Source: Bacteroidales bacterium (lineage in GTDB: Bacteria > Bacteroidota > Bacteroidia > Bacteroidales > ML635J-15). From it: a stretch of 64,000 nt of DNA. The stretch covers positions 1-64,000 of the forward strand of contig JAFZWY010000044.1 in the NCBI GenBank assembly GCA_017617125.1. Reading direction: 5' to 3'. This document shows, piece by piece, positions 1-64,000 of the stretch (positions are counted from its first letter, which is position 1; every line of letters starts with the position of its first letter). A model generated the notes under the pieces. The model saw only the letters and a list, made by a program, of their open reading frames with translations, was not told the DNA's origin and made no database searches. A program made the position numbers and the translations under genes.

Positions 1-1
1 A

Positions 2-457
2 TCAGTTAGAAATTCAAGAAGAAACCAGAATGTATGGCTTCCGTCAATTTTCGATGACTTCTTCACCGATGATTTTATGGGCGTTCCTGTCAGCAGGCAG
101 TTCGCAACACCTGCGGTAAACATCAAGGAAACCGAAAAGAATTACGATATCCAGATTGCCGCACCAGGCATGACAAAGGATGACTTTAAGTTGAGTATCA
201 ACGAGAACAACGAGCTCGTAATCTCACTGGAGAAGAACGACAAGAAAGAGGAGAAAAACGACAAGGACGAAAAGCACGGAACTTGGTTGCGCCGTGAGTT
301 CTCATACGCTTCGTACTCGCAGAGTTTTGTAATCCCCGAAGATGTTGAGATTGAAAAGATTGGCGCAAAAATGGAACATGGTGTCCTGAATATAGACTTG
401 CCAAAGAAGGAAGTCGTCAACAAGACTCCTGCAACACGGCAGATTGCAATTCAATAA
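2..457 (+). CDS. Small heat shock protein Hsp20 (5' end outside window)
   Basis: Alpha-crystallin-type ATP-independent holdase that binds unfolding proteins in the cytoplasm. The reading frame is open from base 2, and the residues before the first ATG (base 77) read WLPSIFDDFFTDDF, the usual N-terminal arm of Bacteroidota Hsp20 proteins. The true start therefore lies left of the window and ATG 77 is internal. The alpha-crystallin domain follows (VNIKETEKNYDIQIAAPGM, then GVLNIDLPKK near the end). A lysine/glutamate-rich insert (KNDKKEEKNDKDEKHG) in the middle of the domain is typical of this lineage. A hairpin terminator follows 20 bases after the stop. Family assignment is firm; the 5' boundary is not visible. 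Confidence 0.93.
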   Translation, partial: SVRNSRRNQNVWLPSIFDDFFTDDFMGVPVSRQFATPAVNIKETEKNYDIQIAAPGMTKDDFKLSINENNELVISLEKNDKKEEKNDKDEKHGTWLRREFSYASYSQSFVIPEDVEIEKIGAKMEHGVLNIDLPKKEVVNKTPATRQIAIQ

Positions 458-476
458 TTGTATTCCGTTATGTAAT

Positions 477-511
477 AAAAAATGGCGATTGCATTGCAAC
501 CGCCATTTTTT
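477..511 (+). terminator. Rho-independent terminator after hsp20
   Basis: The left arm AAATGGCGATTGCA pairs with TGCAACCGCCATTT, with one mismatch in a 14-bp stem, and is followed by a run of T on the plus strand. It sits 20 bases after the Hsp20 stop codon. Confidence 0.75.
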
Positions 512-526
512 GTTAGATTTTGAACC

Positions 527-599
527 GTCATTCCGCAAGCCTGAACGTACACGCGATACAGAATGTGGAGCGTTGTAATGTTCGGCTATGCGGAATCTC
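527..599 (+). repeat. ATTCCG-type interspersed repeat, copy a
   Basis: Begins GTCATTCCG and ends CGGAATCTC, so its ends are inverted (ATTCCGCA...TGCGGAAT) and can fold back. It shares both ends with an inverted copy at 630-696 and a direct copy at 28406-28472. The interior differs more from those two than they do from each other. It lies in non-coding DNA. Confidence 0.7.
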
Positions 600-629
600 T
601 TAATTGGTAAGTATAATACGTTTCTAAAG

Positions 630-696
630 GAGATTCCGTATAAGTGAACTCACAAGCAACGTTCCTTATGCTGTTCGTTCTACTTTACGGAATGAC
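630..696 (-). repeat. ATTCCG-type interspersed repeat, copy b (inverted)
   Basis: Reverse complement begins GTCATTCCGTAAAG and ends ACGGAATCTC, exactly 67 bp. Aligned by eye it matches the 67-bp copy at 28406-28472 at roughly three quarters of positions, including the shared inner stretch CTTGTGAGTT. It faces copy a across a 30-bp spacer, so the two copies together form a long imperfect inverted repeat. Confidence 0.72.
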
Positions 697-715
697 ATCC
701 TGTGTATTTCTTGGC

Positions 716-1366
716 TTATATATAATTCCAAATTTCTTCTGGCTTTTCAATTGTAATGTCGGCTCCCGATTCTATTAGCTCTTTCTTGGTTCTGAATCCC
801 CAGAGCACACCCATGGCGGTAAGACCTGCATTTTTCGCTGTGACCATATCGACGTTTGAATCACCAAGGTAGAGGATTTCGTCCTTTTCTACAGGACACA
901 ATTCTATTATTTTGTTGACTATAGTCGGGTCGGGCTTTGTGGGGACTTCCGGACCTGTGCCAATAGTCGCTACAAACTTTATGTCGGGAAAGTAGAAGTT
1001 TACAACGGCATCGACACCTTCCTGGTATTTGTTAGATGCGACGGCAATGTTTATGCCTTTTGCGTTCAGTTGTTTTAGCAGTGTAATTATGCCTTCGTAG
1101 GGACAGGTTTCCTCGTGCAGGTGTCCGTTGTAGCGGACGATGAACTCATCTAATATCTGACGGCAGAAATCATCGTCGGTGCGGTATTCTTCTGGCAGAG
1201 CAAGCCTTATGAGCCTGCGTATTCCCGAACCGATAAAGTAGCGGTATTCATCGTGTGTGTGAAGCGGAAAACCATGTTGCTGCAGAACCCAGTTGCAGGC
1301 GTTTGTCAAGTCGCCGATGGTGTTGAGCAGTGTGCCGTCGAGGTCGAATATTATGAGTTTTGTCAT
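716..1366 (-). CDS. HAD-family hydrolase, phosphoglycolate phosphatase-like
   Basis: Cytoplasmic phosphatase of the haloacid dehalogenase superfamily, probably acting on a small phospho-metabolite such as 2-phosphoglycolate. All four HAD motifs are visible in 216 residues: FDLDGTL at residues 7-13 (Asp8 nucleophile, Asp10 acid/base), VASNK (motif II), TKPDP (motif III lysine) and GDSNVD (motif IV metal site). The insertion after motif I is an alpha-helical cap (subclass IA), as in Gph. Substrate cannot be read from sequence; pyrophosphatase PpaX is an alternative. A TAnnTTTG element lies 20 bases upstream of the start codon. Confidence 0.85.
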   Translation of the reverse strand: MTKLIIFDLDGTLLNTIGDLTNACNWVLQQHGFPLHTHDEYRYFIGSGIRRLIRLALPEEYRTDDDFCRQILDEFIVRYNGHLHEETCPYEGIITLLKQLNAKGINIAVASNKYQEGVDAVVNFYFPDIKFVATIGTGPEVPTKPDPTIVNKIIELCPVEKDEILYLGDSNVDMVTAKNAGLTAMGVLWGFRTKKELIESGADITIEKPEEIWNYI

Positions 1367-1385
1367 TGTCGTAATTTTGAGGATG

Positions 1386-1393
1386 CAAAGGTA
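1386..1393 (-). promoter_or_regulatory. Bacteroidota -7 element (TACCTTTG) for HAD phosphatase
   Basis: CAAAGGTA on the plus strand reads TACCTTTG on the minus strand and matches the Bacteroidota consensus TAnnTTTG. It is placed 20 bases before the start codon at 1366. Confidence 0.65.
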
Positions 1394-1429
1394 CAGAATA
1401 TAGATGGTACTGCAAAAATGTGCAAATAC

Positions 1430-1485
1430 AAAAAACGTGGTTCGTCATCCTGGACTTGTTTCAGGATCTGGAACCACGTTTTTTT
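1430..1485 (-). terminator. Terminator of the M49 peptidase gene, with a nested repeat hairpin
   Basis: Outer arms AAAAAACGTGGTTC and GAACCACGTTTTTT form a 14-bp stem with T-runs on both strands, so it could work bidirectionally. Its gene is the minus-strand M49 peptidase ending at 1498. The loop contains a second hairpin, ATCCTGGA-CTTGT-TTCAGGAT (1447-1467), of the same form as the element at 8566-8586. Confidence 0.8.
1447..1467 (+). repeat. CTTGT-loop hairpin repeat, copy 1
   Basis: 8-bp stem (ATCCTGGA / TTCAGGAT, one G.T pair) closed by a CTTGT pentaloop, within the longer string TCGTCATCCTGGACTTGT. The related minus-strand copy at 8566-8586 has a compensatory C-G to G-C exchange in the stem. 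Confidence 0.6.
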
Positions 1486-1497
1486 CTTATGATGTTT

Positions 1498-3570
1498 CTA
1501 GAACTTCGGCTTTATAGAATAATTCTTACTCAACCAAAGCATCTGTTCTGCAAAATTGTCGGGGTAGGAGATTTCAATATCCTTCAGGTTGCCCTTTTCG
1601 TCGAATACCTGAGTGAGTTTCGGATTTACAAAGCCTCCGTAAGGTGCGAGGTTCAAAGCGCGGTAGCGTTCGAGCACTTCCTTGTGGAGTTCCGGATCAA
1701 CCTTTACAGCGTATTTCTCAACCATTGCTGCGCCTGCTGCGTAGTCGCCTTCCGACTTGATGCGCTGGATTTCGGCAAGCAGAGTTCCAAAGAGTTCACG
1801 TAGTTTTACATAGTCGTTTACTTTTACGTATGTCTTGCCGTCCTTCTTGAACATTTCTATTACATTGTCGTCCTTGCCGTTTTCGTAGCACCAGCGCGAA
1901 ATGAGTGCGCGGTTACGCATGTGGGCTTCCTCGATGTTCTTGCCTTCCTGTATGCGGGTAAGCTGAGTGATAAGCCCGTTGCGGATATAACCGTCGTATT
2001 CGGCTTTGTAGGCCTCCTTGTCGGGCAAAAGTCCGAGTTCAACCATCTTGTCGTCGGCAAGGTAGTAAAGTCCGAAAAGGTCGGCGCGTGCTTCTTCCAA
2101 TGTCGAAGAATGTTCCTTTAGAGCGTTGGGGTCGGTGTCGGGCAAAAGTTGACCGCTACCGTGACCAAGACATTCGTGAAGGTCGGTGTGAAGGTTGTCG
2201 GTAAGTGAACTGTACTTCTTTGTTCTTTCAATTTCTTCCTTGCTGGCTGCAAATTCTTCGAGACTTCCGCCGCGCTGCAATGCTGCCTGGTCGTAGGCGT
2301 AGGTGAGGTTAGTAATGGTAACCGACTTTGAGCCGTGGTCTTTGCGAATCCAGTCGGCGTTAGGCAGGTTGATTCCGATTGGCGGAGCCGGGAAGCAGTC
2401 GCCACCGAGGGCAACAACGTTGATGGCCTTCGCAGAAACACCTTTTACCTTTTCCTTCTTGAAACGCTTGTCAACCGGGCTGTTGTCCTCGAACCACTGT
2501 GCGTTTTCGCTTATAAGCTTGGTCATCTTGGTGGCTTCGATGTCCTTGAAGTCAACAATAGCTTCCCAGGTAGCCTTAAGTCCCAGTGGGTCACCGTAGT
2601 TTTCGATGAAGCCGTTTACATAGTCCACGCGTGGGTCGGTATTTTCTGCCCACATAACATTGTACTCGTCCCAGGTTGTGAGGTCGCCGGTATTGTAGTA
2701 GTCGATAAGCTTGCGAAGTTCTGCTTTCTGGACATCGCTTTCGGCAAATTCGATTGCTTTTTCAAGGTTCTCGACAATCTTTTCGATTGTTTCGCTGTAC
2801 ATTCCGCCAATCTTGTAGGTGCGCTCGATAATGTCACCCGAGTCGGCAGTCTTTATCAGCTTTGAGTTCAGACCTTTCGAAATAGGCCTTGCTGTGTCGG
2901 AAACCTGCATTTTGTTGTAGTAGTCTTCGACTTCCTTAGCAGTAAGGTTCTCGTAGAAGTTGTTGCACGACTGTGCAATGATGTCAACACCCTCGGCAGT
3001 GTTGTTCTTGCTCTGGTATTTGTCGGGGTTGAAGATGATGTCGCAGAGAAGGTCGGTGAACTCATTTTTGTCCATCCCTTCGGTTGCATTCATTGCAATG
3101 TAGCCGTCCTTCGACTGTTCGAGCAGCATTCTGAAATATTCCTCGGAGAACTTCGGTGTGAACTTGTCGTTGGAATAGTGGTGGTGGATGCCATTTGCAA
3201 ACCATACTTTCTTAAGGTATATCTCGAAGTTTTTCCACTCTTCGCATTCCTTGTCGCCTTCGTAGGTTGTGTAAATGCCTTCCAAAGTGTTACGAATCAT
3301 TAGGTTGTACTTGAAGAACTGGTCGTACAATATGTCGCGTCCCCAGTAGGTGGCTTCGGCAAGATAGTAGATAAACTGCTTTTGCTGCAACGACAGCGAA
3401 TCCCAGTCGGGAACCTGGTAGCGCATTACCTTGATATCGTCGAACTGGTCGATCTGCCATTGGAATTCCTGTTCCTCGGCGGTTTTTGCTTCTTCTTTCT
3501 TTTCTGTGCACGATGACACGATTAAACTTCCGCTAAGCATAATCATCATTAGTCTTGTTAAGTTTTTCAT
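1498..3570 (-). CDS. Dipeptidyl peptidase III, family M49 lipoprotein
   Basis: Zinc metallopeptidase that removes dipeptides from the N-termini of oligopeptides. The M49 hallmark HECLGH (HEXXGH) appears about residue 465, followed 26 residues later by EEARADLFGLYYL, which supplies the third zinc ligand. The Cys in HECLGH is the form known in Bacteroidota DPP III. A signal peptide ends in a lipobox (LIVSSC), so the enzyme is probably a lipoprotein of the periplasm or outer membrane. A start at 3576 (MYMKNL) is also possible; 3570 gives the more normal signal peptide. The 690-residue length fits the family. Genome pipelines sometimes mislabel this family as dihydrofolate reductase. A promoter and a terminator bracket it, so it appears monocistronic. 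A shorter M49 relative lies at 28502. Confidence 0.9.
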   Translation of the reverse strand: MKNLTRLMMIMLSGSLIVSSCTEKKEEAKTAEEQEFQWQIDQFDDIKVMRYQVPDWDSLSLQQKQFIYYLAEATYWGRDILYDQFFKYNLMIRNTLEGIYTTYEGDKECEEWKNFEIYLKKVWFANGIHHHYSNDKFTPKFSEEYFRMLLEQSKDGYIAMNATEGMDKNEFTDLLCDIIFNPDKYQSKNNTAEGVDIIAQSCNNFYENLTAKEVEDYYNKMQVSDTARPISKGLNSKLIKTADSGDIIERTYKIGGMYSETIEKIVENLEKAIEFAESDVQKAELRKLIDYYNTGDLTTWDEYNVMWAENTDPRVDYVNGFIENYGDPLGLKATWEAIVDFKDIEATKMTKLISENAQWFEDNSPVDKRFKKEKVKGVSAKAINVVALGGDCFPAPPIGINLPNADWIRKDHGSKSVTITNLTYAYDQAALQRGGSLEEFAASKEEIERTKKYSSLTDNLHTDLHECLGHGSGQLLPDTDPNALKEHSSTLEEARADLFGLYYLADDKMVELGLLPDKEAYKAEYDGYIRNGLITQLTRIQEGKNIEEAHMRNRALISRWCYENGKDDNVIEMFKKDGKTYVKVNDYVKLRELFGTLLAEIQRIKSEGDYAAGAAMVEKYAVKVDPELHKEVLERYRALNLAPYGGFVNPKLTQVFDEKGNLKDIEISYPDNFAEQMLWLSKNYSIKPKF

Positions 3571-3626
3571 ATACAATATTGTTAAATAAAAAAATATGTT
3601 GCCGTGCTATGTCGCAAGGCGGTATG

Positions 3627-3634
3627 CAAAGTTA
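3627..3634 (-). promoter_or_regulatory. -7 element (TAACTTTG) for the M49 peptidase
   Basis: CAAAGTTA on the plus strand reads TAACTTTG on the minus strand, about 57 bases before the chosen start codon. Confidence 0.6.
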
Positions 3635-3655
3635 GTTCTTTTTTGCAATGCAAAA

Positions 3656-3690
3656 TAAAAAAAGGATAGCCGAAGCTATCCTTTCAAAAA
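3656..3690 (-). terminator. Terminator of the repeat-containing T9SS cargo gene
   Basis: AAAGGATAGC and GCTATCCTTT form a 10-bp perfect stem with a TTCG tetraloop on the minus strand, followed by seven T residues. It lies 27 bases beyond the stop codon at 3711. Confidence 0.85.
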
Positions 3691-3710
3691 AAATGTAGAT
3701 TTGGGTGTGT

Positions 3711-6700
3711 TTACTTCATTACAGAAATTCTTCTGTTTGTAACGTTGCCGTTAGCATCGCGTATAATCAGGATGTAATGTCCCGAAAGCATGTTGTCGGT
3801 TGAAACGCTTGTGTAATCGCTAGAAATGTTGTCGATTGACATAATTTCTTTACCGAGAATATCACAAATTCTAATCGATTCGATGCTGTTGCCTTCAATG
3901 TTGATTACGTCCTTAGCAGGAACTGGGTAAACATTGATTTCGGTCATTTCGTTTTCGTCGATACCGCTTGTGGTGATAGTGAGGTGAAGTGTTACAACAC
4001 TATCGCAACCGTTAGTAGCAGTGAATGTCTGAGTGTAGTCGCCGCTGATTGTGTAGGTTTCTTCGTTCCAAGTATACGAATCCTGAGCTTCTACAGTGAT
4101 TTCATTGGTAACAGCCTCGTTGATTGTGAGGTGGAGAGTTACCACGCTGTCGCAACCGTTAGCAGCAGTTAATGTGATAGTGTAATCACCGCTTTCATTG
4201 TATGTTTCGTTGTTCCAAGTGTACGAACCACAAGCGCTAGCATTGATTTCATTGGTAACAGCCTCGTTGATTGTGAGGTGGAGAGTTACCACACTGTCGC
4301 AACCGTTAACAGCAGTTAATGTGATAGTGTAATCACCGCTTACATTGTAAGTTTCGTTGTTCCAAGTGTACGAACCACAAGCTGCAGCATTAATTTCATT
4401 GGTAACAGCCTCGTTGATTGTGAGGTGGAGAGTTACCACGCTGTCGCAACCGTTAGCAGCAGTTAATGTGATAGTGTAATCACCGCTAGCATTGTAAGTT
4501 TCGTTGTTCCAAGTGTACGAACCGCAAGCTGCAGCATTAATTTCATTGGTAACAGCCTCGTTGATTGTGAGGTGGAGAGTTACCACGCTATCGCAATCGT
4601 TAGCAGCAGTTAATGTGATAGTGTAATCACCGCTTTCATTGTAAGTTTCGTTGTTCCAAGTGTACGAACCACAAGCGCTAGCTGAGAATTCGTGTGAAAC
4701 AGCTTGGTTGATTGTCAAGTGCAATGTTACAATGCTATCGCAACTATTTGCTGTATTGAAATTCTGAGTGTAATCACCGCTTGCAGAATATATTTGGTTG
4801 TTCCATGTGTAGTTTTCGCATGCTGTAGCATAAAATTCTTGTTCAGCTGATTGGTTGATTGTCAAATGAAGAGTAATCAAACTGTCGCAACCTTCTGCCA
4901 TTGGTACTGTATGATAGAAGTCGCCGCTTTCTGTGTATGGCTGTTCGTACCAAGTGTAGCTGTCGCATGCGGTAATATATTCATCGCGAGTAGGAGCTTC
5001 GGTAATAGTAAGGTGAAGTGTTACTACGCTGTCGCAACCGTTAGCAGCAGTGAATGTCTGAGTATAATCACCACTTGTTGTGTAGGTTTCGTTGTTCCAA
5101 GTGTAAATTCCACATTCGGTATCGTTGAATTCGTAAGCAACTGGCTGGTTGATTGTGAGGTGGAGAGTTACCACGCTGTCGCAATCGTTAGCAGCAGTGA
5201 ATGTCTGTGTATAATCGCCGCTTGCATTGTAAGTTTCGTTGTTCCATGTGTAAGTTTCGCATCCATTTGCTGAGAATTCATGAGCAACTGGCTGGTTGAT
5301 TGTAAGGTGGAGAGTTACCACGCTGTCGCAACCGTTAGCAGCAGTGAATGTCTGAGTGTAGTCACCGCTTGCATTGTAGGTTTCGTTGTTCCATACATAT
5401 GTTTCGCATCCATTTGCGGAGAATTCATGAGCAACCGGCTGGTTGATTGTAAGGTGGAGAGTTACCACGCTGTCGCAATCGTTAGCAGCAGTGAATGTCT
5501 GTGTATAATCGCCACTTGCATCGTAAGTCTGGTTGTTCCATGTGTAAGATTCGCATGCAGCAACTGAAAATTCATTGTTAACCGGCTGGTTGATTGTGAG
5601 GTGCAATGTTACTACGCTGTCACATCCGTTAGCAGCAGTGAATGTCTGAGTGTAATCACCGCTTGCATTGTATGATTGTTCATTCCAAGCATACGAACCA
5701 CATGCGGTTGCTGAAAATTCGTTGGCAACAGGATGGTTTATATTTAGGTGGAGGGTAACTGTGCTGTCGCAGCCACAGAATGAAGTAAATGTGCTGGCGT
5801 AGTCACCGCTGGTGGTGTAAGTTTGGTTATTCCATGTATATGATTCACATGCGTTAACTGTTGATTCATTATTAGACGGATGTCCAATAGTGAGGTGAAG
5901 AGTTACGATACTGTCACGAGGACCAACTGTATAAGTCTTTGTGTAATCGCCCGATGCGGTGTATTCTGTTCCATCCCAAGTGAATGAACCGCAGGCACTT
6001 TGTGAAAATTCGTGATGTATTGGGTTATAAATGAATTCAATGTCATCAATAAAAAGGGCATCTCCTGATGAACCTCCGCCAGGTTCAGCATTTGTTGAGA
6101 AGGTTATCAATACGTACTGCGGGTCGTTGCATGTGTATCCATCATATATAATAGGAGTTGAATGACGTTGCCATGTGCTTCCATTGTTGGTGAAGTTGTA
6201 TGACGGAACACCTCCAACAATGTGACTTTGGTATCCGCTGCTATTTGATGCCAGCGGGTCTTTCAAGTCGTAGTTGTCGTGTATATAAAGGTGGCAGCAT
6301 GATTGTGAAGCGTCGCTAGCATTTACTGCCTTTGCCCAGAAAACAATTGAGTCTGGCTTTGCATTCAAACGGTGGTTGAAAAGCGTATCTCCAGTCATTG
6401 TTTGGTTACAGTTTTTTGTGCTTGTGGCTGTTGTTGAGCCAAGGTGCATTAGTCCGCTTGTAAGTGCTCCATTTGCAACTATGCCTAATGCAGATGTTGA
6501 GTAAATCTTACAAGAGTATTGTCCTGTTGAGCCTGGACGAACATCATCTGACCTTTGGTGCCTTGTGGAAGTTGCTGTACCACATCCTAATGCAGCTAAG
6601 CCTGTAAGTTCACAGCTTGCAGATGGAAATGAGTTCCAGCTTGTAGGTTCAGATGTTGCGCTTCCTGGCCACACCTCAAATCCTGGGTTTTCCAATTGAT

Positions 6701-6785
6701 AAACTTGTGTAAATGCTTTTTCTGAGTTAAAAATTAGTGCTGCGGTAATCATTACTGCTGCGCACAAAAATGTTAATTTCCTCAT
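3711..6785 (-). CDS. Secreted T9SS cargo protein with fourteen 49-residue repeats
   Basis: Large surface or secreted protein of 1,024 residues. A signal peptide occupies residues 1-26. Residues about 30-255 form a carbohydrate-binding-like N-terminal domain (ENPGFEVWP, AKPDSIVFWAKA, DALFIDDIEF) resembling the putative carbohydrate metabolism (PCMD) domains of Bacteroidota. Residues 265-950 are fourteen tandem 49-residue units of the type CGSYTWNNETY...SGDYT...GCDSVVTLHLTIN. The last about 74 residues (VYPVPAKDVINIEG...GHYILIIRDANG) are a T9SS C-terminal sorting domain. No catalytic motif is seen, so an adhesin or matrix role is inferred. A near-match to the -7 consensus (CACTTTTG) lies at 6813-6820. 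PorX and PorW of the export system are encoded next door. Confidence 0.85.
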   Translation of the reverse strand: MRKLTFLCAAVMITAALIFNSEKAFTQVYQLENPGFEVWPGSATSEPTSWNSFPSASCELTGLAALGCGTATSTRHQRSDDVRPGSTGQYSCKIYSTSALGIVANGALTSGLMHLGSTTATSTKNCNQTMTGDTLFNHRLNAKPDSIVFWAKAVNASDASQSCCHLYIHDNYDLKDPLASNSSGYQSHIVGGVPSYNFTNNGSTWQRHSTPIIYDGYTCNDPQYVLITFSTNAEPGGGSSGDALFIDDIEFIYNPIHHEFSQSACGSFTWDGTEYTASGDYTKTYTVGPRDSIVTLHLTIGHPSNNESTVNACESYTWNNQTYTTSGDYASTFTSFCGCDSTVTLHLNINHPVANEFSATACGSYAWNEQSYNASGDYTQTFTAANGCDSVVTLHLTINQPVNNEFSVAACESYTWNNQTYDASGDYTQTFTAANDCDSVVTLHLTINQPVAHEFSANGCETYVWNNETYNASGDYTQTFTAANGCDSVVTLHLTINQPVAHEFSANGCETYTWNNETYNASGDYTQTFTAANDCDSVVTLHLTINQPVAYEFNDTECGIYTWNNETYTTSGDYTQTFTAANGCDSVVTLHLTITEAPTRDEYITACDSYTWYEQPYTESGDFYHTVPMAEGCDSLITLHLTINQSAEQEFYATACENYTWNNQIYSASGDYTQNFNTANSCDSIVTLHLTINQAVSHEFSASACGSYTWNNETYNESGDYTITLTAANDCDSVVTLHLTINEAVTNEINAAACGSYTWNNETYNASGDYTITLTAANGCDSVVTLHLTINEAVTNEINAAACGSYTWNNETYNVSGDYTITLTAVNGCDSVVTLHLTINEAVTNEINASACGSYTWNNETYNESGDYTITLTAANGCDSVVTLHLTINEAVTNEITVEAQDSYTWNEETYTISGDYTQTFTATNGCDSVVTLHLTITTSGIDENEMTEINVYPVPAKDVINIEGNSIESIRICDILGKEIMSIDNISSDYTSVSTDNMLSGHYILIIRDANGNVTNRRISVMK
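3936..5993 (-). repeat. Fourteen tandem 147-bp coding repeats
   Basis: Each unit encodes 49 residues with no length variation. Units 10-13 (about 4080-4670) are almost identical at DNA level, while units 1, 2, 8 and 14 are more diverged. Unit 1 lacks the second cysteine and unit 14 the first. Confidence 0.92.
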
Positions 6786-6928
6786 GTCAAATTATTTTTT
6801 AAATTTTCGGCGCAAAAGTGCATTAATTTTACACTTTGGGTAGTTTTTATGCTCTTTATTTATTAACAGGATTGTTAATAATACGATGCTGTAAATAAAC
6901 GAGTTAATAAATTTATTAACAGGCTATA

Positions 6929-8485
6929 CTAAAATTTAGGCTTCATCGTTATGGCTGGAATTATCATTTCCTGAAGTGAAATTCCTCCGTGCTGGAAAGT
7001 ATTTTTGTAATACTTTACATAGTGGTTATAATTGTTAGGATATGCAAAAAAATCGTCGTTGCAGGAGAATATATATGTGGAGCTGATGTTCGTCTTTGGT
7101 AAGTATGCTTCGGCAGGATTTGTTATCTCATACACCTCTTTGGGGTTGTATGCGAGATTGCGTCCTTGCTTGTAACGCAGGTTGGTGGTGGTGGCTTTGT
7201 CGCCTATTACCTTCAGCGGATTCGAAATCTGTATGCTGCCGTGGTCGGTGCCGATTACAAGGTATACTCCGTGCTCGGCAAATGCTTTTAGCATGTCGAA
7301 CAATGGCGAAAGTTCGAACCACGACTTTGTGATCGACAGATAGGCCTCGGTGGTGTTGGTGAGTTCGCGCACCATGCGCTGGTCGGTGCCTGCGTGCGAA
7401 AGCGAATCCACAAAGTTGACAACAATGGAGATAAACTTGTTCTGCACAATGTTCTTTATGTTGTCGGTTATGTTTTTGCAGTTCTTAATGTCGGTAATCT
7501 TGTCGAAATACAGGCTCTGCTTTATGCTGAATCGGTTCATCATCGAGCGCAGCATGTCTTCTTCGTAGAGGTTCTTGCCGCCTTCCTCGTCGTCGTTTTT
7601 CCATAGTTCGGGGTAAAGCTTGTTGATTTCCGATGGCATGAGTCCCGAAAATATTGAATTGCGCGAATATTGTGTCGATGTGGGCAATATCGAGTAGAAC
7701 ATGTCTTCTTCGGAGGTTGTGTAGAACTGGCTCAAAATCGGTTCTATTGCTTTCCACTGGTCGAATCGCAGGTTGTCGATGAGCAGGAAAAGCACAGGCT
7801 TGCCTTCGTTTAGCAACGGGAAAACCTTTTCGCGAAGCAGGTTGGGGGAGAGTAGGGGCTTGTCGTCGCAGTCGGTGCGGAACCATTTGGTGTAGTTGCG
7901 CTTGATGTACTTTGAAAAACTGTTGTTGGCCTCGTCCATCTGCATCTTGAACACCTCGTCCATTGTGCTGTCCTTCGATTCCATAAGTTGCATTTCCCAG
8001 TAAACCAGCTTTCTGTAAACTTCGCACCATTCCTTGTGGTTCGACACTTCGTTAATCTTCATGCCAAGTTTTCCGAATTCCATCTGGTACGACGAGGTTG
8101 TCTTTTCGGTAATGAGGCGTTGCTTGTCGATGTTTTTCTTTATCGTCAGCAGTATCTGGTTTGGATTCACCGGTTTGATTAGGTAGTCGGTAATCTTAGA
8201 GCCGATAGCTTCGTCCATTATGTCCTCTTCCTCGCTTTTTGTAATCATTATTATAGGTGTATGCGGAAGTATGTCCTTTATTTGCGAAAGTGTTTCCAAA
8301 CCGCTGAGACCTGGCATATTTTCGTCGAGGAAGATTATATCGTAGTCGTTTTGCTTCGACAGTTCAATGGCGTCGGTTCCGTTGGTGGCGGTGTCAACGC
8401 TGTAGCCCTTGCCTTCAAGGAAGATGATATGCGGTTTCAGGAGGTCTATTTCGTCGTCGGTCCAAAGTATTCTAATTTGCTTCAT
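6929..8485 (-). CDS. porX: T9SS response regulator PorX (receiver + PglZ domain)
   Basis: Cytoplasmic response regulator needed for type IX secretion and its gene expression, working with the PorY kinase. Residues 1-120 are a CheY-like receiver: acidic pair Asp10/Asp11, phospho-acceptor Asp54 (FLDENMPG), Thr82 and Lys104 (LIKP). The rest is a PglZ domain of the alkaline-phosphatase superfamily, with FLLIDNLRFDQW and GTDHGS as metal-site segments; PorX proteins of this architecture are reported to act on nucleotides with zinc. The length of 518 residues matches the family. It is the last gene of a minus-strand run that also encodes PorW. No PorY or PorL/M/N genes are present in the window. Confidence 0.93.
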   Translation of the reverse strand: MKQIRILWTDDEIDLLKPHIIFLEGKGYSVDTATNGTDAIELSKQNDYDIIFLDENMPGLSGLETLSQIKDILPHTPIIMITKSEEEDIMDEAIGSKITDYLIKPVNPNQILLTIKKNIDKQRLITEKTTSSYQMEFGKLGMKINEVSNHKEWCEVYRKLVYWEMQLMESKDSTMDEVFKMQMDEANNSFSKYIKRNYTKWFRTDCDDKPLLSPNLLREKVFPLLNEGKPVLFLLIDNLRFDQWKAIEPILSQFYTTSEEDMFYSILPTSTQYSRNSIFSGLMPSEINKLYPELWKNDDEEGGKNLYEEDMLRSMMNRFSIKQSLYFDKITDIKNCKNITDNIKNIVQNKFISIVVNFVDSLSHAGTDQRMVRELTNTTEAYLSITKSWFELSPLFDMLKAFAEHGVYLVIGTDHGSIQISNPLKVIGDKATTTNLRYKQGRNLAYNPKEVYEITNPAEAYLPKTNISSTYIFSCNDDFFAYPNNYNHYVKYYKNTFQHGGISLQEMIIPAITMKPKF

Positions 8486-8565
8486 ATCGTTATTCGGTTA
8501 TTATTAATAAGGTAACGGAAAAAATAAGGAATTATTTTTTCCCGTAATGTATAAAACGTCAGCAT

Positions 8566-8586
8566 ATGCTGAAACAAGTTCAGCAT
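8566..8586 (-). repeat. CTTGT-loop hairpin repeat, copy 2
   Basis: On the minus strand ATGCTGAA-CTTGT-TTCAGCAT forms an 8-bp perfect stem with the same CTTGT loop as copy 1. It sits in the 120-base gap between porX and the preceding gene, where it could act as an attenuator or simply be a mobile repeat. Confidence 0.6.
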
Positions 8587-8606
8587 GATGAATGCCGTTT
8601 TTATTA

Positions 8607-9395
8607 TTATTTTCCACTCGGTTTCGTATCAGTATGAAGGTAATTTTCGAAAATGATGTAGTCGTCCTCGCTTTCGTACATTTCTTCATCGAACATTGCG
8701 CGCTTCTTGAAGTTGACTGACAACTTTATATAATCGTCGCCGTACGAGTAGTTTACCTTGTATTTTTCGTACTCGTCGCCATAGTCGTCATTGCGTTCCG
8801 AATATGTCGGGCGGCCTTGCTTGTCTTTCTTTTCCTTGTCCCATTTCTTTATGCTGCGGAAATCGTACATGCGGCCAAACTGCCTTTCAAGGATGTCGTT
8901 CTTACTTTCGGCGTATGCGCGCATCGAGGCAATCGATTGCGGGTCAAGACCTTTTACAGCTTTGTCGGTGTCGCGGTAGTATCCGGTTTCCTGGCTGGAA
9001 AACTGGTCGTAGAAACTGATCCCTTTCTTGAAAATCAAGTCCATTTTTTCCGATGCATATCCGCTCATAACTTCCTTCCATTGTATCGAGTCAATCTTTT
9101 TGCCGCTATAATGAATCTTGAACATGCGGACGTGTGTTTCGTAGTCGAACTGGCCTACCAGACAGCCGTATTCGATAATTCTGCCTTGTTCATCGTACCT
9201 GCAGTATTCGCAGAGCGATTCATCGGGGTCAGTTTCCTCGAATTTCAGTGTTATCATTATCGGCTTTGACATGTCCACGTACTTCCCGCTGGTGTTGTCG
9301 ACATCGTATGGCGATTGTGCCGACAGATTATTGGTTGCACCTATGCATAAAATGAATGTAAGTGTCGAAATGAAAGTTAATACTTTTATTTTCAT
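8607..9395 (-). CDS. Unknown secreted protein encoded between porW and porX
   Basis: Not recognised as a named family. The chosen start (ATG 9395) gives MKIKVLTFISTLTFILCIG followed by an AxSAQ-type cleavage region, a standard Sec signal peptide. An upstream in-frame ATG at 9422 would add nine residues directly abutting the porW stop. The mature part of about 240 residues is acidic and rich in Tyr, Asp, Glu and Lys. Segments such as YDEQGRIIEYG, IHYSGKKIDSIQW and YSYGDDYIKLSVNF resemble short beta-hairpin repeats of the MORN/YwqK or RHS kind. No lipobox, membrane helix or T9SS tail is visible, so a periplasmic location is likely. Position between two T9SS genes, 27 bases after porW, suggests but does not prove a related role. 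Confidence 0.75.
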   Translation of the reverse strand: MKIKVLTFISTLTFILCIGATNNLSAQSPYDVDNTSGKYVDMSKPIMITLKFEETDPDESLCEYCRYDEQGRIIEYGCLVGQFDYETHVRMFKIHYSGKKIDSIQWKEVMSGYASEKMDLIFKKGISFYDQFSSQETGYYRDTDKAVKGLDPQSIASMRAYAESKNDILERQFGRMYDFRSIKKWDKEKKDKQGRPTYSERNDDYGDEYEKYKVNYSYGDDYIKLSVNFKKRAMFDEEMYESEDDYIIFENYLHTDTKPSGK

Positions 9396-9422
9396 GATGT
9401 AATAGCTTTTGTGTATTATCAA

Positions 9423-12128
9423 CTATTTATTGTAGTTCTCGTTGTAGAACTCAAGATATGAATTCAGGTTGCGGCTTTCGGTTAGCATCTTGAAGTTGTC
9501 GGCCGAAATTACGAATATCTTGTAGTCTACGTTTCTAAGCTTGTTGAATACATCTTCGCTGTTGGCAATCATCTTCGAGTAGTTGACCGACTGACGCATA
9601 TTGCGGAACGGACGCACCGTAATCAACGAGTAGTTGCTGTTGAATGTGGAGGTAACTACGTTGAATGTACGCATATTGAAGTTGAAGATGTTGAAGTTTC
9701 TGATTTCGAATGCGAGTCGCTTGTCGTCAACCTGCTCCGATTTGAAATAAATCACATAGTAGTGTTCCGCCATCTCATCGAATTTGTATTCGGCTTCTTT
9801 TGTCTCCTCGGCATATGATACCGATTCCCCGTCCTTTGGCTGTTGTTTCACAACATCGGGACGCGATTTCAAGTCGGCTATGAGAGCATCGATGTCGCCT
9901 GTACCGAAGTATGCGAGGATGTTTTCGGCAGCCTGTCTCAGTTCGTGCTTCGGATGGCGGTCGATGAAGTCGAGCAGTGCCAGTTTGAACTGTGTGGTGT
10001 CGGCATTGCGTGCGGTGCACATTGTGTTGAGGAAGTCGAAGTGCGGAACTAGATCGCTGTCGCTGTTGTCGTTGATAAAGTTTGTAGCGTTGCGCTGTAC
10101 TGTGCTCCATTCACCACGCATAAATGCATCGTATGTGTTTGCATAAAGTTGTTCATCGCGTTTGCGCAATTCTTCCTGTTCCTTTACAAAGTTTGGATTC
10201 TGCAGCAACTTGGCATAGTTGGTATTTCCGTACTTGCTAATTATCAAGTTTTTGTATTTTTCAGCCTGAGGCATATCCTTGATAAGTGTGTTCAGGATAT
10301 ACAGGTCGTAGTACGACAGCAACTGGTAGTCGGAGTTGGGATAGCGCTTGTTCAAGTCCTCGTAGCTGTTGATTGCCTTTGGATAGTCGCCAAACTTTTC
10401 CTTATAAATTTTGCTGGCGTTATACAGCGCGTTTTCGATGCGCTTGTGCGATTCCTGCATTGCCGAGTCGGTAAGAGGCAAGTCCTGCAAGTAGTATTCG
10501 CGGCTCTTGGGATCTTCATTCTTAGGCTTTGCATCGGCAACAACGCTGTCCGAGGCTTCGCTGTCGTCGCCAGTATCGAACGATACCACGGTCTTGTCGC
10601 GACGACGCCAGTGGTCTTCGTTCTTGCGGTTGCCCCATTTCTTCTGGAATTCGTTCTTGCCGTAGCTTAGCTGGGCAGGGTTGTAGAAGTACCATTTGCC
10701 TGTCGAACTGCCGACGTTGTTGGTTTCGCCGCGTCTCTGGTCGAAAAGGTACGAGTTCATCGATTCCTGCTGTGCCAGTTCGCGTTCCAGACGTTCTTGT
10801 TCTACAACTTTAGCGATGAGTCCGTCAATAAGCTTGTTGCGTTCCTTGTCGCTCATCTTGGCTATCTTCTGCACGCTGTCTTCAAACTCGATGACGTCGG
10901 TGTAGGTTACAAGTTCCGATAGGTTCTTTGTGAGCGCCTGTATTTCCTTGAAGTTGTCATAGTCTTCGGTGATGTATTGCATGCATGTGTCGTAGTACAG
11001 GTAGGCGTTCTTGTATTCGAGCTTTGCAAAGTATAGTTCACCCAATTTGAGGCACGACAGGGCTTTCTGGTAGTCGTTTTCTACGCTTACAGCCGACGAT
11101 TTCTTGTAGTGTTCGATTGCTTCGCTTTCCTTTCCAGTGCGGAGTTCTACTTCGGCTATTGCGTAGTATATCTGGTCGCGGTACTCCTTGTTTTTCTCGT
11201 CCTTGAGCATCTTGTTCAGCAGCTTGAAGATTTCCTTGTTGCTTCCCTTGCCGCCGCTGTAGCATTTCGCCATGTTAATGCGGGCGTTGAACTCCATTTC
11301 GTAGTTGGGGTTGCGCTTTGCAGCCTCCTCGTAGTACTTGTAGGCGTCCTTAAGGTTGTTTTCCTTTTCCTTTAGCTGGGCAAGAATATATATGTACCTA
11401 ATTTTGTCCTTACGTTTCTTTGTCTTTTCAATGGCGAGTTTCAATTTTTCGGCTGCATCCTCGCGATTGTTCTGCTTCAGGTAGTAGTCGGCCCAAACTG
11501 CAGCGTAAAAACCTGCATTTTTCTTTGTAATCTTTTTGTCGGCTTCGATCTTGTCGAGGGTTTCCTTTGCCTCCTTGAATTTCTTGTCTTCGCAGAACGT
11601 ACGAACGAGATACATTGCAATGTCGGGCTGTATCTTCGAGTTGGGGTACTGGCGAAGTGCAAATTCTAAGTTCTGACGAGCCTGCATGTAGTCGCGCTTA
11701 ATGAAATAAGCCTTGCCCATGAGCATGTAGCAGTGGTCGACCCACTTGTTGAACTCGTTCTGGGCCATGAATTCCTTTTCCTTTGCTGACATTGCTTTGC
11801 CAGTTGGTTTTGGCTTCTTGGTAATCGAGTGCAACTTTATACCCTTTGCCGACTTTTGGATTGCCTTTTCCATTTCACCGTTAGCTACGCTGGCATTTTC
11901 TTCCTTGCTGTCGGTGAAAACACTAAGAATGAGTGCGTAATTGTCGCTATTCTGATCGTTTATCTTCGAAATGCCTTTCTTGTACGATTCGCGTCCGTTG
12001 AAATAGATGTTGTACTTAAGAGTGGTGTTGTGGTAGAAACGGCTCATCGGCGTGTTCTTTTCGGTAGAGCATGCCGCAACTATACCAACAAGGGCAATAG
12101 CGATTAATATTTTTACTAGTCGTTTCAT
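9423..12128 (-). CDS. porW: T9SS component PorW/SprE, TPR lipoprotein
   Basis: Outer-membrane-attached lipoprotein required for type IX secretion (PorW in Porphyromonas, SprE in Flavobacterium). Residues 1-20 are a lipoprotein signal ending GIVAAC. Residues about 30-420 carry tetratricopeptide helices, clearest in YMLMGKAYFIKRDYMQARQ, and a further TPR pair occurs after residue 560. The middle (about 440-560) is low-complexity and charged. The C-terminal 150 residues contain the YYVIYFKSEQVDD segment. The 901-residue length agrees with the family. The gene begins 14 bases after glmS, so it is probably co-transcribed with it, which would couple amino-sugar supply and the secretion machine. Symbol is by family resemblance. 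Confidence 0.88.
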   Translation of the reverse strand: MKRLVKILIAIALVGIVAACSTEKNTPMSRFYHNTTLKYNIYFNGRESYKKGISKINDQNSDNYALILSVFTDSKEENASVANGEMEKAIQKSAKGIKLHSITKKPKPTGKAMSAKEKEFMAQNEFNKWVDHCYMLMGKAYFIKRDYMQARQNLEFALRQYPNSKIQPDIAMYLVRTFCEDKKFKEAKETLDKIEADKKITKKNAGFYAAVWADYYLKQNNREDAAEKLKLAIEKTKKRKDKIRYIYILAQLKEKENNLKDAYKYYEEAAKRNPNYEMEFNARINMAKCYSGGKGSNKEIFKLLNKMLKDEKNKEYRDQIYYAIAEVELRTGKESEAIEHYKKSSAVSVENDYQKALSCLKLGELYFAKLEYKNAYLYYDTCMQYITEDYDNFKEIQALTKNLSELVTYTDVIEFEDSVQKIAKMSDKERNKLIDGLIAKVVEQERLERELAQQESMNSYLFDQRRGETNNVGSSTGKWYFYNPAQLSYGKNEFQKKWGNRKNEDHWRRRDKTVVSFDTGDDSEASDSVVADAKPKNEDPKSREYYLQDLPLTDSAMQESHKRIENALYNASKIYKEKFGDYPKAINSYEDLNKRYPNSDYQLLSYYDLYILNTLIKDMPQAEKYKNLIISKYGNTNYAKLLQNPNFVKEQEELRKRDEQLYANTYDAFMRGEWSTVQRNATNFINDNSDSDLVPHFDFLNTMCTARNADTTQFKLALLDFIDRHPKHELRQAAENILAYFGTGDIDALIADLKSRPDVVKQQPKDGESVSYAEETKEAEYKFDEMAEHYYVIYFKSEQVDDKRLAFEIRNFNIFNFNMRTFNVVTSTFNSNYSLITVRPFRNMRQSVNYSKMIANSEDVFNKLRNVDYKIFVISADNFKMLTESRNLNSYLEFYNENYNK

Positions 12129-12142
12129 TCCTGTACTTGGTT

Positions 12143-13996
12143 CTATTCTACGGTTACGGATTTAGCGAGATTACGTGGCTGGTCTACGTTGCAACCTCTC
12201 ATTACTGCTATGTAGTAGGCGATAAGCTGCAAAGGAATAACGGTCAGCAGAGGTGCAAGCGCAAAGTCTGAATACGGGACTTCGATAACGTAGTCGGCAA
12301 GTTCCTTGATAGTTGTGTCGCCTTCGGTGACGATGGCGATGACAACGCCCTTGCGAGCCTTTACTTCCTGGATGTTCGACACAATCTTGTCGTATGATTT
12401 ATCCTTGGTAGCCAATACGATGACAGGCATCTTCTCGTCGATAAGGGCGATAGGTCCGTGCTTCATTTCGGCTGATGGATAACCTTCGGCGTGTATGTAC
12501 GAAATTTCCTTGAGCTTCAGGGCACCTTCGAGAGCGACAGGGTAGAGGTAGCCACGTCCGAGGTAGATGCTGTTGGTAGCATCCTTTATCTTTTCGGCTA
12601 TCTGCCTTATGCTTTCGCTCTTTTCGAGAATTTGCTCAACCTTCTGCGGTATTGCATAAAGTTCGTCAACCAAGTCGGTGAATTCCTTTTCGGTAAGGCC
12701 TTTGTTTGCAAGACCGACCTGCATTGCCATCATTGTCAACACAGTAATCTGTGTTGTAAATGCCTTTGTCGATGCGACACCGATTTCTGGTCCGGCATGG
12801 GTGTAAACACCAGCTACTGTTTCGCGAGGAATGCTCGAGCCAACTACGTTGCAGATGCCGAGCACAATTGCACCCTTGCTTTTTGCAAGCTGGATTGCAG
12901 CCAATGTATCGGCAGTCTCACCGCTCTGGCTAATGGCAATCACAATGTCGCCTGGATTTATGATCGGGTTTCTGTATCTGAATTCCGATGCGTATTCGAC
13001 TTCGGTAGGTATGCGTGCAAATTCCTCGAACAGGTATTCGCCTACAAGACCGGCGTGCCAGCTTGTTCCGCAAGCTACGATGATGATTCTCTTGGCTTCC
13101 TTGAGTTGTCCCATTACGGTGTGAAGTCCGCCGAGAGTAAGGTTTTTGCTGTCGAGGCTCAGACGACCGCGGTAGGTGTCGGCAATGGCACGTGGCTGTT
13201 CGTATATTTCCTTGAGCATGTAGTGGTCGAAGCCGTTCTTCTCGATTTCGTCGAGACGGAGGTCAACCTGCTGAATGTCTATTTTTGCCTTGCGGTCCTT
13301 AAGGTTCACAAGGTTGAAGCCAGTTCTGCTGATAGTTGCGACATCAAGGTCGTTGAGATATATTACCGAATTGGTATATTCTATAATAGGTGAAGCGTCG
13401 GAAGCGATGAAATATTCTCCGTTTCCGATTCCAATAACAATTGGGCTACCCTTGCGGGCCACTGTGATAGTTTCGTGGTCGTCGGCGCACATTACTACGA
13501 TTCCGTATGCTCCTTCCACCATTTGCAAGGCTGCATGGACGGCATCGTCGGGAGTAAAGTTTTCGTCCTTAGTGTGGCTTTCGTTGTATATGTACTCAAT
13601 GAAGTTTACAAGCACTTCGGAGTCGGTTTCGCCCTTGAAGGTATAGCCTTTTTCTTCGAGTGTAGCTTTTAGCTTGGCATAGTTTTCGATGATACCGTTG
13701 TGTATGAGAATGAACTTGCCGTTCATCGAAGCGTGCGGATGGGCGTTTATGTCGTTTGGTTCGCCGTGGGTTGCCCAGCGGGTGTGACCAATTCCGATAT
13801 TACCCTGCGTGTCCTTGTCGTTTACATGGTTTTCGAGGTCGCTTACCTTGCCATGGCACTTGTACACGTTGAACTTGCTGCCATTGTACAATGCTATTCC
13901 GGCAGAGTCGTAGCCTCTGTATTCCAAACGTTTTAGACCTTTTATGAGAACGTCGTATGCGTCCCTCTTACCAATATATCCTACAATTCCGCACAT
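12143..13996 (-). CDS. glmS: Glutamine--fructose-6-phosphate aminotransferase
   Basis: Makes glucosamine-6-phosphate from fructose-6-phosphate and glutamine, the first step to UDP-GlcNAc for peptidoglycan, LPS and glycans. The N-terminal class II glutaminase domain starts MCGIVGYIG with Cys2 as nucleophile after Met removal, and shows HTRWATHG and HNGIIENY. Two SIS (sugar isomerase) domains follow, with CGTSWHAG, SQSGETADT and the end LAKSVTVE. The 617 residues fit the full-length enzyme. It lies 4 bases after the DUF4270 gene and 14 bases before porW, so it is central in a minus-strand operon. No glmS ribozyme-like leader is apparent. Confidence 0.97.
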   Translation of the reverse strand: MCGIVGYIGKRDAYDVLIKGLKRLEYRGYDSAGIALYNGSKFNVYKCHGKVSDLENHVNDKDTQGNIGIGHTRWATHGEPNDINAHPHASMNGKFILIHNGIIENYAKLKATLEEKGYTFKGETDSEVLVNFIEYIYNESHTKDENFTPDDAVHAALQMVEGAYGIVVMCADDHETITVARKGSPIVIGIGNGEYFIASDASPIIEYTNSVIYLNDLDVATISRTGFNLVNLKDRKAKIDIQQVDLRLDEIEKNGFDHYMLKEIYEQPRAIADTYRGRLSLDSKNLTLGGLHTVMGQLKEAKRIIIVACGTSWHAGLVGEYLFEEFARIPTEVEYASEFRYRNPIINPGDIVIAISQSGETADTLAAIQLAKSKGAIVLGICNVVGSSIPRETVAGVYTHAGPEIGVASTKAFTTQITVLTMMAMQVGLANKGLTEKEFTDLVDELYAIPQKVEQILEKSESIRQIAEKIKDATNSIYLGRGYLYPVALEGALKLKEISYIHAEGYPSAEMKHGPIALIDEKMPVIVLATKDKSYDKIVSNIQEVKARKGVVIAIVTEGDTTIKELADYVIEVPYSDFALAPLLTVIPLQLIAYYIAVMRGCNVDQPRNLAKSVTVE

Positions 13997-14000
13997 AATG

Positions 14001-15272
14001 CTAATATTTTGAGTAATATACGATTATCTTTATTTTGTTTGTGGCATGGCTTCCTCCGTACATATGAGCCCTGTATGGGACGATACGGTTGTCGTTTGCC
14101 ACCATATATATTCCATTGTCGTTTTCTCCATTGAACAGGTTTTGCAGGTGCAGTGGAATATTAAATGTGTATGAGTTGTCGGTTGCATCGAACGAGCCAC
14201 CGAAATATTTGCTGTTCGATTTATAGTCCTCGAGGAAGTCGAACTGTCCGTTGTCGAGAATCTTGGTCATGCTCATGGCAACTGGCGAAGGCAAGGTGCT
14301 TATTGTTGAGCCTACCTGCAGGGATACTTTCAGTTGTGCTCTGTTGATGATTACCCTAGTCGTGTCGAATAGGTTTGTAAGCGCAGGGAACTTTATTTTT
14401 GTCTTAATGCCGGCAAGTCCCTGGATGTAGCAACTGCTAGATGGTGTTTCGGGATTGTCGATAGCTGTTTTAAGTTCGCTGTCGGCATTAGTATAGTCGT
14501 GGGTGTACATGTTTACTCGTGCCGAGTATTCGTTTATGCTGAAGTCGAAAGAGCAGGTGTCGTTGTAGGTGAGAACCATTTTCGACTTGCTGCCGATAAG
14601 GTCGAGGGCATATATGCAGCCGTCGCCCGATGTGAGTTCGGTATTGATGTACAAGCCTTTGAAGAACTTTACGAAATCTGCGTTGCTCCACGATGTTTGT
14701 CCTGAATTGCCTTTTACAATGTCCTTGACAAGGTTTTCGGGCATATCAATCTTAATTATACTGTCGTCGCCGAAGGTTAGGCTTGCGCTATTAAGTAGTT
14801 CGTATTGTGTCGATTCGAAAGTCTTGTCGTCGTAGTATACCGAGTCGTAATAAATATCGGTAAGAAGCCTGTTCACATTTATTGTCATTGTCGACTCTGG
14901 ACTTCCGTACTTTTTGGCGTATTTAAGTTGTAATGTCAACTTTACGCCATTGAGGTTGGTCGTGTCTATTTCTTTGTCGAACTGAGCATTGCTGGTCGAC
15001 AGTTGCAGCTGGAAAGCGCAAGATGCCGTAGTTTGTCCGAAAAACGGGTCGTTTATGATACCGATCGGACTAATGCTACGGTTGTGTGTTTCGACGTGAG
15101 TGTCCCTTGTAGTATAAGTTTCTACTTCCAGGGTGTCGCAACGGAATTCCATGATGTCGCTGCTAGGCATAAGGTCGGTTCCGATTGCCGAGTTGTCGTC
15201 CTTGCACGATGGAATAATAGCGGCAATCATGGCGACCGCCATTGCAAGAAACAATATTTTCGAATTTTTCAT
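14001..15272 (-). CDS. DUF4270 family lipoprotein
   Basis: Bacteroidota-specific envelope lipoprotein of unknown function. A signal peptide ends in a lipobox (AIIPSC, Cys about residue 23). The mature sequence opens CKDDNSAIGTDLMPSSD, followed by SISPIGIINDPFFGQTTASCAFQLQL, the conserved start of DUF4270. The rest is predicted mostly beta strand. Placement 6 bases after the GT5-like gene and 4 bases before glmS is an arrangement I recognise from other Bacteroidota and suggests a role linked to surface polysaccharide, but no activity can be assigned. Confidence 0.85.
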   Translation of the reverse strand: MKNSKILFLAMAVAMIAAIIPSCKDDNSAIGTDLMPSSDIMEFRCDTLEVETYTTRDTHVETHNRSISPIGIINDPFFGQTTASCAFQLQLSTSNAQFDKEIDTTNLNGVKLTLQLKYAKKYGSPESTMTINVNRLLTDIYYDSVYYDDKTFESTQYELLNSASLTFGDDSIIKIDMPENLVKDIVKGNSGQTSWSNADFVKFFKGLYINTELTSGDGCIYALDLIGSKSKMVLTYNDTCSFDFSINEYSARVNMYTHDYTNADSELKTAIDNPETPSSSCYIQGLAGIKTKIKFPALTNLFDTTRVIINRAQLKVSLQVGSTISTLPSPVAMSMTKILDNGQFDFLEDYKSNSKYFGGSFDATDNSYTFNIPLHLQNLFNGENDNGIYMVANDNRIVPYRAHMYGGSHATNKIKIIVYYSKY

Positions 15273-15278
15273 CAGCGA

Positions 15279-16085
15279 TTAGTTTTCAGAAACCTTGGTG
15301 TAGAAATTTTCGTAGTCCTTAAAGTCTTCGTTGCCTTCTGCGTATTCGAGTACAGGTTTTCCGCTATCCTTGATATATTGGAGTATTTCTGGTTTAACTT
15401 CCTTGGTTGCCAGAATTATACCATCGGAATTGTCGATTGCGAACTTGGTAAGGTTGTCCCATGTGGGGTCGTTAATCATGTCGAGCATATCGGCGGTAAC
15501 ATTCTTTCCTACAAGTTTCTGGGCGAGTTCCTTGTTGATGCTTCCCGAGAAGCTGTCGTCGTATATCGAGTACACAACCTTGCAGTTGTTTGCAAACATC
15601 GGGTCGTTGCAGTATACCTTTCTCATAATGAATGGGAAAAGAGCCGAGAACCATCCGTGGCAGTGTACGATGTTGGGCGACCATCCGAGTTTCTTTACGG
15701 TTTCGATTACGCCCTTCGAGAAGAATATCGACTTTTCGTCGGCAGTGAAATTATCGTCGCCGTTGTTTGTTAATGCATATTTTTTCTGGAAGAGGTCTTC
15801 GTTGTCGATAAAGTAGACCTGCATTCTTATCGGTTGTATCGAAGCTACTTTAATGATAAGAGGATGATCGGCATCGTTTATGACAAGATTCATGCCGCTA
15901 AGTCTGATAACTTCGTGCAGCTGGTTTCTTCTTTCGTTTATAACGCCGAACTTAGGCATAAATATGCGGATTTCGTGTCCGAGTTCCTGAATTTTCTGCG
16001 GAAGTTTGCGACATAGCAACGACATTTCGTTTTCGGGCACATAAGGTGCAATTTCCTGAGATACAAATAAAACTTTCAGTTTCAT
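15279..16085 (-). CDS. Short GT5 glycogen/starch synthase-like protein
   Basis: Resembles only the N-terminal (ADP-glucose synthase catalytic, GT5) half of bacterial glycogen synthase: KVLFVSQEIAPYVPENEMSLLCRKLPQKI at the start and NIVHCHGWFSALFP in the middle. At 268 residues it lacks the C-terminal Rossmann domain that binds the nucleotide sugar, as is usual for the short Bacteroidota members. Transferase activity is therefore doubtful on its own. ATG 16085 is preferred to ATG 16106 because a TATTTTTG promoter element lies at 16120-16127, leaving a sensible leader. First gene of the run leading to DUF4270, glmS and porW. Confidence 0.8.
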   Translation of the reverse strand: MKLKVLFVSQEIAPYVPENEMSLLCRKLPQKIQELGHEIRIFMPKFGVINERRNQLHEVIRLSGMNLVINDADHPLIIKVASIQPIRMQVYFIDNEDLFQKKYALTNNGDDNFTADEKSIFFSKGVIETVKKLGWSPNIVHCHGWFSALFPFIMRKVYCNDPMFANNCKVVYSIYDDSFSGSINKELAQKLVGKNVTADMLDMINDPTWDNLTKFAIDNSDGIILATKEVKPEILQYIKDSGKPVLEYAEGNEDFKDYENFYTKVSEN

Positions 16086-16119
16086 ATGTTGTGTTTTTAC
16101 ATCCAATTTAATTAAGGCA

Positions 16120-16127
16120 CAAAAATA
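16120..16127 (-). promoter_or_regulatory. -7 element (TATTTTTG) for the GT5-DUF4270-glmS-porW run
   Basis: CAAAAATA within GGCACAAAAATA on the plus strand. The identical 12-base string recurs upstream of the outer-membrane barrel gene (19723-19734). This gap (16107-16315) also holds the divergent transporter promoter. Confidence 0.6.
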
Positions 16128-16234
16128 ATAAAAATTTTTTCAATACGAGTGCACAGAATAAACGAAAAGTTTTGCGAAATATTGTATAGGCCAACGGGCA
16201 TTTCTTCTGTTAGCCTATCGACCGAAAAAAATAT

Positions 16235-16264
16235 TTTGCATTATTGGTTTTTGTAATATCTTTG
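16235..16264 (+). promoter_or_regulatory. Promoter of the peptide transporter gene
   Basis: TTTG at 16235-16238 and TATCTTTG at 16257-16264 are separated by 18 bases and match both halves of the Bacteroidota promoter (TTTG, about 19 bases, TAnnTTTG). The start codon lies 52 bases downstream. Confidence 0.7.
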
Positions 16265-16315
16265 CGTCTTGTTAAAACGAACTTAGTTCGAATGTTTAAT
16301 TAAAAATAGTAAAGT

Positions 16316-17980
16316 ATGTTTCAAGAGTTTTTTACTGAACACCGTACATTGGTGTTTCTGTTGGGAGTCTTGGTAGTAGTGTTGCCATTTTTGGTTTACT
16401 ATGTAATTACTGCACTCAGACATCATCCCAAAGGCTTGATTGCTGCAGCCTTGAGTAATATGGGCGAGCGTTTCGGCTATTACATTATGAATGCTGTGTT
16501 GGCATTGTTTATTGTCTCCAAGTTCGGTTTGTCCGATGCTCAGGCAGGTGCCATCTATTCGGTGTTCTATTGTCTTATTTACATCCTTAGCCTAGTCGGC
16601 GGTATTATTGCCGATAAGTCGCAGAACTACAACCGCACTATCCAGTGGGGTCTCATTGTGATGGCATTGGGTTATGTTGTATTGTCTATTCCTCTGTTTG
16701 GAACAGATGCCAACGGATTTATTGTCGATGAAGGCGGTATGTGGTGGACAATCCTTATCGTTACCTGCTTGGCATTGTTGCTTATTGCATTCGGTAATGG
16801 TTTGTTCAAAGGAAATCTTCAGGCTTTGGTCGGTAAGATGTACGACAACTTCGAGGCTGAAGCTGCAAAGAAAGGTCCTGAAGCATTGGCAGAAGCAAAG
16901 GAAAGACGCGACAGCGGTTTCCAGATCTTCTACGTATTCATCAACATCGGTGGTGTGATTGCTCCATTTATTGCTCCATTGATCCGTGAATGGTGGTTGA
17001 AGATTCACAATTTTGTTTACAATGCTGATATGCCAGCTCTTTGCCACGATGTTATCAATGGTGGAGAAATTTCAGAAAAGTTCACAGCCACAATGTCGCA
17101 GTCGGTTATCGACCCGTCGTTGGTTGAGGGTACTACCGAATTTTGCTCGTCATACATCGATGTATTCAACTCAGGTATTCACTTCTCGTTCATTGCATCG
17201 GTTATAGCAATGGCAATTTCTCTAACAATCTTCTTGATTTCGAAGAAGAAATTCCCGCAGCCTGCAAAGAAAGACACTGCTAAGGTTGTTGAATATACTG
17301 CTGAAGAAAAAGCTGCAATGGCAAAGGAAATCAAACAGCGTATGGCTGCTTTGTTCGCAGTTCTCGGTATTGCAATCTTCTTCTGGTTCTCATTCCATCA
17401 GAACGGACAGTCGTTGTCGTTCTTCGCACGCGACTTCGTAAGCTCCGAGGCTGTTGCTCCCGAAATATGGCAGGCACTAAACCCATTCTTTGTAATCGTA
17501 CTTACACCGATTATCATGATTGCTTTCGCTGCTTTGGCACGCAAGGGCAAATCTATTTCTACACCAAAGAAAATCGGTATCGGTATGGGTATCGCTGCAT
17601 GTGCATACTTGTTCCTTATGGTATTGTCATTCATCAACAACTATCCGTCAGCAACCGATTTCAGAGCATTGCTCGATCCTGTTAAGTTAGGTCCGTGGGT
17701 ACTTATCGTAACTTACTTCTTCCTGACTGTTGCTGAACTTTTCATTTCACCGTTGGGACTTTCATTCGTATCGAAGGTTGCTCCACGTCACATGGTAGGT
17801 CTCTGCCAGGGCTTGTGGCTAGGCGCTACTGCTGTAGGTAACATCTTCCTGTGGATTGGTCCTTTGATGTACAATGCTTGGCCTATCGAGTACTGCTGGT
17901 TGGTATTTGCAATAGTTTGCATAATTTCGATGGCAGTTATGTTCGGTATGGTAAAATGGCTCGAAAAGGTTGCTAAGTAA
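16316..17980 (+). CDS. POT-family proton-coupled oligopeptide transporter
   Basis: Inner-membrane transporter of the proton-dependent oligopeptide (POT/PTR2) family of MFS carriers, importing di- and tripeptides. The first POT segment is clear (AALSNMGERFGYYIMNAVLALF, residues about 44-65). About 12-14 hydrophobic helices are spread over 554 residues. The FINIGGVIAPFIAPLIREWW segment around residue 210 fits the second POT signature. A long loop near residues 230-290 separates the two halves. It has its own promoter and is followed by a strong terminator, so it is a single-gene unit. Two dipeptidyl-peptidase-like enzymes in the window could generate substrates, but this is inference. Confidence 0.93.
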   Translation: MFQEFFTEHRTLVFLLGVLVVVLPFLVYYVITALRHHPKGLIAAALSNMGERFGYYIMNAVLALFIVSKFGLSDAQAGAIYSVFYCLIYILSLVGGIIADKSQNYNRTIQWGLIVMALGYVVLSIPLFGTDANGFIVDEGGMWWTILIVTCLALLLIAFGNGLFKGNLQALVGKMYDNFEAEAAKKGPEALAEAKERRDSGFQIFYVFINIGGVIAPFIAPLIREWWLKIHNFVYNADMPALCHDVINGGEISEKFTATMSQSVIDPSLVEGTTEFCSSYIDVFNSGIHFSFIASVIAMAISLTIFLISKKKFPQPAKKDTAKVVEYTAEEKAAMAKEIKQRMAALFAVLGIAIFFWFSFHQNGQSLSFFARDFVSSEAVAPEIWQALNPFFVIVLTPIIMIAFAALARKGKSISTPKKIGIGMGIAACAYLFLMVLSFINNYPSATDFRALLDPVKLGPWVLIVTYFFLTVAELFISPLGLSFVSKVAPRHMVGLCQGLWLGATAVGNIFLWIGPLMYNAWPIEYCWLVFAIVCIISMAVMFGMVKWLEKVAK

Positions 17981-18001
17981 TAAAAGCAATTGAAAAATAT
18001 G

Positions 18002-18029
18002 AAAGGCGGACAAAAGTCCGCCTTTTTTT
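18002..18029 (+). terminator. Terminator of the peptide transporter gene
   Basis: AAAGGCGGAC and GTCCGCCTTT form a 10-bp perfect stem with an AAAA loop, followed by a T-run. It begins 21 bases after the stop codon. Confidence 0.88.
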
Positions 18030-18251
18030 GTGCCTACTCCGAGGACGATGCCTGCGGATGTCATTGTTATATCTGCGACATCTAGTACGACGAATAGAGT
18101 GGTCTTATTTGTAGTTTGAGTGTCCAATCATAAAGATTTATTGGCATTGCTGTTTGGCTTTTTGCGCCTTGCTGGTGCGGTTTGCTGTAGTCTTGGAGGT
18201 GCCCATATAGGCAAAAGAATAGGTAGGTTTGTGTGGGGTATGTATGGGCAT
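18030..18251. other. Intergenic stretch with no recognised gene
   Basis: Between the transporter terminator and the converging lipoprotein terminator I see no credible reading frame, promoter or repeat. Short frames here lack family resemblance and start signals. Confidence 0.5.
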
Positions 18252-18277
18252 AAAAAAAGCCGCACGAGGCGGCTTAT
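18252..18277 (-). terminator. Terminator of the barrel/lipoprotein operon
   Basis: On the minus strand AAGCCGCC-TCGTG-CGGCTT closes a 7-bp stem followed by TTTTTTTA. It lies 20 bases after the lipoprotein stop codon at 18297. Confidence 0.8.
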
Positions 18278-18296
18278 TATTGAGAAACGCTGTCTA

Positions 18297-18782
18297 TTAA
18301 TTGTATCTAATATCAACGCCATACTTAATTTCACCTTCGCGAACGCTTACGGTTTGGTCTGCAGCCTTATAAGTGTATTCGATTACAGCACCTGCGGCAT
18401 TCTGTCTTTGGTTAGCCTTGAATTCTACAGGAATAATGGTATAAGCAACAGCCTTGAAATTAACTGCTGGTAATTCGATTGAGTAATTACCATTGCTATC
18501 AACTGTAGTTTCGTATTGAATGTAGCTGTAAGTGTAGCTGTCGTCAGTTTTCTGGCAAAGGTTTTTCGAGTCGGTCTGGAATATGATTCTAGTACCTGTA
18601 GGAGCGTTCTGGAATACTGGGTTTCCGAATTCGTCTACTGCGGTCAAATCAAGTCTTGCTTCTACCTTACCCGATACGTTTACGGTCTTCAAAGGTTCAG
18701 TTTCATATTCATTCTTGTTGCATGATGACAAAATGAATGCTCCAATAAGAGCGATTGCGATAATTGAAAATATATTCTTCAT
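18297..18782 (-). CDS. Small lipoprotein of unknown function
   Basis: A 161-residue protein with a lipoprotein signal (IALIGAFILSSC, Cys about residue 21). The mature part begins CNKNEYETEPLKTVNVSGKVEARLDL and reads like a single beta-sandwich of the carboxypeptidase-regulatory or Ig type (SGKVEARLDL..., DSNGNYSIELPA). It follows the outer-membrane barrel gene by 38 bases and shares its terminator, so the two products may act together at the outer membrane. No named family is assigned. Confidence 0.75.
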   Translation of the reverse strand: MKNIFSIIAIALIGAFILSSCNKNEYETEPLKTVNVSGKVEARLDLTAVDEFGNPVFQNAPTGTRIIFQTDSKNLCQKTDDSYTYSYIQYETTVDSNGNYSIELPAVNFKAVAYTIIPVEFKANQRQNAAGAVIEYTYKAADQTVSVREGEIKYGVDIRYN

Positions 18783-18820
18783 AATTATAATTTTTTATAG
18801 TTAAACTTTATTTTCTTTGA

Positions 18821-19693
18821 TTAAAAATGGAACATCATAAACAATGAACCAGTTGATGCGTTTTTGAATGCAATGCTTCCGTCATTTGCATCCTTTGGCA
18901 AGGTTTCAACTTCTCTTTCGGTACCAGTCCAACGTTCAACAGTTCTGTAGCCGTTAAAGTCGTAGCCAGTGTAAAGACCAAGTCTGAATTCTCCGCCAAT
19001 CGAAATCTTAGGTGCGATAAAGTATTCAACACCAACAACGCCGCTAAGAATTACACCAAATGAGCGAGCTCCGCTTACAGAAAGTGTGCGTTCGCCACCC
19101 GATGTTGTTGATCCTGCTGCGAAATCGTACCAATACGGTGATGAGAATTCAGTGGTGATAAGGTTGCCATAGGTGTAGTTGGCTTTGAGTTTGGTGTAGT
19201 TAAGGTAAACGCCACCGCCGTAGAATCCCTGTACACGACCTTTGCCTCTGTACATCAAGTAGTCAGCGCCTAAGCCGAGGTCGGTTTCTGTTCTCTTCAT
19301 AATGTCGGTAACAGTAACCTTCGGGTCTGGAATCTGCTGGTTCATCATAACGTTTTCGCGATCGGTGTCGTTGTAAACGCCAATGAGCAAACCTGCGCGG
19401 ATAGCAGTCTTGTCGCTAAGATAGTACTTTCCAAAGAGAACTGGAGTTGTACTAACAAGTGTGTGTGTGAATGTGTCAAAGGATGCGCTGTTACCAGCGT
19501 GGCCATTGAACAAGTTTCCAAAGTAGTTGACCATCGGGATAGCATTGATACCGAGTGCGAAATCACCAGCAACTGGCAATATGTATTCGCCGCGCTTCGA
19601 CATCATGTTTACTTCTCCGTTCGGGTCATTTTCCTGTGCAAATGCATTTACTGTAAATACAAGTGCCACTAATAAAATTGAAAAATTCCTCAT
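18821..19693 (-). CDS. Outer membrane beta-barrel protein
   Basis: A 290-residue protein with a Sec signal (MRNFSILLVALVFTVNAFAQ). Its alternating hydrophobic/polar strands contain AIRAGLLIGVY, GFYGGGVYLNYT, GVVGVEYFIAPKISIGGEFRLGLYTG, and it ends SLFMMFHF with a terminal Phe, the BAM-recognition signature of outer-membrane barrels. The strand content suggests an 8-10 strand OmpW/OmpX-like or porin-family barrel. A promoter is at 19727. Substrate is unknown. First gene of a pair with the lipoprotein at 18297. Confidence 0.85.
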   Translation of the reverse strand: MRNFSILLVALVFTVNAFAQENDPNGEVNMMSKRGEYILPVAGDFALGINAIPMVNYFGNLFNGHAGNSASFDTFTHTLVSTTPVLFGKYYLSDKTAIRAGLLIGVYNDTDRENVMMNQQIPDPKVTVTDIMKRTETDLGLGADYLMYRGKGRVQGFYGGGVYLNYTKLKANYTYGNLITTEFSSPYWYDFAAGSTTSGGERTLSVSGARSFGVILSGVVGVEYFIAPKISIGGEFRLGLYTGYDFNGYRTVERWTGTEREVETLPKDANDGSIAFKNASTGSLFMMFHF

Positions 19694-19726
19694 AGTGAAT
19701 AAATTTAATTAAATTTTTAACGGCAC

Positions 19727-19734
19727 AAAAATAG
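19727..19734 (-). promoter_or_regulatory. -7 element (TATTTTTG) for the barrel/lipoprotein operon
   Basis: CAAAAATA on the plus strand, 34 bases before the start codon, preceded by the same GGCA string as the element at 16120. Confidence 0.6.
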
Positions 19735-19808
19735 CAACAACTATTCCATAGTTTAGTTTTTCGTAGAAAAAATTATTAACACCGTTGTGTTTAGAGGCGC
19801 GAAATGGC

Positions 19809-19956
19809 TCACAGTCTGACAGTCTTACAGGCTAGCAGTCTAACAGTCTGACGGGCTCACAGTCTTAATGCCTTGTTGTTTATGAAATATTGGGATGCAA
19901 TGAATTAATTGTGTCAGTACAAGCCGTTAGCCTTCTAGCCTGTTGGCCAGCTAGCC
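19809..19956. repeat. Degenerate CAGTCTGAC and GCCTGTTAGCC short-repeat tracts
   Basis: 19811-19867 holds repeated units of the form CAGTCTGACAGTCTTACAGG, CAGTCTAACAGTCTGACGGG, CACAGTCTTA. 19923-19956 holds AGCCGTTAGCCTTCTAGCC then TGTTGGCCAGCTAGCC. Similar GCCTGTnAGCC tracts occur at 59503-59538 and 61986-62022. No coding potential is seen. The rest of the 19735-19957 gap is featureless. Confidence 0.6.
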
Positions 19957-19957
19957 T

Positions 19958-20764
19958 TTACGCTAGATTTGTTCCTACGCTTACTGGTGAGTTGAGCGGC
20001 AGTTTTATGTTTGCTAGCCTGTCGTCGTCCATGAATAGAATTACGCTCGAACCCATTTCGAAATAGCCTACTTCGTCGCCCTTACGTATAATAATAGGTG
20101 TGTCGTAGATGCGCTTCGATGCAACGCCCTTCTTTATGTTTGTCTGCAAGCCGCTGTCGAACGACAGTTTTGTCTTGCCGACGAATAATGCTCCGACCAG
20201 AATCATATAGAACTTTCCGAATTCCGACTTGCCATGTATGACGATGCGCTCGTTGCGGCAGTATACGCGGTCTTTCTTGTATACGACCTTTGGCTTTACC
20301 GGACGCAAGGTGCCAGGCAGGTAGCTTATGTCGGTGATTTCCATGTCGAAGGCTGCATGTACGCGATGGTAGTTGGCGGGGGAGAGGTAAAGCACGGCGT
20401 ACGACGACATGTTTTCGTACTCGTCGCAGATGAGGTCGTCGACGTAGTAGTGTTTGAACTTGACGTAAATCTTGTTGTCGCCCGTAATCTTGCCGAAGTC
20501 GAAAATGAATCCGTCGACGGGTGATACCAGTCCGTTGCTTATTGGACGTGTGCCAGGTTTCAGGTTGCGGGTGAAAAACGAGTTGAAGGTCTTGAACCCG
20601 TTTGGCGGGATAACGTACTCCGACAGGTCAATCTTGTACTTCTTTTTCCATAGTTTTATAACACCTTTGATAAACCACTTCGGCTTCTTGGCATTGGAAA
20701 GTTTTCCTGCCATACGCGAAAAAAAGTTGCGGTAGTTTTGCTTCTGTGGCTTAGGTGCTGGCAT
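19958..20764 (-). CDS. psd: Phosphatidylserine decarboxylase-related protein
   Basis: Converts phosphatidylserine to phosphatidylethanolamine at the inner membrane using a self-generated pyruvoyl group. Family features in 268 residues: FNSFFTRNLKPGTRP near residue 61, LVSPVDG (the Asp of the self-cleavage triad), YHRVHAAFDMEI (the His) and the C-terminal GSS at 238-240, where cleavage before Ser239 would give the pyruvoyl subunit. The start codon lies 3 bases after the pth stop, so psd is the third gene of an rplY-pth-psd operon. The N-terminus lacks a strong membrane helix. Confident at family level. Confidence 0.92.
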   Translation of the reverse strand: MPAPKPQKQNYRNFFSRMAGKLSNAKKPKWFIKGVIKLWKKKYKIDLSEYVIPPNGFKTFNSFFTRNLKPGTRPISNGLVSPVDGFIFDFGKITGDNKIYVKFKHYYVDDLICDEYENMSSYAVLYLSPANYHRVHAAFDMEITDISYLPGTLRPVKPKVVYKKDRVYCRNERIVIHGKSEFGKFYMILVGALFVGKTKLSFDSGLQTNIKKGVASKRIYDTPIIIRKGDEVGYFEMGSSVILFMDDDRLANIKLPLNSPVSVGTNLA

Positions 20765-20767
20765 GAT

Positions 20768-21331
20768 CTATTTGTTGTTGTATGAGTTCATGGTCTTTTC
20801 GATGCCAATTAGCGGGAAGCTCTTTATGGCTTCGATGGCAACGTCGACGCGTTCCTTAAGTTTCTCACTTTCCTCCTTTGTCCATTCTCCAAGCACGAAG
20901 TCGATTTGTCCGCCACGCGAAAATTCGTTTCCGATGCCGAATCTAAGTCGGGCATATTCGCTTGTGCCGATGGTGTCCTGTATGTTCTGCAGACCATTGT
21001 GACCGCCGCTGCTTCCCTTGGGCTTAATTCGTATTGTGCCGAATGGCAGTGCAAGGTCGTCGACGATGACAAATACGTTTTCTACTGGAATTTTCTCCTG
21101 GTTCATGTAGTACCTTACAGCGTTTCCGCTGAGGTTCATGTAGGTTGTGGGCTTTATGAGGATGAGAGTGCGTCCTTTTATGCTCGTTTCTGCGCGATAA
21201 GCATAGCGCTTATCAAAAAAAGCGATGCCCGCGCCTTCTGCGAAAGCGTCGAGCACCGTATATCCAATATTGTGCCTTGTATTCTTGTATTCTGCTCCGG
21301 GATTTCCTAGCCCGACAATGAGATACTTCAC
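20768..21331 (-). CDS. pth: Peptidyl-tRNA hydrolase
   Basis: Releases tRNA from peptidyl-tRNAs that drop off the ribosome. It has the canonical Pth motifs: [21 protein letters not shown] at the N-terminus (Asn10 and catalytic His20 region), [35 protein letters not shown], and RLRFGIG. At 187 residues it is full length. It is 24 bases downstream of rplY, the common bacterial rplY-pth arrangement, and is followed by psd with a 3-base gap. Confidence 0.97.
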
Positions 21332-21355
21332 AATTCAGATATTGAATTTTGTGGC

Positions 21356-21964
21356 TTATTCAGCAGCTGGAGTTTCAGCTGGAGCTTCACCACCTTCTTC
21401 AGAACCTTCGTCGCTAGCTGCACCACGAGCAATCATAACTGATGCTATCAATGTGCTGCCGTTTTCGGTAAACTCGAGTTTATCCGACTTCAAGTCCTTG
21501 ATTCTGATAGTTTCGCCAAGTTTCAGGTCTTCGATGTTTACTTCGTAAACGTTAGGAATATCTTCCATCATACCCTTGATAGCGATCTTCTTGAGGCTGT
21601 GTTTCAACTTACCACCGGCCTTTACACCAGCAGAGTTACCAACGAGCTTCAGAGGGATGCGAACCTTTACAGGCTTTGCAGGGTCAACTTCGTAGAAGTC
21701 GATGTGGATAACCTGATCTGAAATCGGGTCGAACTGGATTTCCTTCAGCAAGGTTGGTCTTACCTTACCATCGATGTTGAGGTCTGCGAACATTACTTCA
21801 GGAGTGAAGATAAGGTTGCGAACGTCAGCACTAGCAACTGTGAAGTGAGTAGTTCCGTCGATACCATAAACTACACATGGAATGTTGTTGCTTCTCTTGA
21901 TTTGCTTTGCGGCCTTCTTGCCGAATTCGGTACGAACTGTACCCTTTACTTCAAAATGTTTCAT
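21356..21964 (-). CDS. rplY: 50S ribosomal protein L25/CTC
   Basis: Binds 5S rRNA in the large ribosomal subunit. The N-terminal L25 domain (residues 1-95: FEVKGTVRTEFGKKAAKQIKR, IPCVVYG, HIDFYEVD) is followed by the C-terminal TL5/CTC beta domain (VRIPLKLVGNSAGVKAGGKL, LKLGETIRIKDL) and an acidic alanine/glutamate tail. The 202-residue length is the CTC long form. First gene of rplY-pth-psd; a TAATTTTG element lies 77 bases upstream. Confidence 0.96.
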   Translation of the reverse strand: MKHFEVKGTVRTEFGKKAAKQIKRSNNIPCVVYGIDGTTHFTVASADVRNLIFTPEVMFADLNIDGKVRPTLLKEIQFDPISDQVIHIDFYEVDPAKPVKVRIPLKLVGNSAGVKAGGKLKHSLKKIAIKGMMEDIPNVYEVNIEDLKLGETIRIKDLKSDKLEFTENGSTLIASVMIARGAASDEGSEEGGEAPAETPAAE

Positions 21965-22040
21965 TACTTTTATAAAATTATTTATGTACTACTCAGCCAC
22001 GCACTCGCGGCCCCATCGCACAGTTAAACAAAATCGGGCG

Positions 22041-22048
22041 CAAAATTA
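22041..22048 (-). promoter_or_regulatory. -7 element (TAATTTTG) for rplY-pth-psd
   Basis: CAAAATTA on the plus strand within GGGCGCAAAATTACAAT, 77 bases before rplY, leaving a leader long enough for regulation. No structured element was identified in the leader. Confidence 0.6.
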
Positions 22049-22226
22049 CAATAATTTTTTTGAACGACAAAAGGTTTTGTGGAGATTCTGAGGGGCGTGG
22101 ACGTTTGCGAGTGCTAAATGCTGAAAATATGTGTGGTTTCGCCGTTTCTGATCTGTTCACATTTTGCAACACCCCGCTGTTGGTAAAAAATAAGAATACC
22201 TTAACATACATATTTATTATATGTGT

Positions 22227-22234
22227 TAATTTTG
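22227..22234 (+). promoter_or_regulatory. -7 element (TAATTTTG) for the nucleotidyltransferase operon
   Basis: TAATTTTG 27 bases upstream of the start codon at 22261. The remainder of 22049-22226 contains nothing recognised. Confidence 0.62.
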
Positions 22235-22260
22235 CCAATTAATTGTAAAATAGGAATAGT

Positions 22261-23268
22261 ATGAAGATTATAATACCAATGGCAGGCATGGGAACACGTA
22301 TGCGTCCGCATACGCTAACCGTTCCTAAACCACTTATCGTGCTGGCTGGCAAGACAATAGTACAACGTCTGGTCGAGGGAATCGCGCAGATATGCGAGGA
22401 ACCGATTGACGAAATCGCTTTCGTAATCGGCAACTTCGGCGAGAAGGTTGAGAACGAACTTTGCAACATAGCTCGCGGAGTTGGTGCAGAACCGAAAATT
22501 TACTACCAGAAGGAAGCTTTGGGTACTGCGCACGCAATTTGGTGCGCCGCTCCGTCTCTCAACGGCAAGGTGGTGGTGGCTTTTGCCGATACTCTGTTCT
22601 TCGCCGACTTCAAGATTTCTGCCGATGCCGACAGCATTATCTGGGTGCAGAAAGTCGAACATCCGGAGGCTTACGGAGTCGTTACAACCGATGCAAACGG
22701 CGTGATTTCGGGCTTCGAGGAAAAGCCTAAGACTTTCGTTTCCGACCTTGCCATCATAGGTATTTATTATTTCAAGTCGGGCGAAACCCTGCGTGGCGAA
22801 TTGCAGTATCTTATCGACAACAATATCCGCAAGAGCAGTGAGTTCCAACTGACCACTGCATTGGAAAATATGCGTGCCAAAGGCTTGAAGTTTGTTCCTG
22901 CACAGGTTGAGGAATGGCTCGACTGCGGAAACAAGAACATAACCGTGGCAACCCACCAGCGCGTACTTGCTCGCGACAAGAAATCGGAATTGCTGGCAAA
23001 GTCGGCAGAAGTTGAAAATTCGACCATCATTCCGCCTTGCCATATCGAGGACGACGTGAAAATCAAGAATTCTGTTGTCGGTCCGTATGTTTCGGTAGGA
23101 AAGGGGACTACAATCTGTGGAAGCGTAATCTGCAATTCTGTGATTCAGGAGGCTACTGCAATCGAAAATATGAACATTCACGACTCGATGATTGGCAGTC
23201 ATGTGAAACTGTCGGGCAAGCAGTACGACCTGAGCGTTGGTGACTACAATACATTAGAACTCAAGTAG
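22261..23268 (+). CDS. Sugar-phosphate nucleotidyltransferase with left-handed beta-helix
   Basis: Forms NDP-sugars from NTP and sugar-1-phosphate. The N-terminal signature MKIIIPMAGMGTRMRPHTLTVPKPL (nucleotide-binding GxGTRxxP...PKP loop) is intact. FADTLF supplies a metal-binding Asp, and GFEEKP and EWLDCGN are typical of RmlA/GlmU/UgpG-type domains. After residue about 245, hexapeptide-like beta-helix turns appear (STIIPPCHIEDDVKIKNSVVGPYVSVGKGTTICGSVI), but no acetyltransferase active-site His is evident. The exact sugar cannot be read. It is the first of four closely spaced genes (1-base gap to the next). Confidence 0.87.
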   Translation: MKIIIPMAGMGTRMRPHTLTVPKPLIVLAGKTIVQRLVEGIAQICEEPIDEIAFVIGNFGEKVENELCNIARGVGAEPKIYYQKEALGTAHAIWCAAPSLNGKVVVAFADTLFFADFKISADADSIIWVQKVEHPEAYGVVTTDANGVISGFEEKPKTFVSDLAIIGIYYFKSGETLRGELQYLIDNNIRKSSEFQLTTALENMRAKGLKFVPAQVEEWLDCGNKNITVATHQRVLARDKKSELLAKSAEVENSTIIPPCHIEDDVKIKNSVVGPYVSVGKGTTICGSVICNSVIQEATAIENMNIHDSMIGSHVKLSGKQYDLSVGDYNTLELK

Positions 23269-23269
23269 G

Positions 23270-25009
23270 ATGATGACTTTCCGCAAGATATTGCTTTTAT
23301 CGTTGCTGCTGTTGTCGCTCACGGCTGGCTATTCGCAGAAGAAAGCACAGAAAACTGACAAGAAGCCCGCAACGGAAAAGGGTTTCGACTTCAATTTCAG
23401 CTACTACTTCCTCGAAGGCAACAAGAACAAGAACCTTGGCGACTACGAAGCAGCCATAAGGAACTATACGCGTGCTTTGTCTATCGACAACACTCAGCCG
23501 TCGGCATACTACGAGATAGCGTCGATTCTGTTCGCTACCGGCGACTACTCGTCGGCAGAGACCTATGCCGAAAAAGCCGTGCAGTACGACAAGTCTGGCA
23601 ATGTGGCTTACATTGATATGCTCATTTACGCATACGAGTATAACAATCACCACGAAAAGGCTGTGCCGTTGTACAAAAATCTGATTGCCAGGAATCCAAA
23701 TGATGTCGAAAGCTACTATGAGCTGTCGAATGTTTATCTGAAAATAGGCAAGCCGAAGGATGCCATCAAGGTGCTCGACGCTGCCGAAAAGCAGTTCGGA
23801 ATTACCGATGTGGTAAGCATTCAGAAAGAACTGATATACGAAAAGATGGGCAACCTAAGCAAGTCGTTCGAGGAGATGAAACGTCTGCGCGATGCCTATC
23901 CTGCAAACTTGCGCTACAAGGCTATGCTTGCCGAGGCCTATTTCCAGAATAAGAAAATCGATTTGGCTAAGACCGAATTTTCTGAACTAGAGAAGATGAA
24001 TATCAACGAAGGCCTTGTGTACTTGTCGCTTGCCGAATACCACAGGGCGACCGATGCGCAATACTACAACTATTTTGCAATGTTGGAAAAAGCGTTCAAC
24101 TGCGACGACGAGAGTCTTACCTACGAACTGAAAATGCAGATTCTAAACCAGTTGCTTCCCATAGCTCGCAACGACGACTATATAAAAGTTCAGATAAAAA
24201 GGCTTGCATCCATAGTCGAAAAGCAATATCCAAGCGACCTTGCACTTACTGCGCTCAAGGCCGACATTGCAATGATGAACAACGACTACAAGTCGGTGCA
24301 GCAGAACCTTATCGACATTGTCTCGGAAGATAAGTCTTCGTATGAAATCTGGGAGCACCTTATGTCTATTGACTACCACCTGCAGGATTTCGACAACCTT
24401 TATGCACACAGCAAGGAAGCCTCCGAACTTTTCCCCAATATGCTTATGGTTTACCAGTATTATGTGGTAGCGGCGTATCTGAAAAAGGAATTCCGCGAGG
24501 TTGTCGAAGCTGTTGATTATGCCTCAATGCTTTCGGTCGACAACCAGCAGGTTATGATCGACTTGCTGAGCATGCAGGGCGATGCTTACCATGCTCTCAA
24601 GGAATATCACAAGGCAGATTCGGTTTACGAGTACATTCTGTTCAAGGATGCCGATTTCGAGTCGGTTCTCAACAATTACAGCTACAACCTTGCCGTGCGT
24701 GGCGAAAATCTTGCAAAGGCGTTGGAAATGAGTACACATCTTGTCGAACTTAATCCGTCGAATGCAACGTATCTAGATACTCATGCCTGGGTGCTCTACA
24801 AGAACGGCAAGCTCGACGAGGCCTTGAAGTTCATGAACGATGCTGTAGAAAAAGATGCTTCCAATGCAGTGTATTACGACCATCGTGGCGACATAAAGTT
24901 TAGCCTTGGCAAAAAGGACGAGGCCGTGTCGGACTGGGAAAAGGCTTTGGAACTTGATCCCGAGAATAGTGTAATAGAAGAAAAGATTAGAAAAAAATCG
25001 TTGAAATAA
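23270..25009 (+). CDS. Tetratricopeptide repeat protein, exported
   Basis: A 579-residue protein with a Sec signal (LLLSLLLLSLTAGYSQ) and an almost continuous array of TPR helices: AAIRNYTRALSIDNTQPSAYYEIASILFATGDYSSAETYAEKA near the N-terminus and ALKFMNDAVEKDASNAVYYDHRGDIKFSLGKKDEAVSDWEKAL near the C-terminus. TPR proteins scaffold protein complexes, and a periplasmic location is likely. It starts 1 base after the nucleotidyltransferase stop, and the downstream DUF4292 gene starts 1 base after its own stop, so translation is probably coupled. A Bacteroidota-conserved gene neighbourhood; function unknown. Confidence 0.85.
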   Translation: MMTFRKILLLSLLLLSLTAGYSQKKAQKTDKKPATEKGFDFNFSYYFLEGNKNKNLGDYEAAIRNYTRALSIDNTQPSAYYEIASILFATGDYSSAETYAEKAVQYDKSGNVAYIDMLIYAYEYNNHHEKAVPLYKNLIARNPNDVESYYELSNVYLKIGKPKDAIKVLDAAEKQFGITDVVSIQKELIYEKMGNLSKSFEEMKRLRDAYPANLRYKAMLAEAYFQNKKIDLAKTEFSELEKMNINEGLVYLSLAEYHRATDAQYYNYFAMLEKAFNCDDESLTYELKMQILNQLLPIARNDDYIKVQIKRLASIVEKQYPSDLALTALKADIAMMNNDYKSVQQNLIDIVSEDKSSYEIWEHLMSIDYHLQDFDNLYAHSKEASELFPNMLMVYQYYVVAAYLKKEFREVVEAVDYASMLSVDNQQVMIDLLSMQGDAYHALKEYHKADSVYEYILFKDADFESVLNNYSYNLAVRGENLAKALEMSTHLVELNPSNATYLDTHAWVLYKNGKLDEALKFMNDAVEKDASNAVYYDHRGDIKFSLGKKDEAVSDWEKALELDPENSVIEEKIRKKSLK

Positions 25010-25010
25010 A

Positions 25011-25880
25011 TTGGCAAGAAGGAATTTGATATTGGTGTTGGTGTTGTCGGTCTGCTTGTGGGCGTGCCGGACTGCTAATGTAGGCACATACGAGGTCAAG
25101 GACAATATGCGTACAGCCAAGATTGTCGAGAATGTTATGGCAAATGCCCCGACATACTCAAAGGCATCATACAAGTTCTCGTGCGAGTATTCGGTAAACG
25201 GCGGTGTTCCGGATTCGTTCAGCGGCATATTGCGTGTACAGCGCGATAGTCTGATGTGGGTTAGCTTGCGTTCGTTCAATATCGAAGGTTTTAGAGCGCT
25301 TATCTCTAAGGATTCTGTAAGAGTTATGAATCGCCTGAAAAACGAGTACTATGCCGAAGATATTTCTGCACTCGAAAGCATTGCAAAGCTTGAAATGTCG
25401 TACAACGACTTGCAGTCGATCTTGCTCAACGAATTTTTCCGCTATCCGTCCGATGGCGACACTACAAAGAATTACGACGATTACGATTATAAGTCCTGTA
25501 TCGATACTGTATATTATTGCATATCAACAGTTTCTCAAAAAAAGTTGAATAAGATTGCTGAACGCGCCAATAGTAATTATACTGACCGTCACAGCTCTGT
25601 AATTCAGACAGTAAAGGTTGTGCCTGGAACGTTCAAGGTTAAGAATATGTATCTCGAAGACCTTGAGAACGGACGCAATGCATTTATCGAATATGGCAAA
25701 TTTGCAAAGTTCGGAGATTTGTTGTTCCCACAGACAATGAACATATATCTAGAGGCGGGTGACTTCAATGGGGTTATGAAATTTTCGATAAGCGATTTCG
25801 AGGTTAATGATGAACTTACATATCCGTTCAAGGTTCCTGCTAAATACACAAAAATCAAGTTGAATGAAAAGAATCGTTAG
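25011..25880 (+). CDS. DUF4292 lipoprotein
   Basis: A 289-residue lipoprotein using a TTG start at 25011; no ATG is available before the signal peptide. The signal ends LVLSVCLWACR (Cys about residue 19). The mature part contains FSGILRVQRDSLMWVSLRSFNIEGFRALISKDSVRVMNR, the core of DUF4292, whose fold is thought to resemble LolA/LolB-type lipoprotein carriers. An envelope transport role is inference from that resemblance. Its end overlaps the downstream EnvC-like gene by 17 bases, indicating translational coupling. Confidence 0.85.
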   Translation: MARRNLILVLVLSVCLWACRTANVGTYEVKDNMRTAKIVENVMANAPTYSKASYKFSCEYSVNGGVPDSFSGILRVQRDSLMWVSLRSFNIEGFRALISKDSVRVMNRLKNEYYAEDISALESIAKLEMSYNDLQSILLNEFFRYPSDGDTTKNYDDYDYKSCIDTVYYCISTVSQKKLNKIAERANSNYTDRHSSVIQTVKVVPGTFKVKNMYLEDLENGRNAFIEYGKFAKFGDLLFPQTMNIYLEAGDFNGVMKFSISDFEVNDELTYPFKVPAKYTKIKLNEKNR

Positions 25881-27075
25881 AATATTAGTTGTCGTTATGG
25901 CTTTGTTGCTGCCGGTTGTGGGTGCGTTTGCTCAGACCAAGGCTGAACTTGAAAAGAAAAAGAAGAAAACCATAAACGAGATTAACTATACAAATAAGCT
26001 TCTTGAAGAAACCCGCAAGAACCAGAAGGAGTCGGAGAATAACCTTGCTCTGCTGGGCAGCCAGATTACATCGCGACAGGAACTTATTTCCGATATCAAC
26101 ATGGAAATTTCGTATGTTTCGAAAAAAATAAAGGAAACAGAGTCGATAATTGCCATGATGACCGAGGATCTGGAAAATTTGAAGGCATCGTATTCAAGAA
26201 TGCTGCAGATTGCATGGAAAAACCGAAACAAGAGCAACGAAATAATGTTTCTGCTGTCGTCAAAGGATTTCAACCAGTCGTATCTGCGACTGAAATACAT
26301 GCAGCAGATGGCCGAATATCGCAAGCGCCAACTATTGGCAATCAATGCGATAAAGGGTGTACTCGAAAAGCAGAGGGCAAAGCTTGTGGCTCAGAAGACC
26401 GAGCATCAGAAACTTCTCGACGAGGAAAAAGTAGAGGCTAAGAATCTACAAAATGCTAAAAAAGAGCAGGAGACTGCTCTTGCAAAACTTAAGGGCAGAG
26501 AGGCCGATCTGAAGAAACAGCTTGCCGAGAAGAACAAGCAGAAACAGCAGTTGCAGGCAGCAATCGAAAAGTTGATTGCCGAGGAAGTGAAGAAATCGTC
26601 GGCATCGAAAGGAAAGGCTAATACTGGCAAGTACGAACTTACGCCAGAGGAAAAGATTGTCAGCGACAACTTCGGCAGCAATGTCGGTAAGTTGCCGTGG
26701 CCTGTGCAGCGCGGTGTTATAGTTTCTCGCTTTGGTAAGCAGCCGCACCCTGTTATTTCCGGTGTCGAAATCGACAACAAGGGAATCGATATTTCCACAA
26801 CAACAGGTTCCGATGCCCGTGCAGTATTCGACGGCGAGGTGCGCAAGGTATTTTCTATACCAGGAACGCAGAATGCCGTCATTATCAGGCATGGCGAATA
26901 TCTGAGCGTATATACCCATCTCGACAAGGTATATGTTTCGGCAGGCGACAAGGTAAAGGCAAAGCAGGCAATCGGCAAGATATACACCGATGATTCTGAA
27001 AACAAGACAGTCCTTCACCTTGAAATATGGAAGGGCAGTGCTACGCTTAACCCTGCAAACTGGCTGGCGAAGTAA
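25864..27075 (+). CDS. EnvC-like murein hydrolase activator (degenerate M23/LytM)
   Basis: Periplasmic protein of 403 residues: signal peptide (LLPVVGAFAQ), a long coiled coil over residues about 25-245 (KAELEKKKKKTINEINYTNKLLEETRKNQ through LKKQLAEKNKQKQQLQ), and a C-terminal LytM/M23 domain (VSRFGKQPHPV, GIDIST, AVIIRHGEYLSVYTHLDKVYV, HLEIWKG). The metal site looks incomplete: the usual H-x-G-x-D is NKGID and the usual HxH is VLH. As in E. coli EnvC, this points to an activator of amidases at the division septum rather than a peptidase. Last gene of a four-gene operon. Confidence 0.87.
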   Translation: MKRIVRILVVVMALLLPVVGAFAQTKAELEKKKKKTINEINYTNKLLEETRKNQKESENNLALLGSQITSRQELISDINMEISYVSKKIKETESIIAMMTEDLENLKASYSRMLQIAWKNRNKSNEIMFLLSSKDFNQSYLRLKYMQQMAEYRKRQLLAINAIKGVLEKQRAKLVAQKTEHQKLLDEEKVEAKNLQNAKKEQETALAKLKGREADLKKQLAEKNKQKQQLQAAIEKLIAEEVKKSSASKGKANTGKYELTPEEKIVSDNFGSNVGKLPWPVQRGVIVSRFGKQPHPVISGVEIDNKGIDISTTTGSDARAVFDGEVRKVFSIPGTQNAVIIRHGEYLSVYTHLDKVYVSAGDKVKAKQAIGKIYTDDSENKTVLHLEIWKGSATLNPANWLAK

Positions 27076-27118
27076 TAAAAGTTAATAGTTGAGAGTTAAA
27101 AGTTAACAGTTTTTAGTC

Positions 27119-27148
27119 ATAATAGTCGTTGCGAGCAACGACTATTAT
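27119..27148 (+). terminator. Perfect 14-bp inverted repeat after the EnvC-like gene
   Basis: ATAATAGTCGTTGC-GA-GCAACGACTATTAT, 43 bases after the stop codon. There is no strong T-run directly after it, so it may be a Rho-independent-like terminator, an mRNA-stabilising hairpin or a palindromic repeat. Confidence 0.55.
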
Positions 27149-27196
27149 GCTTTCAAATAAATCGTAAATCGTACTTCGTACTTCGTAAATCTTTTT

Positions 27197-27204
27197 TATC
27201 TTTG
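27197..27204 (+). promoter_or_regulatory. -7 element (TATCTTTG) for the zinc-ribbon membrane protein
   Basis: TATCTTTG 40 bases upstream of the start codon at 27244. Just upstream, 27161-27190 carries short direct repeats (ATCGTAAATCGTACTTCGTACTTCGTAAATC). Confidence 0.62.
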
Positions 27205-27243
27205 CGTTTGTTTTGAATTTGAATAACGCTAAATAAATAAAGT

Positions 27244-28398
27244 ATGGAAGAATATGACGAGTTTCAGTATGTCGACAACGAGTTCAAGGAGCCTGAAATC
27301 TCTCAGAAGAAGGAATTTAAGTGCAAGAATTGTGGCGCATCATTGGTGTTTGAGCCAGGTACCACATCGATGAAATGCCCGTATTGCGGTGCAGAAAACG
27401 AAATCGAAATAAGCGATGAGGTAATCGAGGAACTCGACCTTGAAGAGTATCTTGCCAAGTTGGAGGCCGGTGGCGAGACTGGCGACGGCAACAAGTTGGA
27501 GGAGGTATCCACCGTTGCTTGTAGCTCGTGTGGTGCAGTGGTTACACTCGATGCAAACATAGTTTCAGACGAATGTCCGTTCTGTGGAACGAAATTGGTT
27601 GTAGCCAACGAATCGACCAAGAAGATGATTAAGCCAAAGTCGGTGCTTCCGTTCAAGGTAAAATCCGAGGAAGCTTTGCAGGCATACCGCAAGTGGATAA
27701 AAGGCTTGTGGTTCGCACCGCCCAAACTTAAGACCTATGCTACCCAGTGCGAGAAGTTGGCTGGTATGTATCTGCCGTACTGGACTTACGATGCTCAGAC
27801 CGAATCGGACTACCGCGGTTTGCGTGGCGACGACTACACCGACACCGTTACCGTAACAGTAAACGGCAAGACCGAAACCCGTACCGTCGTAAAGACGCGC
27901 TGGACTCCGGTTTCGGGACATATAGGGTTATTCTTCGACGATGTGCTTATTCCTGCGTCAAAGACTTTGAACCGCAAAAAGATGGACGAACTCGAGCCAT
28001 GGGATTTGGAAAACCTTGTGCCTTACGAAGAAAAGTTCCTTTCTGGCTTCCGTACCGAGACTTATCAGACAGGACTCAAGGAAGGTTACGAAGATGCAAA
28101 GGGCATAATGGAGCAGGGCATCAGGGCAGAGGTTCGTCGCGACATAGGTGGTGATCACCAGAAGATTACTTCGTTGAGTATTCAGTTCTCCGACACTACT
28201 TTCAAGCACACATTGCTGCCAATCTGGATTAGTGCCTACAGGTTCAATACCAAAGTTTACCGCTTCATCGTAAACGGCCGTACTGGAAAGGTTGCAGGCG
28301 ACCGTCCGTGGTGCTGGTGGAAGATTACGCTTTTCGTACTGGCGATAATCGCAGTGCTTGTTGGAATTTTCTATATTTATCAATATTTTGAATCGTAA
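27244..28398 (+). CDS. Membrane-anchored protein with two zinc ribbons
   Basis: A 384-residue protein not assigned a named function. Two CxxC...CxxC zinc ribbons are present, CKNCGAS...CPYCGAE (about residues 27-50) and CSSCGAV...CPFCGTK (about 93-119), separated by an acidic linker. A conserved globular region follows (LPFKVKSEEALQAYRKWIKGLWFAPPKL, YLPYWTYDAQTESDY). One C-terminal membrane helix (ITLFVLAIIAVLVGIFYIYQY) anchors it, so the ribbons face the cytoplasm if the tail is inserted N-in. Similar proteins are often labelled TFIIB-type zinc-ribbon or, wrongly, primosomal protein N'. It has its own promoter. Confidence 0.75.
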   Translation: MEEYDEFQYVDNEFKEPEISQKKEFKCKNCGASLVFEPGTTSMKCPYCGAENEIEISDEVIEELDLEEYLAKLEAGGETGDGNKLEEVSTVACSSCGAVVTLDANIVSDECPFCGTKLVVANESTKKMIKPKSVLPFKVKSEEALQAYRKWIKGLWFAPPKLKTYATQCEKLAGMYLPYWTYDAQTESDYRGLRGDDYTDTVTVTVNGKTETRTVVKTRWTPVSGHIGLFFDDVLIPASKTLNRKKMDELEPWDLENLVPYEEKFLSGFRTETYQTGLKEGYEDAKGIMEQGIRAEVRRDIGGDHQKITSLSIQFSDTTFKHTLLPIWISAYRFNTKVYRFIVNGRTGKVAGDRPWCWWKITLFVLAIIAVLVGIFYIYQYFES

Positions 28399-28405
28399 TA
28401 AAGGT

Positions 28406-28472
28406 GTCATTCCACAAAACTGAACGAACAGGCGTAGGTACGAGCCTTGTGAGTTCGCTTATGCGGAATCTC
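28406..28472 (+). repeat. ATTCCG-type interspersed repeat, copy c
   Basis: 67 bp from GTCATTCCAC to CGGAATCTC, the same length as the inverted copy at 630-696 and about three quarters identical to it. It sits 8 bases after the zinc-ribbon gene and 30 bases before the next start codon. Confidence 0.72.
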
Positions 28473-28501
28473 CATTTGAATCATAATTAAAATTAAATAT
28501 C

Positions 28502-30154
28502 ATGAAGAAAATCAGTATTTTGATTGTAACTGCTGCATTGTTCGCATGGTCGTGCAGCAACAAGGAAGAGAAAAAGGAAGAGCCGAAGCAGGAGGTTTCC
28601 GAAATGCAGGCTTTGGTAAACAATTATGCCGTTGTCGACTTGAAGTCGGATTTGGTATCGGAACTGACTGACAACCAGAAGCAGATGCTGAAGAAGCTTA
28701 TCGAGGTGGCTGATATTATGGAACAGGTATTTTGGAAGGAAGCTATCGGTGAAAAAGAGGCTTTCCTCTCGTCGATTAAGGACGAAGATGCCCGCAAGTA
28801 TGCCGAAATCAACTATGGTCCCTGGGATCGTCTCGATGGCAACAAGGCATTCATCGAAGGTTACGGCGAAAAGCCTAAGGGCGCTTGCTTCTACCCAACT
28901 GACATGACCGACGAGGAATTCCAGGCTCTCGACGAAAATGTTCGCAACGGCTGGTATTCGGTTATCCGTCGCAACGAGGATGGTTCGTTGAAGGAAGTTC
29001 CTTACCACGAGGAATATCCAGAACTTCTCAAGGCTGCCGACTTGCTCGACGAGGCTGCTGAACTTGCAGAGGATGAAGGTTTCAAGAAATATTTGAAACT
29101 CCGTGCCGAAGCTTTCCGTACCGACAAATATTTCGAGAGCGACTGCGCTTGGATGGACATGAAGACTAATTTGATTGACTTCGTTGTTGGTCCTATCGAA
29201 AGCTACGAGGACGAAATCAATGGTTCGCGCGCAGCACATTCGGGACAGATTCTTATCAAGAATATGGAATGGACTCGCAAGATTGAACACTACAATGCAA
29301 TTCTCCAGACCTTGCAGTCGAATCTGCCTGTTGAACCGCAGTACAAGGCCGAAAGCGCAACCAACTCGGGCGACATGAATGTTTACGATGTTGTTTATTC
29401 TGCTGGCGACTGCAACTCGGCAAGCAAGAACATCGCTATCAATCTGCCTAACGACCCGAATGTTCACGCAGCAAAGGGTTCGCGCAAGTTGCAGCTTAAG
29501 AATGCTATGAAGTTGAAATTCGACCAGATTCTTGTTCCTATTGCAGAAATCCTTATCGCAGATGACCAGTTGAAGAACATCGATTTCGAAAATGCTTTCT
29601 TCCAGAATGTTATGTTCCACGAAGTAGCTCACGGACTTGGCGTTAAGTTCACTATCAATCCCGACAAGAAGTCGGTTCGCGATGCTCTTGGTGATTCGTA
29701 CAGCACAATAGAGGAGGCTAAGGCCGACATGCTTGGTCTTTACCTTGTTACAATGCTCCACGATATGGGCGAAATCAAGGATCAGGACTTGATGGACAAC
29801 TATGTTACTTTCCTTGCAGGTATTTTCCGTTCGGTTCGTTTCGGTGCTGCCGAAGCTCACGGAAAGGCTAATATGATGGAATTTGCATACATCAAGGAAA
29901 ACGGCGGTTTCACATTCGACGAGGCTACTGGCAAGTATGCTGTTAACCTTGAAAAGATGCAGGAAGCTGTAAAGTCATTCGTTACCAAGGTTATCGTTCT
30001 CCAGGGCGACGGCAACAAGGCCGAAGTTGACAAGTGGATTAAGGAAAAGAGCGTTGTTACCGAAGACCTTCAGAAGAGCCTCGACAAGATTGCCGGCGCT
30101 GGCATTCCTAAGGACATCGTTTACAGACAGGGAGCAGAAGTTCTCGGTTTGTAA
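28502..30154 (+). CDS. M49-like zinc metallopeptidase lipoprotein
   Basis: A 550-residue lipoprotein (signal ending ALFAWSC) related to dipeptidyl peptidase III. The zinc-binding segment is FHEVAHGLGV, with HEXXH spacing rather than the HEXXGH of classical DPP III. IEEAKADMLGLYLV about 50 residues later provides the second Glu in the same relative place as EEARADLFGLYYL in the paralogue at 1498. The HEXXH form resembles the M49-like domain of plant Nudix-fused proteins. Peptidase activity is likely but substrate is unknown. A good terminator follows, and the ATTCCG repeat precedes it. Confidence 0.85.
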   Translation: MKKISILIVTAALFAWSCSNKEEKKEEPKQEVSEMQALVNNYAVVDLKSDLVSELTDNQKQMLKKLIEVADIMEQVFWKEAIGEKEAFLSSIKDEDARKYAEINYGPWDRLDGNKAFIEGYGEKPKGACFYPTDMTDEEFQALDENVRNGWYSVIRRNEDGSLKEVPYHEEYPELLKAADLLDEAAELAEDEGFKKYLKLRAEAFRTDKYFESDCAWMDMKTNLIDFVVGPIESYEDEINGSRAAHSGQILIKNMEWTRKIEHYNAILQTLQSNLPVEPQYKAESATNSGDMNVYDVVYSAGDCNSASKNIAINLPNDPNVHAAKGSRKLQLKNAMKLKFDQILVPIAEILIADDQLKNIDFENAFFQNVMFHEVAHGLGVKFTINPDKKSVRDALGDSYSTIEEAKADMLGLYLVTMLHDMGEIKDQDLMDNYVTFLAGIFRSVRFGAAEAHGKANMMEFAYIKENGGFTFDEATGKYAVNLEKMQEAVKSFVTKVIVLQGDGNKAEVDKWIKEKSVVTEDLQKSLDKIAGAGIPKDIVYRQGAEVLGL

Positions 30155-30174
30155 TTTCCGATATTACATATTAA

Positions 30175-30212
30175 AAATGGTGGACATTTTGCGTGTCCAC
30201 CATTTTTTTTGT
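30175..30212 (+). terminator. Terminator after the M49-like gene
   Basis: AAAATGGTGGACA and TGTCCACCATTTT form a 13-bp perfect stem with a 7-base loop and a following T-run, 20 bases after the stop codon. Confidence 0.88.
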
Positions 30213-30251
30213 TGTCTATGGACAATAAAATTATTTTATTTTTGAATTTTG

Positions 30252-30282
30252 TTGTTTGTAAACAATAAAAGTGTTATGTTTG
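30252..30282 (+). promoter_or_regulatory. Promoter of the AAA/DUF4143 gene
   Basis: TTG at 30252-30254 and TATGTTTG at 30275-30282 with a 20-base spacer. Two small inverted repeats (TTGTCTATGGACAA and TTGTTTGTAAACAA) lie at 30211-30265 and could be operator-like. Confidence 0.65.
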
Positions 30283-30301
30283 CATCGAAAAAATTGTATA
30301 A

Positions 30302-31516
30302 ATGGAACTTGTTACACGAAACGATTATGCCCAAAAGGTGGAGTCTTGGCTAGGAAAGGGTCAGATATTGGTTCTGGTTGGGCAACGACGCATAGGAAAA
30401 AGTTGTGTGTTAAAGGATTTTATGCTTAAGCATCGGAATGATTCTAATGCTAATATCATATATGTAGATAAAGAAAAAAAGGAGTTCGATAGCATAAAAA
30501 ATTATACAGACCTGAATTGTTATATTGATGCCCATTATGTAGGAGGTAAGCATAACTATATATTGGTTGACGAGATTCAGGATATTGCCGAGTGGGAGCG
30601 TTCGCTAAGAAGCTATCGGTCAGAAGATGACGTGGACATAATAATTACGGGAAGTAATGCGCGTATGCTTTCTGCTGATTTAAGTACATTGTTGTCAGGG
30701 CGCTATCAGGAAATACATGTTCATGGACTTTCTTATTCTGAATTTTTGCTTTTCCATCAGCTTGATGATTCAGACGAAAGTCTGTTTAAGTATCTGAAAT
30801 ATGGCGGATTGCCAGGCTTGCGACAGATAGGGATTGAAAGTGCAGAGCAAGTATATGAATATTTGAATGGCGTGCTAAATACAGTAGTCTTAAAGGATGT
30901 GATAGAGCGGTATACTATTCGTAATGTGTTGTTTATGAATAATCTGCTCCGTTATTTGTCCGACAATACAGGAAAATTTTGCTCGGCTAATAATATTAGC
31001 AATTATATGAAAAGTCAGGGCTATGCCATTTCGACAAACATTGTTGTTGATTATGCTTCTTATTTTGAATCAGCATATCTTATTGGCAAAGCGTTGCGCT
31101 ACGATATACACGGAAAGAAGATACTTGAAACAAATGGAAAGTATTATTTTGAGGACATAGGTTTGCGAAATGTTCTTGCTGGAATAGATAGCAGGGAGAA
31201 CGATATTGAAAAGGTAATAGAAAATGTGGTTTATAGTCATTTGCTTCGCATGGGGTATGATGTGAAAGTGGGCCAGTTGCAGGTTGGTGAAGTTGATTTT
31301 GTATGTACAAAAGCGACTAAGCGTGTGTATGTGCAAGTTTCGTATTTGATTGAATCAAATGAAACTAAGGAAAGGGAGTTTGGAACGTTGCAAAATATTC
31401 GTGACAACTTTCCTAAATATGTCATTTCTATGTCACCTTTGGTTTATCGCAACAGCATTAATGGCGTTATCCATCTTAGCCTTCGCGATTTTCTTATAAA
31501 TGGTTTTGTCTGGTGA
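30302..31516 (+). CDS. AAA-family ATPase with DUF4143 domain
   Basis: A 404-residue cytoplasmic ATPase. The N-terminal P-loop (GQRRIGKS, residues about 27-34), Walker B (YILVDEIQDI) and sensor (IIITGSNARML) define the AAA_14 domain. The C-terminal half matches DUF4143, which includes a PD-(D/E)xK-like nuclease-fold segment (GEVDFVCTKATKRVYVQVSY). Such proteins are abundant, variably present and of unresolved function in Bacteroidota, with roles in mobile-element or toxin-antitoxin biology proposed. Its codon choice looks more AT-rich than neighbouring genes, consistent with transfer. It has its own promoter. Confidence 0.88.
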   Translation: MELVTRNDYAQKVESWLGKGQILVLVGQRRIGKSCVLKDFMLKHRNDSNANIIYVDKEKKEFDSIKNYTDLNCYIDAHYVGGKHNYILVDEIQDIAEWERSLRSYRSEDDVDIIITGSNARMLSADLSTLLSGRYQEIHVHGLSYSEFLLFHQLDDSDESLFKYLKYGGLPGLRQIGIESAEQVYEYLNGVLNTVVLKDVIERYTIRNVLFMNNLLRYLSDNTGKFCSANNISNYMKSQGYAISTNIVVDYASYFESAYLIGKALRYDIHGKKILETNGKYYFEDIGLRNVLAGIDSRENDIEKVIENVVYSHLLRMGYDVKVGQLQVGEVDFVCTKATKRVYVQVSYLIESNETKEREFGTLQNIRDNFPKYVISMSPLVYRNSINGVIHLSLRDFLINGFVW

Positions 31517-31542
31517 TTTGTGTTTTATATTAATCTTTCCCC

Positions 31543-31569
31543 TAAATTGTTTACCTTTGCACAAAATTT
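31543..31569 (+). promoter_or_regulatory. Promoter module of the LtaS-like gene, duplicated before mnmE
   Basis: TAAATTGTTTACCTTTGC followed by RCAAAATTT, with the -7 element TACCTTTG at 31552-31559. The same 27 bases with one substitution recur at 33471-33497. Confidence 0.65.
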
Positions 31570-31592
31570 GAACGTAATCGTTGTTCCGTCAA

Positions 31593-33473
31593 ATGAATAG
31601 GCAAATTTTTCATAGACCGATTCCTTCGTTGCTATTCCGTCTTCTTGCGGTGCTGATATTGTATTCGGTTTTGCGGATTTTGTTCTATGCTTTCAATCCC
31701 TCATTTTTCCCCGACGCTACTGTTATGTCGTTCATATACGGCATAAGGTTCGACATTACTGCCATATTGTACACCAACATAGCTGTGATTCTGCTTATGC
31801 TTGTGCCGTCGAAAGTAGTGGCAAAAAAATGGTACGGAATCATGGTCGCAATATTGTTTGTAATTTGCAACACTTTTGCATTTGCGCTAAACCTTCTTGA
31901 TGTCGGATATTTCCCGTTTTCGCATGGCAGATCTACGTTTTATCTGTTCGATTTCGTGTCGGATGTGCCGAATATGGGCGACCTTGCAGGCGTTTTCCTT
32001 GTCGAATACTGGTACCTCCTGCTTATTCTGATAGCTATGGTCGCTGTGTTGGTCATAGTTGTGAAGTTCACTTCTGTGAGGTCGGTCCCAGAGTTCTATT
32101 CTTCTCCAAAAAACGCAGTCGTTCATGTTGGTGCACGGCTAGTCATTTTGGCTTTGTCGGTAGTTGGAATAAGGGGTGGTGTACAATTGAAACCTATTGG
32201 CGTAAATACAGCAGCTGCGTATGAAAGTGGAAGAAATACCGATCTCATTCTTAATACTCCCTTTTCTGTCATCAGGACAATAGGAATGAAAGAACTGGAG
32301 GAGAAGCATTATTTTGAAACCGATGAAGAGGCGTATGCTTATTTTTCGCCAATAAAAGAACGTTCTGAAAATAATACCATTGACTTTCCTGCAATCGACA
32401 ATGTGGTGATAATAATGCTGGAAGGAATTTCGAGTGAGTATTCCGAATTCCTAGCCGTGCCTCCGCGGAAGAATGCTGGCTATACGCCCTTTATTGATAG
32501 CTTGGCTCGAAACAGTATTGTTTTTCGTGGCAAGGCCAACGGATTGCTGTCGATTGTCGCCTTGTCGTCGGTGTTGGGCTCTGTACCTTCGTTGTTCGAT
32601 ACACCGTTTTCAAAGTCGAAATACATAACCAATCGAATCGACTATCCGACAAAATTGATCGCCGGCAAAGGGTACAGGTCTGCTTTCTTTCATGGCGCAT
32701 CAAATGGAACTATGGGCTTTACTGATTTGTGTAAGGTCCTGGATGTGGGTGAGTATTACGGACTTGATGAGTATCCAGACAAAGATGACTACGATGGTAC
32801 ATGGGGCATTCCAGACTATCAGTACCTGCAGTACGTGGCCGATGTGATAGATGGCTTTGATAGTAAATTTGTTGCTACAATTTTTACCCTTTCGTCTCAT
32901 CATCCGTTTATAGTTCCCGATGATTTCGATTCTCAGTTGCCTCGTGGTGATTTCCCGATGCAGCATACTGTGGCATATACCGATATGGCCCTGCAGAAGT
33001 TTTTCGACAAGATTTCCAAATGCAGTTGGTTCGATAGAACCTTGTTCGTAATTACAGCAGACCATACAAATTTTACTGGCAGTCAGAATATTGACTATGA
33101 AAGACTATACGATGTGCCGATGATCTTCTATCATCCGAAACAGGACACGGCGTTTGTTTCCGACAAGGTAATGCAGCAAATCGATATAATGCCAAGCGTA
33201 ATTTCGTGTATGGGTATTGACGGACATTACAATGCGTTTGGAAACAATGTTTTCGATACGTTGCAGACACGATTTGCCGTATATAGGAATGATGATTATT
33301 GCTGTTTCATGCTCGATGGCAAGAAAATTAGGCTGTACGATAATGATAGCATGAGGCTCGTAGGTTTGGTTGATGGAAGTGCTGAGATAACAGATTATGA
33401 GCAGAATTTCATGAAGGCATTTGTCCAGTGCTACAATAATGGTATGAGAAATAACACGCTTCATTCGGAGTAA
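31593..33473 (+). CDS. LtaS/MdoB-like membrane sulfatase (phosphoglycerol or phosphoethanolamine transferase)
   Basis: Inner-membrane enzyme of the alkaline phosphatase/sulfatase superfamily. About five membrane helices fill residues 1-180 (LLFRLLAVLILYSVLRILFY, YLLLILIAMVAVLVIVVKF). A periplasmic sulfatase domain follows: IIMLEGISSEY (metal-site Glu), NGLLSIVALSSVLGSVPS (expected nucleophile loop, Ser), FTLSSHHPF and ITADHTNF (metal-site Asp-His). Relatives move phosphoglycerol or phosphoethanolamine onto glycans or lipids. Which substrate applies here is open. An upstream in-frame TTG (31581) is less likely than ATG 31593, which is 33 bases from the -7 element. Confidence 0.85.
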   Translation: MNRQIFHRPIPSLLFRLLAVLILYSVLRILFYAFNPSFFPDATVMSFIYGIRFDITAILYTNIAVILLMLVPSKVVAKKWYGIMVAILFVICNTFAFALNLLDVGYFPFSHGRSTFYLFDFVSDVPNMGDLAGVFLVEYWYLLLILIAMVAVLVIVVKFTSVRSVPEFYSSPKNAVVHVGARLVILALSVVGIRGGVQLKPIGVNTAAAYESGRNTDLILNTPFSVIRTIGMKELEEKHYFETDEEAYAYFSPIKERSENNTIDFPAIDNVVIIMLEGISSEYSEFLAVPPRKNAGYTPFIDSLARNSIVFRGKANGLLSIVALSSVLGSVPSLFDTPFSKSKYITNRIDYPTKLIAGKGYRSAFFHGASNGTMGFTDLCKVLDVGEYYGLDEYPDKDDYDGTWGIPDYQYLQYVADVIDGFDSKFVATIFTLSSHHPFIVPDDFDSQLPRGDFPMQHTVAYTDMALQKFFDKISKCSWFDRTLFVITADHTNFTGSQNIDYERLYDVPMIFYHPKQDTAFVSDKVMQQIDIMPSVISCMGIDGHYNAFGNNVFDTLQTRFAVYRNDDYCCFMLDGKKIRLYDNDSMRLVGLVDGSAEITDYEQNFMKAFVQCYNNGMRNNTLHSE

Positions 33474-33497
33474 ATTGTTTACCTTTGCGCAAAATTT
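33471..33497 (+). promoter_or_regulatory. Promoter of mnmE overlapping the LtaS-like stop codon
   Basis: The -7 element TACCTTTG is at 33480-33487. The surrounding 27 bases repeat the module at 31543-31569 with a single change, and include the upstream gene's TAA. Confidence 0.65.
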
Positions 33498-33503
33498 CTA
33501 ATA

Positions 33504-34865
33504 ATGATATTCGGAACAACAATATGTGCCATATCGACGGCTTCGGGTGCTGGAGCAATAGGTATCGTAAGGGTTAGCGGTGCCGATTCGTTTGCCATTG
33601 CACGTAATATTGTCGTGCGGAAGTCCATTTTCGAGGCAGAAAGTCCGCGGACTATGCTTTTTACTGGCATAGTTGACGAAAAAGGCACTCTGCTCGACGA
33701 GGCTATGGTGGTAAAGTTTGCTTCTCCGGCTTCGTTTTCGGGCGAAGATATGGTCGAGATATATTGCCACGGTTCCGAATACATCGAGCAGAAAATTCTG
33801 GCAGCGCTCACACATTATGGTGCTGTGCTTGCTCGTCCGGGAGAGTTCACGCAGAGGGCTTTCCTTAACGGAAAGATGGACCTGTCGCAGTCGGAGGCGG
33901 TTGCAGACCTCATTTCGAGCAGTTCGGCTGAATCGCATCGCGTGGCAATGTCGCAACTGAAAGGTCAGGTGTCGTCGAAGATTGGTGAACTGCGTGGCAA
34001 AATGCTGGAACTCACTTCGCTTCTCGAACTGGAACTAGACTTTTCGGAAGAGGACGTTGAATTTGCCGACCGCACCAAGTTGGTTTCTCTGATTGACGAG
34101 ATTTGTACCGAAACAGAAAAGCTTATCCGCAGTTTCGAATATGGAAACGCAGTGAAGTCGGGTGTGCCAGTTGCCATTGTCGGAGAGCCGAATGCAGGAA
34201 AATCGACGCTTCTGAACGCCATTTTGCACGAGGATAGGGCAATTGTTTCGTCGGTTGCAGGTACAACGCGCGATACGATAGAGGAGGAGTTTGTCCTCGA
34301 CGGCATACGTTTCCGCTTTATCGATACGGCAGGCATCCGCAATGCCGACAACGAAGTTGAGGAACTTGGTATTCAGCGTACTTACTCAAAGTTGAAGTCG
34401 GCACGGATTGTTGTGCTAGTGCTCGATGCGTCGGCATACAAGCAGCATAACGACGAGATTGTTACATCTATCGAAAAGGAGATTTCCGACGAAACGAAAC
34501 TTATAGTCGTGCTCAACAAGTCGGATATTTGCGATGCCGAATATGGATATGGCGATTCTCTGTTGATTTCCGCCCTCGACGGTTCGAATGTTGATGCTTT
34601 GTGCCGTAGGTTTGTCGAGTATGTTTCGTCGCTAAAGTCCGAAACTGCCGATGTGGTTATTACCAATGTGCGTCACGTTGCATCGCTCACAGCCGCTCGC
34701 GACTTGTTACAGTCGGCTCGTCGTTCGATAGGTGAGGGCGTTCCGTCAGATTTCATCGCTCAGGATTTGCGCGAGGCAAATTATCATCTTGGCGAAATCA
34801 CAGGCGCTATCAGTACCGATGAGGTCTTGGGAAGTATTTTCTCGAAGTTCTGTATTGGGAAGTAA
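33504..34865 (+). CDS. mnmE: tRNA modification GTPase MnmE
   Basis: With MnmG it installs the carboxymethylaminomethyl group on uridine 34 of certain tRNAs. Order of domains in 453 residues: formyl-tetrahydrofolate-binding N-terminal domain (TTICAISTASGAGAIGIVRVSG), helical domain, an inserted G domain with GEPNAGKS (G1), DTAG (G3) and NKSD (G4), and the C-terminal FCIGK containing the essential Cys450. All motifs are intact. The start is 17 bases after the -7 element. Nothing unusual in the protein. Confidence 0.98.
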   Translation: MIFGTTICAISTASGAGAIGIVRVSGADSFAIARNIVVRKSIFEAESPRTMLFTGIVDEKGTLLDEAMVVKFASPASFSGEDMVEIYCHGSEYIEQKILAALTHYGAVLARPGEFTQRAFLNGKMDLSQSEAVADLISSSSAESHRVAMSQLKGQVSSKIGELRGKMLELTSLLELELDFSEEDVEFADRTKLVSLIDEICTETEKLIRSFEYGNAVKSGVPVAIVGEPNAGKSTLLNAILHEDRAIVSSVAGTTRDTIEEEFVLDGIRFRFIDTAGIRNADNEVEELGIQRTYSKLKSARIVVLVLDASAYKQHNDEIVTSIEKEISDETKLIVVLNKSDICDAEYGYGDSLLISALDGSNVDALCRRFVEYVSSLKSETADVVITNVRHVASLTAARDLLQSARRSIGEGVPSDFIAQDLREANYHLGEITGAISTDEVLGSIFSKFCIGK

Positions 34866-35100
34866 GGTGATGGCTGGCGCCGTTTCTATGCCTACGGCGT
34901 TTCTATGTTTCACGTTTCAGTGGCTAAAGCCGTTTCTGGTTTCACGTTTAATGTTCAAGGTTAAATGGTTTGATGGGCAAAGAATCTGTATAGACGCAAA
35001 ATTTTGCGTCTGTACAATCATTGGTAGCGACGCAATGCGTTGCGCCGATTTGCAATTATTTGTGCCGGATGCAATGCGTTGTGCTGGTTGAGATGTAATA
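34866..35100. repeat. Mosaic of palindromic repeats between mnmE and the RND gene
   Basis: This non-coding gap between convergent genes holds mini-hairpin units of the form ATGCCTACGGCGTTTC and GTGGCTAAAGCCGTTTC. The 18-bp perfect palindrome GACGCAAAATTTTGCGTC lies near 34993-35010, flanked by GTATA and TGTAC. Two related GCAATGCGTTG palindromes lie at 35030-35045 and 35070-35085. The same modules recur at 54405-54625, 59400-59540 and 61900-62022. Confidence 0.75.
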
Positions 35101-38100
35101 TTATTTCGTTTTCTTCCTTTTTGCAATAAACCTGTCAAATGCACCCAGCAATCCAGGCAAAACGAAGATAATCAACATTACGGCTGCGAATGCGCCTATG
35201 GCGATGCACTGCAGAATCATTATTGTTGTCGGGTCATCCATCATGAACGACATGGCAAGCGGAGCGATTGTCATTATGGTGCCGGAAGTTACAATGGTAT
35301 GGGTAGACGACTTGTAGGCTTCCCAGATAGCGTTCTTTACGCTCAGCGAGGTGCGTGCTTCGCGGTAGTTGTTGGTGAAAAGTATGCCGTAGTCGATGGT
35401 GGCTCCCATGAGTATGCTTTGCATTATGAGGTAGGCAAGGTAGAGCAATTGTCCGTTGAGTCCGCTTACATATACATTGATATATACTGCCGACATTACC
35501 GTCATTACAAGAATGAAAGGCACAGCAAGCGAGCGGAATGTAATTGCAACGATAAGGAATATCGAAAGTATTGTTATGAGTGTAACAAGCAACATTTCGC
35601 TATCGAACTGGTTACGCATTTCGTTCATCATCACCGATTCACCGATGAGGTAGTGTTCGCCCTTGAGTTGCGAGTTGCATTGTGCCGTCAGCGATTCAAC
35701 AAAATCGTTGGTTTCGGGTGCTTCCTTTGGGTAGTCGCTGAAGATAATCGCCTGTGAGAAGTTTTTGCCACGAAGTTTGCCTAGGTTGCTGTCGACCATA
35801 TCGTTTGCCTCAAGAATGCTTGTTTTTATGTTCTCGGTTATCATTGGGGCAAACTTCTTGTTGTCGATTATCGAGTCGGTTACAATACCAAGTATTTCCT
35901 CTGCCGACATTTGCAGACTGTCGTTGTTGAAGTTGCTTGTGCCGTAGTACAGGTAGGCTAGTTCTAGCAGCGATGTGTCGATGTCGGCATCGAACGAGGC
36001 AAGAACTTCGTGCATTTCCAAGGTGCCGAATTTTTCTGCTTCGGTAGCAATGTCAATAAGCCTTTCGGCCATGTCGAGCATTTTGAGCATTTCTGGATCG
36101 ACTTTCGGTGCGTGGAATGTAGGTTTGGGCGTGTGCTTTTCTTCTACATGCTCCTTATGCTCGGTCACGATTGCCAAAGTGTCGGGAGTTGGTGCGCTAT
36201 GATCTTCCGTTTGTGCTGTCTGTGTTTGCTTGGCTGTGAGTGTGGTCGACATGAGTTCCTCGGTGTTCTGCAGCCATTCGCGGCTTTCGTCGTCGAGCTG
36301 CGATCCGAAAATTCTTCGTTTAGCAAGGTCGTGGTTTATGAAGTATATGAACTCGTATATCGACATTGTCTTTGTCTTCTGACCTTTAGTACGTCCGTAC
36401 AAGGTGTAGACAAGAGTTGCGCTTGCTTGTTTCATGCCTATCAACTCCGAAATCTCGGCCGTTGTGTATTGGCTGTGGACAATGGTGGAGTCGGTGTACA
36501 TGTTGTAGTCGTCGTTTGCATGTAAACCTTCGGCGATGTCTTGTACGTTGTTTGTTGTGTCGGTGTTGTCAGTGTTTTCGGTGATATTTTCCACAGCAGT
36601 TTCCTTTGGACTTTCCTTGCGATGGCGGTGGTGTGCTGGTTGCATCGAACTGCTGGCAAGTATTTTTGCGGTGCGTATAATCTCCTTGATTGTCATTTTT
36701 GCACCTGGAGGGCATATTAAAGATATCATCTCTTTGTCGATGCCAAGGATGTCAGATATTTCATCGTACGACATTTTCTGCGAGATGAAACTTGTGTCGG
36801 TAAGCGATGCCAACAGACTTAGTGTCTGCTCGATGTCCATTGTCGTATCGGGACTGTTTATTGGAATATCGATGTTAGTGGTGTATGTTGTGTCGGTTGC
36901 GAAGTCCGACATTAGCATTGCGAAGTCGTGAAGACTTATCTTTTCATTGGCTAGTTGGCCCGACTTTATGTAGTAAATGGTATTTACGATTTGTTCGGAA
37001 CTAATATCGTCGAGGTTAAGGTCGCCAGTCATTGATGTCATTTCGTCGAGTAAACCTTTGGTCTCCTGAGCCGAATATTTCTTTTGCATCAGCGAAGGGT
37101 AGGAGACGAATGACGAGACATGTGGATTCTTTGATATGCTGTCGGCCAAATCGATTATTTTCAGCGAGTCGCTGTTTGAATATAGCAGCGCTGTAATGTT
37201 TTTTTGCGGGAAGAATTCAGCAATTTCCGATTCTTGTTCTATCGAAAATGATATTTCGGTCTTTGTGTGCAGCCAGTACGATCCTGCGAATATCGCTACA
37301 AATAATATTGCCAGCGGTATGCGGAATTTCATGCTGAATCCGGCAAGGCGTTCGGTGTGGAATTTTATTACGCGTTTGCGCGATTTTTCGATTGCACCAT
37401 CGAGCAGGATGATGAGTGTAGGTAGCACCGTGAATATTGCGACAAGGCTGCAAAGTACGCCTTTTGCCAGTACAATACCCATGTCGGCACCGATTTTCAG
37501 TTTCATGAATACGAGTGCCAGCAGTCCGACTATGGTTGTGAAGGCGCTACTGACGATTGACGACGAGGCTTTGTTGAGCGCGGCCGACATTGCTTCGATC
37601 TTGCCTTTTCCCGATGTCTTTTCCTGGCGGTAGCGGTTCATCAGGATTATGGAATAGTCGATAGACAGCACAAGCTGCAGTATTGCGGCAATGGAGTTGG
37701 TGGTGGCCGAAACGCTTTCGAGCAGGGCGTTGGTTCCCATGTTTATGGCAACTGCCACACCTATTGCTGCGAGGAATATTGGAGGTTCGAGCCACGATTC
37801 GCACATTATAAGCAGTACGGTCAATAACAAAGCAAATGCTATCAGCATTACGCCTATAGGTGCGGTGGTGTCTTGTTCGCTTGTTTCTACTATTACAAGG
37901 TCTCCATATCTTGAACTAATGTCGTCGGCGAGTTCGTGCTGACTGCGCTTGCTGTTGCCAAGTAGTTCGTACAGAGCCATTTCGTCACGGTTGTATTCGT
38001 CGCTACCTTCGATGTAGATTACGTTCGCCACACCTTCGATGTCCGAAAGTTCATCCTTTATGCTGGTCCTGGTGCTATCGGGCAACGACTTGAACATAAC

Positions 38101-38319
38101 CCTCACCATTCCCGAACCAAGACTGGCATCGCCGAATTCTTCCGACATCTTGTCGATTCCATGCTTCATCTGCGAGTCGTCGGGCAGGTAGCGGGTCATA
38201 TCGGAATTTATGTTGGTGCGTGGAATCATGAATATACTGGCAATAGCAATCGCCACTGCTGCAAGCATGAAAATTACACGCTTCCTGACCAAAAAATCCG
38301 ATAGTTTGAACTTTGCCAT
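35101..38319 (-). CDS. RND/MMPL superfamily exporter
   Basis: A 1,072-residue inner-membrane protein with the duplicated RND layout: N-terminal helix (FMLAAVAIAIASIFMI), first periplasmic loop, a five-helix bundle with sterol-sensing-like segments (FLAAIGVAVAINMGTNALLE, LQLVLSIDYSIILMNRYRQEK), a very long second loop (about residues 350-880) and a second bundle (MQSILMGATIDYGILFTNNYREA). DYSIILMNR and DYGILFTNNYR are the paired MMPL/HpnN-type motifs. It has no partner membrane-fusion or outer-membrane genes nearby, so lipid or hopanoid-like cargo is more plausible than drug efflux. An AraC regulator is encoded divergently. Confidence 0.87.
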   Translation of the reverse strand: MAKFKLSDFLVRKRVIFMLAAVAIAIASIFMIPRTNINSDMTRYLPDDSQMKHGIDKMSEEFGDASLGSGMVRVMFKSLPDSTRTSIKDELSDIEGVANVIYIEGSDEYNRDEMALYELLGNSKRSQHELADDISSRYGDLVIVETSEQDTTAPIGVMLIAFALLLTVLLIMCESWLEPPIFLAAIGVAVAINMGTNALLESVSATTNSIAAILQLVLSIDYSIILMNRYRQEKTSGKGKIEAMSAALNKASSSIVSSAFTTIVGLLALVFMKLKIGADMGIVLAKGVLCSLVAIFTVLPTLIILLDGAIEKSRKRVIKFHTERLAGFSMKFRIPLAILFVAIFAGSYWLHTKTEISFSIEQESEIAEFFPQKNITALLYSNSDSLKIIDLADSISKNPHVSSFVSYPSLMQKKYSAQETKGLLDEMTSMTGDLNLDDISSEQIVNTIYYIKSGQLANEKISLHDFAMLMSDFATDTTYTTNIDIPINSPDTTMDIEQTLSLLASLTDTSFISQKMSYDEISDILGIDKEMISLICPPGAKMTIKEIIRTAKILASSSMQPAHHRHRKESPKETAVENITENTDNTDTTNNVQDIAEGLHANDDYNMYTDSTIVHSQYTTAEISELIGMKQASATLVYTLYGRTKGQKTKTMSIYEFIYFINHDLAKRRIFGSQLDDESREWLQNTEELMSTTLTAKQTQTAQTEDHSAPTPDTLAIVTEHKEHVEEKHTPKPTFHAPKVDPEMLKMLDMAERLIDIATEAEKFGTLEMHEVLASFDADIDTSLLELAYLYYGTSNFNNDSLQMSAEEILGIVTDSIIDNKKFAPMITENIKTSILEANDMVDSNLGKLRGKNFSQAIIFSDYPKEAPETNDFVESLTAQCNSQLKGEHYLIGESVMMNEMRNQFDSEMLLVTLITILSIFLIVAITFRSLAVPFILVMTVMSAVYINVYVSGLNGQLLYLAYLIMQSILMGATIDYGILFTNNYREARTSLSVKNAIWEAYKSSTHTIVTSGTIMTIAPLAMSFMMDDPTTIMILQCIAIGAFAAVMLIIFVLPGLLGAFDRFIAKRKKTK

Positions 38320-38442
38320 GCGCCTTTTTCTCCTTCTACAACAATGCTTTAAAGTTCGTTGTCTGCGAACCTGTCATTCTTTCCTGAATAATTTTCAATA
38401 TGTCTCGTTGGCGCTTGGCCATAGTATGTCAATTTCGGGGTG

Positions 38443-38450
38443 CAAAATTA
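38443..38450 (-). promoter_or_regulatory. -7 element (TAATTTTG) for the RND exporter
   Basis: CAAAATTA on the plus strand gives TAATTTTG on the minus strand, 124 bases before the RND start codon. It lies about 90 bases from the AraC promoter, so one regulator bound between could affect both. Confidence 0.55.
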
Positions 38451-38538
38451 TAATATAGGTGATTTCAACATGTGTCTTTCTTTCGTCAGAAATGTTCAAA
38501 ATTTCGCTTTTGCAGTATCTCGTTTTTTCAAACTTTAT

Positions 38539-38546
38539 TACTTTTG
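38539..38546 (+). promoter_or_regulatory. -7 element (TACTTTTG) for the AraC regulator
   Basis: TACTTTTG 17 bases upstream of ATG 38563. Because it lies inside the longer open frame that begins at 38440, it argues for the shorter start. Confidence 0.65.
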
Positions 38547-38562
38547 CAAAAAACATTATTGT

Positions 38563-39492
38563 ATGCAAACGCCGGTAAATCAGTTGTTACTCAGATTCTT
38601 CAACAAGGAGAATGAGAGTATGGTCGTGGGGGAGTCTATTTATATCAACGACAATCTGGAAGTTGATCATAAAATGTTGGATTTTAGACTTACCTATTCG
38701 CGTCCGTATTCTTATCCCTTCAAGATGGCGTTTACATCGGCTATTTTGTGTTATGGCGGGACTATCAAAACTGTTATAAACCATCGCGAGTACAATGTCG
38801 GTGTCAACGATGTGTTGGTTGTTCAGAGTGGTTCGGTGGTGGAGCAACTGACAGCCAGCGACGATATGAAGATAATAGCCATGGCTTTTGATGACAAGAG
38901 CATGTACGAAATGTTCAGTTATTCTACATTGGATGCGAATGCATATATAATGCACAGGTCAATTCCTGTTCTAATTAATATTGATGACGAAGAAATGGAT
39001 CGGCATAAATGTCTGTATAGGGACATCCGTAAGTTTTATATGTCGGTGGAGCCTATGTACAGGAGCGAAGTTGTGAAAGGCTATCTCTATATTACGACTG
39101 TAAATTTTCTTTCGAATCTTAAAAAGAAGTCGTTGCGTGATGATGTCGATTATGAGCATCGTCGCGAGAAAGAGTTGTATCTGCAATTCATGGACGACTT
39201 GCAATTGTATGGCAGTAAGGAGCGTACAGTGTCGTTTTATGCCGACAGATGCTGTGTGTCGCCCAAGTATTTTTCGAAGATGATTCACCGTGCATCGGGC
39301 AAGGCTCCGGTGCGTCTTATAAAGGAGAGAGTGATAATAGAGGCCACAACCTTGCTTAATTCTACCGACATGAGCATACAGCAGATTGCCGATGCCCTTA
39401 ATTTCCCAAACGATTCTTTCTTCTGCCGCTATTTCAAGCAGGAAGTAAAGATGTCGCCAATGAAATACAGAACTATGGCAAGTAAGAAGTAG
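38563..39492 (+). CDS. AraC-family transcriptional regulator
   Basis: A 309-residue regulator. The N-terminal part is a cupin-like sensing domain (GGTIKTVINHREYNVGVNDVLVVQSGSVVEQL). The C-terminal 100 residues are the double helix-turn-helix of AraC/XylS proteins: VSFYADRCCVSPKYFSKMIHRASGKAP and DMSIQQIADALNFPNDSFFCRYFKQEVKMSPMKYR. The frame is open upstream to 38440, but the TACTTTTG element at 38539 supports ATG 38563. The divergent RND exporter is the obvious candidate target. Confidence 0.9.
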   Translation: MQTPVNQLLLRFFNKENESMVVGESIYINDNLEVDHKMLDFRLTYSRPYSYPFKMAFTSAILCYGGTIKTVINHREYNVGVNDVLVVQSGSVVEQLTASDDMKIIAMAFDDKSMYEMFSYSTLDANAYIMHRSIPVLINIDDEEMDRHKCLYRDIRKFYMSVEPMYRSEVVKGYLYITTVNFLSNLKKKSLRDDVDYEHRREKELYLQFMDDLQLYGSKERTVSFYADRCCVSPKYFSKMIHRASGKAPVRLIKERVIIEATTLLNSTDMSIQQIADALNFPNDSFFCRYFKQEVKMSPMKYRTMASKK

Positions 39493-39496
39493 GTGG

Positions 39497-41287
39497 CTAT
39501 CTAAACCACTGCTTTACAGGTACATCAAATCCTGCTCCGCGCATATAGTTGTAGGTTGCGAGGTTCAGTCCGCGTTCGAAGCGGCTCCAGTCGGGCGAAC
39601 CGTTGCATGTAAATGGTATTTCGTTGTTGGCGAAAGTGCCAGTAGGCTGTGGAATATGCTTTGCTCCGAATTGTTGCGGCTCTTGTCCCGAAATGGAGTG
39701 GCAGGTCATTGCGTAGCGATGCCAGAAAGCCGACTGTATAAGCCCTTCCTCAAAAAATTGTCGTACGGTGTCGAGACTTTCGTATAGTTCCTTTTCGGTC
39801 TGACTTGGAAATCCGTACATTAGGTAGGCGTGCACCATGATTCCATTGTTGGCGAAGTTGCGCAGGGTTTCGCGTACCGACTTAACGCTTATGCCTTTGT
39901 TGATGAGCTTGAGTACCCTTTCCGAAGCAACTTCTATTCCTCCGCTCACGGCTATGCATCCGCTCTGAGCCATCAGGAAGCAGAGTTCGTTGTTGTATGC
40001 CGACTCGAACCTTATGTTTGTCCAGTAGCTGACTGTCATCTTGCGTTTCAGAATTTCTTCTGAAAGACTGCGCAAGGTTGCTGGCGGTGCAGCTTCGTCG
40101 ACGAAGTGGAATCCCGAAATGCCAGTTTGCTTTATTATGCCTTCCATTCGGTCGGCGATAATGCTAGCTGGTGCATGGTCGTAGCGGCAAATGTAGTCGA
40201 GCGTGGTGTCGCAGAAAGTGCATTTGGCCCAGTAGCAGCCGTGGGCGAGCATCATCTTGTTCCAATGCCCGTTGCTCCAAAGTTGTTGCATGGGATTGGC
40301 GGAATCTGCCGTGTCCAGGTACATCTCGGTGTGTATTCCATCAAGGCATGGTGTGCCAATTTCGCTGAAAGCAACGTTTTCCTTGCTGTCGATGTTGATT
40401 CGTTCCACTTGGCCATTGTTGTCGAGACGCATGGTGCGGATAAGTTCCCCGCCAGTGAGAAGCCTTTCGAGTGGTAGTTCGCCATCGTCGAAGGTTATGG
40501 TGTCAACATATTTGAATATGCGAGGGTCTGCGAGTTGGCGCAGTTCGGTGCTGACATATCCGCCACCCATGGTTATGTGCATTTCGGGGTATTTCTGTTT
40601 GATGTATTGTGCGCAACGCAGGCCGCCATAGAGGTTTCCGGGGAACGGAATCGAAAGCCCTAGATGTGTTGGTTTTGTCTCAGAAATTTTTTGCTCAAGC
40701 AGTTCGAGCATCCATTTGTCGATGAGGTTAGGTTCCTTTGCCAGTTCCTCGTCAAGTGGCGTGAAGTCGCTGAGGCTGTGGCATAGTTTTTCGGCGTACC
40801 TGACCATCTCGAAATGCGGGCTTATGCATTGCTGTATTACATTGCCGATGTCCTCGATAAAAAGTGTGCAGAGGTATTGCGCCTGGTTGAATGTTCCCGA
40901 TGTTCCGTAGTCCCATTCCATGTCTTCAGGATTCGGCAGACGCTTTTGGTTTGCCCAGAACTGTGGATTGGCAAAAAGTCGAGCGAAAGTGCTGTCGTGT
41001 CCCTGCAGGAATTTTTTCACAGGTTCTACCCATTTAGTGTAGAAATCCTTGTTCGACAGGATGATCCTGATATTGATAGCCTTTTTGCCCGAAACATGTA
41101 CACCTTCTGCAATGTCGAAAATCTGCGAAACGCATTCGCGTGTCAGTATTTTGTTGATGAGTTCTATGCTAAGGTCCATCTGGTCGCATTGCAGACCTTT
41201 TCCGCGCAGATAACCAGTGAGTTGTTCTGTAGCCGGATATGCGGTGTTTATCTGTGTGAGCGGCGGTGTAATGAGCAGGAGGTGCAT
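39497..41287 (-). CDS. B12-binding-type radical SAM protein
   Basis: A 596-residue iron-sulfur enzyme. The N-terminal region looks like a cobalamin-binding Rossmann domain (LLLITPPLTQINTAYPATEQLTGYLRGKG; later HLGLSIPFPGNLYGGLRCAQYIKQKYPEMHITMGGGYVS). The radical SAM domain carries GCYWAKCTFCD, a Cx4Cx2C arrangement instead of the standard Cx3Cx2C, then FVDEAAPPATL and HAYLMYGFPSQTEKEL. Substrate is unknown; relatives in COG1032 modify natural products, lipids or tRNA. It starts 24 bases after hsdR ends but has its own promoter element, so membership in the restriction locus is doubtful. Confidence 0.85.
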   Translation of the reverse strand: MHLLLITPPLTQINTAYPATEQLTGYLRGKGLQCDQMDLSIELINKILTRECVSQIFDIAEGVHVSGKKAINIRIILSNKDFYTKWVEPVKKFLQGHDSTFARLFANPQFWANQKRLPNPEDMEWDYGTSGTFNQAQYLCTLFIEDIGNVIQQCISPHFEMVRYAEKLCHSLSDFTPLDEELAKEPNLIDKWMLELLEQKISETKPTHLGLSIPFPGNLYGGLRCAQYIKQKYPEMHITMGGGYVSTELRQLADPRIFKYVDTITFDDGELPLERLLTGGELIRTMRLDNNGQVERINIDSKENVAFSEIGTPCLDGIHTEMYLDTADSANPMQQLWSNGHWNKMMLAHGCYWAKCTFCDTTLDYICRYDHAPASIIADRMEGIIKQTGISGFHFVDEAAPPATLRSLSEEILKRKMTVSYWTNIRFESAYNNELCFLMAQSGCIAVSGGIEVASERVLKLINKGISVKSVRETLRNFANNGIMVHAYLMYGFPSQTEKELYESLDTVRQFFEEGLIQSAFWHRYAMTCHSISGQEPQQFGAKHIPQPTGTFANNEIPFTCNGSPDWSRFERGLNLATYNYMRGAGFDVPVKQWFR

Positions 41288-41301
41288 AAGTTTAGTTTTT
41301 G

Positions 41302-41309
41302 CAAAGATA
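41302..41309 (-). promoter_or_regulatory. -7 element (TATCTTTG) for the radical SAM gene
   Basis: CAAAGATA on the plus strand, 14 bases upstream of the start codon and directly after the hsdR stop. Confidence 0.62.
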
Positions 41310-41311
41310 GT

Positions 41312-44300
41312 TTAGTTGTTTGTGTATTTTCTGAAATTTTCGGCTTGTTCGAATATTTCCTTGAAGACATCGTCCTGCGGTACGGGCGGGTAGTCGTGTG
41401 CAGCAAGGATTAGAATCAAGTCCATTTGCAGTTCGGCTTTTATGTCGGTGCGATTTGCCCAGTCGGTGTATTTCGATTTGTCGTCAACCATTTGCTTTAC
41501 GGCAGCCGATAATTTCAGCAGCTTGTCTTCGGGGTATTCGAATCCGAATTTGTGGGCAATCTCTTTCAGAATGTCATAAAATGCCTTTTCCTCGTATGTG
41601 ATGCCAAGGTCTTTGAACGATTTCTTCTCCTTGTTTACCTCTTTCAACAGTTCTGCCATTTGTGCCGCCACTTCTTCTAGCACTTTTTGTGCAAAAACAG
41701 CGTTGTCGCTACGGTCGTTGTACATATCTACCAATTGGTTGAGCCGTTTGGTGAAGTCAACGCCTTTCATTTTGTTCACCTTCTTGAAGTCGGTGATAAC
41801 GGAGCGAAGTAGCCGTTCCATAAGTTTTACCTTGGTGTTGGGCAGATTCAATTTTTCCAGCCGCGACATATATTCCTCGCTCAGTACGTCCAGATTTTTG
41901 GAATTGGCGTTCACTTGGGCGATTTCCTCCACGCCGTCAGATTGCAGGGCTTCTGCTATCATTTGGCTTACGTGCCTGTTCATTTGGGCAATGTCGGGGG
42001 CTTCGCCTTTGGTGAGTTTGTATATGATGGCGCGAACTCCTGTGAAGAAATGTATGTCTTCGCGGTCCTGATAGGTTATTTCCTCGTTGTTGGAGCAAAG
42101 GTTGTAAGCCGATTTCAGTTTCTTGGCGTGTCCCATGAAAAGGTTTTCGCTGGTGTCGGTGGTTTGGATGAATTCCGATGCGTTTTTCAGGCATTCAAGT
42201 TGCTCGAGTGGGGTGCCTGTTGAGAATTTTGACCTGTCGAATTTGTCGAACATACGGCGCAGAATGTCCAGTTCGTCTTTTACCAAAGTTACTGATTGTT
42301 CGATTGTTTCAACATTTACACCAATGCCTGCGCCTTCTGCGTATTGTTTCAGGGCAAAATTCATTTTGTTCTTTATGCCAATGTAATCTACAACCAAACC
42401 CTTGTCCTTGCCTTCGTACACACGATTTACCCTCGAAATGGTCTGAACCAGAGTGTGTTTTTGCAAGGGTTTGTCGATATACATTGTGTCGAGACAAGGC
42501 ACATCGAAACCTGTAATCCACATATCGACCACGATGGCGATTTTGAAATTTGATTTTTCGTTTTTGAATTCAAGGGCTGCCGCTTTTCTATCGTCATCGG
42601 TGCCAAGCAGTTCGTAAAGTTCTTTGTCATCGTCCTTGTTTCTCGTCATAATCAGTCTTATGCGGTCGCTTCCGTATTTTGCTGCCGGGTCGGCTGCCAT
42701 CGGGAGACTTTCTGCTGTTTCTTCTTCCTCGTTTTGTGTTGCCCAATCGGGACGGATGGCAAGAATCTGCTTGTATAGATTGTATGCTATCGCGCGGTTA
42801 GCACAGACAAACATTGCCTTGCCGCAGACTGTACTGCCTTCTTCGATGCGCTTTTCGTAGTGTTCGACAAAATCCCTTGCCACCGTTGCCAGACGCTCAG
42901 GATCGCCCAAAATGAGTTCCATTTTGGTGACAGCCTTCTTGCTTTCTTCTATCTGGTATTCGTTGGCGCCCTCGTCTGCACATTGTTCGTAGTATTCTTC
43001 TATTTCCTGCAGTTTCTGGTTGTCGGCAAATACTTTTGCAGCACGACCTTCGTAAACTATGCGCCGTGTTATTTCGTCGGCAACCGATTCTGTCATTGTA
43101 TAGGCATCGACCACATCGCCGAATACCTCGATAGTGGCATCCACGGGCGTTCCTGTGAAACCTACGTATGTGGCGTTTGGCAGCGATTTGTGCAGGTATG
43201 TTGCAAATCCGTAACTGCGTTGCACGCCTTTGTCGGTAACGCGGAAATTCTGTCCTATGTTGGTTTGCGAACGGTGTGCTTCGTCGGAAATGCAGATGAT
43301 GTTGGCTCGGTCGGAGAGAAGGTCGATGTCTTCGCTGAATTTCTGTATTGTCGTAAGGAATACGCCGCCGCTTTTTCGGTCGCGGAGCAGTTCTCCAAGT
43401 TGTTTGCGCGTTTCAACATTCTTTACGCATTCGTCGCCGATGAAAAGTTTAGCGTTTGTAAACAGTTCCGAAAGTTGCTCGTCAAGGTCGGTGCGGTCGG
43501 TTATAAGCACTATTGTTGGACTTGCAAGGTGGCGGCTGCGCATAAGTATGCGCGTGAGAAACAGCATTGTAAGGCTTTTCCCGCATCCGGTAGCACCGAA
43601 ATAGGTTCCACCCTTGCCATCGCCGTGAATATTTATGTGCGAATGTTCGAGAATGTTGTCGTATAGTTTGTGGGCGGCAAAGAACTGCGGATAGCGGCAC
43701 ACTATCTTCGTTTCCTTTGTGTAGTTGTCGGGGAAAAATACGAAATCCTTTATTACGCTCAGCAGTCTTTCCTTGCGGAAAAGTCCCTGCATCATTGTAA
43801 TGAGCGAACTGATGCCGTCGGTATTCTTGTCGGTGCTTTCCACCTTGCGCCAAGCATAGAAGAATTCGTAGTCGGTGAACAAACTGCCGTATTTGTTGTT
43901 TACTCCGTCGCTGATGACAACGAAGACATTGTATCTGAACAGGTTTGGAATGTCTCTGCGGTATCTCACAGTAAGTTGGGTGAAGGCATTCATTATGGTT
44001 GTGTCCTCCTTCACTGCACTCTTGAACTCCAGTACCACCACTGGCAAACCGTTGATGTAAACGATTCCATCGGGAATGCGTTTTTCTGTGCCTTTGATTT
44101 CCAGTTGGTTGACAATCTTGAAAATATTCTGTTCTGTATTTTCGAAATCAATGGGTTCGATGAATAGGTCGGGTAGGGATGCATCTTCTCGTTTTATTGC
44201 AAAGCCTTCGACCATAAGGCGGTGAACCAGTGCATTTTGTTCGTATAGTGAAGCACCGTTGTCGGTGGTAAGGCGGGCTATGGCTCGGTCGATTTCCAGC

Positions 44301-44473
44301 GGAGTAATGCCTTCGGTTGCATACCTGTCGGCAAGGTACATACGAAGGTCGCCGAGTAGCAGAACCTCCGACAGTTCCTTGTGTATGGTTTCGCCGTTGC
44401 GGTATTCATATCCCTGTTGTTCAAACAGTTCCATTATTGCCATTTCGAGGCTGTGTTCGTTGAAGTGTGGCAT
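41312..44473 (-). CDS. hsdR: Type I restriction enzyme R subunit
   Basis: ATP-driven DNA translocase and endonuclease of the type I restriction-modification complex; cuts unmodified DNA far from its target site. The N-terminal nuclease domain has the PD-(D/E)xK set Asp135, Glu149, Lys151 (RIPDGIVYI...VLEFKSA). The helicase core has Walker A GATGCGKS (293-300), DEAH (397-400) and a motif VI-like QTISRVNRVYEGK. The C-terminal part is helical, for binding HsdM. All 1,053 residues appear intact, so restriction activity is plausible. It starts 3 bases after the winged-helix gene, probably in the transcription unit that begins at the RAYT gene, apart from hsdM and hsdS. Confidence 0.96.
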   Translation of the reverse strand: MPHFNEHSLEMAIMELFEQQGYEYRNGETIHKELSEVLLLGDLRMYLADRYATEGITPLEIDRAIARLTTDNGASLYEQNALVHRLMVEGFAIKREDASLPDLFIEPIDFENTEQNIFKIVNQLEIKGTEKRIPDGIVYINGLPVVVLEFKSAVKEDTTIMNAFTQLTVRYRRDIPNLFRYNVFVVISDGVNNKYGSLFTDYEFFYAWRKVESTDKNTDGISSLITMMQGLFRKERLLSVIKDFVFFPDNYTKETKIVCRYPQFFAAHKLYDNILEHSHINIHGDGKGGTYFGATGCGKSLTMLFLTRILMRSRHLASPTIVLITDRTDLDEQLSELFTNAKLFIGDECVKNVETRKQLGELLRDRKSGGVFLTTIQKFSEDIDLLSDRANIICISDEAHRSQTNIGQNFRVTDKGVQRSYGFATYLHKSLPNATYVGFTGTPVDATIEVFGDVVDAYTMTESVADEITRRIVYEGRAAKVFADNQKLQEIEEYYEQCADEGANEYQIEESKKAVTKMELILGDPERLATVARDFVEHYEKRIEEGSTVCGKAMFVCANRAIAYNLYKQILAIRPDWATQNEEEETAESLPMAADPAAKYGSDRIRLIMTRNKDDDKELYELLGTDDDRKAAALEFKNEKSNFKIAIVVDMWITGFDVPCLDTMYIDKPLQKHTLVQTISRVNRVYEGKDKGLVVDYIGIKNKMNFALKQYAEGAGIGVNVETIEQSVTLVKDELDILRRMFDKFDRSKFSTGTPLEQLECLKNASEFIQTTDTSENLFMGHAKKLKSAYNLCSNNEEITYQDREDIHFFTGVRAIIYKLTKGEAPDIAQMNRHVSQMIAEALQSDGVEEIAQVNANSKNLDVLSEEYMSRLEKLNLPNTKVKLMERLLRSVITDFKKVNKMKGVDFTKRLNQLVDMYNDRSDNAVFAQKVLEEVAAQMAELLKEVNKEKKSFKDLGITYEEKAFYDILKEIAHKFGFEYPEDKLLKLSAAVKQMVDDKSKYTDWANRTDIKAELQMDLILILAAHDYPPVPQDDVFKEIFEQAENFRKYTNN

Positions 44474-44476
44474 TGG

Positions 44477-44932
44477 CTATTCTCCTTTTGTTAGTTCGTT
44501 GTATAATGCCAAACCCTTTACTGTCAGCAGATATTTTTGTCGCGGATGGCGTGGAGATTTAGGGTAGAGTAGGCGGACAAATTTATCCTTGATTGCTGGG
44601 TTGAGATAAACATCCATAAAGCTTTCCCTGTTCTTAAGACCTGCTTTGTCCATCATTTCTTTTATGGAAAAATTGTCTCTGCCAATAATGTTGATTAACT
44701 TTTTGATATGCAGGTTATTAGTATCGAACTTGTCGGGTAACTTGTCGGGTAGCTTGTCGGGTGTTTGTCCTGTGCTTGTCCTGTACTTGTCCTGTGTTTG
44801 TTCGCTTTCTGGCATCTTCCATTCTTCGGGCGGATTAATTATCATGTAGCGGTTTTTCAGTATGTTGTTCTCGCCAAGGAGCAAGTTGCTTTTGGTGGGC
44901 AATTGGTATAATATGGAAAGTATAATAATCAT
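44477..44932 (-). CDS. Small winged-helix protein in the hsd locus
   Basis: A 151-residue protein. Residues about 75-148 (LINIIGRDNFSIKEMMDKAGLKNRESFMDVYLNPAIKDKFVRLLYP, then PRQKYLLTVKGLALYNEL) match the winged-helix domain usually found at the C-terminus of Fic and Schlafen-like (AlbA) proteins. Before it comes a 12-base-period repeat encoding TPDKLPDKLPDKF, like the TPxxTP linkers of those proteins. The first 40 residues are not recognised. It could be a remnant of a longer gene or a free DNA-binding regulator. Its ATG overlaps the RAYT stop by ATGA and it ends 3 bases before hsdR. Confidence 0.65.
   Translation of the reverse strand: MIIILSILYQLPTKSNLLLGENNILKNRYMIINPPEEWKMPESEQTQDKYRTSTGQTPDKLPDKLPDKFDTNNLHIKKLINIIGRDNFSIKEMMDKAGLKNRESFMDVYLNPAIKDKFVRLLYPKSPRHPRQKYLLTVKGLALYNELTKGE
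44728..44800 (-). repeat. 12-base-period coding repeat in the winged-helix gene
   Basis: Plus-strand units run ACTTGTCGGGTA, ACTTGTCGGGTA, GCTTGTCGGGTG, then related TTGTCCTGTGC and TTGTCCTGTAC units. They encode the charged linker DKYRTSTGQ...PDKLPDKLPDKF and are a likely site of slippage in multiples of four residues. Confidence 0.8.
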
Positions 44933-45564
44933 TTTTTGTTCTGTTTGTTGATTTCCCAGTTTGCAACATTGTTTTCGATGTATTCTGCAATTCTGTTCAT
45001 TTCGGCCGAATCGCGGATGATTCGGTCATAAAAAAGGGTTTGCCAAGCAAATGGTAATGAATGTTCATGGGCATATTTTGTTATGGCAGATTTAATACCA
45101 CCGATGGCAACCGACAGCCATCCTTGCAAATTTGCAATGTCCCGATGTGATTTTGTGGGTTGCTGTAGATTAGTGGTGTCTTCTGTGGTGTCTTCTGTGG
45201 TGCCGCGGCGCGCCACGGCACCACTATAAGCACCACTATAAGCACCACTATTTGCACTATTGCCAACAGTTCTTCTTTCATAAGGGATTTTTTCATGGTC
45301 AATCATCACAATTGCATGAATATGGTCTGGCATGACAACCCACAAAGGTATTTCTGTATATGGATAATGTGCTGTTACATTCATGAATTGTTCATCGGCA
45401 AATTTGCCGACCTCCGACAGTTTCATTTTGCCATCGGCAATTTCACCAAGATAATGCATCCTGTCCTTAGTGCAGAAAGTTACAAAATATGCACCGCCAT
45501 CATAGCTGTGCCATTCTGCCCGCAGGTTTCTTGTTTGATATTTGCATTCTTGTTTATCTGCCAT
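44929..45564 (-). CDS. RAYT-like REP-associated Y1 transposase
   Basis: A 211-residue member of the Y1/HUH superfamily (IS200-like TnpA relatives, RAYT). Visible features: SYDGGAYFVTFCTKDR (first strand), the HUH pair H81-I-H83 in MPDHIHAIVM, and the catalytic Tyr179 in WQTLFYDRIIRD followed by IAEYIENNVANWE. RAYTs are single-copy genes that cut and join repetitive extragenic palindromes. Residues about 101-139, between HUH and the helix, are a repetitive linker (SGAY x2.5, VARRG, TTED x2) produced by the DNA array at 45173-45248. It has its own TATATTTG promoter just after a terminator and overlaps the next gene by ATGA. No flanking transposon ends are evident. Confidence 0.85.
   Translation of the reverse strand: MADKQECKYQTRNLRAEWHSYDGGAYFVTFCTKDRMHYLGEIADGKMKLSEVGKFADEQFMNVTAHYPYTEIPLWVVMPDHIHAIVMIDHEKIPYERRTVGNSANSGAYSGAYSGAVARRGTTEDTTEDTTNLQQPTKSHRDIANLQGWLSVAIGGIKSAITKYAHEHSLPFAWQTLFYDRIIRDSAEMNRIAEYIENNVANWEINKQNKK
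45173..45248. repeat. Symmetric hexamer array around a GC-rich palindrome inside the RAYT gene
   Basis: GTGGTG occurs at 45173, 45185 and 45197; CACCAC occurs at 45219, 45231 and 45243, all with 12-base spacing and mirror-symmetric about 45210.5. Spacers are TCTTCT on the left and TATAAG on the right. The centre CCGCGGCGCGCCACGG contains GGCGCGCC and is a near-perfect palindrome. The array keeps the RAYT reading frame open. Confidence 0.9.
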
Positions 45565-45595
45565 TGCCTTGTGTCGCGAATAGTGATATTTTTTG

Positions 45596-45603
45596 CAAAT
45601 ATA
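45596..45603 (-). promoter_or_regulatory. -7 element (TATATTTG) for RAYT, winged-helix gene and hsdR
   Basis: CAAATATA on the plus strand, 31 bases before the RAYT start and immediately downstream (in minus-strand sense) of the terminator at 45602-45635. Confidence 0.6.
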
Positions 45604-45635
45604 AAAAAATAAATCCCCAAAAGGATTTATTTTAT
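45602..45635 (-). terminator. Terminator after hsdS and the zinc-ribbon gene
   Basis: On the minus strand AATAAATCC and GGATTTATT form a 9-bp stem with a six-base loop, followed by a T-rich tract. It separates hsdS/zinc-ribbon transcription from the RAYT-hsdR unit. The gap 45636-45720 shows nothing else. Confidence 0.7.
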
Positions 45636-45720
45636 TTAGGATTGTTTGAAGAAGCGGAATTGTGAGAATGTTATTACCTTCCTCGCCAATAGCAAAAATT
45701 TAATGACTCACTCATAGTAA

Positions 45721-46098
45721 TCAATAAATAGGATATCGATCATATTTGTCATTTTCGGCTTTGTCATAGATGCCATTAACCTTACAATGCGGACAAAAAT
45801 ATTCTCCGTGATACTTATGCGTCTGAATCAATTTTCTGTCACTATCCCAACAATGTGAACAATAAAAGATGTTATTTTCATCGTCTTTTAAGGTTAGGTA
45901 AAGTTCTTGATGGCGTACAATGCGCTCTTCTAAATCTTGTCTTTTTTTTAGTTCGGAATTCTCTTCCGTTAATTTATTTATAGTGGCTTGCATGTCTAAT
46001 GCTTGTGCGCTTAAATCGATTAGTTGACGATATAATTCAACATTGTCTGCTTTTTGAACAATCTTTGCAACATCTTTTATTCCTTCGTAAAGTCCCAT
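45721..46098 (-). CDS. Coiled-coil and zinc-ribbon protein next to hsdS
   Basis: A 125-residue protein of no assigned function. The N-terminal half is an amphipathic coiled coil (YRQLIDLSAQALDMQATINKLTEENSELKKRQDLEERIV). The C-terminal half has a zinc ribbon, CSHCWDSDRKLIQTHKYHGEYFCPHC. Its start is 24 bases after the hsdS stop and a terminator follows, so it is co-transcribed with hsdS. It may modulate the restriction complex or bind DNA or RNA; this is inference from position. Confidence 0.75.
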   Translation of the reverse strand: MGLYEGIKDVAKIVQKADNVELYRQLIDLSAQALDMQATINKLTEENSELKKRQDLEERIVRHQELYLTLKDDENNIFYCSHCWDSDRKLIQTHKYHGEYFCPHCKVNGIYDKAENDKYDRYPIY

Positions 46099-46122
46099 GG
46101 TTATAATTATATGTTGTTAGTT

Positions 46123-47193
46123 TTATTTTCCCATCTTTCCCAGCAACAAAGATAACAAATCTTTTAATTTGCTTGTTTCTTTATTCATTATTTCTGTGTT
46201 GTTAAAAATAACCGACATTTCTTCATCGAAATTTTTCAATACTTCTGGTGTTGGGATTATTATGACAATTTGATTCAAAATGTTAGTTGTCATGCTAGGA
46301 ACAGCTGAACCTGCATCCATCGCAATAAAATCATATTGTTTCAAATTGAAAAATACATATTTCGCGAGGTGTGGTTGTTTCATTTCTGTGTAGAACATTG
46401 TATCCACAGTCCAAAAAGGTTCATTAATATACATAATGTTGTTTAGAGAACCTTTTCTTGGTATTAATACGGATTCTTCTGTGCATATAGATTTATTCCC
46501 ATGTCTCATAATACCGCCAGAACCGTAAATAGGTATTAATCCGTTAGGAATTCCTTCGTGGGCTTTCCCGTATTTTATTTCGCATACTTCTCCCAACGTT
46601 CCCATTCTCCAACCTTCCGGCAAATTTTCCTTGTCAATCCCCTCCACAAACATTTTCCTATACAATGCCTGTGCGGTTTCCTCCAATTTGGCAATCATCT
46701 GCTCGTTGAGGCGGATGCGGTTGGTTAGCGTAGCGTATTCGGCAACTATCTCGTGCTGGCGGGCAATAGGGGGGACGGGGAGTCGCATATTGCAGAAATC
46801 GTCCCAGGTCAAACTGCCACGAACTCCGCCAACAGCATAGTAACTGGCTTCTCGGTCAAATTCGCTGCGAGAGAACCACATCATCAAGTATTGTGGCAAT
46901 AATTTCGTTTTGTCAATGATTTCAAACATAGGATATGCAGGCGACATAATAGCCTCGTTCCCTTCAAACATAGCTATTGGCATTTTCCCATCGCGACTAA
47001 CCTGCATCAAACTGCAAGCAAATTGTTCGCTTCTGATTACTTTATAGTTTGAAAGGTCGGTCCCTATTACATTTGCAACCGAAGGAATAAATGCTTTGTC
47101 AATCGTAAGTCCAACAAGCTTTGTAACCTTCAAATCGCTGTTTCGGACATTCACTTCGCGTATGTATTCGCCTAGGGGGTGGTATGTAGTCAT
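46123..47193 (-). CDS. hsdS: Type I restriction specificity subunit
   Basis: DNA-recognition subunit of the type I system, reading a bipartite target. Its 356 residues contain two target-recognition domains (about 1-140 and 200-310) each followed by a helical spacer: LPVPPIARQHEIVAEYATLTNRIRLNEQMIAKLEETAQALY and IPTPEVLKNFDEEMSVIFNNTEIMNKETSKLKDL. TRD2 begins PEGWRMGTLGEVCEIKYGKAHEG, the usual motif. The first TRD is rather short. Only one hsdS is present and there are no inverted TRD cassettes or recombinase, so phase variation by inversion is not indicated here. It has its own promoter. Confidence 0.95.
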   Translation of the reverse strand: MTTYHPLGEYIREVNVRNSDLKVTKLVGLTIDKAFIPSVANVIGTDLSNYKVIRSEQFACSLMQVSRDGKMPIAMFEGNEAIMSPAYPMFEIIDKTKLLPQYLMMWFSRSEFDREASYYAVGGVRGSLTWDDFCNMRLPVPPIARQHEIVAEYATLTNRIRLNEQMIAKLEETAQALYRKMFVEGIDKENLPEGWRMGTLGEVCEIKYGKAHEGIPNGLIPIYGSGGIMRHGNKSICTEESVLIPRKGSLNNIMYINEPFWTVDTMFYTEMKQPHLAKYVFFNLKQYDFIAMDAGSAVPSMTTNILNQIVIIIPTPEVLKNFDEEMSVIFNNTEIMNKETSKLKDLLSLLLGKMGK

Positions 47194-47216
47194 TTTTTTT
47201 GTTCTTTATTTGGACA

Positions 47217-47224
47217 CAAAGATA
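47217..47224 (-). promoter_or_regulatory. -7 element (TATCTTTG) for hsdS
   Basis: CAAAGATA on the plus strand, 23 bases before the hsdS start codon. Confidence 0.65.
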
Positions 47225-47256
47225 ATTGTTTTATAGAATGAGCAATAAGGGAAAAT

Positions 47257-47283
47257 AGGGGAAATTTAGAGAAATTTTCCCCT
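47257..47283. promoter_or_regulatory. Inverted repeat upstream of the hsdS promoter
   Basis: AGGGGAAATTT and AAATTTTCCCCT form an imperfect inverted repeat (one-base bulge) covering the -33 to -70 region of hsdS. It could be an operator; no T-run makes it an unlikely terminator for fic. Confidence 0.45.
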
Positions 47284-47319
47284 AATTTTGGGTACTTAGT
47301 ATGATGTTTGTGTCTTGCT

Positions 47320-47353
47320 AATTCTTTATAATTTATAAACATTTATAAAGTTT
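47320..47353. repeat. 34-bp direct repeat flanking fic, left copy
   Basis: AATTCTTTATAATTTATAAA followed by CATTTATAAAGTTT. It differs from the copy at 48708-48741 at one base (by eye). It is internally palindromic (CTTTATAA...TTATAAAG) and overlaps the last 11 bases of fic. Confidence 0.85.
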
Positions 47354-48662
47354 CTTTCTTGATTTGGGCAATAGCATCATTAAATCTTGCTCCTTTGACA
47401 TACCCTTTCTTTACCTTGTTGATTGATATTTCTTCAAGTATTCCGCGCTCAACAAGTCCTACGATATCGCGTTTTGCAGTCATGGCAGTGACGGAAAATT
47501 TGATTTCGAAGTCTTTGACGGTATGTATTTCTTTGGGTTTGTCAATATATAGCTGAATGATTTGTGCTTGGCGTTCGTTGATGTTGCCAAGTAGCATAAA
47601 CGAAGAAGCGGCTTCTTTCTCAGCTGTTTTGCGCTGGATGTATTGTTGAAGCTGTTGGAATGCCTTCTGTAGGACATTTAGATTGTATGTTACAAAATAA
47701 CCGATGTCGTTGCCGTCCATTTCTGTGTAGCGGAACGATTTTTCGTAGCTATTCTTTGAACGTGCTATGATTCTTGAAATCGATAGATATTCTGTCATCC
47801 AATATTTTTCTTTCAGCATATACCAATAAAAAAGTGCACGCGCTGTGCGTCCGTTGCCATCAACGAATGGGTGCATATATGCTACCATGAAGTGTATAAT
47901 GATTCCCCTGATAATAGGGTGGATGAATGTCTGATAAGCGTCTGTGTTGAATACTGTACAAAGTGTATCGACAAATTCCGGTATATCATTGACCGATGGT
48001 GGCCTATGGACGATTTCGTTTTCCATTATGTTCGCTACTACGACATCATCGTTGTCGCGGAAACGCCCTGCAGCATCAGGATTGTCGATGGCATTATCCG
48101 TCATTAGTTTGTGGATGAGCAAAAGGTTTTCCTTGGTAAGCGGTTCATCCCGATGATTGACTATATATTGTATGGTGTTATAGTTGTTTACAATCATCTG
48201 CTGCGATTTGTTTTTAGGCGATATCTTTTTGCGAAGCATTTCTTTTGCAACGACGCGAGTTGTTGATGCACCTTCCATCTGGCTCGATGATATTGCTTCC
48301 TCCATCAGCGAACTGACAAGGTACCGCTCTTTATCTTGAGTCGGTAATATGGATTCACTGCCCCAAAAACCGCCGAAATTCATATCTAACTCATGACATG
48401 TTTGTTGCATGTAGTTGGTTATGCACATGTGAATGCCGTATTTGTCCCAAAGTATTGTATTCTTCATAAGTCGTGACAACTTTACATAATTCCAAAGTTG
48501 TTCTGCAGAATAACCTTCCGGACGCTTTTTGTACTTTACACTGTCCCAATATTCATATTCGTCGTTTATTTTGTTTATAAGCGGTTCAAGTTGGGAATAT
48601 TTAGGCGTCATTATTGTGCTGACGAGTTCTAGATAGTTTGTTGTTGGCGGTTTTTCAATCAT
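47343..48662 (-). CDS. fic: Fic family protein with C-terminal winged helix
   Basis: Fic-domain enzyme, expected to transfer AMP (or another nucleotide part) from NTP to a protein hydroxyl. The active-site loop HPFVDGNGR (264-272) is complete. An N-terminal inhibitory helix is present, Ser126-x3-Glu130-Gly131 (SSQMEG), defining a class II self-inhibited Fic. The last 100 residues (INERQAQIIQLYIDKPKEIHTVKDFEIKFSVTAMTAKRDIVGLVERGILEEI) are a winged helix likely to bind DNA. The 439 residues look intact. It lies between hsdM and hsdS, bracketed by 34-bp direct repeats, and has two TATTTTTG elements upstream. Autoregulation through the palindromic repeat is a reasonable hypothesis. Confidence 0.93.
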   Translation of the reverse strand: MIEKPPTTNYLELVSTIMTPKYSQLEPLINKINDEYEYWDSVKYKKRPEGYSAEQLWNYVKLSRLMKNTILWDKYGIHMCITNYMQQTCHELDMNFGGFWGSESILPTQDKERYLVSSLMEEAISSSQMEGASTTRVVAKEMLRKKISPKNKSQQMIVNNYNTIQYIVNHRDEPLTKENLLLIHKLMTDNAIDNPDAAGRFRDNDDVVVANIMENEIVHRPPSVNDIPEFVDTLCTVFNTDAYQTFIHPIIRGIIIHFMVAYMHPFVDGNGRTARALFYWYMLKEKYWMTEYLSISRIIARSKNSYEKSFRYTEMDGNDIGYFVTYNLNVLQKAFQQLQQYIQRKTAEKEAASSFMLLGNINERQAQIIQLYIDKPKEIHTVKDFEIKFSVTAMTAKRDIVGLVERGILEEISINKVKKGYVKGARFNDAIAQIKKETL

Positions 48663-48685
48663 GTTAGCATATATTTTTTAGGCTG

Positions 48686-48701
48686 CAAAAATACAAAAAT
48701 A
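48686..48701 (-). promoter_or_regulatory. Two overlapping -7 candidates (TATTTTTG) for fic
   Basis: CAAAAATA occurs at 48686-48693 and again at 48694-48701 on the plus strand. The palindromic repeat at 48708-48741 covers the corresponding -33 region. Confidence 0.55.
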
Positions 48702-48707
48702 TTTTAT

Positions 48708-48741
48708 AATTCTTTATAATTTATAAACAATTATAAAGTTT
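48708..48741. repeat. 34-bp direct repeat flanking fic, right copy (possible operator)
   Basis: Contains CTTTATAATT-TATAAAC-AATTATAAAG, a perfect 10-bp inverted repeat with a 7-base spacer. It lies between fic and the end of hsdM and overlaps the fic -33 region. Confidence 0.85.
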
Positions 48742-48773
48742 TATAATAAATGATAATATTAATGTGTTGAATA

Positions 48774-50330
48774 TCAGAGTTTATACCCTAATTTTTCAAA
48801 AAGCTTTTTCAGTTCCTCTTTGCTATCTTCTTCCTGCTTCAGTAGTTCACGCATATCGTTTTGAAGTTCAAGCATTTTGGTGTCGAAGTCAATCTGCTCG
48901 TCGCGGTTGCGGAACTCTATGTATTTGCTCGGCACAAGGCTCCAGCCTTTCTGCTCTATTTCTTCGGTGGTTGCCGAGTAGCAGTATTCGGGTGTGTCGT
49001 GGTATTCCGACGAGCCTCTTTGCCAAGCGTGGAAATTGCCAGCAATCTGGCCTATTTGTTCCGAACTGAACTGTATGTATTTCTTCTCGAAAGGTTCTCC
49101 CCATTGGCGCAGGTCGATGAAAAGCACTTCGTTTTCGCGGTCGCGGTATTTCACCATCTTGCCATTCTGCTCTGCGGTGCGTGCTTTCTTGTTCTTGTTC
49201 AGAATCCATAATGTTACGCTTATGTCGGTGGAGTAGAACATATTGCGTGGCAGTATTACAATGGCTTCCACAAGATGGTTTTTCAGCAGTTGCTTGCGAA
49301 TCTCTAGTTCGGTGCCGTCGCCGCTCAGTGCTCCGTTTGCCAAAAGAAAGCCCGCAGTGCCGTTTGCCGAAAGTTTTGATACAATGTTTAGAATCCATCC
49401 GTAGTTGGCGTTGCTGGTAGGTGGCACTTCGTAGCCCACCCAGCGTGGATCATCAACAAGTTCCGTTTCGGCTCGCCACGCTTTCTGGTTGAATGGCGGA
49501 TTTGCCATTATAAAGTCGGCTTTCAAGGTCTTGTGCTGGTCGTTGTGGAAAGTGTCGGCGGCCATATCGCCAAGGTTGCAGGCTATGCCACGTATGGCAA
49601 GGTTCATTTTCGCCAGTTTGTAGGTGGTGTTGGTGTATTCCTGTCCGTAAACCGAAATGTCCTTCTTGTTTCCGTGGTGCGCCTCTATGAATTTCATGCT
49701 TTGCACAAACATACCTCCCGAACCGCAACATGGGTCGTAGATTTTTCCGCGATAAGGCTCAATCATTTCGGCAATCAGGTTTACAATGCTCTTGGGTGTG
49801 TAGTATTCGCCTTTGCCCTTGCCTTCGGCAATAGCGAACTTGCCGAGAAAATATTCGTAAACACGTCCAATAAGGTCGTTTTCGCGATCTTTCAGGGTGT
49901 CAATCTTGTTTATTTCGTCGAGTAGTGCGGCAAGTTTTGTGCGGTCGAGCGACAACCCTGCATAGTAGTTGTTGGGCAATGCGCCTTTCAGTGTCGGGTT
50001 GCTGTCCTCAACCTTTGCCAATGCCTTGTCTATCTTAATGGCAATGTCGTTCTGCTTGGCGTTTTCGATAAGGTAGTCCCACCGGCTTTCGGGTTCCAGG
50101 TAGAAAACATTCTTGGCATTGTAGAACACAGGATTGTCGGCAAATGCTTCTTTGCCATCCGCAACCAGTTCGTCGCGCCTTTCTGCAAAACGGTCGGTGG
50201 CGTATTTTAGGAATATTAGACTTAATACAACATGCTTATATTGAGATGGTTCTACGGAACCACGCAATTTGTTCGCCGATTCCCATAGGGCTTCTTCAAT
50301 GCTTTTCTCGTTTATGATTTTTTTCGCCAT
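48774..50330 (-). CDS. hsdM: Type I restriction-modification methyltransferase subunit
   Basis: Adenine-N6 methyltransferase of the type I complex. The N-terminal helical domain (SIEEALWESANKLRGSVEPSQYKHVVLSLIFLKYATDRF) precedes the catalytic domain with the SAM-binding motif DPCCGSGGMF and the catalytic motif NPPF (MANPPFNQKAW). YTPKSIVNLIAEMI is the usual lead-in to motif I. A C-terminal coiled coil ends the 518 residues. No defect is visible. It is the first gene of the island in the direction of transcription; a weak TATCTTTA element is at 50352-50359. Confidence 0.97.
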   Translation of the reverse strand: MAKKIINEKSIEEALWESANKLRGSVEPSQYKHVVLSLIFLKYATDRFAERRDELVADGKEAFADNPVFYNAKNVFYLEPESRWDYLIENAKQNDIAIKIDKALAKVEDSNPTLKGALPNNYYAGLSLDRTKLAALLDEINKIDTLKDRENDLIGRVYEYFLGKFAIAEGKGKGEYYTPKSIVNLIAEMIEPYRGKIYDPCCGSGGMFVQSMKFIEAHHGNKKDISVYGQEYTNTTYKLAKMNLAIRGIACNLGDMAADTFHNDQHKTLKADFIMANPPFNQKAWRAETELVDDPRWVGYEVPPTSNANYGWILNIVSKLSANGTAGFLLANGALSGDGTELEIRKQLLKNHLVEAIVILPRNMFYSTDISVTLWILNKNKKARTAEQNGKMVKYRDRENEVLFIDLRQWGEPFEKKYIQFSSEQIGQIAGNFHAWQRGSSEYHDTPEYCYSATTEEIEQKGWSLVPSKYIEFRNRDEQIDFDTKMLELQNDMRELLKQEEDSKEELKKLFEKLGYKL

Positions 50331-50364
50331 TATGTATCATTATTTTGGTGCGTAAAGATACAAA

Positions 50365-50400
50365 AAATAATCACATTGCATATCTCTGCAATGTGATTAT
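50365..50400 (-). terminator. Terminator between the SDR fusion gene and hsdM
   Basis: AATAATCACATTGCA and TGCAATGTGATTATT form a 15-bp perfect stem with a six-base loop. On the minus strand it is followed by TTTTTTG. It marks the upstream border of the restriction island. Confidence 0.8.
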
Positions 50401-50430
50401 TGATGATTCAATATTCAAAAAAAGTTTCCT

Positions 50431-51915
50431 TTACTTTTCCCAACCTTCAAATACCTCTTCGCCGTACTGGTTGTGTTCGTTTTCACCGTGAAGCGGTTTC
50501 CAGACTTGTGCGAAGAAAGGATTGCCCTTGGCAATTTCATCGTAGTTCCATGGTGTGGGCAGACATTCGGGACACCAGTGGCCTCCTTCGAGCACCAGCA
50601 CTGGCGAAGCCTTGAATTTGTGTCCAAACTGGCATTCCCATTCGAGCGGAGTGCGGAAGTCGCCTTTCTCCATTGTTTCGCTTAGGCATTTGCCACCGCG
50701 GAATTCCGCTGCCTTGCGCATGTCGTCGATTGTCCATTCGCTGCGAGGTTTCTGCTCGTCGTAGCCATGGTCTATTTTTACGATGTCGGTTTCGCTAGGA
50801 TGGGAGAGGTCCTGGTGTTTCCAATCAGGAATTGCCTTGTAGCGTTCCAACGAACCGTAGTATGCTGATATTCTTTGCTTCTCGTTATGCTTTATCCACC
50901 ATTGTGTTCCCCATTTCTTCTTGTATGCCATAGGACGCATTGCCCACCTTATTATAAAACCGGGCACTATTGCTGCAAGGTTGAAGAACCAAGGCAATTG
51001 CTTTCCCATGTTGGTAAAGTATTCGTCAACTGGAACATTGGCGCGGAAATGCAGGTAGTTTTCAAGAACATCGGAATCGAGGTACCATTGTCCGTGGAAG
51101 TTGCGCAGAACGAACCATTCAGGTCTGAAAATCTTCTGCGGTGGCGGACAATGTATTGCTTTCAATAGTTTGCATTCGAATTCGTAGTTGCTTAGGCGGT
51201 ATTCCTTTCCGCTGCCTATATTGTAGAAGCGGTTCCAGAACTCGTCGGGAACATTGTCTTCGCACATATTTGCTAGCAGACGGCCGCTGTCTTCTACGGT
51301 TGCCCATTCGAGTACGCCGCGCAGTGGAACATGGAACATTATCGGGTCGTAGTTCTTGAGAATTTCGGGGTAAAGTATTCCCGACTGCCTTAGGCATACC
51401 CAGTTGCGTATTCCGGATTCCACGATTGTACGCTCGGCAATGGTCTTGCTAATTGCGTAGTGGTCGTAAACGCTTATGCAGATAGGGTCGCCAGTGCGTC
51501 CCCAGTGAATTGGCTCGTTGCGGTCGCTGGTTTGAGCGACTGAACCTATATAACAAACCTTGATTTTGTCGGCATTCGGCTGTGCAAGAACTGCTTTTGC
51601 CACATTTTGTGCAGCAAGTACATTCACGCGGCGAGTTTTGTTTGGAAAATAGTCGGCAGCTGGCGAAACCATTCCGCCAACGTGCAATACATAGTCGGCG
51701 TCTTTTGTAGCTTCAAGCACATCCTCGTATTTTGTGAGGTCGCCCCATACAATGCGTATGCGGTCGGCGTATGCTGCAAGTTTTTCCTTGTTCTTCTTGC
51801 TCGGACGTGCAAGTACGGTTATATCGAATCTATCTAGTCTCTGCATGAACTCCTGAAGTCCAGCCCATCCCATTGTGCCTGTGGCACCTGTTAAGAATAC
51901 TCGTTTTTTCATCAT
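50431..51915 (-). CDS. NAD-dependent epimerase/dehydratase (SDR) fused to a zinc-finger-like domain
   Basis: A 494-residue protein. Residues 1-320 are an extended short-chain dehydrogenase: FLTGATGTMGWAG (NAD-binding GxxGxxG), GDLTKYED, and YAISK as the YxxxK catalytic pair. Residues about 390-470 form a separate module, GGKCLSETM...LEWECQFGHKFKASP...GHWCPECLP, with Cys/Cys-His/Cys-Cys spacing like the GxCLS...WxCxxGHxW...WCPxC zinc-finger repeats otherwise seen in putative DNA-binding or endonuclease-associated proteins. Substrate unknown; nucleotide sugar or sterol-like relatives exist. A TACTTTTG promoter is at 51933. Confidence 0.85.
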   Translation of the reverse strand: MMKKRVFLTGATGTMGWAGLQEFMQRLDRFDITVLARPSKKNKEKLAAYADRIRIVWGDLTKYEDVLEATKDADYVLHVGGMVSPAADYFPNKTRRVNVLAAQNVAKAVLAQPNADKIKVCYIGSVAQTSDRNEPIHWGRTGDPICISVYDHYAISKTIAERTIVESGIRNWVCLRQSGILYPEILKNYDPIMFHVPLRGVLEWATVEDSGRLLANMCEDNVPDEFWNRFYNIGSGKEYRLSNYEFECKLLKAIHCPPPQKIFRPEWFVLRNFHGQWYLDSDVLENYLHFRANVPVDEYFTNMGKQLPWFFNLAAIVPGFIIRWAMRPMAYKKKWGTQWWIKHNEKQRISAYYGSLERYKAIPDWKHQDLSHPSETDIVKIDHGYDEQKPRSEWTIDDMRKAAEFRGGKCLSETMEKGDFRTPLEWECQFGHKFKASPVLVLEGGHWCPECLPTPWNYDEIAKGNPFFAQVWKPLHGENEHNQYGEEVFEGWEK

Positions 51916-51932
51916 AAAATCGTTAGAGAGCG

Positions 51933-51940
51933 CAAAAGTA
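51933..51940 (-). promoter_or_regulatory. -7 element (TACTTTTG) for the SDR fusion gene
   Basis: CAAAAGTA on the plus strand, 17 bases before the start codon. Confidence 0.62.
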
Positions 51941-51991
51941 ATGTTTTATTTTTTCAAAAACGTTTATCCCCTTATTTTATTGTTCATAAGG

Positions 51992-52300
51992 TTATTCAGT
52001 TATCATTTTTGAAGGTATGATGCGGTCAATTATAACAAAATCATCAAATGTATGAAATATAACGGTCCAGCGATGATTTATTATCGATAGTGTTTTTGCA
52101 TTGGGGTGAATGCTTTTTGCAATAGCATAGTGGCTATGTTTGTATATGCCAGCGGTAAAACTTAACGATGCAAGTTGTCCAAGAACCTTATTAACAAACT
52201 TATGTCCGCTTTCGGGCCTATATATGCTGGCTATGTACATGGCAATGCTGTCAAGGTCAGCAGAAGCGGTTTCACTGACTATCACTTTGTAGCTTTGCAT
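51992..52300 (-). CDS. ParE/RelE-type toxin
   Basis: A 102-residue protein of the ParE/RelE plasmid-stabilisation superfamily: YKVIVSETASADLDSIAMYIASIYRPESGHKFVNKVLGQLASL is the typical N-terminal helical hairpin, and RWTVIFHTFDDFVIIDRIIPSK is the C-terminal strand region. ParE members poison gyrase and RelE members cleave mRNA; which applies cannot be told. ATG 52300 is preferred, with ATG 52312 as alternative. It overlaps the upstream small gene by 29 bases, the usual antitoxin-first arrangement. Confidence 0.83.
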   Translation of the reverse strand: MQSYKVIVSETASADLDSIAMYIASIYRPESGHKFVNKVLGQLASLSFTAGIYKHSHYAIAKSIHPNAKTLSIINHRWTVIFHTFDDFVIIDRIIPSKMITE

Positions 52301-52472
52301 AGCATTCGTCAAGCTTTTTATGGAATTTTTCTGCGAATACGTCTAATGACATATAACCGTCTGGAATTCCGGTCGCTGAAATCTGCTGAGGTTGTTGCTT
52401 TGTTTGATAGACTGCAACGGGCTCATTTGCTTCAGATACTATAGGCTCGTTTGATTTATACGTTTTTCCCAT
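52272..52472 (-). CDS. Putative antitoxin of the ParE-type pair
   Basis: A 66-residue protein with a flexible N-terminus (SEANEPVAVYQTKQQPQ) and a short C-terminal helical part (GYMSLDVFAEKFHKKLDECYAKLQ) that could wrap the toxin. No ribbon-helix-helix or other DNA-binding motif is obvious. The frame is open to 52523, but the TACTTTTG element at 52493-52500 falls inside that extension, so ATG 52472 is chosen. Antitoxin role is inferred from size, order and overlap. Confidence 0.72.
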   Translation of the reverse strand: MGKTYKSNEPIVSEANEPVAVYQTKQQPQQISATGIPDGYMSLDVFAEKFHKKLDECYAKLQSDSQ

Positions 52473-52492
52473 TTTGATAAGCTTCTCAATTG

Positions 52493-52500
52493 CAAAAGTA
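52493..52500 (-). promoter_or_regulatory. -7 element (TACTTTTG) for the toxin-antitoxin pair
   Basis: CAAAAGTA on the plus strand, 20 bases before the antitoxin start. Confidence 0.62.
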
Positions 52501-52581
52501 TATCGTTTCTGGATGATAAACAAAAAATATTTATGCTACTTGTTAACAGAATGTGCAATAAAAAAATATGTTGAGAAATAT

Positions 52582-52612
52582 TTTGCAGTTAAGAAAATAA
52601 CAATTACATTTG
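52582..52612 (+). promoter_or_regulatory. Full Bacteroidota promoter for the TM1266-like gene and hydG
   Basis: TTTG at 52582-52585, a 19-base spacer, and TACATTTG at 52605-52612. This is the closest match to the two-part consensus in the window. The leader to the first start codon is about 70 bases. Confidence 0.75.
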
Positions 52613-52688
52613 TAACCGAAATCTGCGGAAGGGATTTATCGCTTTCAAAGATATCTGAAAATTAACTGATTCAAAAGTCAACGTACTG

Positions 52689-52937
52689 ATGGAGAAGAAA
52701 ATTGGCACAATAAACATACTTATTACAGACACTAATGTCGTTGACGATGTCAACGCGCTGCTTAGTTCGTACGGCAGCATAATATTGTCGCGCAACGGAA
52801 TGCCGCTTCGCGATGAGAATATTTCCATAATTACACTTGTGGTAAAGAGTGACGGCGACACAATAAATTCACTAACAGGAAAACTCGGTCGCCTCAAAGG
52901 ATTAAAAGCGAAATCAACCTTAATAACAACAGCATAA
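52689..52937 (+). CDS. TM1266-like putative hydrogenase system regulator
   Basis: An 82-residue protein resembling TM1266, a small ACT/NikR-C-like ferredoxin-fold protein annotated as an iron-only hydrogenase system regulator. Features are KIGTINILITDTNVVDDVNALLSSYGSIILSRNGMPLRDENISIITLVVKSDGDTINSLTGKLGRLKGL, a beta-alpha-beta pattern with no DNA-binding domain. It sits 13 bases upstream of hydG under a shared promoter, supporting a role in sensing or tuning hydrogenase assembly. Ligand unknown. Confidence 0.82.
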   Translation: MEKKIGTINILITDTNVVDDVNALLSSYGSIILSRNGMPLRDENISIITLVVKSDGDTINSLTGKLGRLKGLKAKSTLITTA

Positions 52938-52950
52938 AAGAAAAAAGAAT

Positions 52951-54345
52951 ATGGACGAAAAATTTAAAAATTTCATTGATAGAGAAAAACTCTATAATTT
53001 GGTAAACGGTAGCATTCCTACCGAGCAGGAACTCGATGCAGTGCTTGCAAAAGCTCGCAAGTTGAAAGGCTTGTCGCTCGAAGATGTAGCATTGCTTCTT
53101 CGTGTTACCGACCACGACCAGATACATAAGATAATGGAGACGGCTAAGTACGCCAAGGAAAGCATTTACGGCAAGCGTCTCGTTCTGTTTGCACCTATAT
53201 ATACAGGTAATGTATGTGTGAACAACTGCGTATATTGCGCTTTCCGCCGCGACAACAAGGCCATCAAGCGTAAAGTCCTCACCATGGACGAAATCGAGCA
53301 GGAAACCAAGGTGTTGCTTCACGAAGGTCACAAGCGTGTACTGCTTATCTGCGGTGAGTCGCCACGCAACGACATCGACTACTACTGCGAAGCTATCCGT
53401 CGTACTTACGCAGCCCGCGACAACGGCAACTACATCCGCCGTATCAACGTCGAGCTGGCTCCGTTGACAATCGAAGAATTCAAGCGCCTGAAAGCCGAGA
53501 AGATTGGTACTTACGTTTGCTTCCAGGAAACTTACGACCCGGTTGCATATAAGGAATTCCATCCGGCAGGTACACCGAAGGCCGACTACCTCAACCGTCT
53601 GACCGTTATGGACCGCGCTATGGAAGGCGGAATCAACGATGTAGGTCTTGGCGTTTTGTTCGGACTTGTTGACTACCGTTTCGAAATTTTGGCAATTATG
53701 GAGCATGCCGCTCACTTGGAGAAAGTTTTCGGTTGCGGACCTCATACAGTAAGTTTCCCGCGTATCGAACCTGCCGACGGCGTAGAATTCACCAACCATA
53801 TTCCAAATCCGGTTTCCGATTTCGATTTCAAGAAGATTATCGCAATTATCCGTATAGCAATGCCTTACACTGGTATTATCCTCAGTACTCGTGAAAATGA
53901 CGAGATGCGTAAGGAACTTATCGAATACGGCGTAAGCCAGATTTCGGCAGGTTCGCGTACCAACCCAGGCGCATACAGCGAAGAGGAAGAAGGAACTGGC
54001 AGCCAGTTCTCGCTCGGTGACCACAGAACTATGGACGATGTGATTTCCAACATGATTGACGGTGGCTATATTCCTTCGTTCTGCACTGGTTGCTACCGTA
54101 AGGGTAGAGTAGGTGCCGACTTTATGGACTTGGCAAAGCCTGGACTTATCAAGCAGTTCTGCATGCCTAACGGAATTTTCACTTTCAACGAGTACCTCAA
54201 CGATTTTGCTTCTCCCGAAACAAAGGCAAAAGGCAAGGCTTTGATAAAGAAGCTTGTCGCTGAAGTTGAAAGCCAGAAACTGAAAGACACCATCAACGAA
54301 AACCTCGAAAAGATTGATGGCGGCGAAAGAGATATTTATCTGTAA
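52951..54345 (+). CDS. hydG: [FeFe]-hydrogenase maturase HydG (radical SAM)
   Basis: Cleaves tyrosine to supply CO and cyanide (as an Fe-CO-CN-cysteine synthon) for the hydrogenase H-cluster. The radical SAM cluster ligands are Cys89, Cys93, Cys96 (CVNNCVYC). HydG-specific auxiliary-cluster cysteines are at 378, 381 and 404 (CTGCYRKGRVG, then FC), spacing CX2CX22C as in characterised HydG and unlike ThiH. The 464-residue length is full. HydE, HydF and the hydrogenase itself are not in the window, so they must lie elsewhere if the pathway works. A terminator follows. Confidence 0.96.
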   Translation: MDEKFKNFIDREKLYNLVNGSIPTEQELDAVLAKARKLKGLSLEDVALLLRVTDHDQIHKIMETAKYAKESIYGKRLVLFAPIYTGNVCVNNCVYCAFRRDNKAIKRKVLTMDEIEQETKVLLHEGHKRVLLICGESPRNDIDYYCEAIRRTYAARDNGNYIRRINVELAPLTIEEFKRLKAEKIGTYVCFQETYDPVAYKEFHPAGTPKADYLNRLTVMDRAMEGGINDVGLGVLFGLVDYRFEILAIMEHAAHLEKVFGCGPHTVSFPRIEPADGVEFTNHIPNPVSDFDFKKIIAIIRIAMPYTGIILSTRENDEMRKELIEYGVSQISAGSRTNPGAYSEEEEGTGSQFSLGDHRTMDDVISNMIDGGYIPSFCTGCYRKGRVGADFMDLAKPGLIKQFCMPNGIFTFNEYLNDFASPETKAKGKALIKKLVAEVESQKLKDTINENLEKIDGGERDIYL

Positions 54346-54368
54346 AAAAGTTTTTTGAAATATTTGTG

Positions 54369-54398
54369 AAAAAAAGCGGTGTAATGCCGCTTTTTTTT
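54369..54398 (+). terminator. Terminator after hydG
   Basis: AAAAAAAGCGG and CCGCTTTTTTT with a 7-base loop, followed by further T. It starts 23 bases after the stop codon. Confidence 0.8.
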
Positions 54399-54404
54399 GT
54401 TTCT

Positions 54405-54625
54405 GGTTTCAATGCCTGCGGCGTTTAACTTCGTTGAGGGCTGCGCCGTTCAATGCCTACGGCGTTTCAAGTTTTAAGTTTCTGGTTTCATGTTTCTATG
54501 GCTAAAGCCGTTTCTGAGTTTCTATGCGTAGGAAACGCATACTATTAATAAATAAACCATTGCGAAGCAATACCGCAGAACAACTAGAACGGCGAAGCCC
54601 TCAACGAAGTTAAACTTAGAAACTT
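54405..54625. repeat. Palindromic repeat mosaic between hydG and the 1,507-residue adhesin gene
   Basis: TTTAACTTCGTTGAGGGCTG (28-bp arm at 54424-54451) and its near-exact reverse complement at 54587-54614 bracket a 135-bp interior. Inside are mini-hairpin units ATGCCTACGGCGTTTC and ATGGCTAAAGCCGTTTC and the palindrome ATTGCGAAGCAAT. The gap between convergent genes contains no reading frame of note. Confidence 0.78.
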
Positions 54626-54642
54626 TCAAACTTAGAAACAAT

Positions 54643-54671
54643 AAAAAAACCGCCCTTTCGAGCGGTTTTTT
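54643..54671 (-). terminator. Terminator of the 1,507-residue adhesin gene
   Basis: AAAAAAACCGC and GCGGTTTTTTT form an 11-bp stem with an eight-base loop. It lies 17 bases beyond the stop codon at 54689 and could also stop plus-strand transcription. Confidence 0.82.
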
Positions 54672-54688
54672 ATTTTTGATTGCATTGA

Positions 54689-57600
54689 TTATTCAACAAT
54701 AATCTGACCAACGTAAACCTTGTCGCCGTTGATGATTCTTACGAAGTAAGCACCAGCACGGAGGTTGTGGTTGAAGTTAATGGTTTCACCGTTAGTAACG
54801 TTGATGTCGCGAGTTTCAATAACCACACCGCGAGCGTCGATGAGCTGGTAGGTTGCATCTCCTTCGATGTTGCTAAAGTCGATGCTGAACATACCGTTGT
54901 TCGGGTTCGGGTAAACCGACATCGAAGCGGCTTCATTCTCGTCAACAGAAACTGACGGTACGAATGTAACGCTAAGGGTATGGTCGGTTGACACAGAGGT
55001 GAATGTATAAGTTTCTCCTGCAACATCACAATATATAGGATTACCGTCAACGTATATAGCTTCGATTTGATAACCTTCGTCTGGGGTGATGGTAAATTCT
55101 GCATCGGCGCCATCACCTACGGTTACTACACCATTTTCACCACATGGGGTAACAGAACCGTGTTCACCAACTGTAAGAGTGATTGTGTGAGTTATTACTT
55201 CAATCTTGAAGTTGTCGATAAACAAGGACTCTTGATCTGCTTCAGATTCACACTTGATGCCTATATAGATTTCCTGTCCGGCGTATGCTGTTAGATTGAT
55301 GCTCGGAATAGTAGAAATAAATGAGCTGTTTGCTATTTGTGTAGAAAGAACCTGAGTTGCCGATGCATAGTTAGTAGGATTATCCATTACATAAACAGAG
55401 AACCTTTCTGGATAATCCCGATCGCACCAGTATTCAAATGTTAAGTTCGCACCTTCAACAATAGCAAGTTTTGGCGAGATCAACCAGTCGTTAGCATTAT
55501 AAGATGAATATTCATATCTTGCTACTTCTTCGTTATAAATATAATCGTAATCGTAATACCATGTGTAATAATCATGATTGGCATCAATAAAATTCCAGCA
55601 CTGTCTGGTAGCCGATGTCGCATCGAATGTTTCGATAAACGGAAGAGAATGTGCGGAACCATCGCATTCTGTCATGAAGAAAGTTTCTACCCATTCGTCT
55701 GTACCACAGTTAGACTGTACATATACATAGTATGAAGTTGATGCTGCCAGTTCGGTAAGATCAAGCTCAATCTCATCGCCAGCAAGAGCAACTTCGCCAT
55801 CGTAAACATCGGCAGTTGCTGTCATGTCATCCATTTCGGCAGTAGAAACCTTTACAAGGTATGAAGTTTCGTTAAATGACGGTTCCCATTGCAAAGTTGC
55901 ACTTGTCTCCTCAACATTGTAAACATTCAAATTAAATGGATTTACACATGCATTCGGATCGGTAGTTATCGTAACCGTCCATGTAGCAACACTTTCGCCA
56001 TCTTCGGCAGTAACCGTATATTGCACAGGCTCGTTGAATAAATGTGCAACACCGCTTCCCGGAGTAATAGTTGCCATTGGCGAAACGATTATTTCTGGAC
56101 TAATATAATCATCAAGGTCGATATACCATTCTGCGTATGCTGTAACGGTCTTTTCTGCAGCATCAACAATCGATTCGCCATGCTGACCATCGAATGTGAA
56201 CGAAAGAATATCGTTTGCATTGCTTGCTGCCTCAGCCTTGGTCACGGTTACTGTCCAGTCCTTGGTAGTAGTTCCGTTTTCTGCAGTAACTGTATAAGTG
56301 TAAGTCTTTGTTGTTCCTGCAATGTTTGCTGTATTTTCTACGTATGTAGCATAGTCCGATACAATAACAGTTTCTTCAAGATCATCAAAGTCTGCCTGAT
56401 ACGAAGCAACAACTGCAATGGTTGCATTTGCGCTATCGATTACTGGAGCAGACATGCGGGTCGGGAAGTTGAAGTCAACTATTTCGGCCTCATCGGAAAT
56501 ATAACGAACAACAACATCGTCAACAAACCAATACCAAATATTCGAATTAGCCTTATGGTTGAATGCAAAATAACTGCCAGCAGGAACCGATGACATATTT
56601 ACAACCTTTCTCTCATATTGGTTATTTGACCAATCATTGTATGAATATGTTTCTATAGCAGTAAATGTAGTTGCATCGTTAAGATCGGTGATATATCCTA
56701 CCTCAAAAGTACCACAATTTGAATTAGTATAGCTCTCTGGTTTAGTATAGAAATCCAGCATTATAGCCGATCCATTCGTTTCAAATTGCGGCAATGCAAG
56801 TATATTTCCGTTTCTTGTTCCACCAAATATTACAGAATTAGCACCTGTATTTCCGTTATAGTCAGTAATCATCGCATATCCATCGCCAACTTTTATCCAG
56901 CATGCAGGAGTCATATCTAGAGAATTTTCAAAACCGTCTTCATACGGCAATACGGAAATTGGTTCACAAGCTGTCGTAAAATCAATGTATTCCCAATCAT
57001 TGGCATTTTCGCAGTTCGACTGGATATATACATAATACAATGTACCTGGTGTCAAACCTTCAATGTCCATGGTTGTAGTATCAACAATTCCTTCAAATAC
57101 ATCGGCGGTTAATGTCATGTCGCGCATGATTTCGGTTGACACTTTTATGCGATACGAAGTTTCGGTATATGTTTGTTCCCACTCCACGCTTGCAGAATTG
57201 GTCGTAATATTTGAAACATATATATTCCATGGTGTTATACAAGCGTCGGGGTCGTTTACTATTGTAACTGCGTAAGTGTGGGTAGTTTCTCCATCTTCTG
57301 CTGTTACCGTATAGTTAACCGGATTTGTGAAATCATGAGATGTCTCGCTTTCAGGGGTCATAGTCGCAGCAACTGAAACTGTTACTGTTGGCGCAATGTC
57401 AGAAAGTTCAAGATCCCATTCTGCAACTGCATTTACGGTATAAATGCCGTTTTCAGTGTCGCTAACGATTGTAGCCTCTGTTCCTTCCTTCTGACCGTAG
57501 AATGTAAATCCGGTAATGAAAGCGTTGTGGCTTACAGGAGCTCTCGTAACGGTAATCGTCCAATCCTTGGTATTTCCTGCTTCAGCGGTAACTGTGCATG

Positions 57601-59212
57601 CAAAAGTACGTACATTTCCTTCGCCCGTGATTGTCGGATCGCTGATTTCTGCAAAATCAGAAATTGTAATTTCCGGAACAAGTGCATCCATGTCGGTCGA
57701 ATTTGCAACCGATACTGCAATAGTTCCGTTTCCGCTATTGATTGTAGCTTCTGACATCTGGGTAGGTAATGTAAATGTAAGAATCTCGGCTTCGCTATAA
57801 GCTTCACGAACAACAAAATTATCCATACATGTGGCACTTCCATACTGGCTTTCTCCTCTCAATATGATATAGCATGTTCCTGAGAAAGGAATTGTGAACG
57901 CGTATGTGTACCACCCGTAATCATCTTCCTCTGTCACTACGCCGCCATCGGACTGTGTATAGTCACGCGATACGAATCCCAGCTCTGTAGCTCCTTCTAT
58001 TTCTCCATCGGTACTTGCAAAAATTCGTATGCCTTCATCTGCATAACTGTCAGAATTTCGCAACACATCAATTGAGAATTTGTAAATGCCTTCGTCGGGT
58101 ATTGTCATTCCCGGCAGAACCAGTTTTGTCAATGTCCCGCTTGTCATATTGGGCAGATAAATTAATCCTGTATTATTCGATTCATTACCCCACGGATATA
58201 TCCAGAAAATATCAGAACCATAGCCTTCTAAGTGTTCGTTTTCCCAGCATGGAGCAGAAAAAGGGTCACTATCGTAGGTGTTAAAATCTTCACTCCATGG
58301 GAAAGAAACAATTGCGTCACATTTTGTGCGGAATGTTACCTTTTTCCATCCGCTTTCGTCATCGTTACCGCAAACTGCCTTTACAAATACATCGTATGGA
58401 GTATTATCTGCAAGACCATTTATTGTATAGTTTGTACTTGTAAGTTCCACGGTAGTACCTTCGGTTTCAACATCAAAGCCATGAACACCATACTTGAGCA
58501 CCCAAGCGGTTTCGCTGCCGCCAGGCATCCACGAAACATCGGCAGTCGAGGATGTAATATTGCTTGCTGCGAGACTATTTACTCTCTGGCATGTTGTACT
58601 TGCATTAGGATTAATCGTTAGCTTAATGTTGTTACGATAATTATATATATATTTATTTCCAGAATACGATGTCAAATTATCAAAATCGGGGCAATAATAA
58701 TCGCTGTAATAGCTAATTGACATATAATCGGTAGTTTCGGTGCATCTATATGTATAACTTGAACCAGGATAACCATAAATGTAATCATACATACAAACCA
58801 AAAGGTTGTCGTTGCCATTATAATAGAATTCGTCATCAAGTTCAATGGTTATCCAGCCACTGCCAGTTGCACTGACATTGCCTTCATACACCAATGTAGT
58901 TCCTGTCATATCAACAATATCGGCATCAGATTCGAATGAATTTTTATCAATATTCATCATGTACACCTTGATTTCTGGCAGGTCGAAATAATTTGTGTAA
59001 TCATAAAAGAAACTGATAGAGGTAATTGCCCCTGCCGAACCAACTTCTTCAGCCGTAAAAATCTGCTGTGTAAGTGAATAATTGTAGTACATGTTTGTTG
59101 GCAAATGATAATACGATTCTGTACCATTGCCAATCGTAACTTCTTCTGTCTGAGCGACCGCTCCAAATGCCATTGCTAGCAGTAGAAGCACACTAAATAA
59201 TAGTTTTTTCAT
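54689..59212 (-). CDS. Giant T9SS cargo protein with fibronectin III and adhesin-type modules
   Basis: A secreted 1,507-residue protein. A signal peptide (LLLLAMAFGAVAQ) precedes an N-terminal beta domain. A module is then used three times: a fibronectin III domain (starts near LAASNITSSTADVSW, IYVSNITTNSASVEW, LNVYNVEETSATLQW) followed by a jelly-roll/cleaved-adhesin-like domain opening FPWSEDF, LPYEDGF or LPFIETF. The first two modules are followed by two bacterial-Ig-like (DUF5018-type) domains ending TKDWTITVTRAP or similar. A TVGEHGSVTPCGENG...TPDEGYQI repeat domain and a T9SS C-terminal sorting domain (SVYPNPNNGMFSI...GAYFVRIINGDKVY) finish it. No protease or glycosidase motif is seen; adhesion is inferred. 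Confidence 0.88.
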   Translation of the reverse strand: MKKLLFSVLLLLAMAFGAVAQTEEVTIGNGTESYYHLPTNMYYNYSLTQQIFTAEEVGSAGAITSISFFYDYTNYFDLPEIKVYMMNIDKNSFESDADIVDMTGTTLVYEGNVSATGSGWITIELDDEFYYNGNDNLLVCMYDYIYGYPGSSYTYRCTETTDYMSISYYSDYYCPDFDNLTSYSGNKYIYNYRNNIKLTINPNASTTCQRVNSLAASNITSSTADVSWMPGGSETAWVLKYGVHGFDVETEGTTVELTSTNYTINGLADNTPYDVFVKAVCGNDDESGWKKVTFRTKCDAIVSFPWSEDFNTYDSDPFSAPCWENEHLEGYGSDIFWIYPWGNESNNTGLIYLPNMTSGTLTKLVLPGMTIPDEGIYKFSIDVLRNSDSYADEGIRIFASTDGEIEGATELGFVSRDYTQSDGGVVTEEDDYGWYTYAFTIPFSGTCYIILRGESQYGSATCMDNFVVREAYSEAEILTFTLPTQMSEATINSGNGTIAVSVANSTDMDALVPEITISDFAEISDPTITGEGNVRTFACTVTAEAGNTKDWTITVTRAPVSHNAFITGFTFYGQKEGTEATIVSDTENGIYTVNAVAEWDLELSDIAPTVTVSVAATMTPESETSHDFTNPVNYTVTAEDGETTHTYAVTIVNDPDACITPWNIYVSNITTNSASVEWEQTYTETSYRIKVSTEIMRDMTLTADVFEGIVDTTTMDIEGLTPGTLYYVYIQSNCENANDWEYIDFTTACEPISVLPYEDGFENSLDMTPACWIKVGDGYAMITDYNGNTGANSVIFGGTRNGNILALPQFETNGSAIMLDFYTKPESYTNSNCGTFEVGYITDLNDATTFTAIETYSYNDWSNNQYERKVVNMSSVPAGSYFAFNHKANSNIWYWFVDDVVVRYISDEAEIVDFNFPTRMSAPVIDSANATIAVVASYQADFDDLEETVIVSDYATYVENTANIAGTTKTYTYTVTAENGTTTKDWTVTVTKAEAASNANDILSFTFDGQHGESIVDAAEKTVTAYAEWYIDLDDYISPEIIVSPMATITPGSGVAHLFNEPVQYTVTAEDGESVATWTVTITTDPNACVNPFNLNVYNVEETSATLQWEPSFNETSYLVKVSTAEMDDMTATADVYDGEVALAGDEIELDLTELAASTSYYVYVQSNCGTDEWVETFFMTECDGSAHSLPFIETFDATSATRQCWNFIDANHDYYTWYYDYDYIYNEEVARYEYSSYNANDWLISPKLAIVEGANLTFEYWCDRDYPERFSVYVMDNPTNYASATQVLSTQIANSSFISTIPSINLTAYAGQEIYIGIKCESEADQESLFIDNFKIEVITHTITLTVGEHGSVTPCGENGVVTVGDGADAEFTITPDEGYQIEAIYVDGNPIYCDVAGETYTFTSVSTDHTLSVTFVPSVSVDENEAASMSVYPNPNNGMFSIDFSNIEGDATYQLIDARGVVIETRDINVTNGETINFNHNLRAGAYFVRIINGDKVYVGQIIVE

Positions 59213-59305
59213 ATTTCAAACCTCCCGTTATATGCCATCGGATCCCTCGGCTTTAATCAAAACTTTTATAAAAAATATATTACTATTGTAAGTCGTAATG
59301 CGTGG

Positions 59306-59313
59306 CAAAGATA
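59306..59313 (-). promoter_or_regulatory. -7 element (TATCTTTG) for the adhesin gene
   Basis: CAAAGATA on the plus strand, 93 bases before the start codon, leaving a long leader without recognised structure. Confidence 0.6.
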
Positions 59314-59369
59314 AGTTTTTTTTTGAGATTGGAAAAATAATTTAAGGGCAAAGTAAGTTTCTTAGTTTC

Positions 59370-59540
59370 TGTGGGCTGCGCACGTTTCTACGCTGCGCTG
59401 TTTAACTTCGTTGAGGGCTTTGCCGTTCTATGGCTTCGCCGTTTCAAGGTTCTATGGCTTCGGCGTTTCTGTTGAGACGCAAAATTTTGCGTCTGTACAA
59501 CCGTCTGTTAGCCTTTTAGCCTTTTCTTCTTTTAGCCCAT
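59370..59540. repeat. Palindromic repeat mosaic upstream of the GT4 gene
   Basis: In order: GGGCTGCGCACGTTTC, TTTAACTTCGTTGAGGGCTT (59401-59420), mini-hairpins ATGGCTTCGCCGTTTC and ATGGCTTCGGCGTTTC, the palindrome GAGACGCAAAATTTTGCGTC inside 59471-59501, and GTTAGCCTTTTAGCC units to 59538. It is translated in an open frame continuous with the GT4 gene, but the promoter lies downstream of it. Confidence 0.8.
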
Positions 59541-59561
59541 TGTCATTTTTCCATTATACAT

Positions 59562-59569
59562 TAATTTTG
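59562..59569 (+). promoter_or_regulatory. -7 element (TAATTTTG) for GT4-wecB
   Basis: TAATTTTG 21 bases upstream of ATG 59591. It excludes the longer open frame that begins at 59411. Confidence 0.65.
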
Positions 59570-59590
59570 CAGTTTGAAAAAAGATTGTCG

Positions 59591-60814
59591 ATGAAGATTC
59601 TTCTGATAAACCATTATGCTGGTTCTCCGCAGTTAGGCATGGAGTTCCGTCCGTATTACATGGCGCGTGAGTGGCAAAAGTCTGGTCACGAGGTGCTTAT
59701 TGTTGGCGCTACATTTTCGCATTTGCGCAAGCGTCAACCACAACCAAGCGATGAGGTAATCGACGGGGTTCATTACCGCTGGGTGAAGACTAACGCCTAC
59801 AAGGGAAACGGCATTGGTCGTATCAGGTCGATGTTTTCGTTTGTCTGGCAGTTGAAGTATCGCTACAAGAAGATTCTCGCCGGCTTTGTCCCCGACATTG
59901 TAATTGCGTCATCGACATATCCGCTCGACAATTATCCGGCAAAGAAGATTGCCCGCCATTATGGTGCTAAGTACATTTACGAGATTCACGATCTTTGGCC
60001 GCTTTCGCCGATGGAACTTGGCGGATATAGCCCCAAGCATCCGTTTATAAGGGTTATGCAGCAAGCCGAGGATTTCGCATACGCAAATGTCGATGCCGTG
60101 GTGTCGATGTTGCCGAAGGCTGTCGACCATGCCGAGGAGCGCGGTTTGCCACGCGAAAAGTTCTATTATGTCCCTAATGGAATTGTGGAGAATGACTGGG
60201 AAAAGCCTGAACCATTGCCGGCCGAACATGCCGAACTTATAGCAAGACTGAAGTCGGAAAATAAGTTCCTTGTAGGATTTGCTGGTGCTCATGGTATTGC
60301 AAATTCCCTGCAGTCGATAATCGATGCAGTCAATAAGCTCGAAAGCCAGAATGTATCGTTGGTTTTGGTCGGAACGGGACAGGAAAAGGACAACTTGATC
60401 AATTATGTTGCAAAGAATAACATCAAAAATGTATTTTTCCTGCCGCCAGTGAGCAAATTTGCTGTTCCGTCGTTCCTGAAGGAGATGGATGTGCTATATA
60501 TTGGGCTTCAGAACCAGTCGCTTTTCCGTTTTGGCATAAGTCCCAACAAGATGTTCGACTACATGATGGCGTCGAAACCGATAATCCAGGCGATAAATGC
60601 TGGTAACAACTTGGTTCGCGAGGCCGACTGTGGCTATGATGTTGAGCCGGAGAATGTAAACGACATTGCCGAGGCTATACTGAAACTGCAGAAGTTGTCG
60701 TCGGAAGAACTGGCGCGACTGGGAGCCAATGGCCATGAGTTCGTCTTAAAGAATCATACCTATTCGGTTCTGGCGAATAAATTTGTAAATGTTTTCGAAA
60801 AGTTATTGAAATAG
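59591..60814 (+). CDS. Glycosyltransferase family 4
   Basis: A 407-residue GT-B glycosyltransferase acting at the cytoplasmic face of the membrane in surface-glycan assembly. The N-terminus (KILLINHYAGSPQLGMEFRPYYMAREWQKSGHEVLIVGA) and C-terminal donor-binding region (LVGFAGAHGIANSLQSIIDA, DVLYIGLQNQSLFRFGISPNKMFDYMMASKPII) match WbuB-like GT4 enzymes. The donor sugar is unknown; wecB immediately downstream (4-base gap) suggests a ManNAc- or FucNAc-type sugar. The true start follows the TAATTTTG element. Confidence 0.9.
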   Translation: MKILLINHYAGSPQLGMEFRPYYMAREWQKSGHEVLIVGATFSHLRKRQPQPSDEVIDGVHYRWVKTNAYKGNGIGRIRSMFSFVWQLKYRYKKILAGFVPDIVIASSTYPLDNYPAKKIARHYGAKYIYEIHDLWPLSPMELGGYSPKHPFIRVMQQAEDFAYANVDAVVSMLPKAVDHAEERGLPREKFYYVPNGIVENDWEKPEPLPAEHAELIARLKSENKFLVGFAGAHGIANSLQSIIDAVNKLESQNVSLVLVGTGQEKDNLINYVAKNNIKNVFFLPPVSKFAVPSFLKEMDVLYIGLQNQSLFRFGISPNKMFDYMMASKPIIQAINAGNNLVREADCGYDVEPENVNDIAEAILKLQKLSSEELARLGANGHEFVLKNHTYSVLANKFVNVFEKLLK

Positions 60815-60818
60815 ATAT

Positions 60819-61886
60819 ATGAAGATTTTAACAGTTGTCGGTGCCCGTCCGCAGTTTGTAAAAGCGGCAGTGATAAGCAGGGCAGTTGCCAAATGTGATG
60901 GAGTAGAGGAAGTTATTGTTCACACAGGACAGCACTACGATACGAATATGTCGGATATTTTCTTCGAGGAAATGGAAATCCGTCATCCCGACTATAATTT
61001 GAATATAAACGGTCTGTCGCATGGCGCAATGACGGGACAGATGCTCGAGAAAATAGAAAAGGTGATTATCGACGAGAAACCCGACTGGGTTCTTGTGTAC
61101 GGCGACACCGACTCGACTCTTGCTGGAGCTTTGGCGGCCTGCAAGTTGCATATAAGATTGGCTCACGTCGAGGCAGGCCTTCGTTCGTTCAATATGCAGA
61201 TGCCCGAGGAGATAAACCGTATTCTTACCGACAGGGTAAGCAACATTTTATTCTGTCCGACCGACAAGGCTGTTGAGAATCTGAGGAACGAAGGCTACGA
61301 AAACATCGATTGCGATGTGGTACGTTGTGGCGATGTAATGTACGATGCAGCAAAGTATTATCAGACAAAGGCAAAACGTCCGCAAGCCGATATTCCACAA
61401 AAGTATATATTGTGCACTGTGCATCGTGCAGAAAATACCGACAACGAGGCAAATCTGAAGGGAATATTCTCTGCTCTGGAGACAATTTCGGAAAAAATAC
61501 CAGTTGTCATTCCGATTCATCCGCGAACAAGGGCTATTCTGGCAAAAGCAAATTATGATTTTGCAGGAAGTCGCATTTGTTTTATCGACCCGGTAGGCTA
61601 TTTCGAGATGATTTGGCTCATCTTGCATTCGGAACTTATTATGACCGATAGTGGCGGTTTGCAGAAGGAAGCGTATTTCTTTGGCAAGAAATGTGTGACT
61701 ATGCGCGAACAGACCGAGTGGATAGAATTGGTCGACTGTGGTTGCAACGTGTTGGCTGGTGCAAATACAGAATTGATAATCAAGAGTGTTGACGAAATGC
61801 TTGCAAAAAATGTTGATTTCTCTTTGCCTTTGTATGGCGATGCTCATTCTGGCGAATTCATATTGAGCAAGCTGATGGGCAAGTAA
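60819..61886 (+). CDS. wecB: UDP-N-acetylglucosamine 2-epimerase
   Basis: Interconverts UDP-GlcNAc and UDP-ManNAc for surface polysaccharides. All 355 residues align with the hydrolysis-independent bacterial epimerase: VGARPQFVKAAVISRAV at the start, HTGQHYDTNMS, VYGDTDSTLAGALAACKLHIRLAHVEAGLRSF, CTVHRAENTDN, IPIHPRTRAIL and TDSGGLQKEAYFFGKKCVTMREQTEW. The catalytic acidic and His residues within these motifs are kept. Co-transcribed with the upstream glycosyltransferase. Its substrate could come from the GlmS pathway encoded at 12143. Confidence 0.96.
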   Translation: MKILTVVGARPQFVKAAVISRAVAKCDGVEEVIVHTGQHYDTNMSDIFFEEMEIRHPDYNLNINGLSHGAMTGQMLEKIEKVIIDEKPDWVLVYGDTDSTLAGALAACKLHIRLAHVEAGLRSFNMQMPEEINRILTDRVSNILFCPTDKAVENLRNEGYENIDCDVVRCGDVMYDAAKYYQTKAKRPQADIPQKYILCTVHRAENTDNEANLKGIFSALETISEKIPVVIPIHPRTRAILAKANYDFAGSRICFIDPVGYFEMIWLILHSELIMTDSGGLQKEAYFFGKKCVTMREQTEWIELVDCGCNVLAGANTELIIKSVDEMLAKNVDFSLPLYGDAHSGEFILSKLMGK

Positions 61887-61894
61887 TCAAAAGT

Positions 61895-62022
61895 TTCAAG
61901 TTTCTAAGTTTAACTTCGTTGAGGGCTTCGCCGTTCTATGGCTGACGCCGTTTCTGTTGAGACGCAAAATTTTGCGTCTGTACAAACGCCTGTTCGCCTG
62001 TCAGCCTGTCTGCCCGTCAGCC
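61895..62022. repeat. Palindromic repeat mosaic between wecB and the exonuclease gene
   Basis: TTTAACTTCGTTGAGGGCTT from 61909, mini-hairpins GGCTTCGCC and GGCTGACGCC each near GTTTC or GTTCT, GTTGAGACGCAAAATTTTGC with its 18-bp palindrome (within 61956-61985), then CGCCTGT, CGCCTGTCAGCC, TGTCTGCC and CGTCAGCC units. The order is the same as at 59401-59538. Confidence 0.8.
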
Positions 62023-62023
62023 T

Positions 62024-62518
62024 TTATAAAATCTTCATTGCTATTGCTGCGCAGGCTTCGGCGTCGGCGAGGGCATGGTGGTGGTTTTCGAGTATGTAGC
62101 CGCAGGCTTCCGATACGGTGTGAAGCTGATGGTTTGGCAACTTGTTCCCGAAAAATCTTCGTGCGGCACGGCAGGTACATCTGAACTCGTAGTCGGGGTA
62201 GGTCATGCAATAGGTTTGGAAAACCGCCTTCAGGCAGCCTTCGTCGAACGGACTGTTGTGAGCAACGAGTGTAAGCCCTTCGATTTTCGGTTCTATTTGT
62301 TTCCACACTTCGGGAAAAATTGGGGCGTTGTCGGTGTCGTTCTTGCCTAGTCCGTGTACTCGCTGGCAGAAATAAGTATAGTAGTTCGGTTCCGGCTTTA
62401 TGAGGCTGTAGAACGAATCGGCTATTTTGCCGTTGCGTACGACGACAAGTCCCACGCTGCAAACGCTGCTGCGTTCACCGTTGGCGGTTTCGAAGTCTAT
62501 GGCTGCAAAGTCCTGCAT
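62024..62518 (-). CDS. DnaQ-like 3'-5' exonuclease
   Basis: A 164-residue DEDDh exonuclease resembling the proofreading epsilon subunit of DNA polymerase III. ExoI FAAIDFETANG (Asp and Glu), ExoII VAHNSPFDEGCL, and ExoIII HHALADAEACA (His and Asp) are present. ERSSVCSVGLVVVRNGKI is the usual text after ExoI. It is a stand-alone nuclease, with no polymerase-binding extension visible. The open frame runs to 62596, but the TATCTTTG element at 62538 supports ATG 62518. Confidence 0.9.
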   Translation of the reverse strand: MQDFAAIDFETANGERSSVCSVGLVVVRNGKIADSFYSLIKPEPNYYTYFCQRVHGLGKNDTDNAPIFPEVWKQIEPKIEGLTLVAHNSPFDEGCLKAVFQTYCMTYPDYEFRCTCRAARRFFGNKLPNHQLHTVSEACGYILENHHHALADAEACAAIAMKIL

Positions 62519-62537
62519 CTCTTTGTATTTTTGTTCG

Positions 62538-62545
62538 CAAAGATA
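62538..62545 (-). promoter_or_regulatory. -7 element (TATCTTTG) for the exonuclease
   Basis: CAAAGATA on the plus strand, 19 bases before ATG 62518. Confidence 0.62.
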
Positions 62546-62616
62546 GGTTATATTTAAGACATAATGTGTCGCAGTAAAAAAATAAATTAGTTGCATTCTC
62601 CCTCAAAAAAAATGAT

Positions 62617-62624
62617 TAACTTTG
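62617..62624 (+). promoter_or_regulatory. -7 element (TAACTTTG) for the alpha-oxoamine synthase
   Basis: TAACTTTG 88 bases upstream of ATG 62713, with TTG at 62591-62593 (23 bases further up) as a possible -33 element. Confidence 0.55.
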
Positions 62625-62712
62625 TGCGATTTTTCGTGGTTGGCTTTGGGTTCTCCAATCGCGAAATTTCAAAGATTATTGTTATGAATATGAACCCGTT
62701 TTATATTTGTAT

Positions 62713-63975
62713 ATGAAAGACATATTTGAAAGAATTCATGAGTCTTCGGGCGGTCCGCTCGGACAGTACAGGGAAAAATTCGAAGGTTATTACACATTTC
62801 CAAAGTTGGAGGGCGAAATTGGTCCTCGCATGAGGTTTAACGGCAAGGAAGTATTGTGCTGGAGCTTGAATAACTATTTAGGTCTGGCAAATCATCCTGC
62901 AGTCCGCAAGGCTGATGCTGATGGCGCAGCAAAGTGGGGCTTGGCTTATCCTATGGGAAGCCGTATGCTTACTGGTCATACCGCATTGCACGAACAGTTG
63001 GAACGCGAGCTCGCTGATTTCGAAAAGAAGGAAGCTGCTTTCCAGATGAACTTCGGCTATCAGGGTATAGTTTCTGTTATCGACAGCCTTATGACTCGTC
63101 ACGATGTGATAGTTTTCGACGCTGAAGCTCACGCTTGTCTGCTCGACGGAAAACGTCTCCACATGGGCAAGTCGTTCTCGTTCAAGCACAACGATATCGA
63201 AAGCTGCGAAAAGAAGTTGCAGGTTGCTTGCAAGATTGCCGACGAACAGGGCGGTGGCGTTTTGGTAATTACCGAAGGTGTTTACGGTATGACCGGCGCT
63301 CTTGGTATTCTCGACCAGATTGTTGCCTTGAAGAAGAAATATAACTTCCGCATCCTTATCGACGATGCTCACGGATTTGGCGTTATGGGCGAACACGGAC
63401 GCGGAACTTCGGAACACTTCAACGTAATGGACGACATCGACATCTATATCGGTGCTTATGCAAAATCAATGGCTTGCATCGGCGGTTTCGTCGCATCGAA
63501 GAAGTATATCATCGATTTCTTGCGTTACAACATGCGTTCTCAGATTTACGCAAAGGCTCTTCCTATGCCAATAGTTGAAGGTTGCTTGAAGCGTCTCGAG
63601 ATCATCCGCAGCGCTGAGGGTGACGAACTCCGCAAGAAATTGTGGACTGTAACCCGTCGTTTGCAGGAAGGTTTCCGCAACCTTGGATTCACAATCGGTC
63701 CAGCAGAGGCTTGTGTAACTCCTATCCACATCCAGGGCGGAACAAACCAGGCAGCAAACATAGCATACGACTTGCGCGAAAACTACAAGATTTTCTGCTC
63801 AATCGTTACTTATCCTGTAATTCCAGTCGGAATGATTATCTTCCGTATTATCCCGACAGCTGCTCATAGCATCGAGGATGTTGACTATACGTTGAACGCA
63901 TTCAAGGAAATTAAGGAAAAGCTCGAGAGCGGCAAGTACGATGCTCCGGCTCCAATGCTGAATTTCACCAAGTAA
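62713..63975 (+). CDS. Alpha-oxoamine synthase (serine palmitoyltransferase/KBL family)
   Basis: PLP-dependent enzyme that condenses an amino acid with an acyl thioester. Visible motifs in 420 residues: WSLNNYLGLANHP, YPMGSRMLTGHTALHEQLERELADF, ITEGVYGMTGALG, DDAHGFGVMGEHGRGT (Asp and His around the PLP ring) and AYAKSMACIGGF (Lys that binds PLP). Candidates are serine palmitoyltransferase (sphingolipids, common in Bacteroidota), a cysteate acyltransferase for sulfonolipids, 2-amino-3-ketobutyrate ligase or BioF. Absence of biotin or threonine genes nearby leaves it open. An upstream in-frame TTG (62707) is not needed. Confidence 0.88.
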   Translation: MKDIFERIHESSGGPLGQYREKFEGYYTFPKLEGEIGPRMRFNGKEVLCWSLNNYLGLANHPAVRKADADGAAKWGLAYPMGSRMLTGHTALHEQLERELADFEKKEAAFQMNFGYQGIVSVIDSLMTRHDVIVFDAEAHACLLDGKRLHMGKSFSFKHNDIESCEKKLQVACKIADEQGGGVLVITEGVYGMTGALGILDQIVALKKKYNFRILIDDAHGFGVMGEHGRGTSEHFNVMDDIDIYIGAYAKSMACIGGFVASKKYIIDFLRYNMRSQIYAKALPMPIVEGCLKRLEIIRSAEGDELRKKLWTVTRRLQEGFRNLGFTIGPAEACVTPIHIQGGTNQAANIAYDLRENYKIFCSIVTYPVIPVGMIIFRIIPTAAHSIEDVDYTLNAFKEIKEKLESGKYDAPAPMLNFTK

Positions 63976-64000
63976 AATCCGTCATGGATTGTTTTTTGAA

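Follow-up and report, generated by a model that had tools for sequence, protein, structure and literature searches.

A paired 35-bp palindrome around a fic gene in a Bacteroidales type I restriction-modification locus, and its probable use by the Fic protein to control its own gene

The window analyzed here, a stretch of 64,000 nucleotides from a Bacteroidales bacterium, carries a type I restriction-modification (R-M) locus. The hsd genes lie on the reverse strand, with hsdM, encoding the methyltransferase, at 48774-50330, hsdS, encoding the specificity subunit, at 46123-47193, and hsdR, encoding the endonuclease, at 41312-44473. Between hsdM and hsdS, and on the same strand, is a fic gene (47343-48662) coding for a protein of 439 aa. 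The likely -7 box of fic, TATTTTTG, was located at 48686-48693 of the reverse strand, with a second match to the same pattern 6 bp from it, and that of hsdS, TATCTTTG, at 47217-47224, also on the reverse strand.

The fic gene is bracketed by two copies of a 35-nt repeat (47319-47353 and 48707-48741) that are identical at 34 of their 35 bases. An earlier note on this DNA had described two repeats that differ at one base, each of them an inverted repeat, and this description holds, except that the 34-bp length it gave covers most of an element whose complete form is a 35-bp frame at about 47320-47354 and 48708-48742. On the fic strand, the right copy reads CTTTATAATT-GTTTATA-AATTATAAAG, which corresponds to the 10-bp arms previously noted plus a 7-bp spacer, and in the left copy the arms mismatch at one position. 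The right repeat, or upstream copy (48707-48742, reverse strand), follows the frame AATT-CTTTAT-AATT-N7-AATT-ATAAAG-TTTT, and adjoins the fic promoter, with 14 bp between its end and the TAnnTTTG box (48686-48693) downstream of it. The left repeat, or downstream copy (47319-47354, reverse strand), overlaps the final codons and the stop codon of fic. No third copy was found in the 2,879,044-bp genome when the 27-bp core pattern was searched allowing up to 3 mismatches.

The Fic protein carries the motif HPFVDGNGR at residues 264-272 and an inhibitory motif, SSQMEG, at residues 126-131, in agreement with the HPFx[DE]GNGR motif and the N-terminal [ST]xxxE[GN] inhibitory helix of class II enzymes, and the key residues of both are invariant in a 38-row alignment of its relatives; based on these motifs, it is classified as a predicted class II Fic AMPylase. 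The Fic domain (E 1.7e-16) was the sole domain found by the Pfam search, which returned no helix-turn-helix (HTH) match. The AlphaFold model of the protein (m6eb5f7cd4108, mean pLDDT 86.9) has a C-terminal winged helix at residues 363-423, made of three helices and a wing (H363-374, H382-389, H393-405, E409-413, and E419-423), as the earlier note had proposed, with SVTAMTAKRDIVGL as the recognition helix (393-405). Solved structures nearest in fold to the model include SoFic and Coxiella Fic2. The protein matched the PADLOC model for SoFic with an E value of 1.6e-41, and scored 51.8 bits against the NCBIfam SoFic equivalog, the cut-off of which is 550. The PADLOC match would make it a defence-type Fic, with a putative role in protection from phages.

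We fetched 80 relatives of this protein, 43-95% identical to it, many from metagenome-assembled genomes, and obtained 79 upstream and 78 downstream flanks; as these relatives share ancestry, the operator counts that follow are not independent. A significant inverted repeat was present in 62/79 upstream and 31/78 downstream flanks. The frame common to these sites is AATT-N6-AATT-N7-AATT-N6'-AATT, 35 bp in length with half-sites of 14 bp, and could be recognized upstream of 69 of the 79 genes (compared to 8/395 shuffled flanks) and downstream of 32 of the 78 (2/390 shuffles). With the spacer length free to vary from 5 to 11 bp, a value of 7 was best in 69/69 upstream and 31/32 downstream frames. 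A convincing upstream site was absent in 10/79 relatives, some of which may have a misplaced start or contig. This operator family accompanies the Fic family throughout the Bacteroidales and in Treponema, and is nearly confined to the vicinity of fic, with 108 operators near the gene versus 1 elsewhere in 673,672 bp of locus DNA. The distance from the operator end to the TAnnTTTG box falls into three groups one helical turn apart, namely 2-3 bp (21 loci), 12-15 bp (25 loci), and 23-25 bp (15 loci), with a resultant R of 0.93 at a period of 10.5 bp. A single upstream copy phased to the promoter is the usual state among relatives, and because it precedes the promoter box, it would act as DNA and not as part of the fic message.

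The sequence of the N6 core follows two residues of the recognition helix, which are the X and the K or R of the pattern X-[TS]-A-[KR], with one clear exception. Counted per half-site, proteins with a T..K helix are associated with CTTTCC in 62/64 cases, those with M or A..K, the class of the window, where the two residues are M394 and K397, with CTTTAT in 15/16, and those with M..R with CTTGxx in 42/44 by class (TTGC or TTGA core; in full, CTTGC[TA] or [CT]TTGAT). A helix with K or R..R goes with a TCCYCT-like core, and Q..R with a variable, TYTCCW-like one (TCTCCT, TTTCCT, or TTTCCA). A tree was built from which the winged helix was left out, and on it we counted 7 changes of operator class and 10 of the helix pair. 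CTTTAT is found in two places on this tree, in the clade of the window, inside the M..R group, and in L051, which lies elsewhere on a long branch and has an A..K helix. Four loci that were fetched later (G007, G024, G313, and G329) matched the code. The exception is L197, a fecal contig labelled as phage, where a T..K helix is accompanied by CTTGCA sites, which indicates that specificity needs more than the two helix residues; apart from this contig, plasmid and phage collections contained only distant Fic relatives.

Because the 35-bp site changes in step with the Fic protein, Fic probably controls its own gene, and we regard it as very probable that the two repeats are operator copies of the flanking Fic and that fic is autoregulatory. 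The features that carry this reading were all obtained from sequence, and are the frame, its phasing to the promoter, its association with fic, the joint variation of its core and the recognition helix, and the winged helix predicted by the model; from them we infer that Fic binds the site and represses, rather than activates, the gene. Under this reading, each 35-bp site would be occupied by a Fic dimer, whose two winged helices would each read an AATT-N6-AATT half-site, with the centers of the half-sites 21 bp, or two helical turns, apart. A dimer on the upstream copy would sit next to the -33 region or cover it, in phase with the -7 box, and would keep fic expression low. The copy at the stop codon would most likely strengthen this repression through looping of the 1.39-kb fic gene, or could act as a roadblock that insulates fic from transcription of hsdM upstream and of hsdS downstream, although either role is a guess. 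A defence-type AMPylating enzyme residing inside a restriction locus would, in other words, probably be in control of its own gene.

Some features of this arrangement are known from other systems. CccR, a Fic-HTH protein of Yersinia pseudotuberculosis, is an autorepressor that binds, as a dimer, an inverted repeat within its own promoter (PMC9755527), and shares with the window Fic a Fic domain followed by a C-terminal HTH, here the winged helix of the AlphaFold model, as well as an inverted repeat at its own promoter, here the right repeat, with counterparts in 69/79 relatives. The geometry of the CccR operator, however, is different, with two 10-bp boxes and a 26-bp spacer instead of 14-bp half-sites and a 7-bp spacer; furthermore, CccR is a type VI effector, and the portion of that report available to us describes neither a second site after the gene nor an R-M locus (PMC9755527). 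SoFic proteins provide anti-phage defence (PMC12249575), and resemble the window Fic in the PADLOC match and in a similar fold with a C-terminal winged helix, but the two are only about 18% identical in the fold match, an antitoxin gene, AS1, lies downstream in E. coli, and no operator is reported for SoFic. DNA binding by SoFic had not been demonstrated as of PMC10628234. Fic2 of Coxiella burnetii, another class II Fic with a winged helix, was demonstrated to bind DNA; it differs in that no specific site is known, that DNA binding stimulates its activity, and that its target is histone H3 (PMC10628234). Our literature search, which covered few subscription papers, returned no earlier description of this Fic operator family, and no paper linking Fic operators to hsd loci. 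The conserved 35-bp site and the link between helix and bases make DNA binding by SoFic-type proteins directly testable, and allow operators of many Fic genes to be predicted. More generally, our results suggest that anti-phage Fic enzymes might use their DNA-binding tail to silence their own expression.

At many loci, a second operator, of the class found upstream, lies no more than about 15 bp from the fic stop codon, and the two copies of one locus are alike (mean 17.6 versus 9.96 for permuted pairs; 0/5000). In L010 and L011, the Fic proteins of which are 95% identical, the arms are kept and the spacer of the downstream copy is GTTGCAA versus the GTTTATA of the window, which means that it is the arms that are conserved; the near-identity of the window copies may in part reflect recent local homogenisation. 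As one of two explanations, the earlier note had proposed that the repeats are operators through which Fic represses both itself and hsdS. The conserved frame, its phasing to the promoter, and its change in step with the recognition helix strongly favor the part of this proposal that concerns the fic gene's own site, whereas the part on hsdS lacks a tie between operator and hsd genes. That Fic is a dedicated type I R-M controller, with the left copy repressing hsdS in addition to fic, would agree with the position of this copy between fic and hsdS, with the recurrence of the hsdM-fic-hsdS order in relatives, and with two loci of the TCCYCT class (L068 and L074) where fic and hsdS are divergent and one operator sits between both promoters. 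Repression of type I R-M defence islands by a local repressor with sites in its own promoter does have a precedent in RptR, although this is a 9-kDa, non-enzymatic protein that recognizes TAGCTA sites and is found mainly in Gammaproteobacteria (PMC12255303). Many fic genes without hsd neighbors, however, also have the downstream copy (18/45, versus 14/24 of the hsd-linked ones), the tree implies 13 changes of this trait, and its association with hsd linkage was not significant in a test based on the few independent pairs that the tree provides. Many hsdM-fic-hsdS loci, moreover, do without the downstream copy, and its absence in most relatives indicates that it is not needed for basic function. 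The window hsdS also has its own promoter, beside an operator of a different class. Fic may control hsdS, but we consider a dedicated controller role rather doubtful.

A different explanation, also put forward in the earlier note, is that the repeats served as recombination sites for the gain or loss of a fic cassette, and there is little doubt that fic moves. The same chromosomal site is empty in two congeners (L155 and L156), which have neither fic nor a repeat, holds fic alone with one operator in G024, fic alone, of another class and with two operators, in G010, and R-M plus fic in the window and in G007. The window and G007 share an hsdM that is 98% identical and a fic that is only 61% identical, while with G008 and G022 it is fic that is 95% and hsdM 68% identical. 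Along the sequence, the window and G007 are 88-99% alike through hsdM, fall apart at about 48880, and return to 98-100% near 46150; a similarity of 82-98% to G008 is confined to about 48850-47200, and the flanking hsd genes of the two are mostly 55-80% alike. Judging from these patterns, the fic module is exchanged between loci, but the similarity breaks indicate a unit that includes both operators and the hsdS promoter, reaches beyond the left repeat as far as the hsdS start, and hence does not have the repeats as its boundaries. For hsdM relatives, an operator is present at 7/7 fic-bearing junctions, and a repeat is missing from every scorable fic-less junction except the one in G300. The latter is the only instance we found of the junction that the earlier note suggested looking for, with a single repeat and no fic between hsdM and hsdS; its operator, the only match to its class in that genome, is decayed, a state consistent with fic having been lost when copies recombined. 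The spacer that the two window copies share, and that differs in L010 and L011, could also speak for recombination. Nonetheless, with empty sites and nearly all fic-less junctions devoid of a repeat, an exchange that passes the left repeat, and a single promoter-phased copy as the usual state, cassette gain between the repeats appears improbable. Far less credible still is that the palindromes are terminators, RNA hairpins, or REP-type elements mobilized by the REP-associated tyrosine transposase-like (RAYT) gene at 44929-45564. The repeats are palindromic and that gene is nearby, but they are AT-rich, number only two in the genome, and track the Fic helix in sequence, and the copy most often present in relatives precedes the promoter box.

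Besides the two repeats, a third 35-bp operator of another class, TCCCCT (AATTAGGGGA...TCCCCTATTT), lies at 47253-47287 on the reverse strand, directly upstream of the hsdS promoter, and matches the frame at 14/16 positions and the palindrome at 6/6. An hsdS-type promoter is also found divergent from fic genes of the TCCYCT class, and faces hsdS in L068 and L074. A genome search revealed no further copy of this class in the genome of the window, and no close relative of a cognate Fic for this GGGG operator was seen there (91% complete), in G008, or in G022. The site therefore looks like a relic of an earlier fic. A relic CTTTCC site also stands beside a fic of class CTTGAT in G313. One could speculate, quite tentatively, that this is a large family of defence-type Fic proteins with diversifying, distinct operators read by a few helix residues, in which Fic would be a switch of its host locus that silences its own gene and, depending on the layout, sometimes the restriction genes too; neighboring copies of different classes would thereby avoid cross-talk when swapped between loci.

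A few other observations on the locus are worth reporting. In G007 (L136, 7808-8900), the downstream operator is replaced by an extra gene between fic and hsdS, which may encode a DUF1016/YhcG-type nuclease. The RAYT-like gene lies between hsdS and hsdR and has 12-nt repeats within it. A gene at 45721-46098, found after hsdS in several relatives and near-identical in G007, encodes a 125-aa protein with CxxC pairs and a weak match to the defence protein LmuB. Directly preceding the likely hsdM promoter box, at 50366-50401, is an inverted repeat with perfectly matching 15-bp arms (AATAATCACATTGCA / TGCAATGTGATTATT) and a 6-nt loop, and a run of T comes after it; the arms are kept and the loop is altered in G007, and the repeat could be either a terminator or a separate hsdM operator. 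Finally, a small gene at 44477-44932, with a Fic-like C-terminal domain, contains adjoining tandem repeats of 12 nt (3 copies) and 11 nt (4.5 copies) at 44727-44801, an array that differs in G007, and it is conceivable that frame shifts through the 11-nt unit would subject this gene to phase variation.
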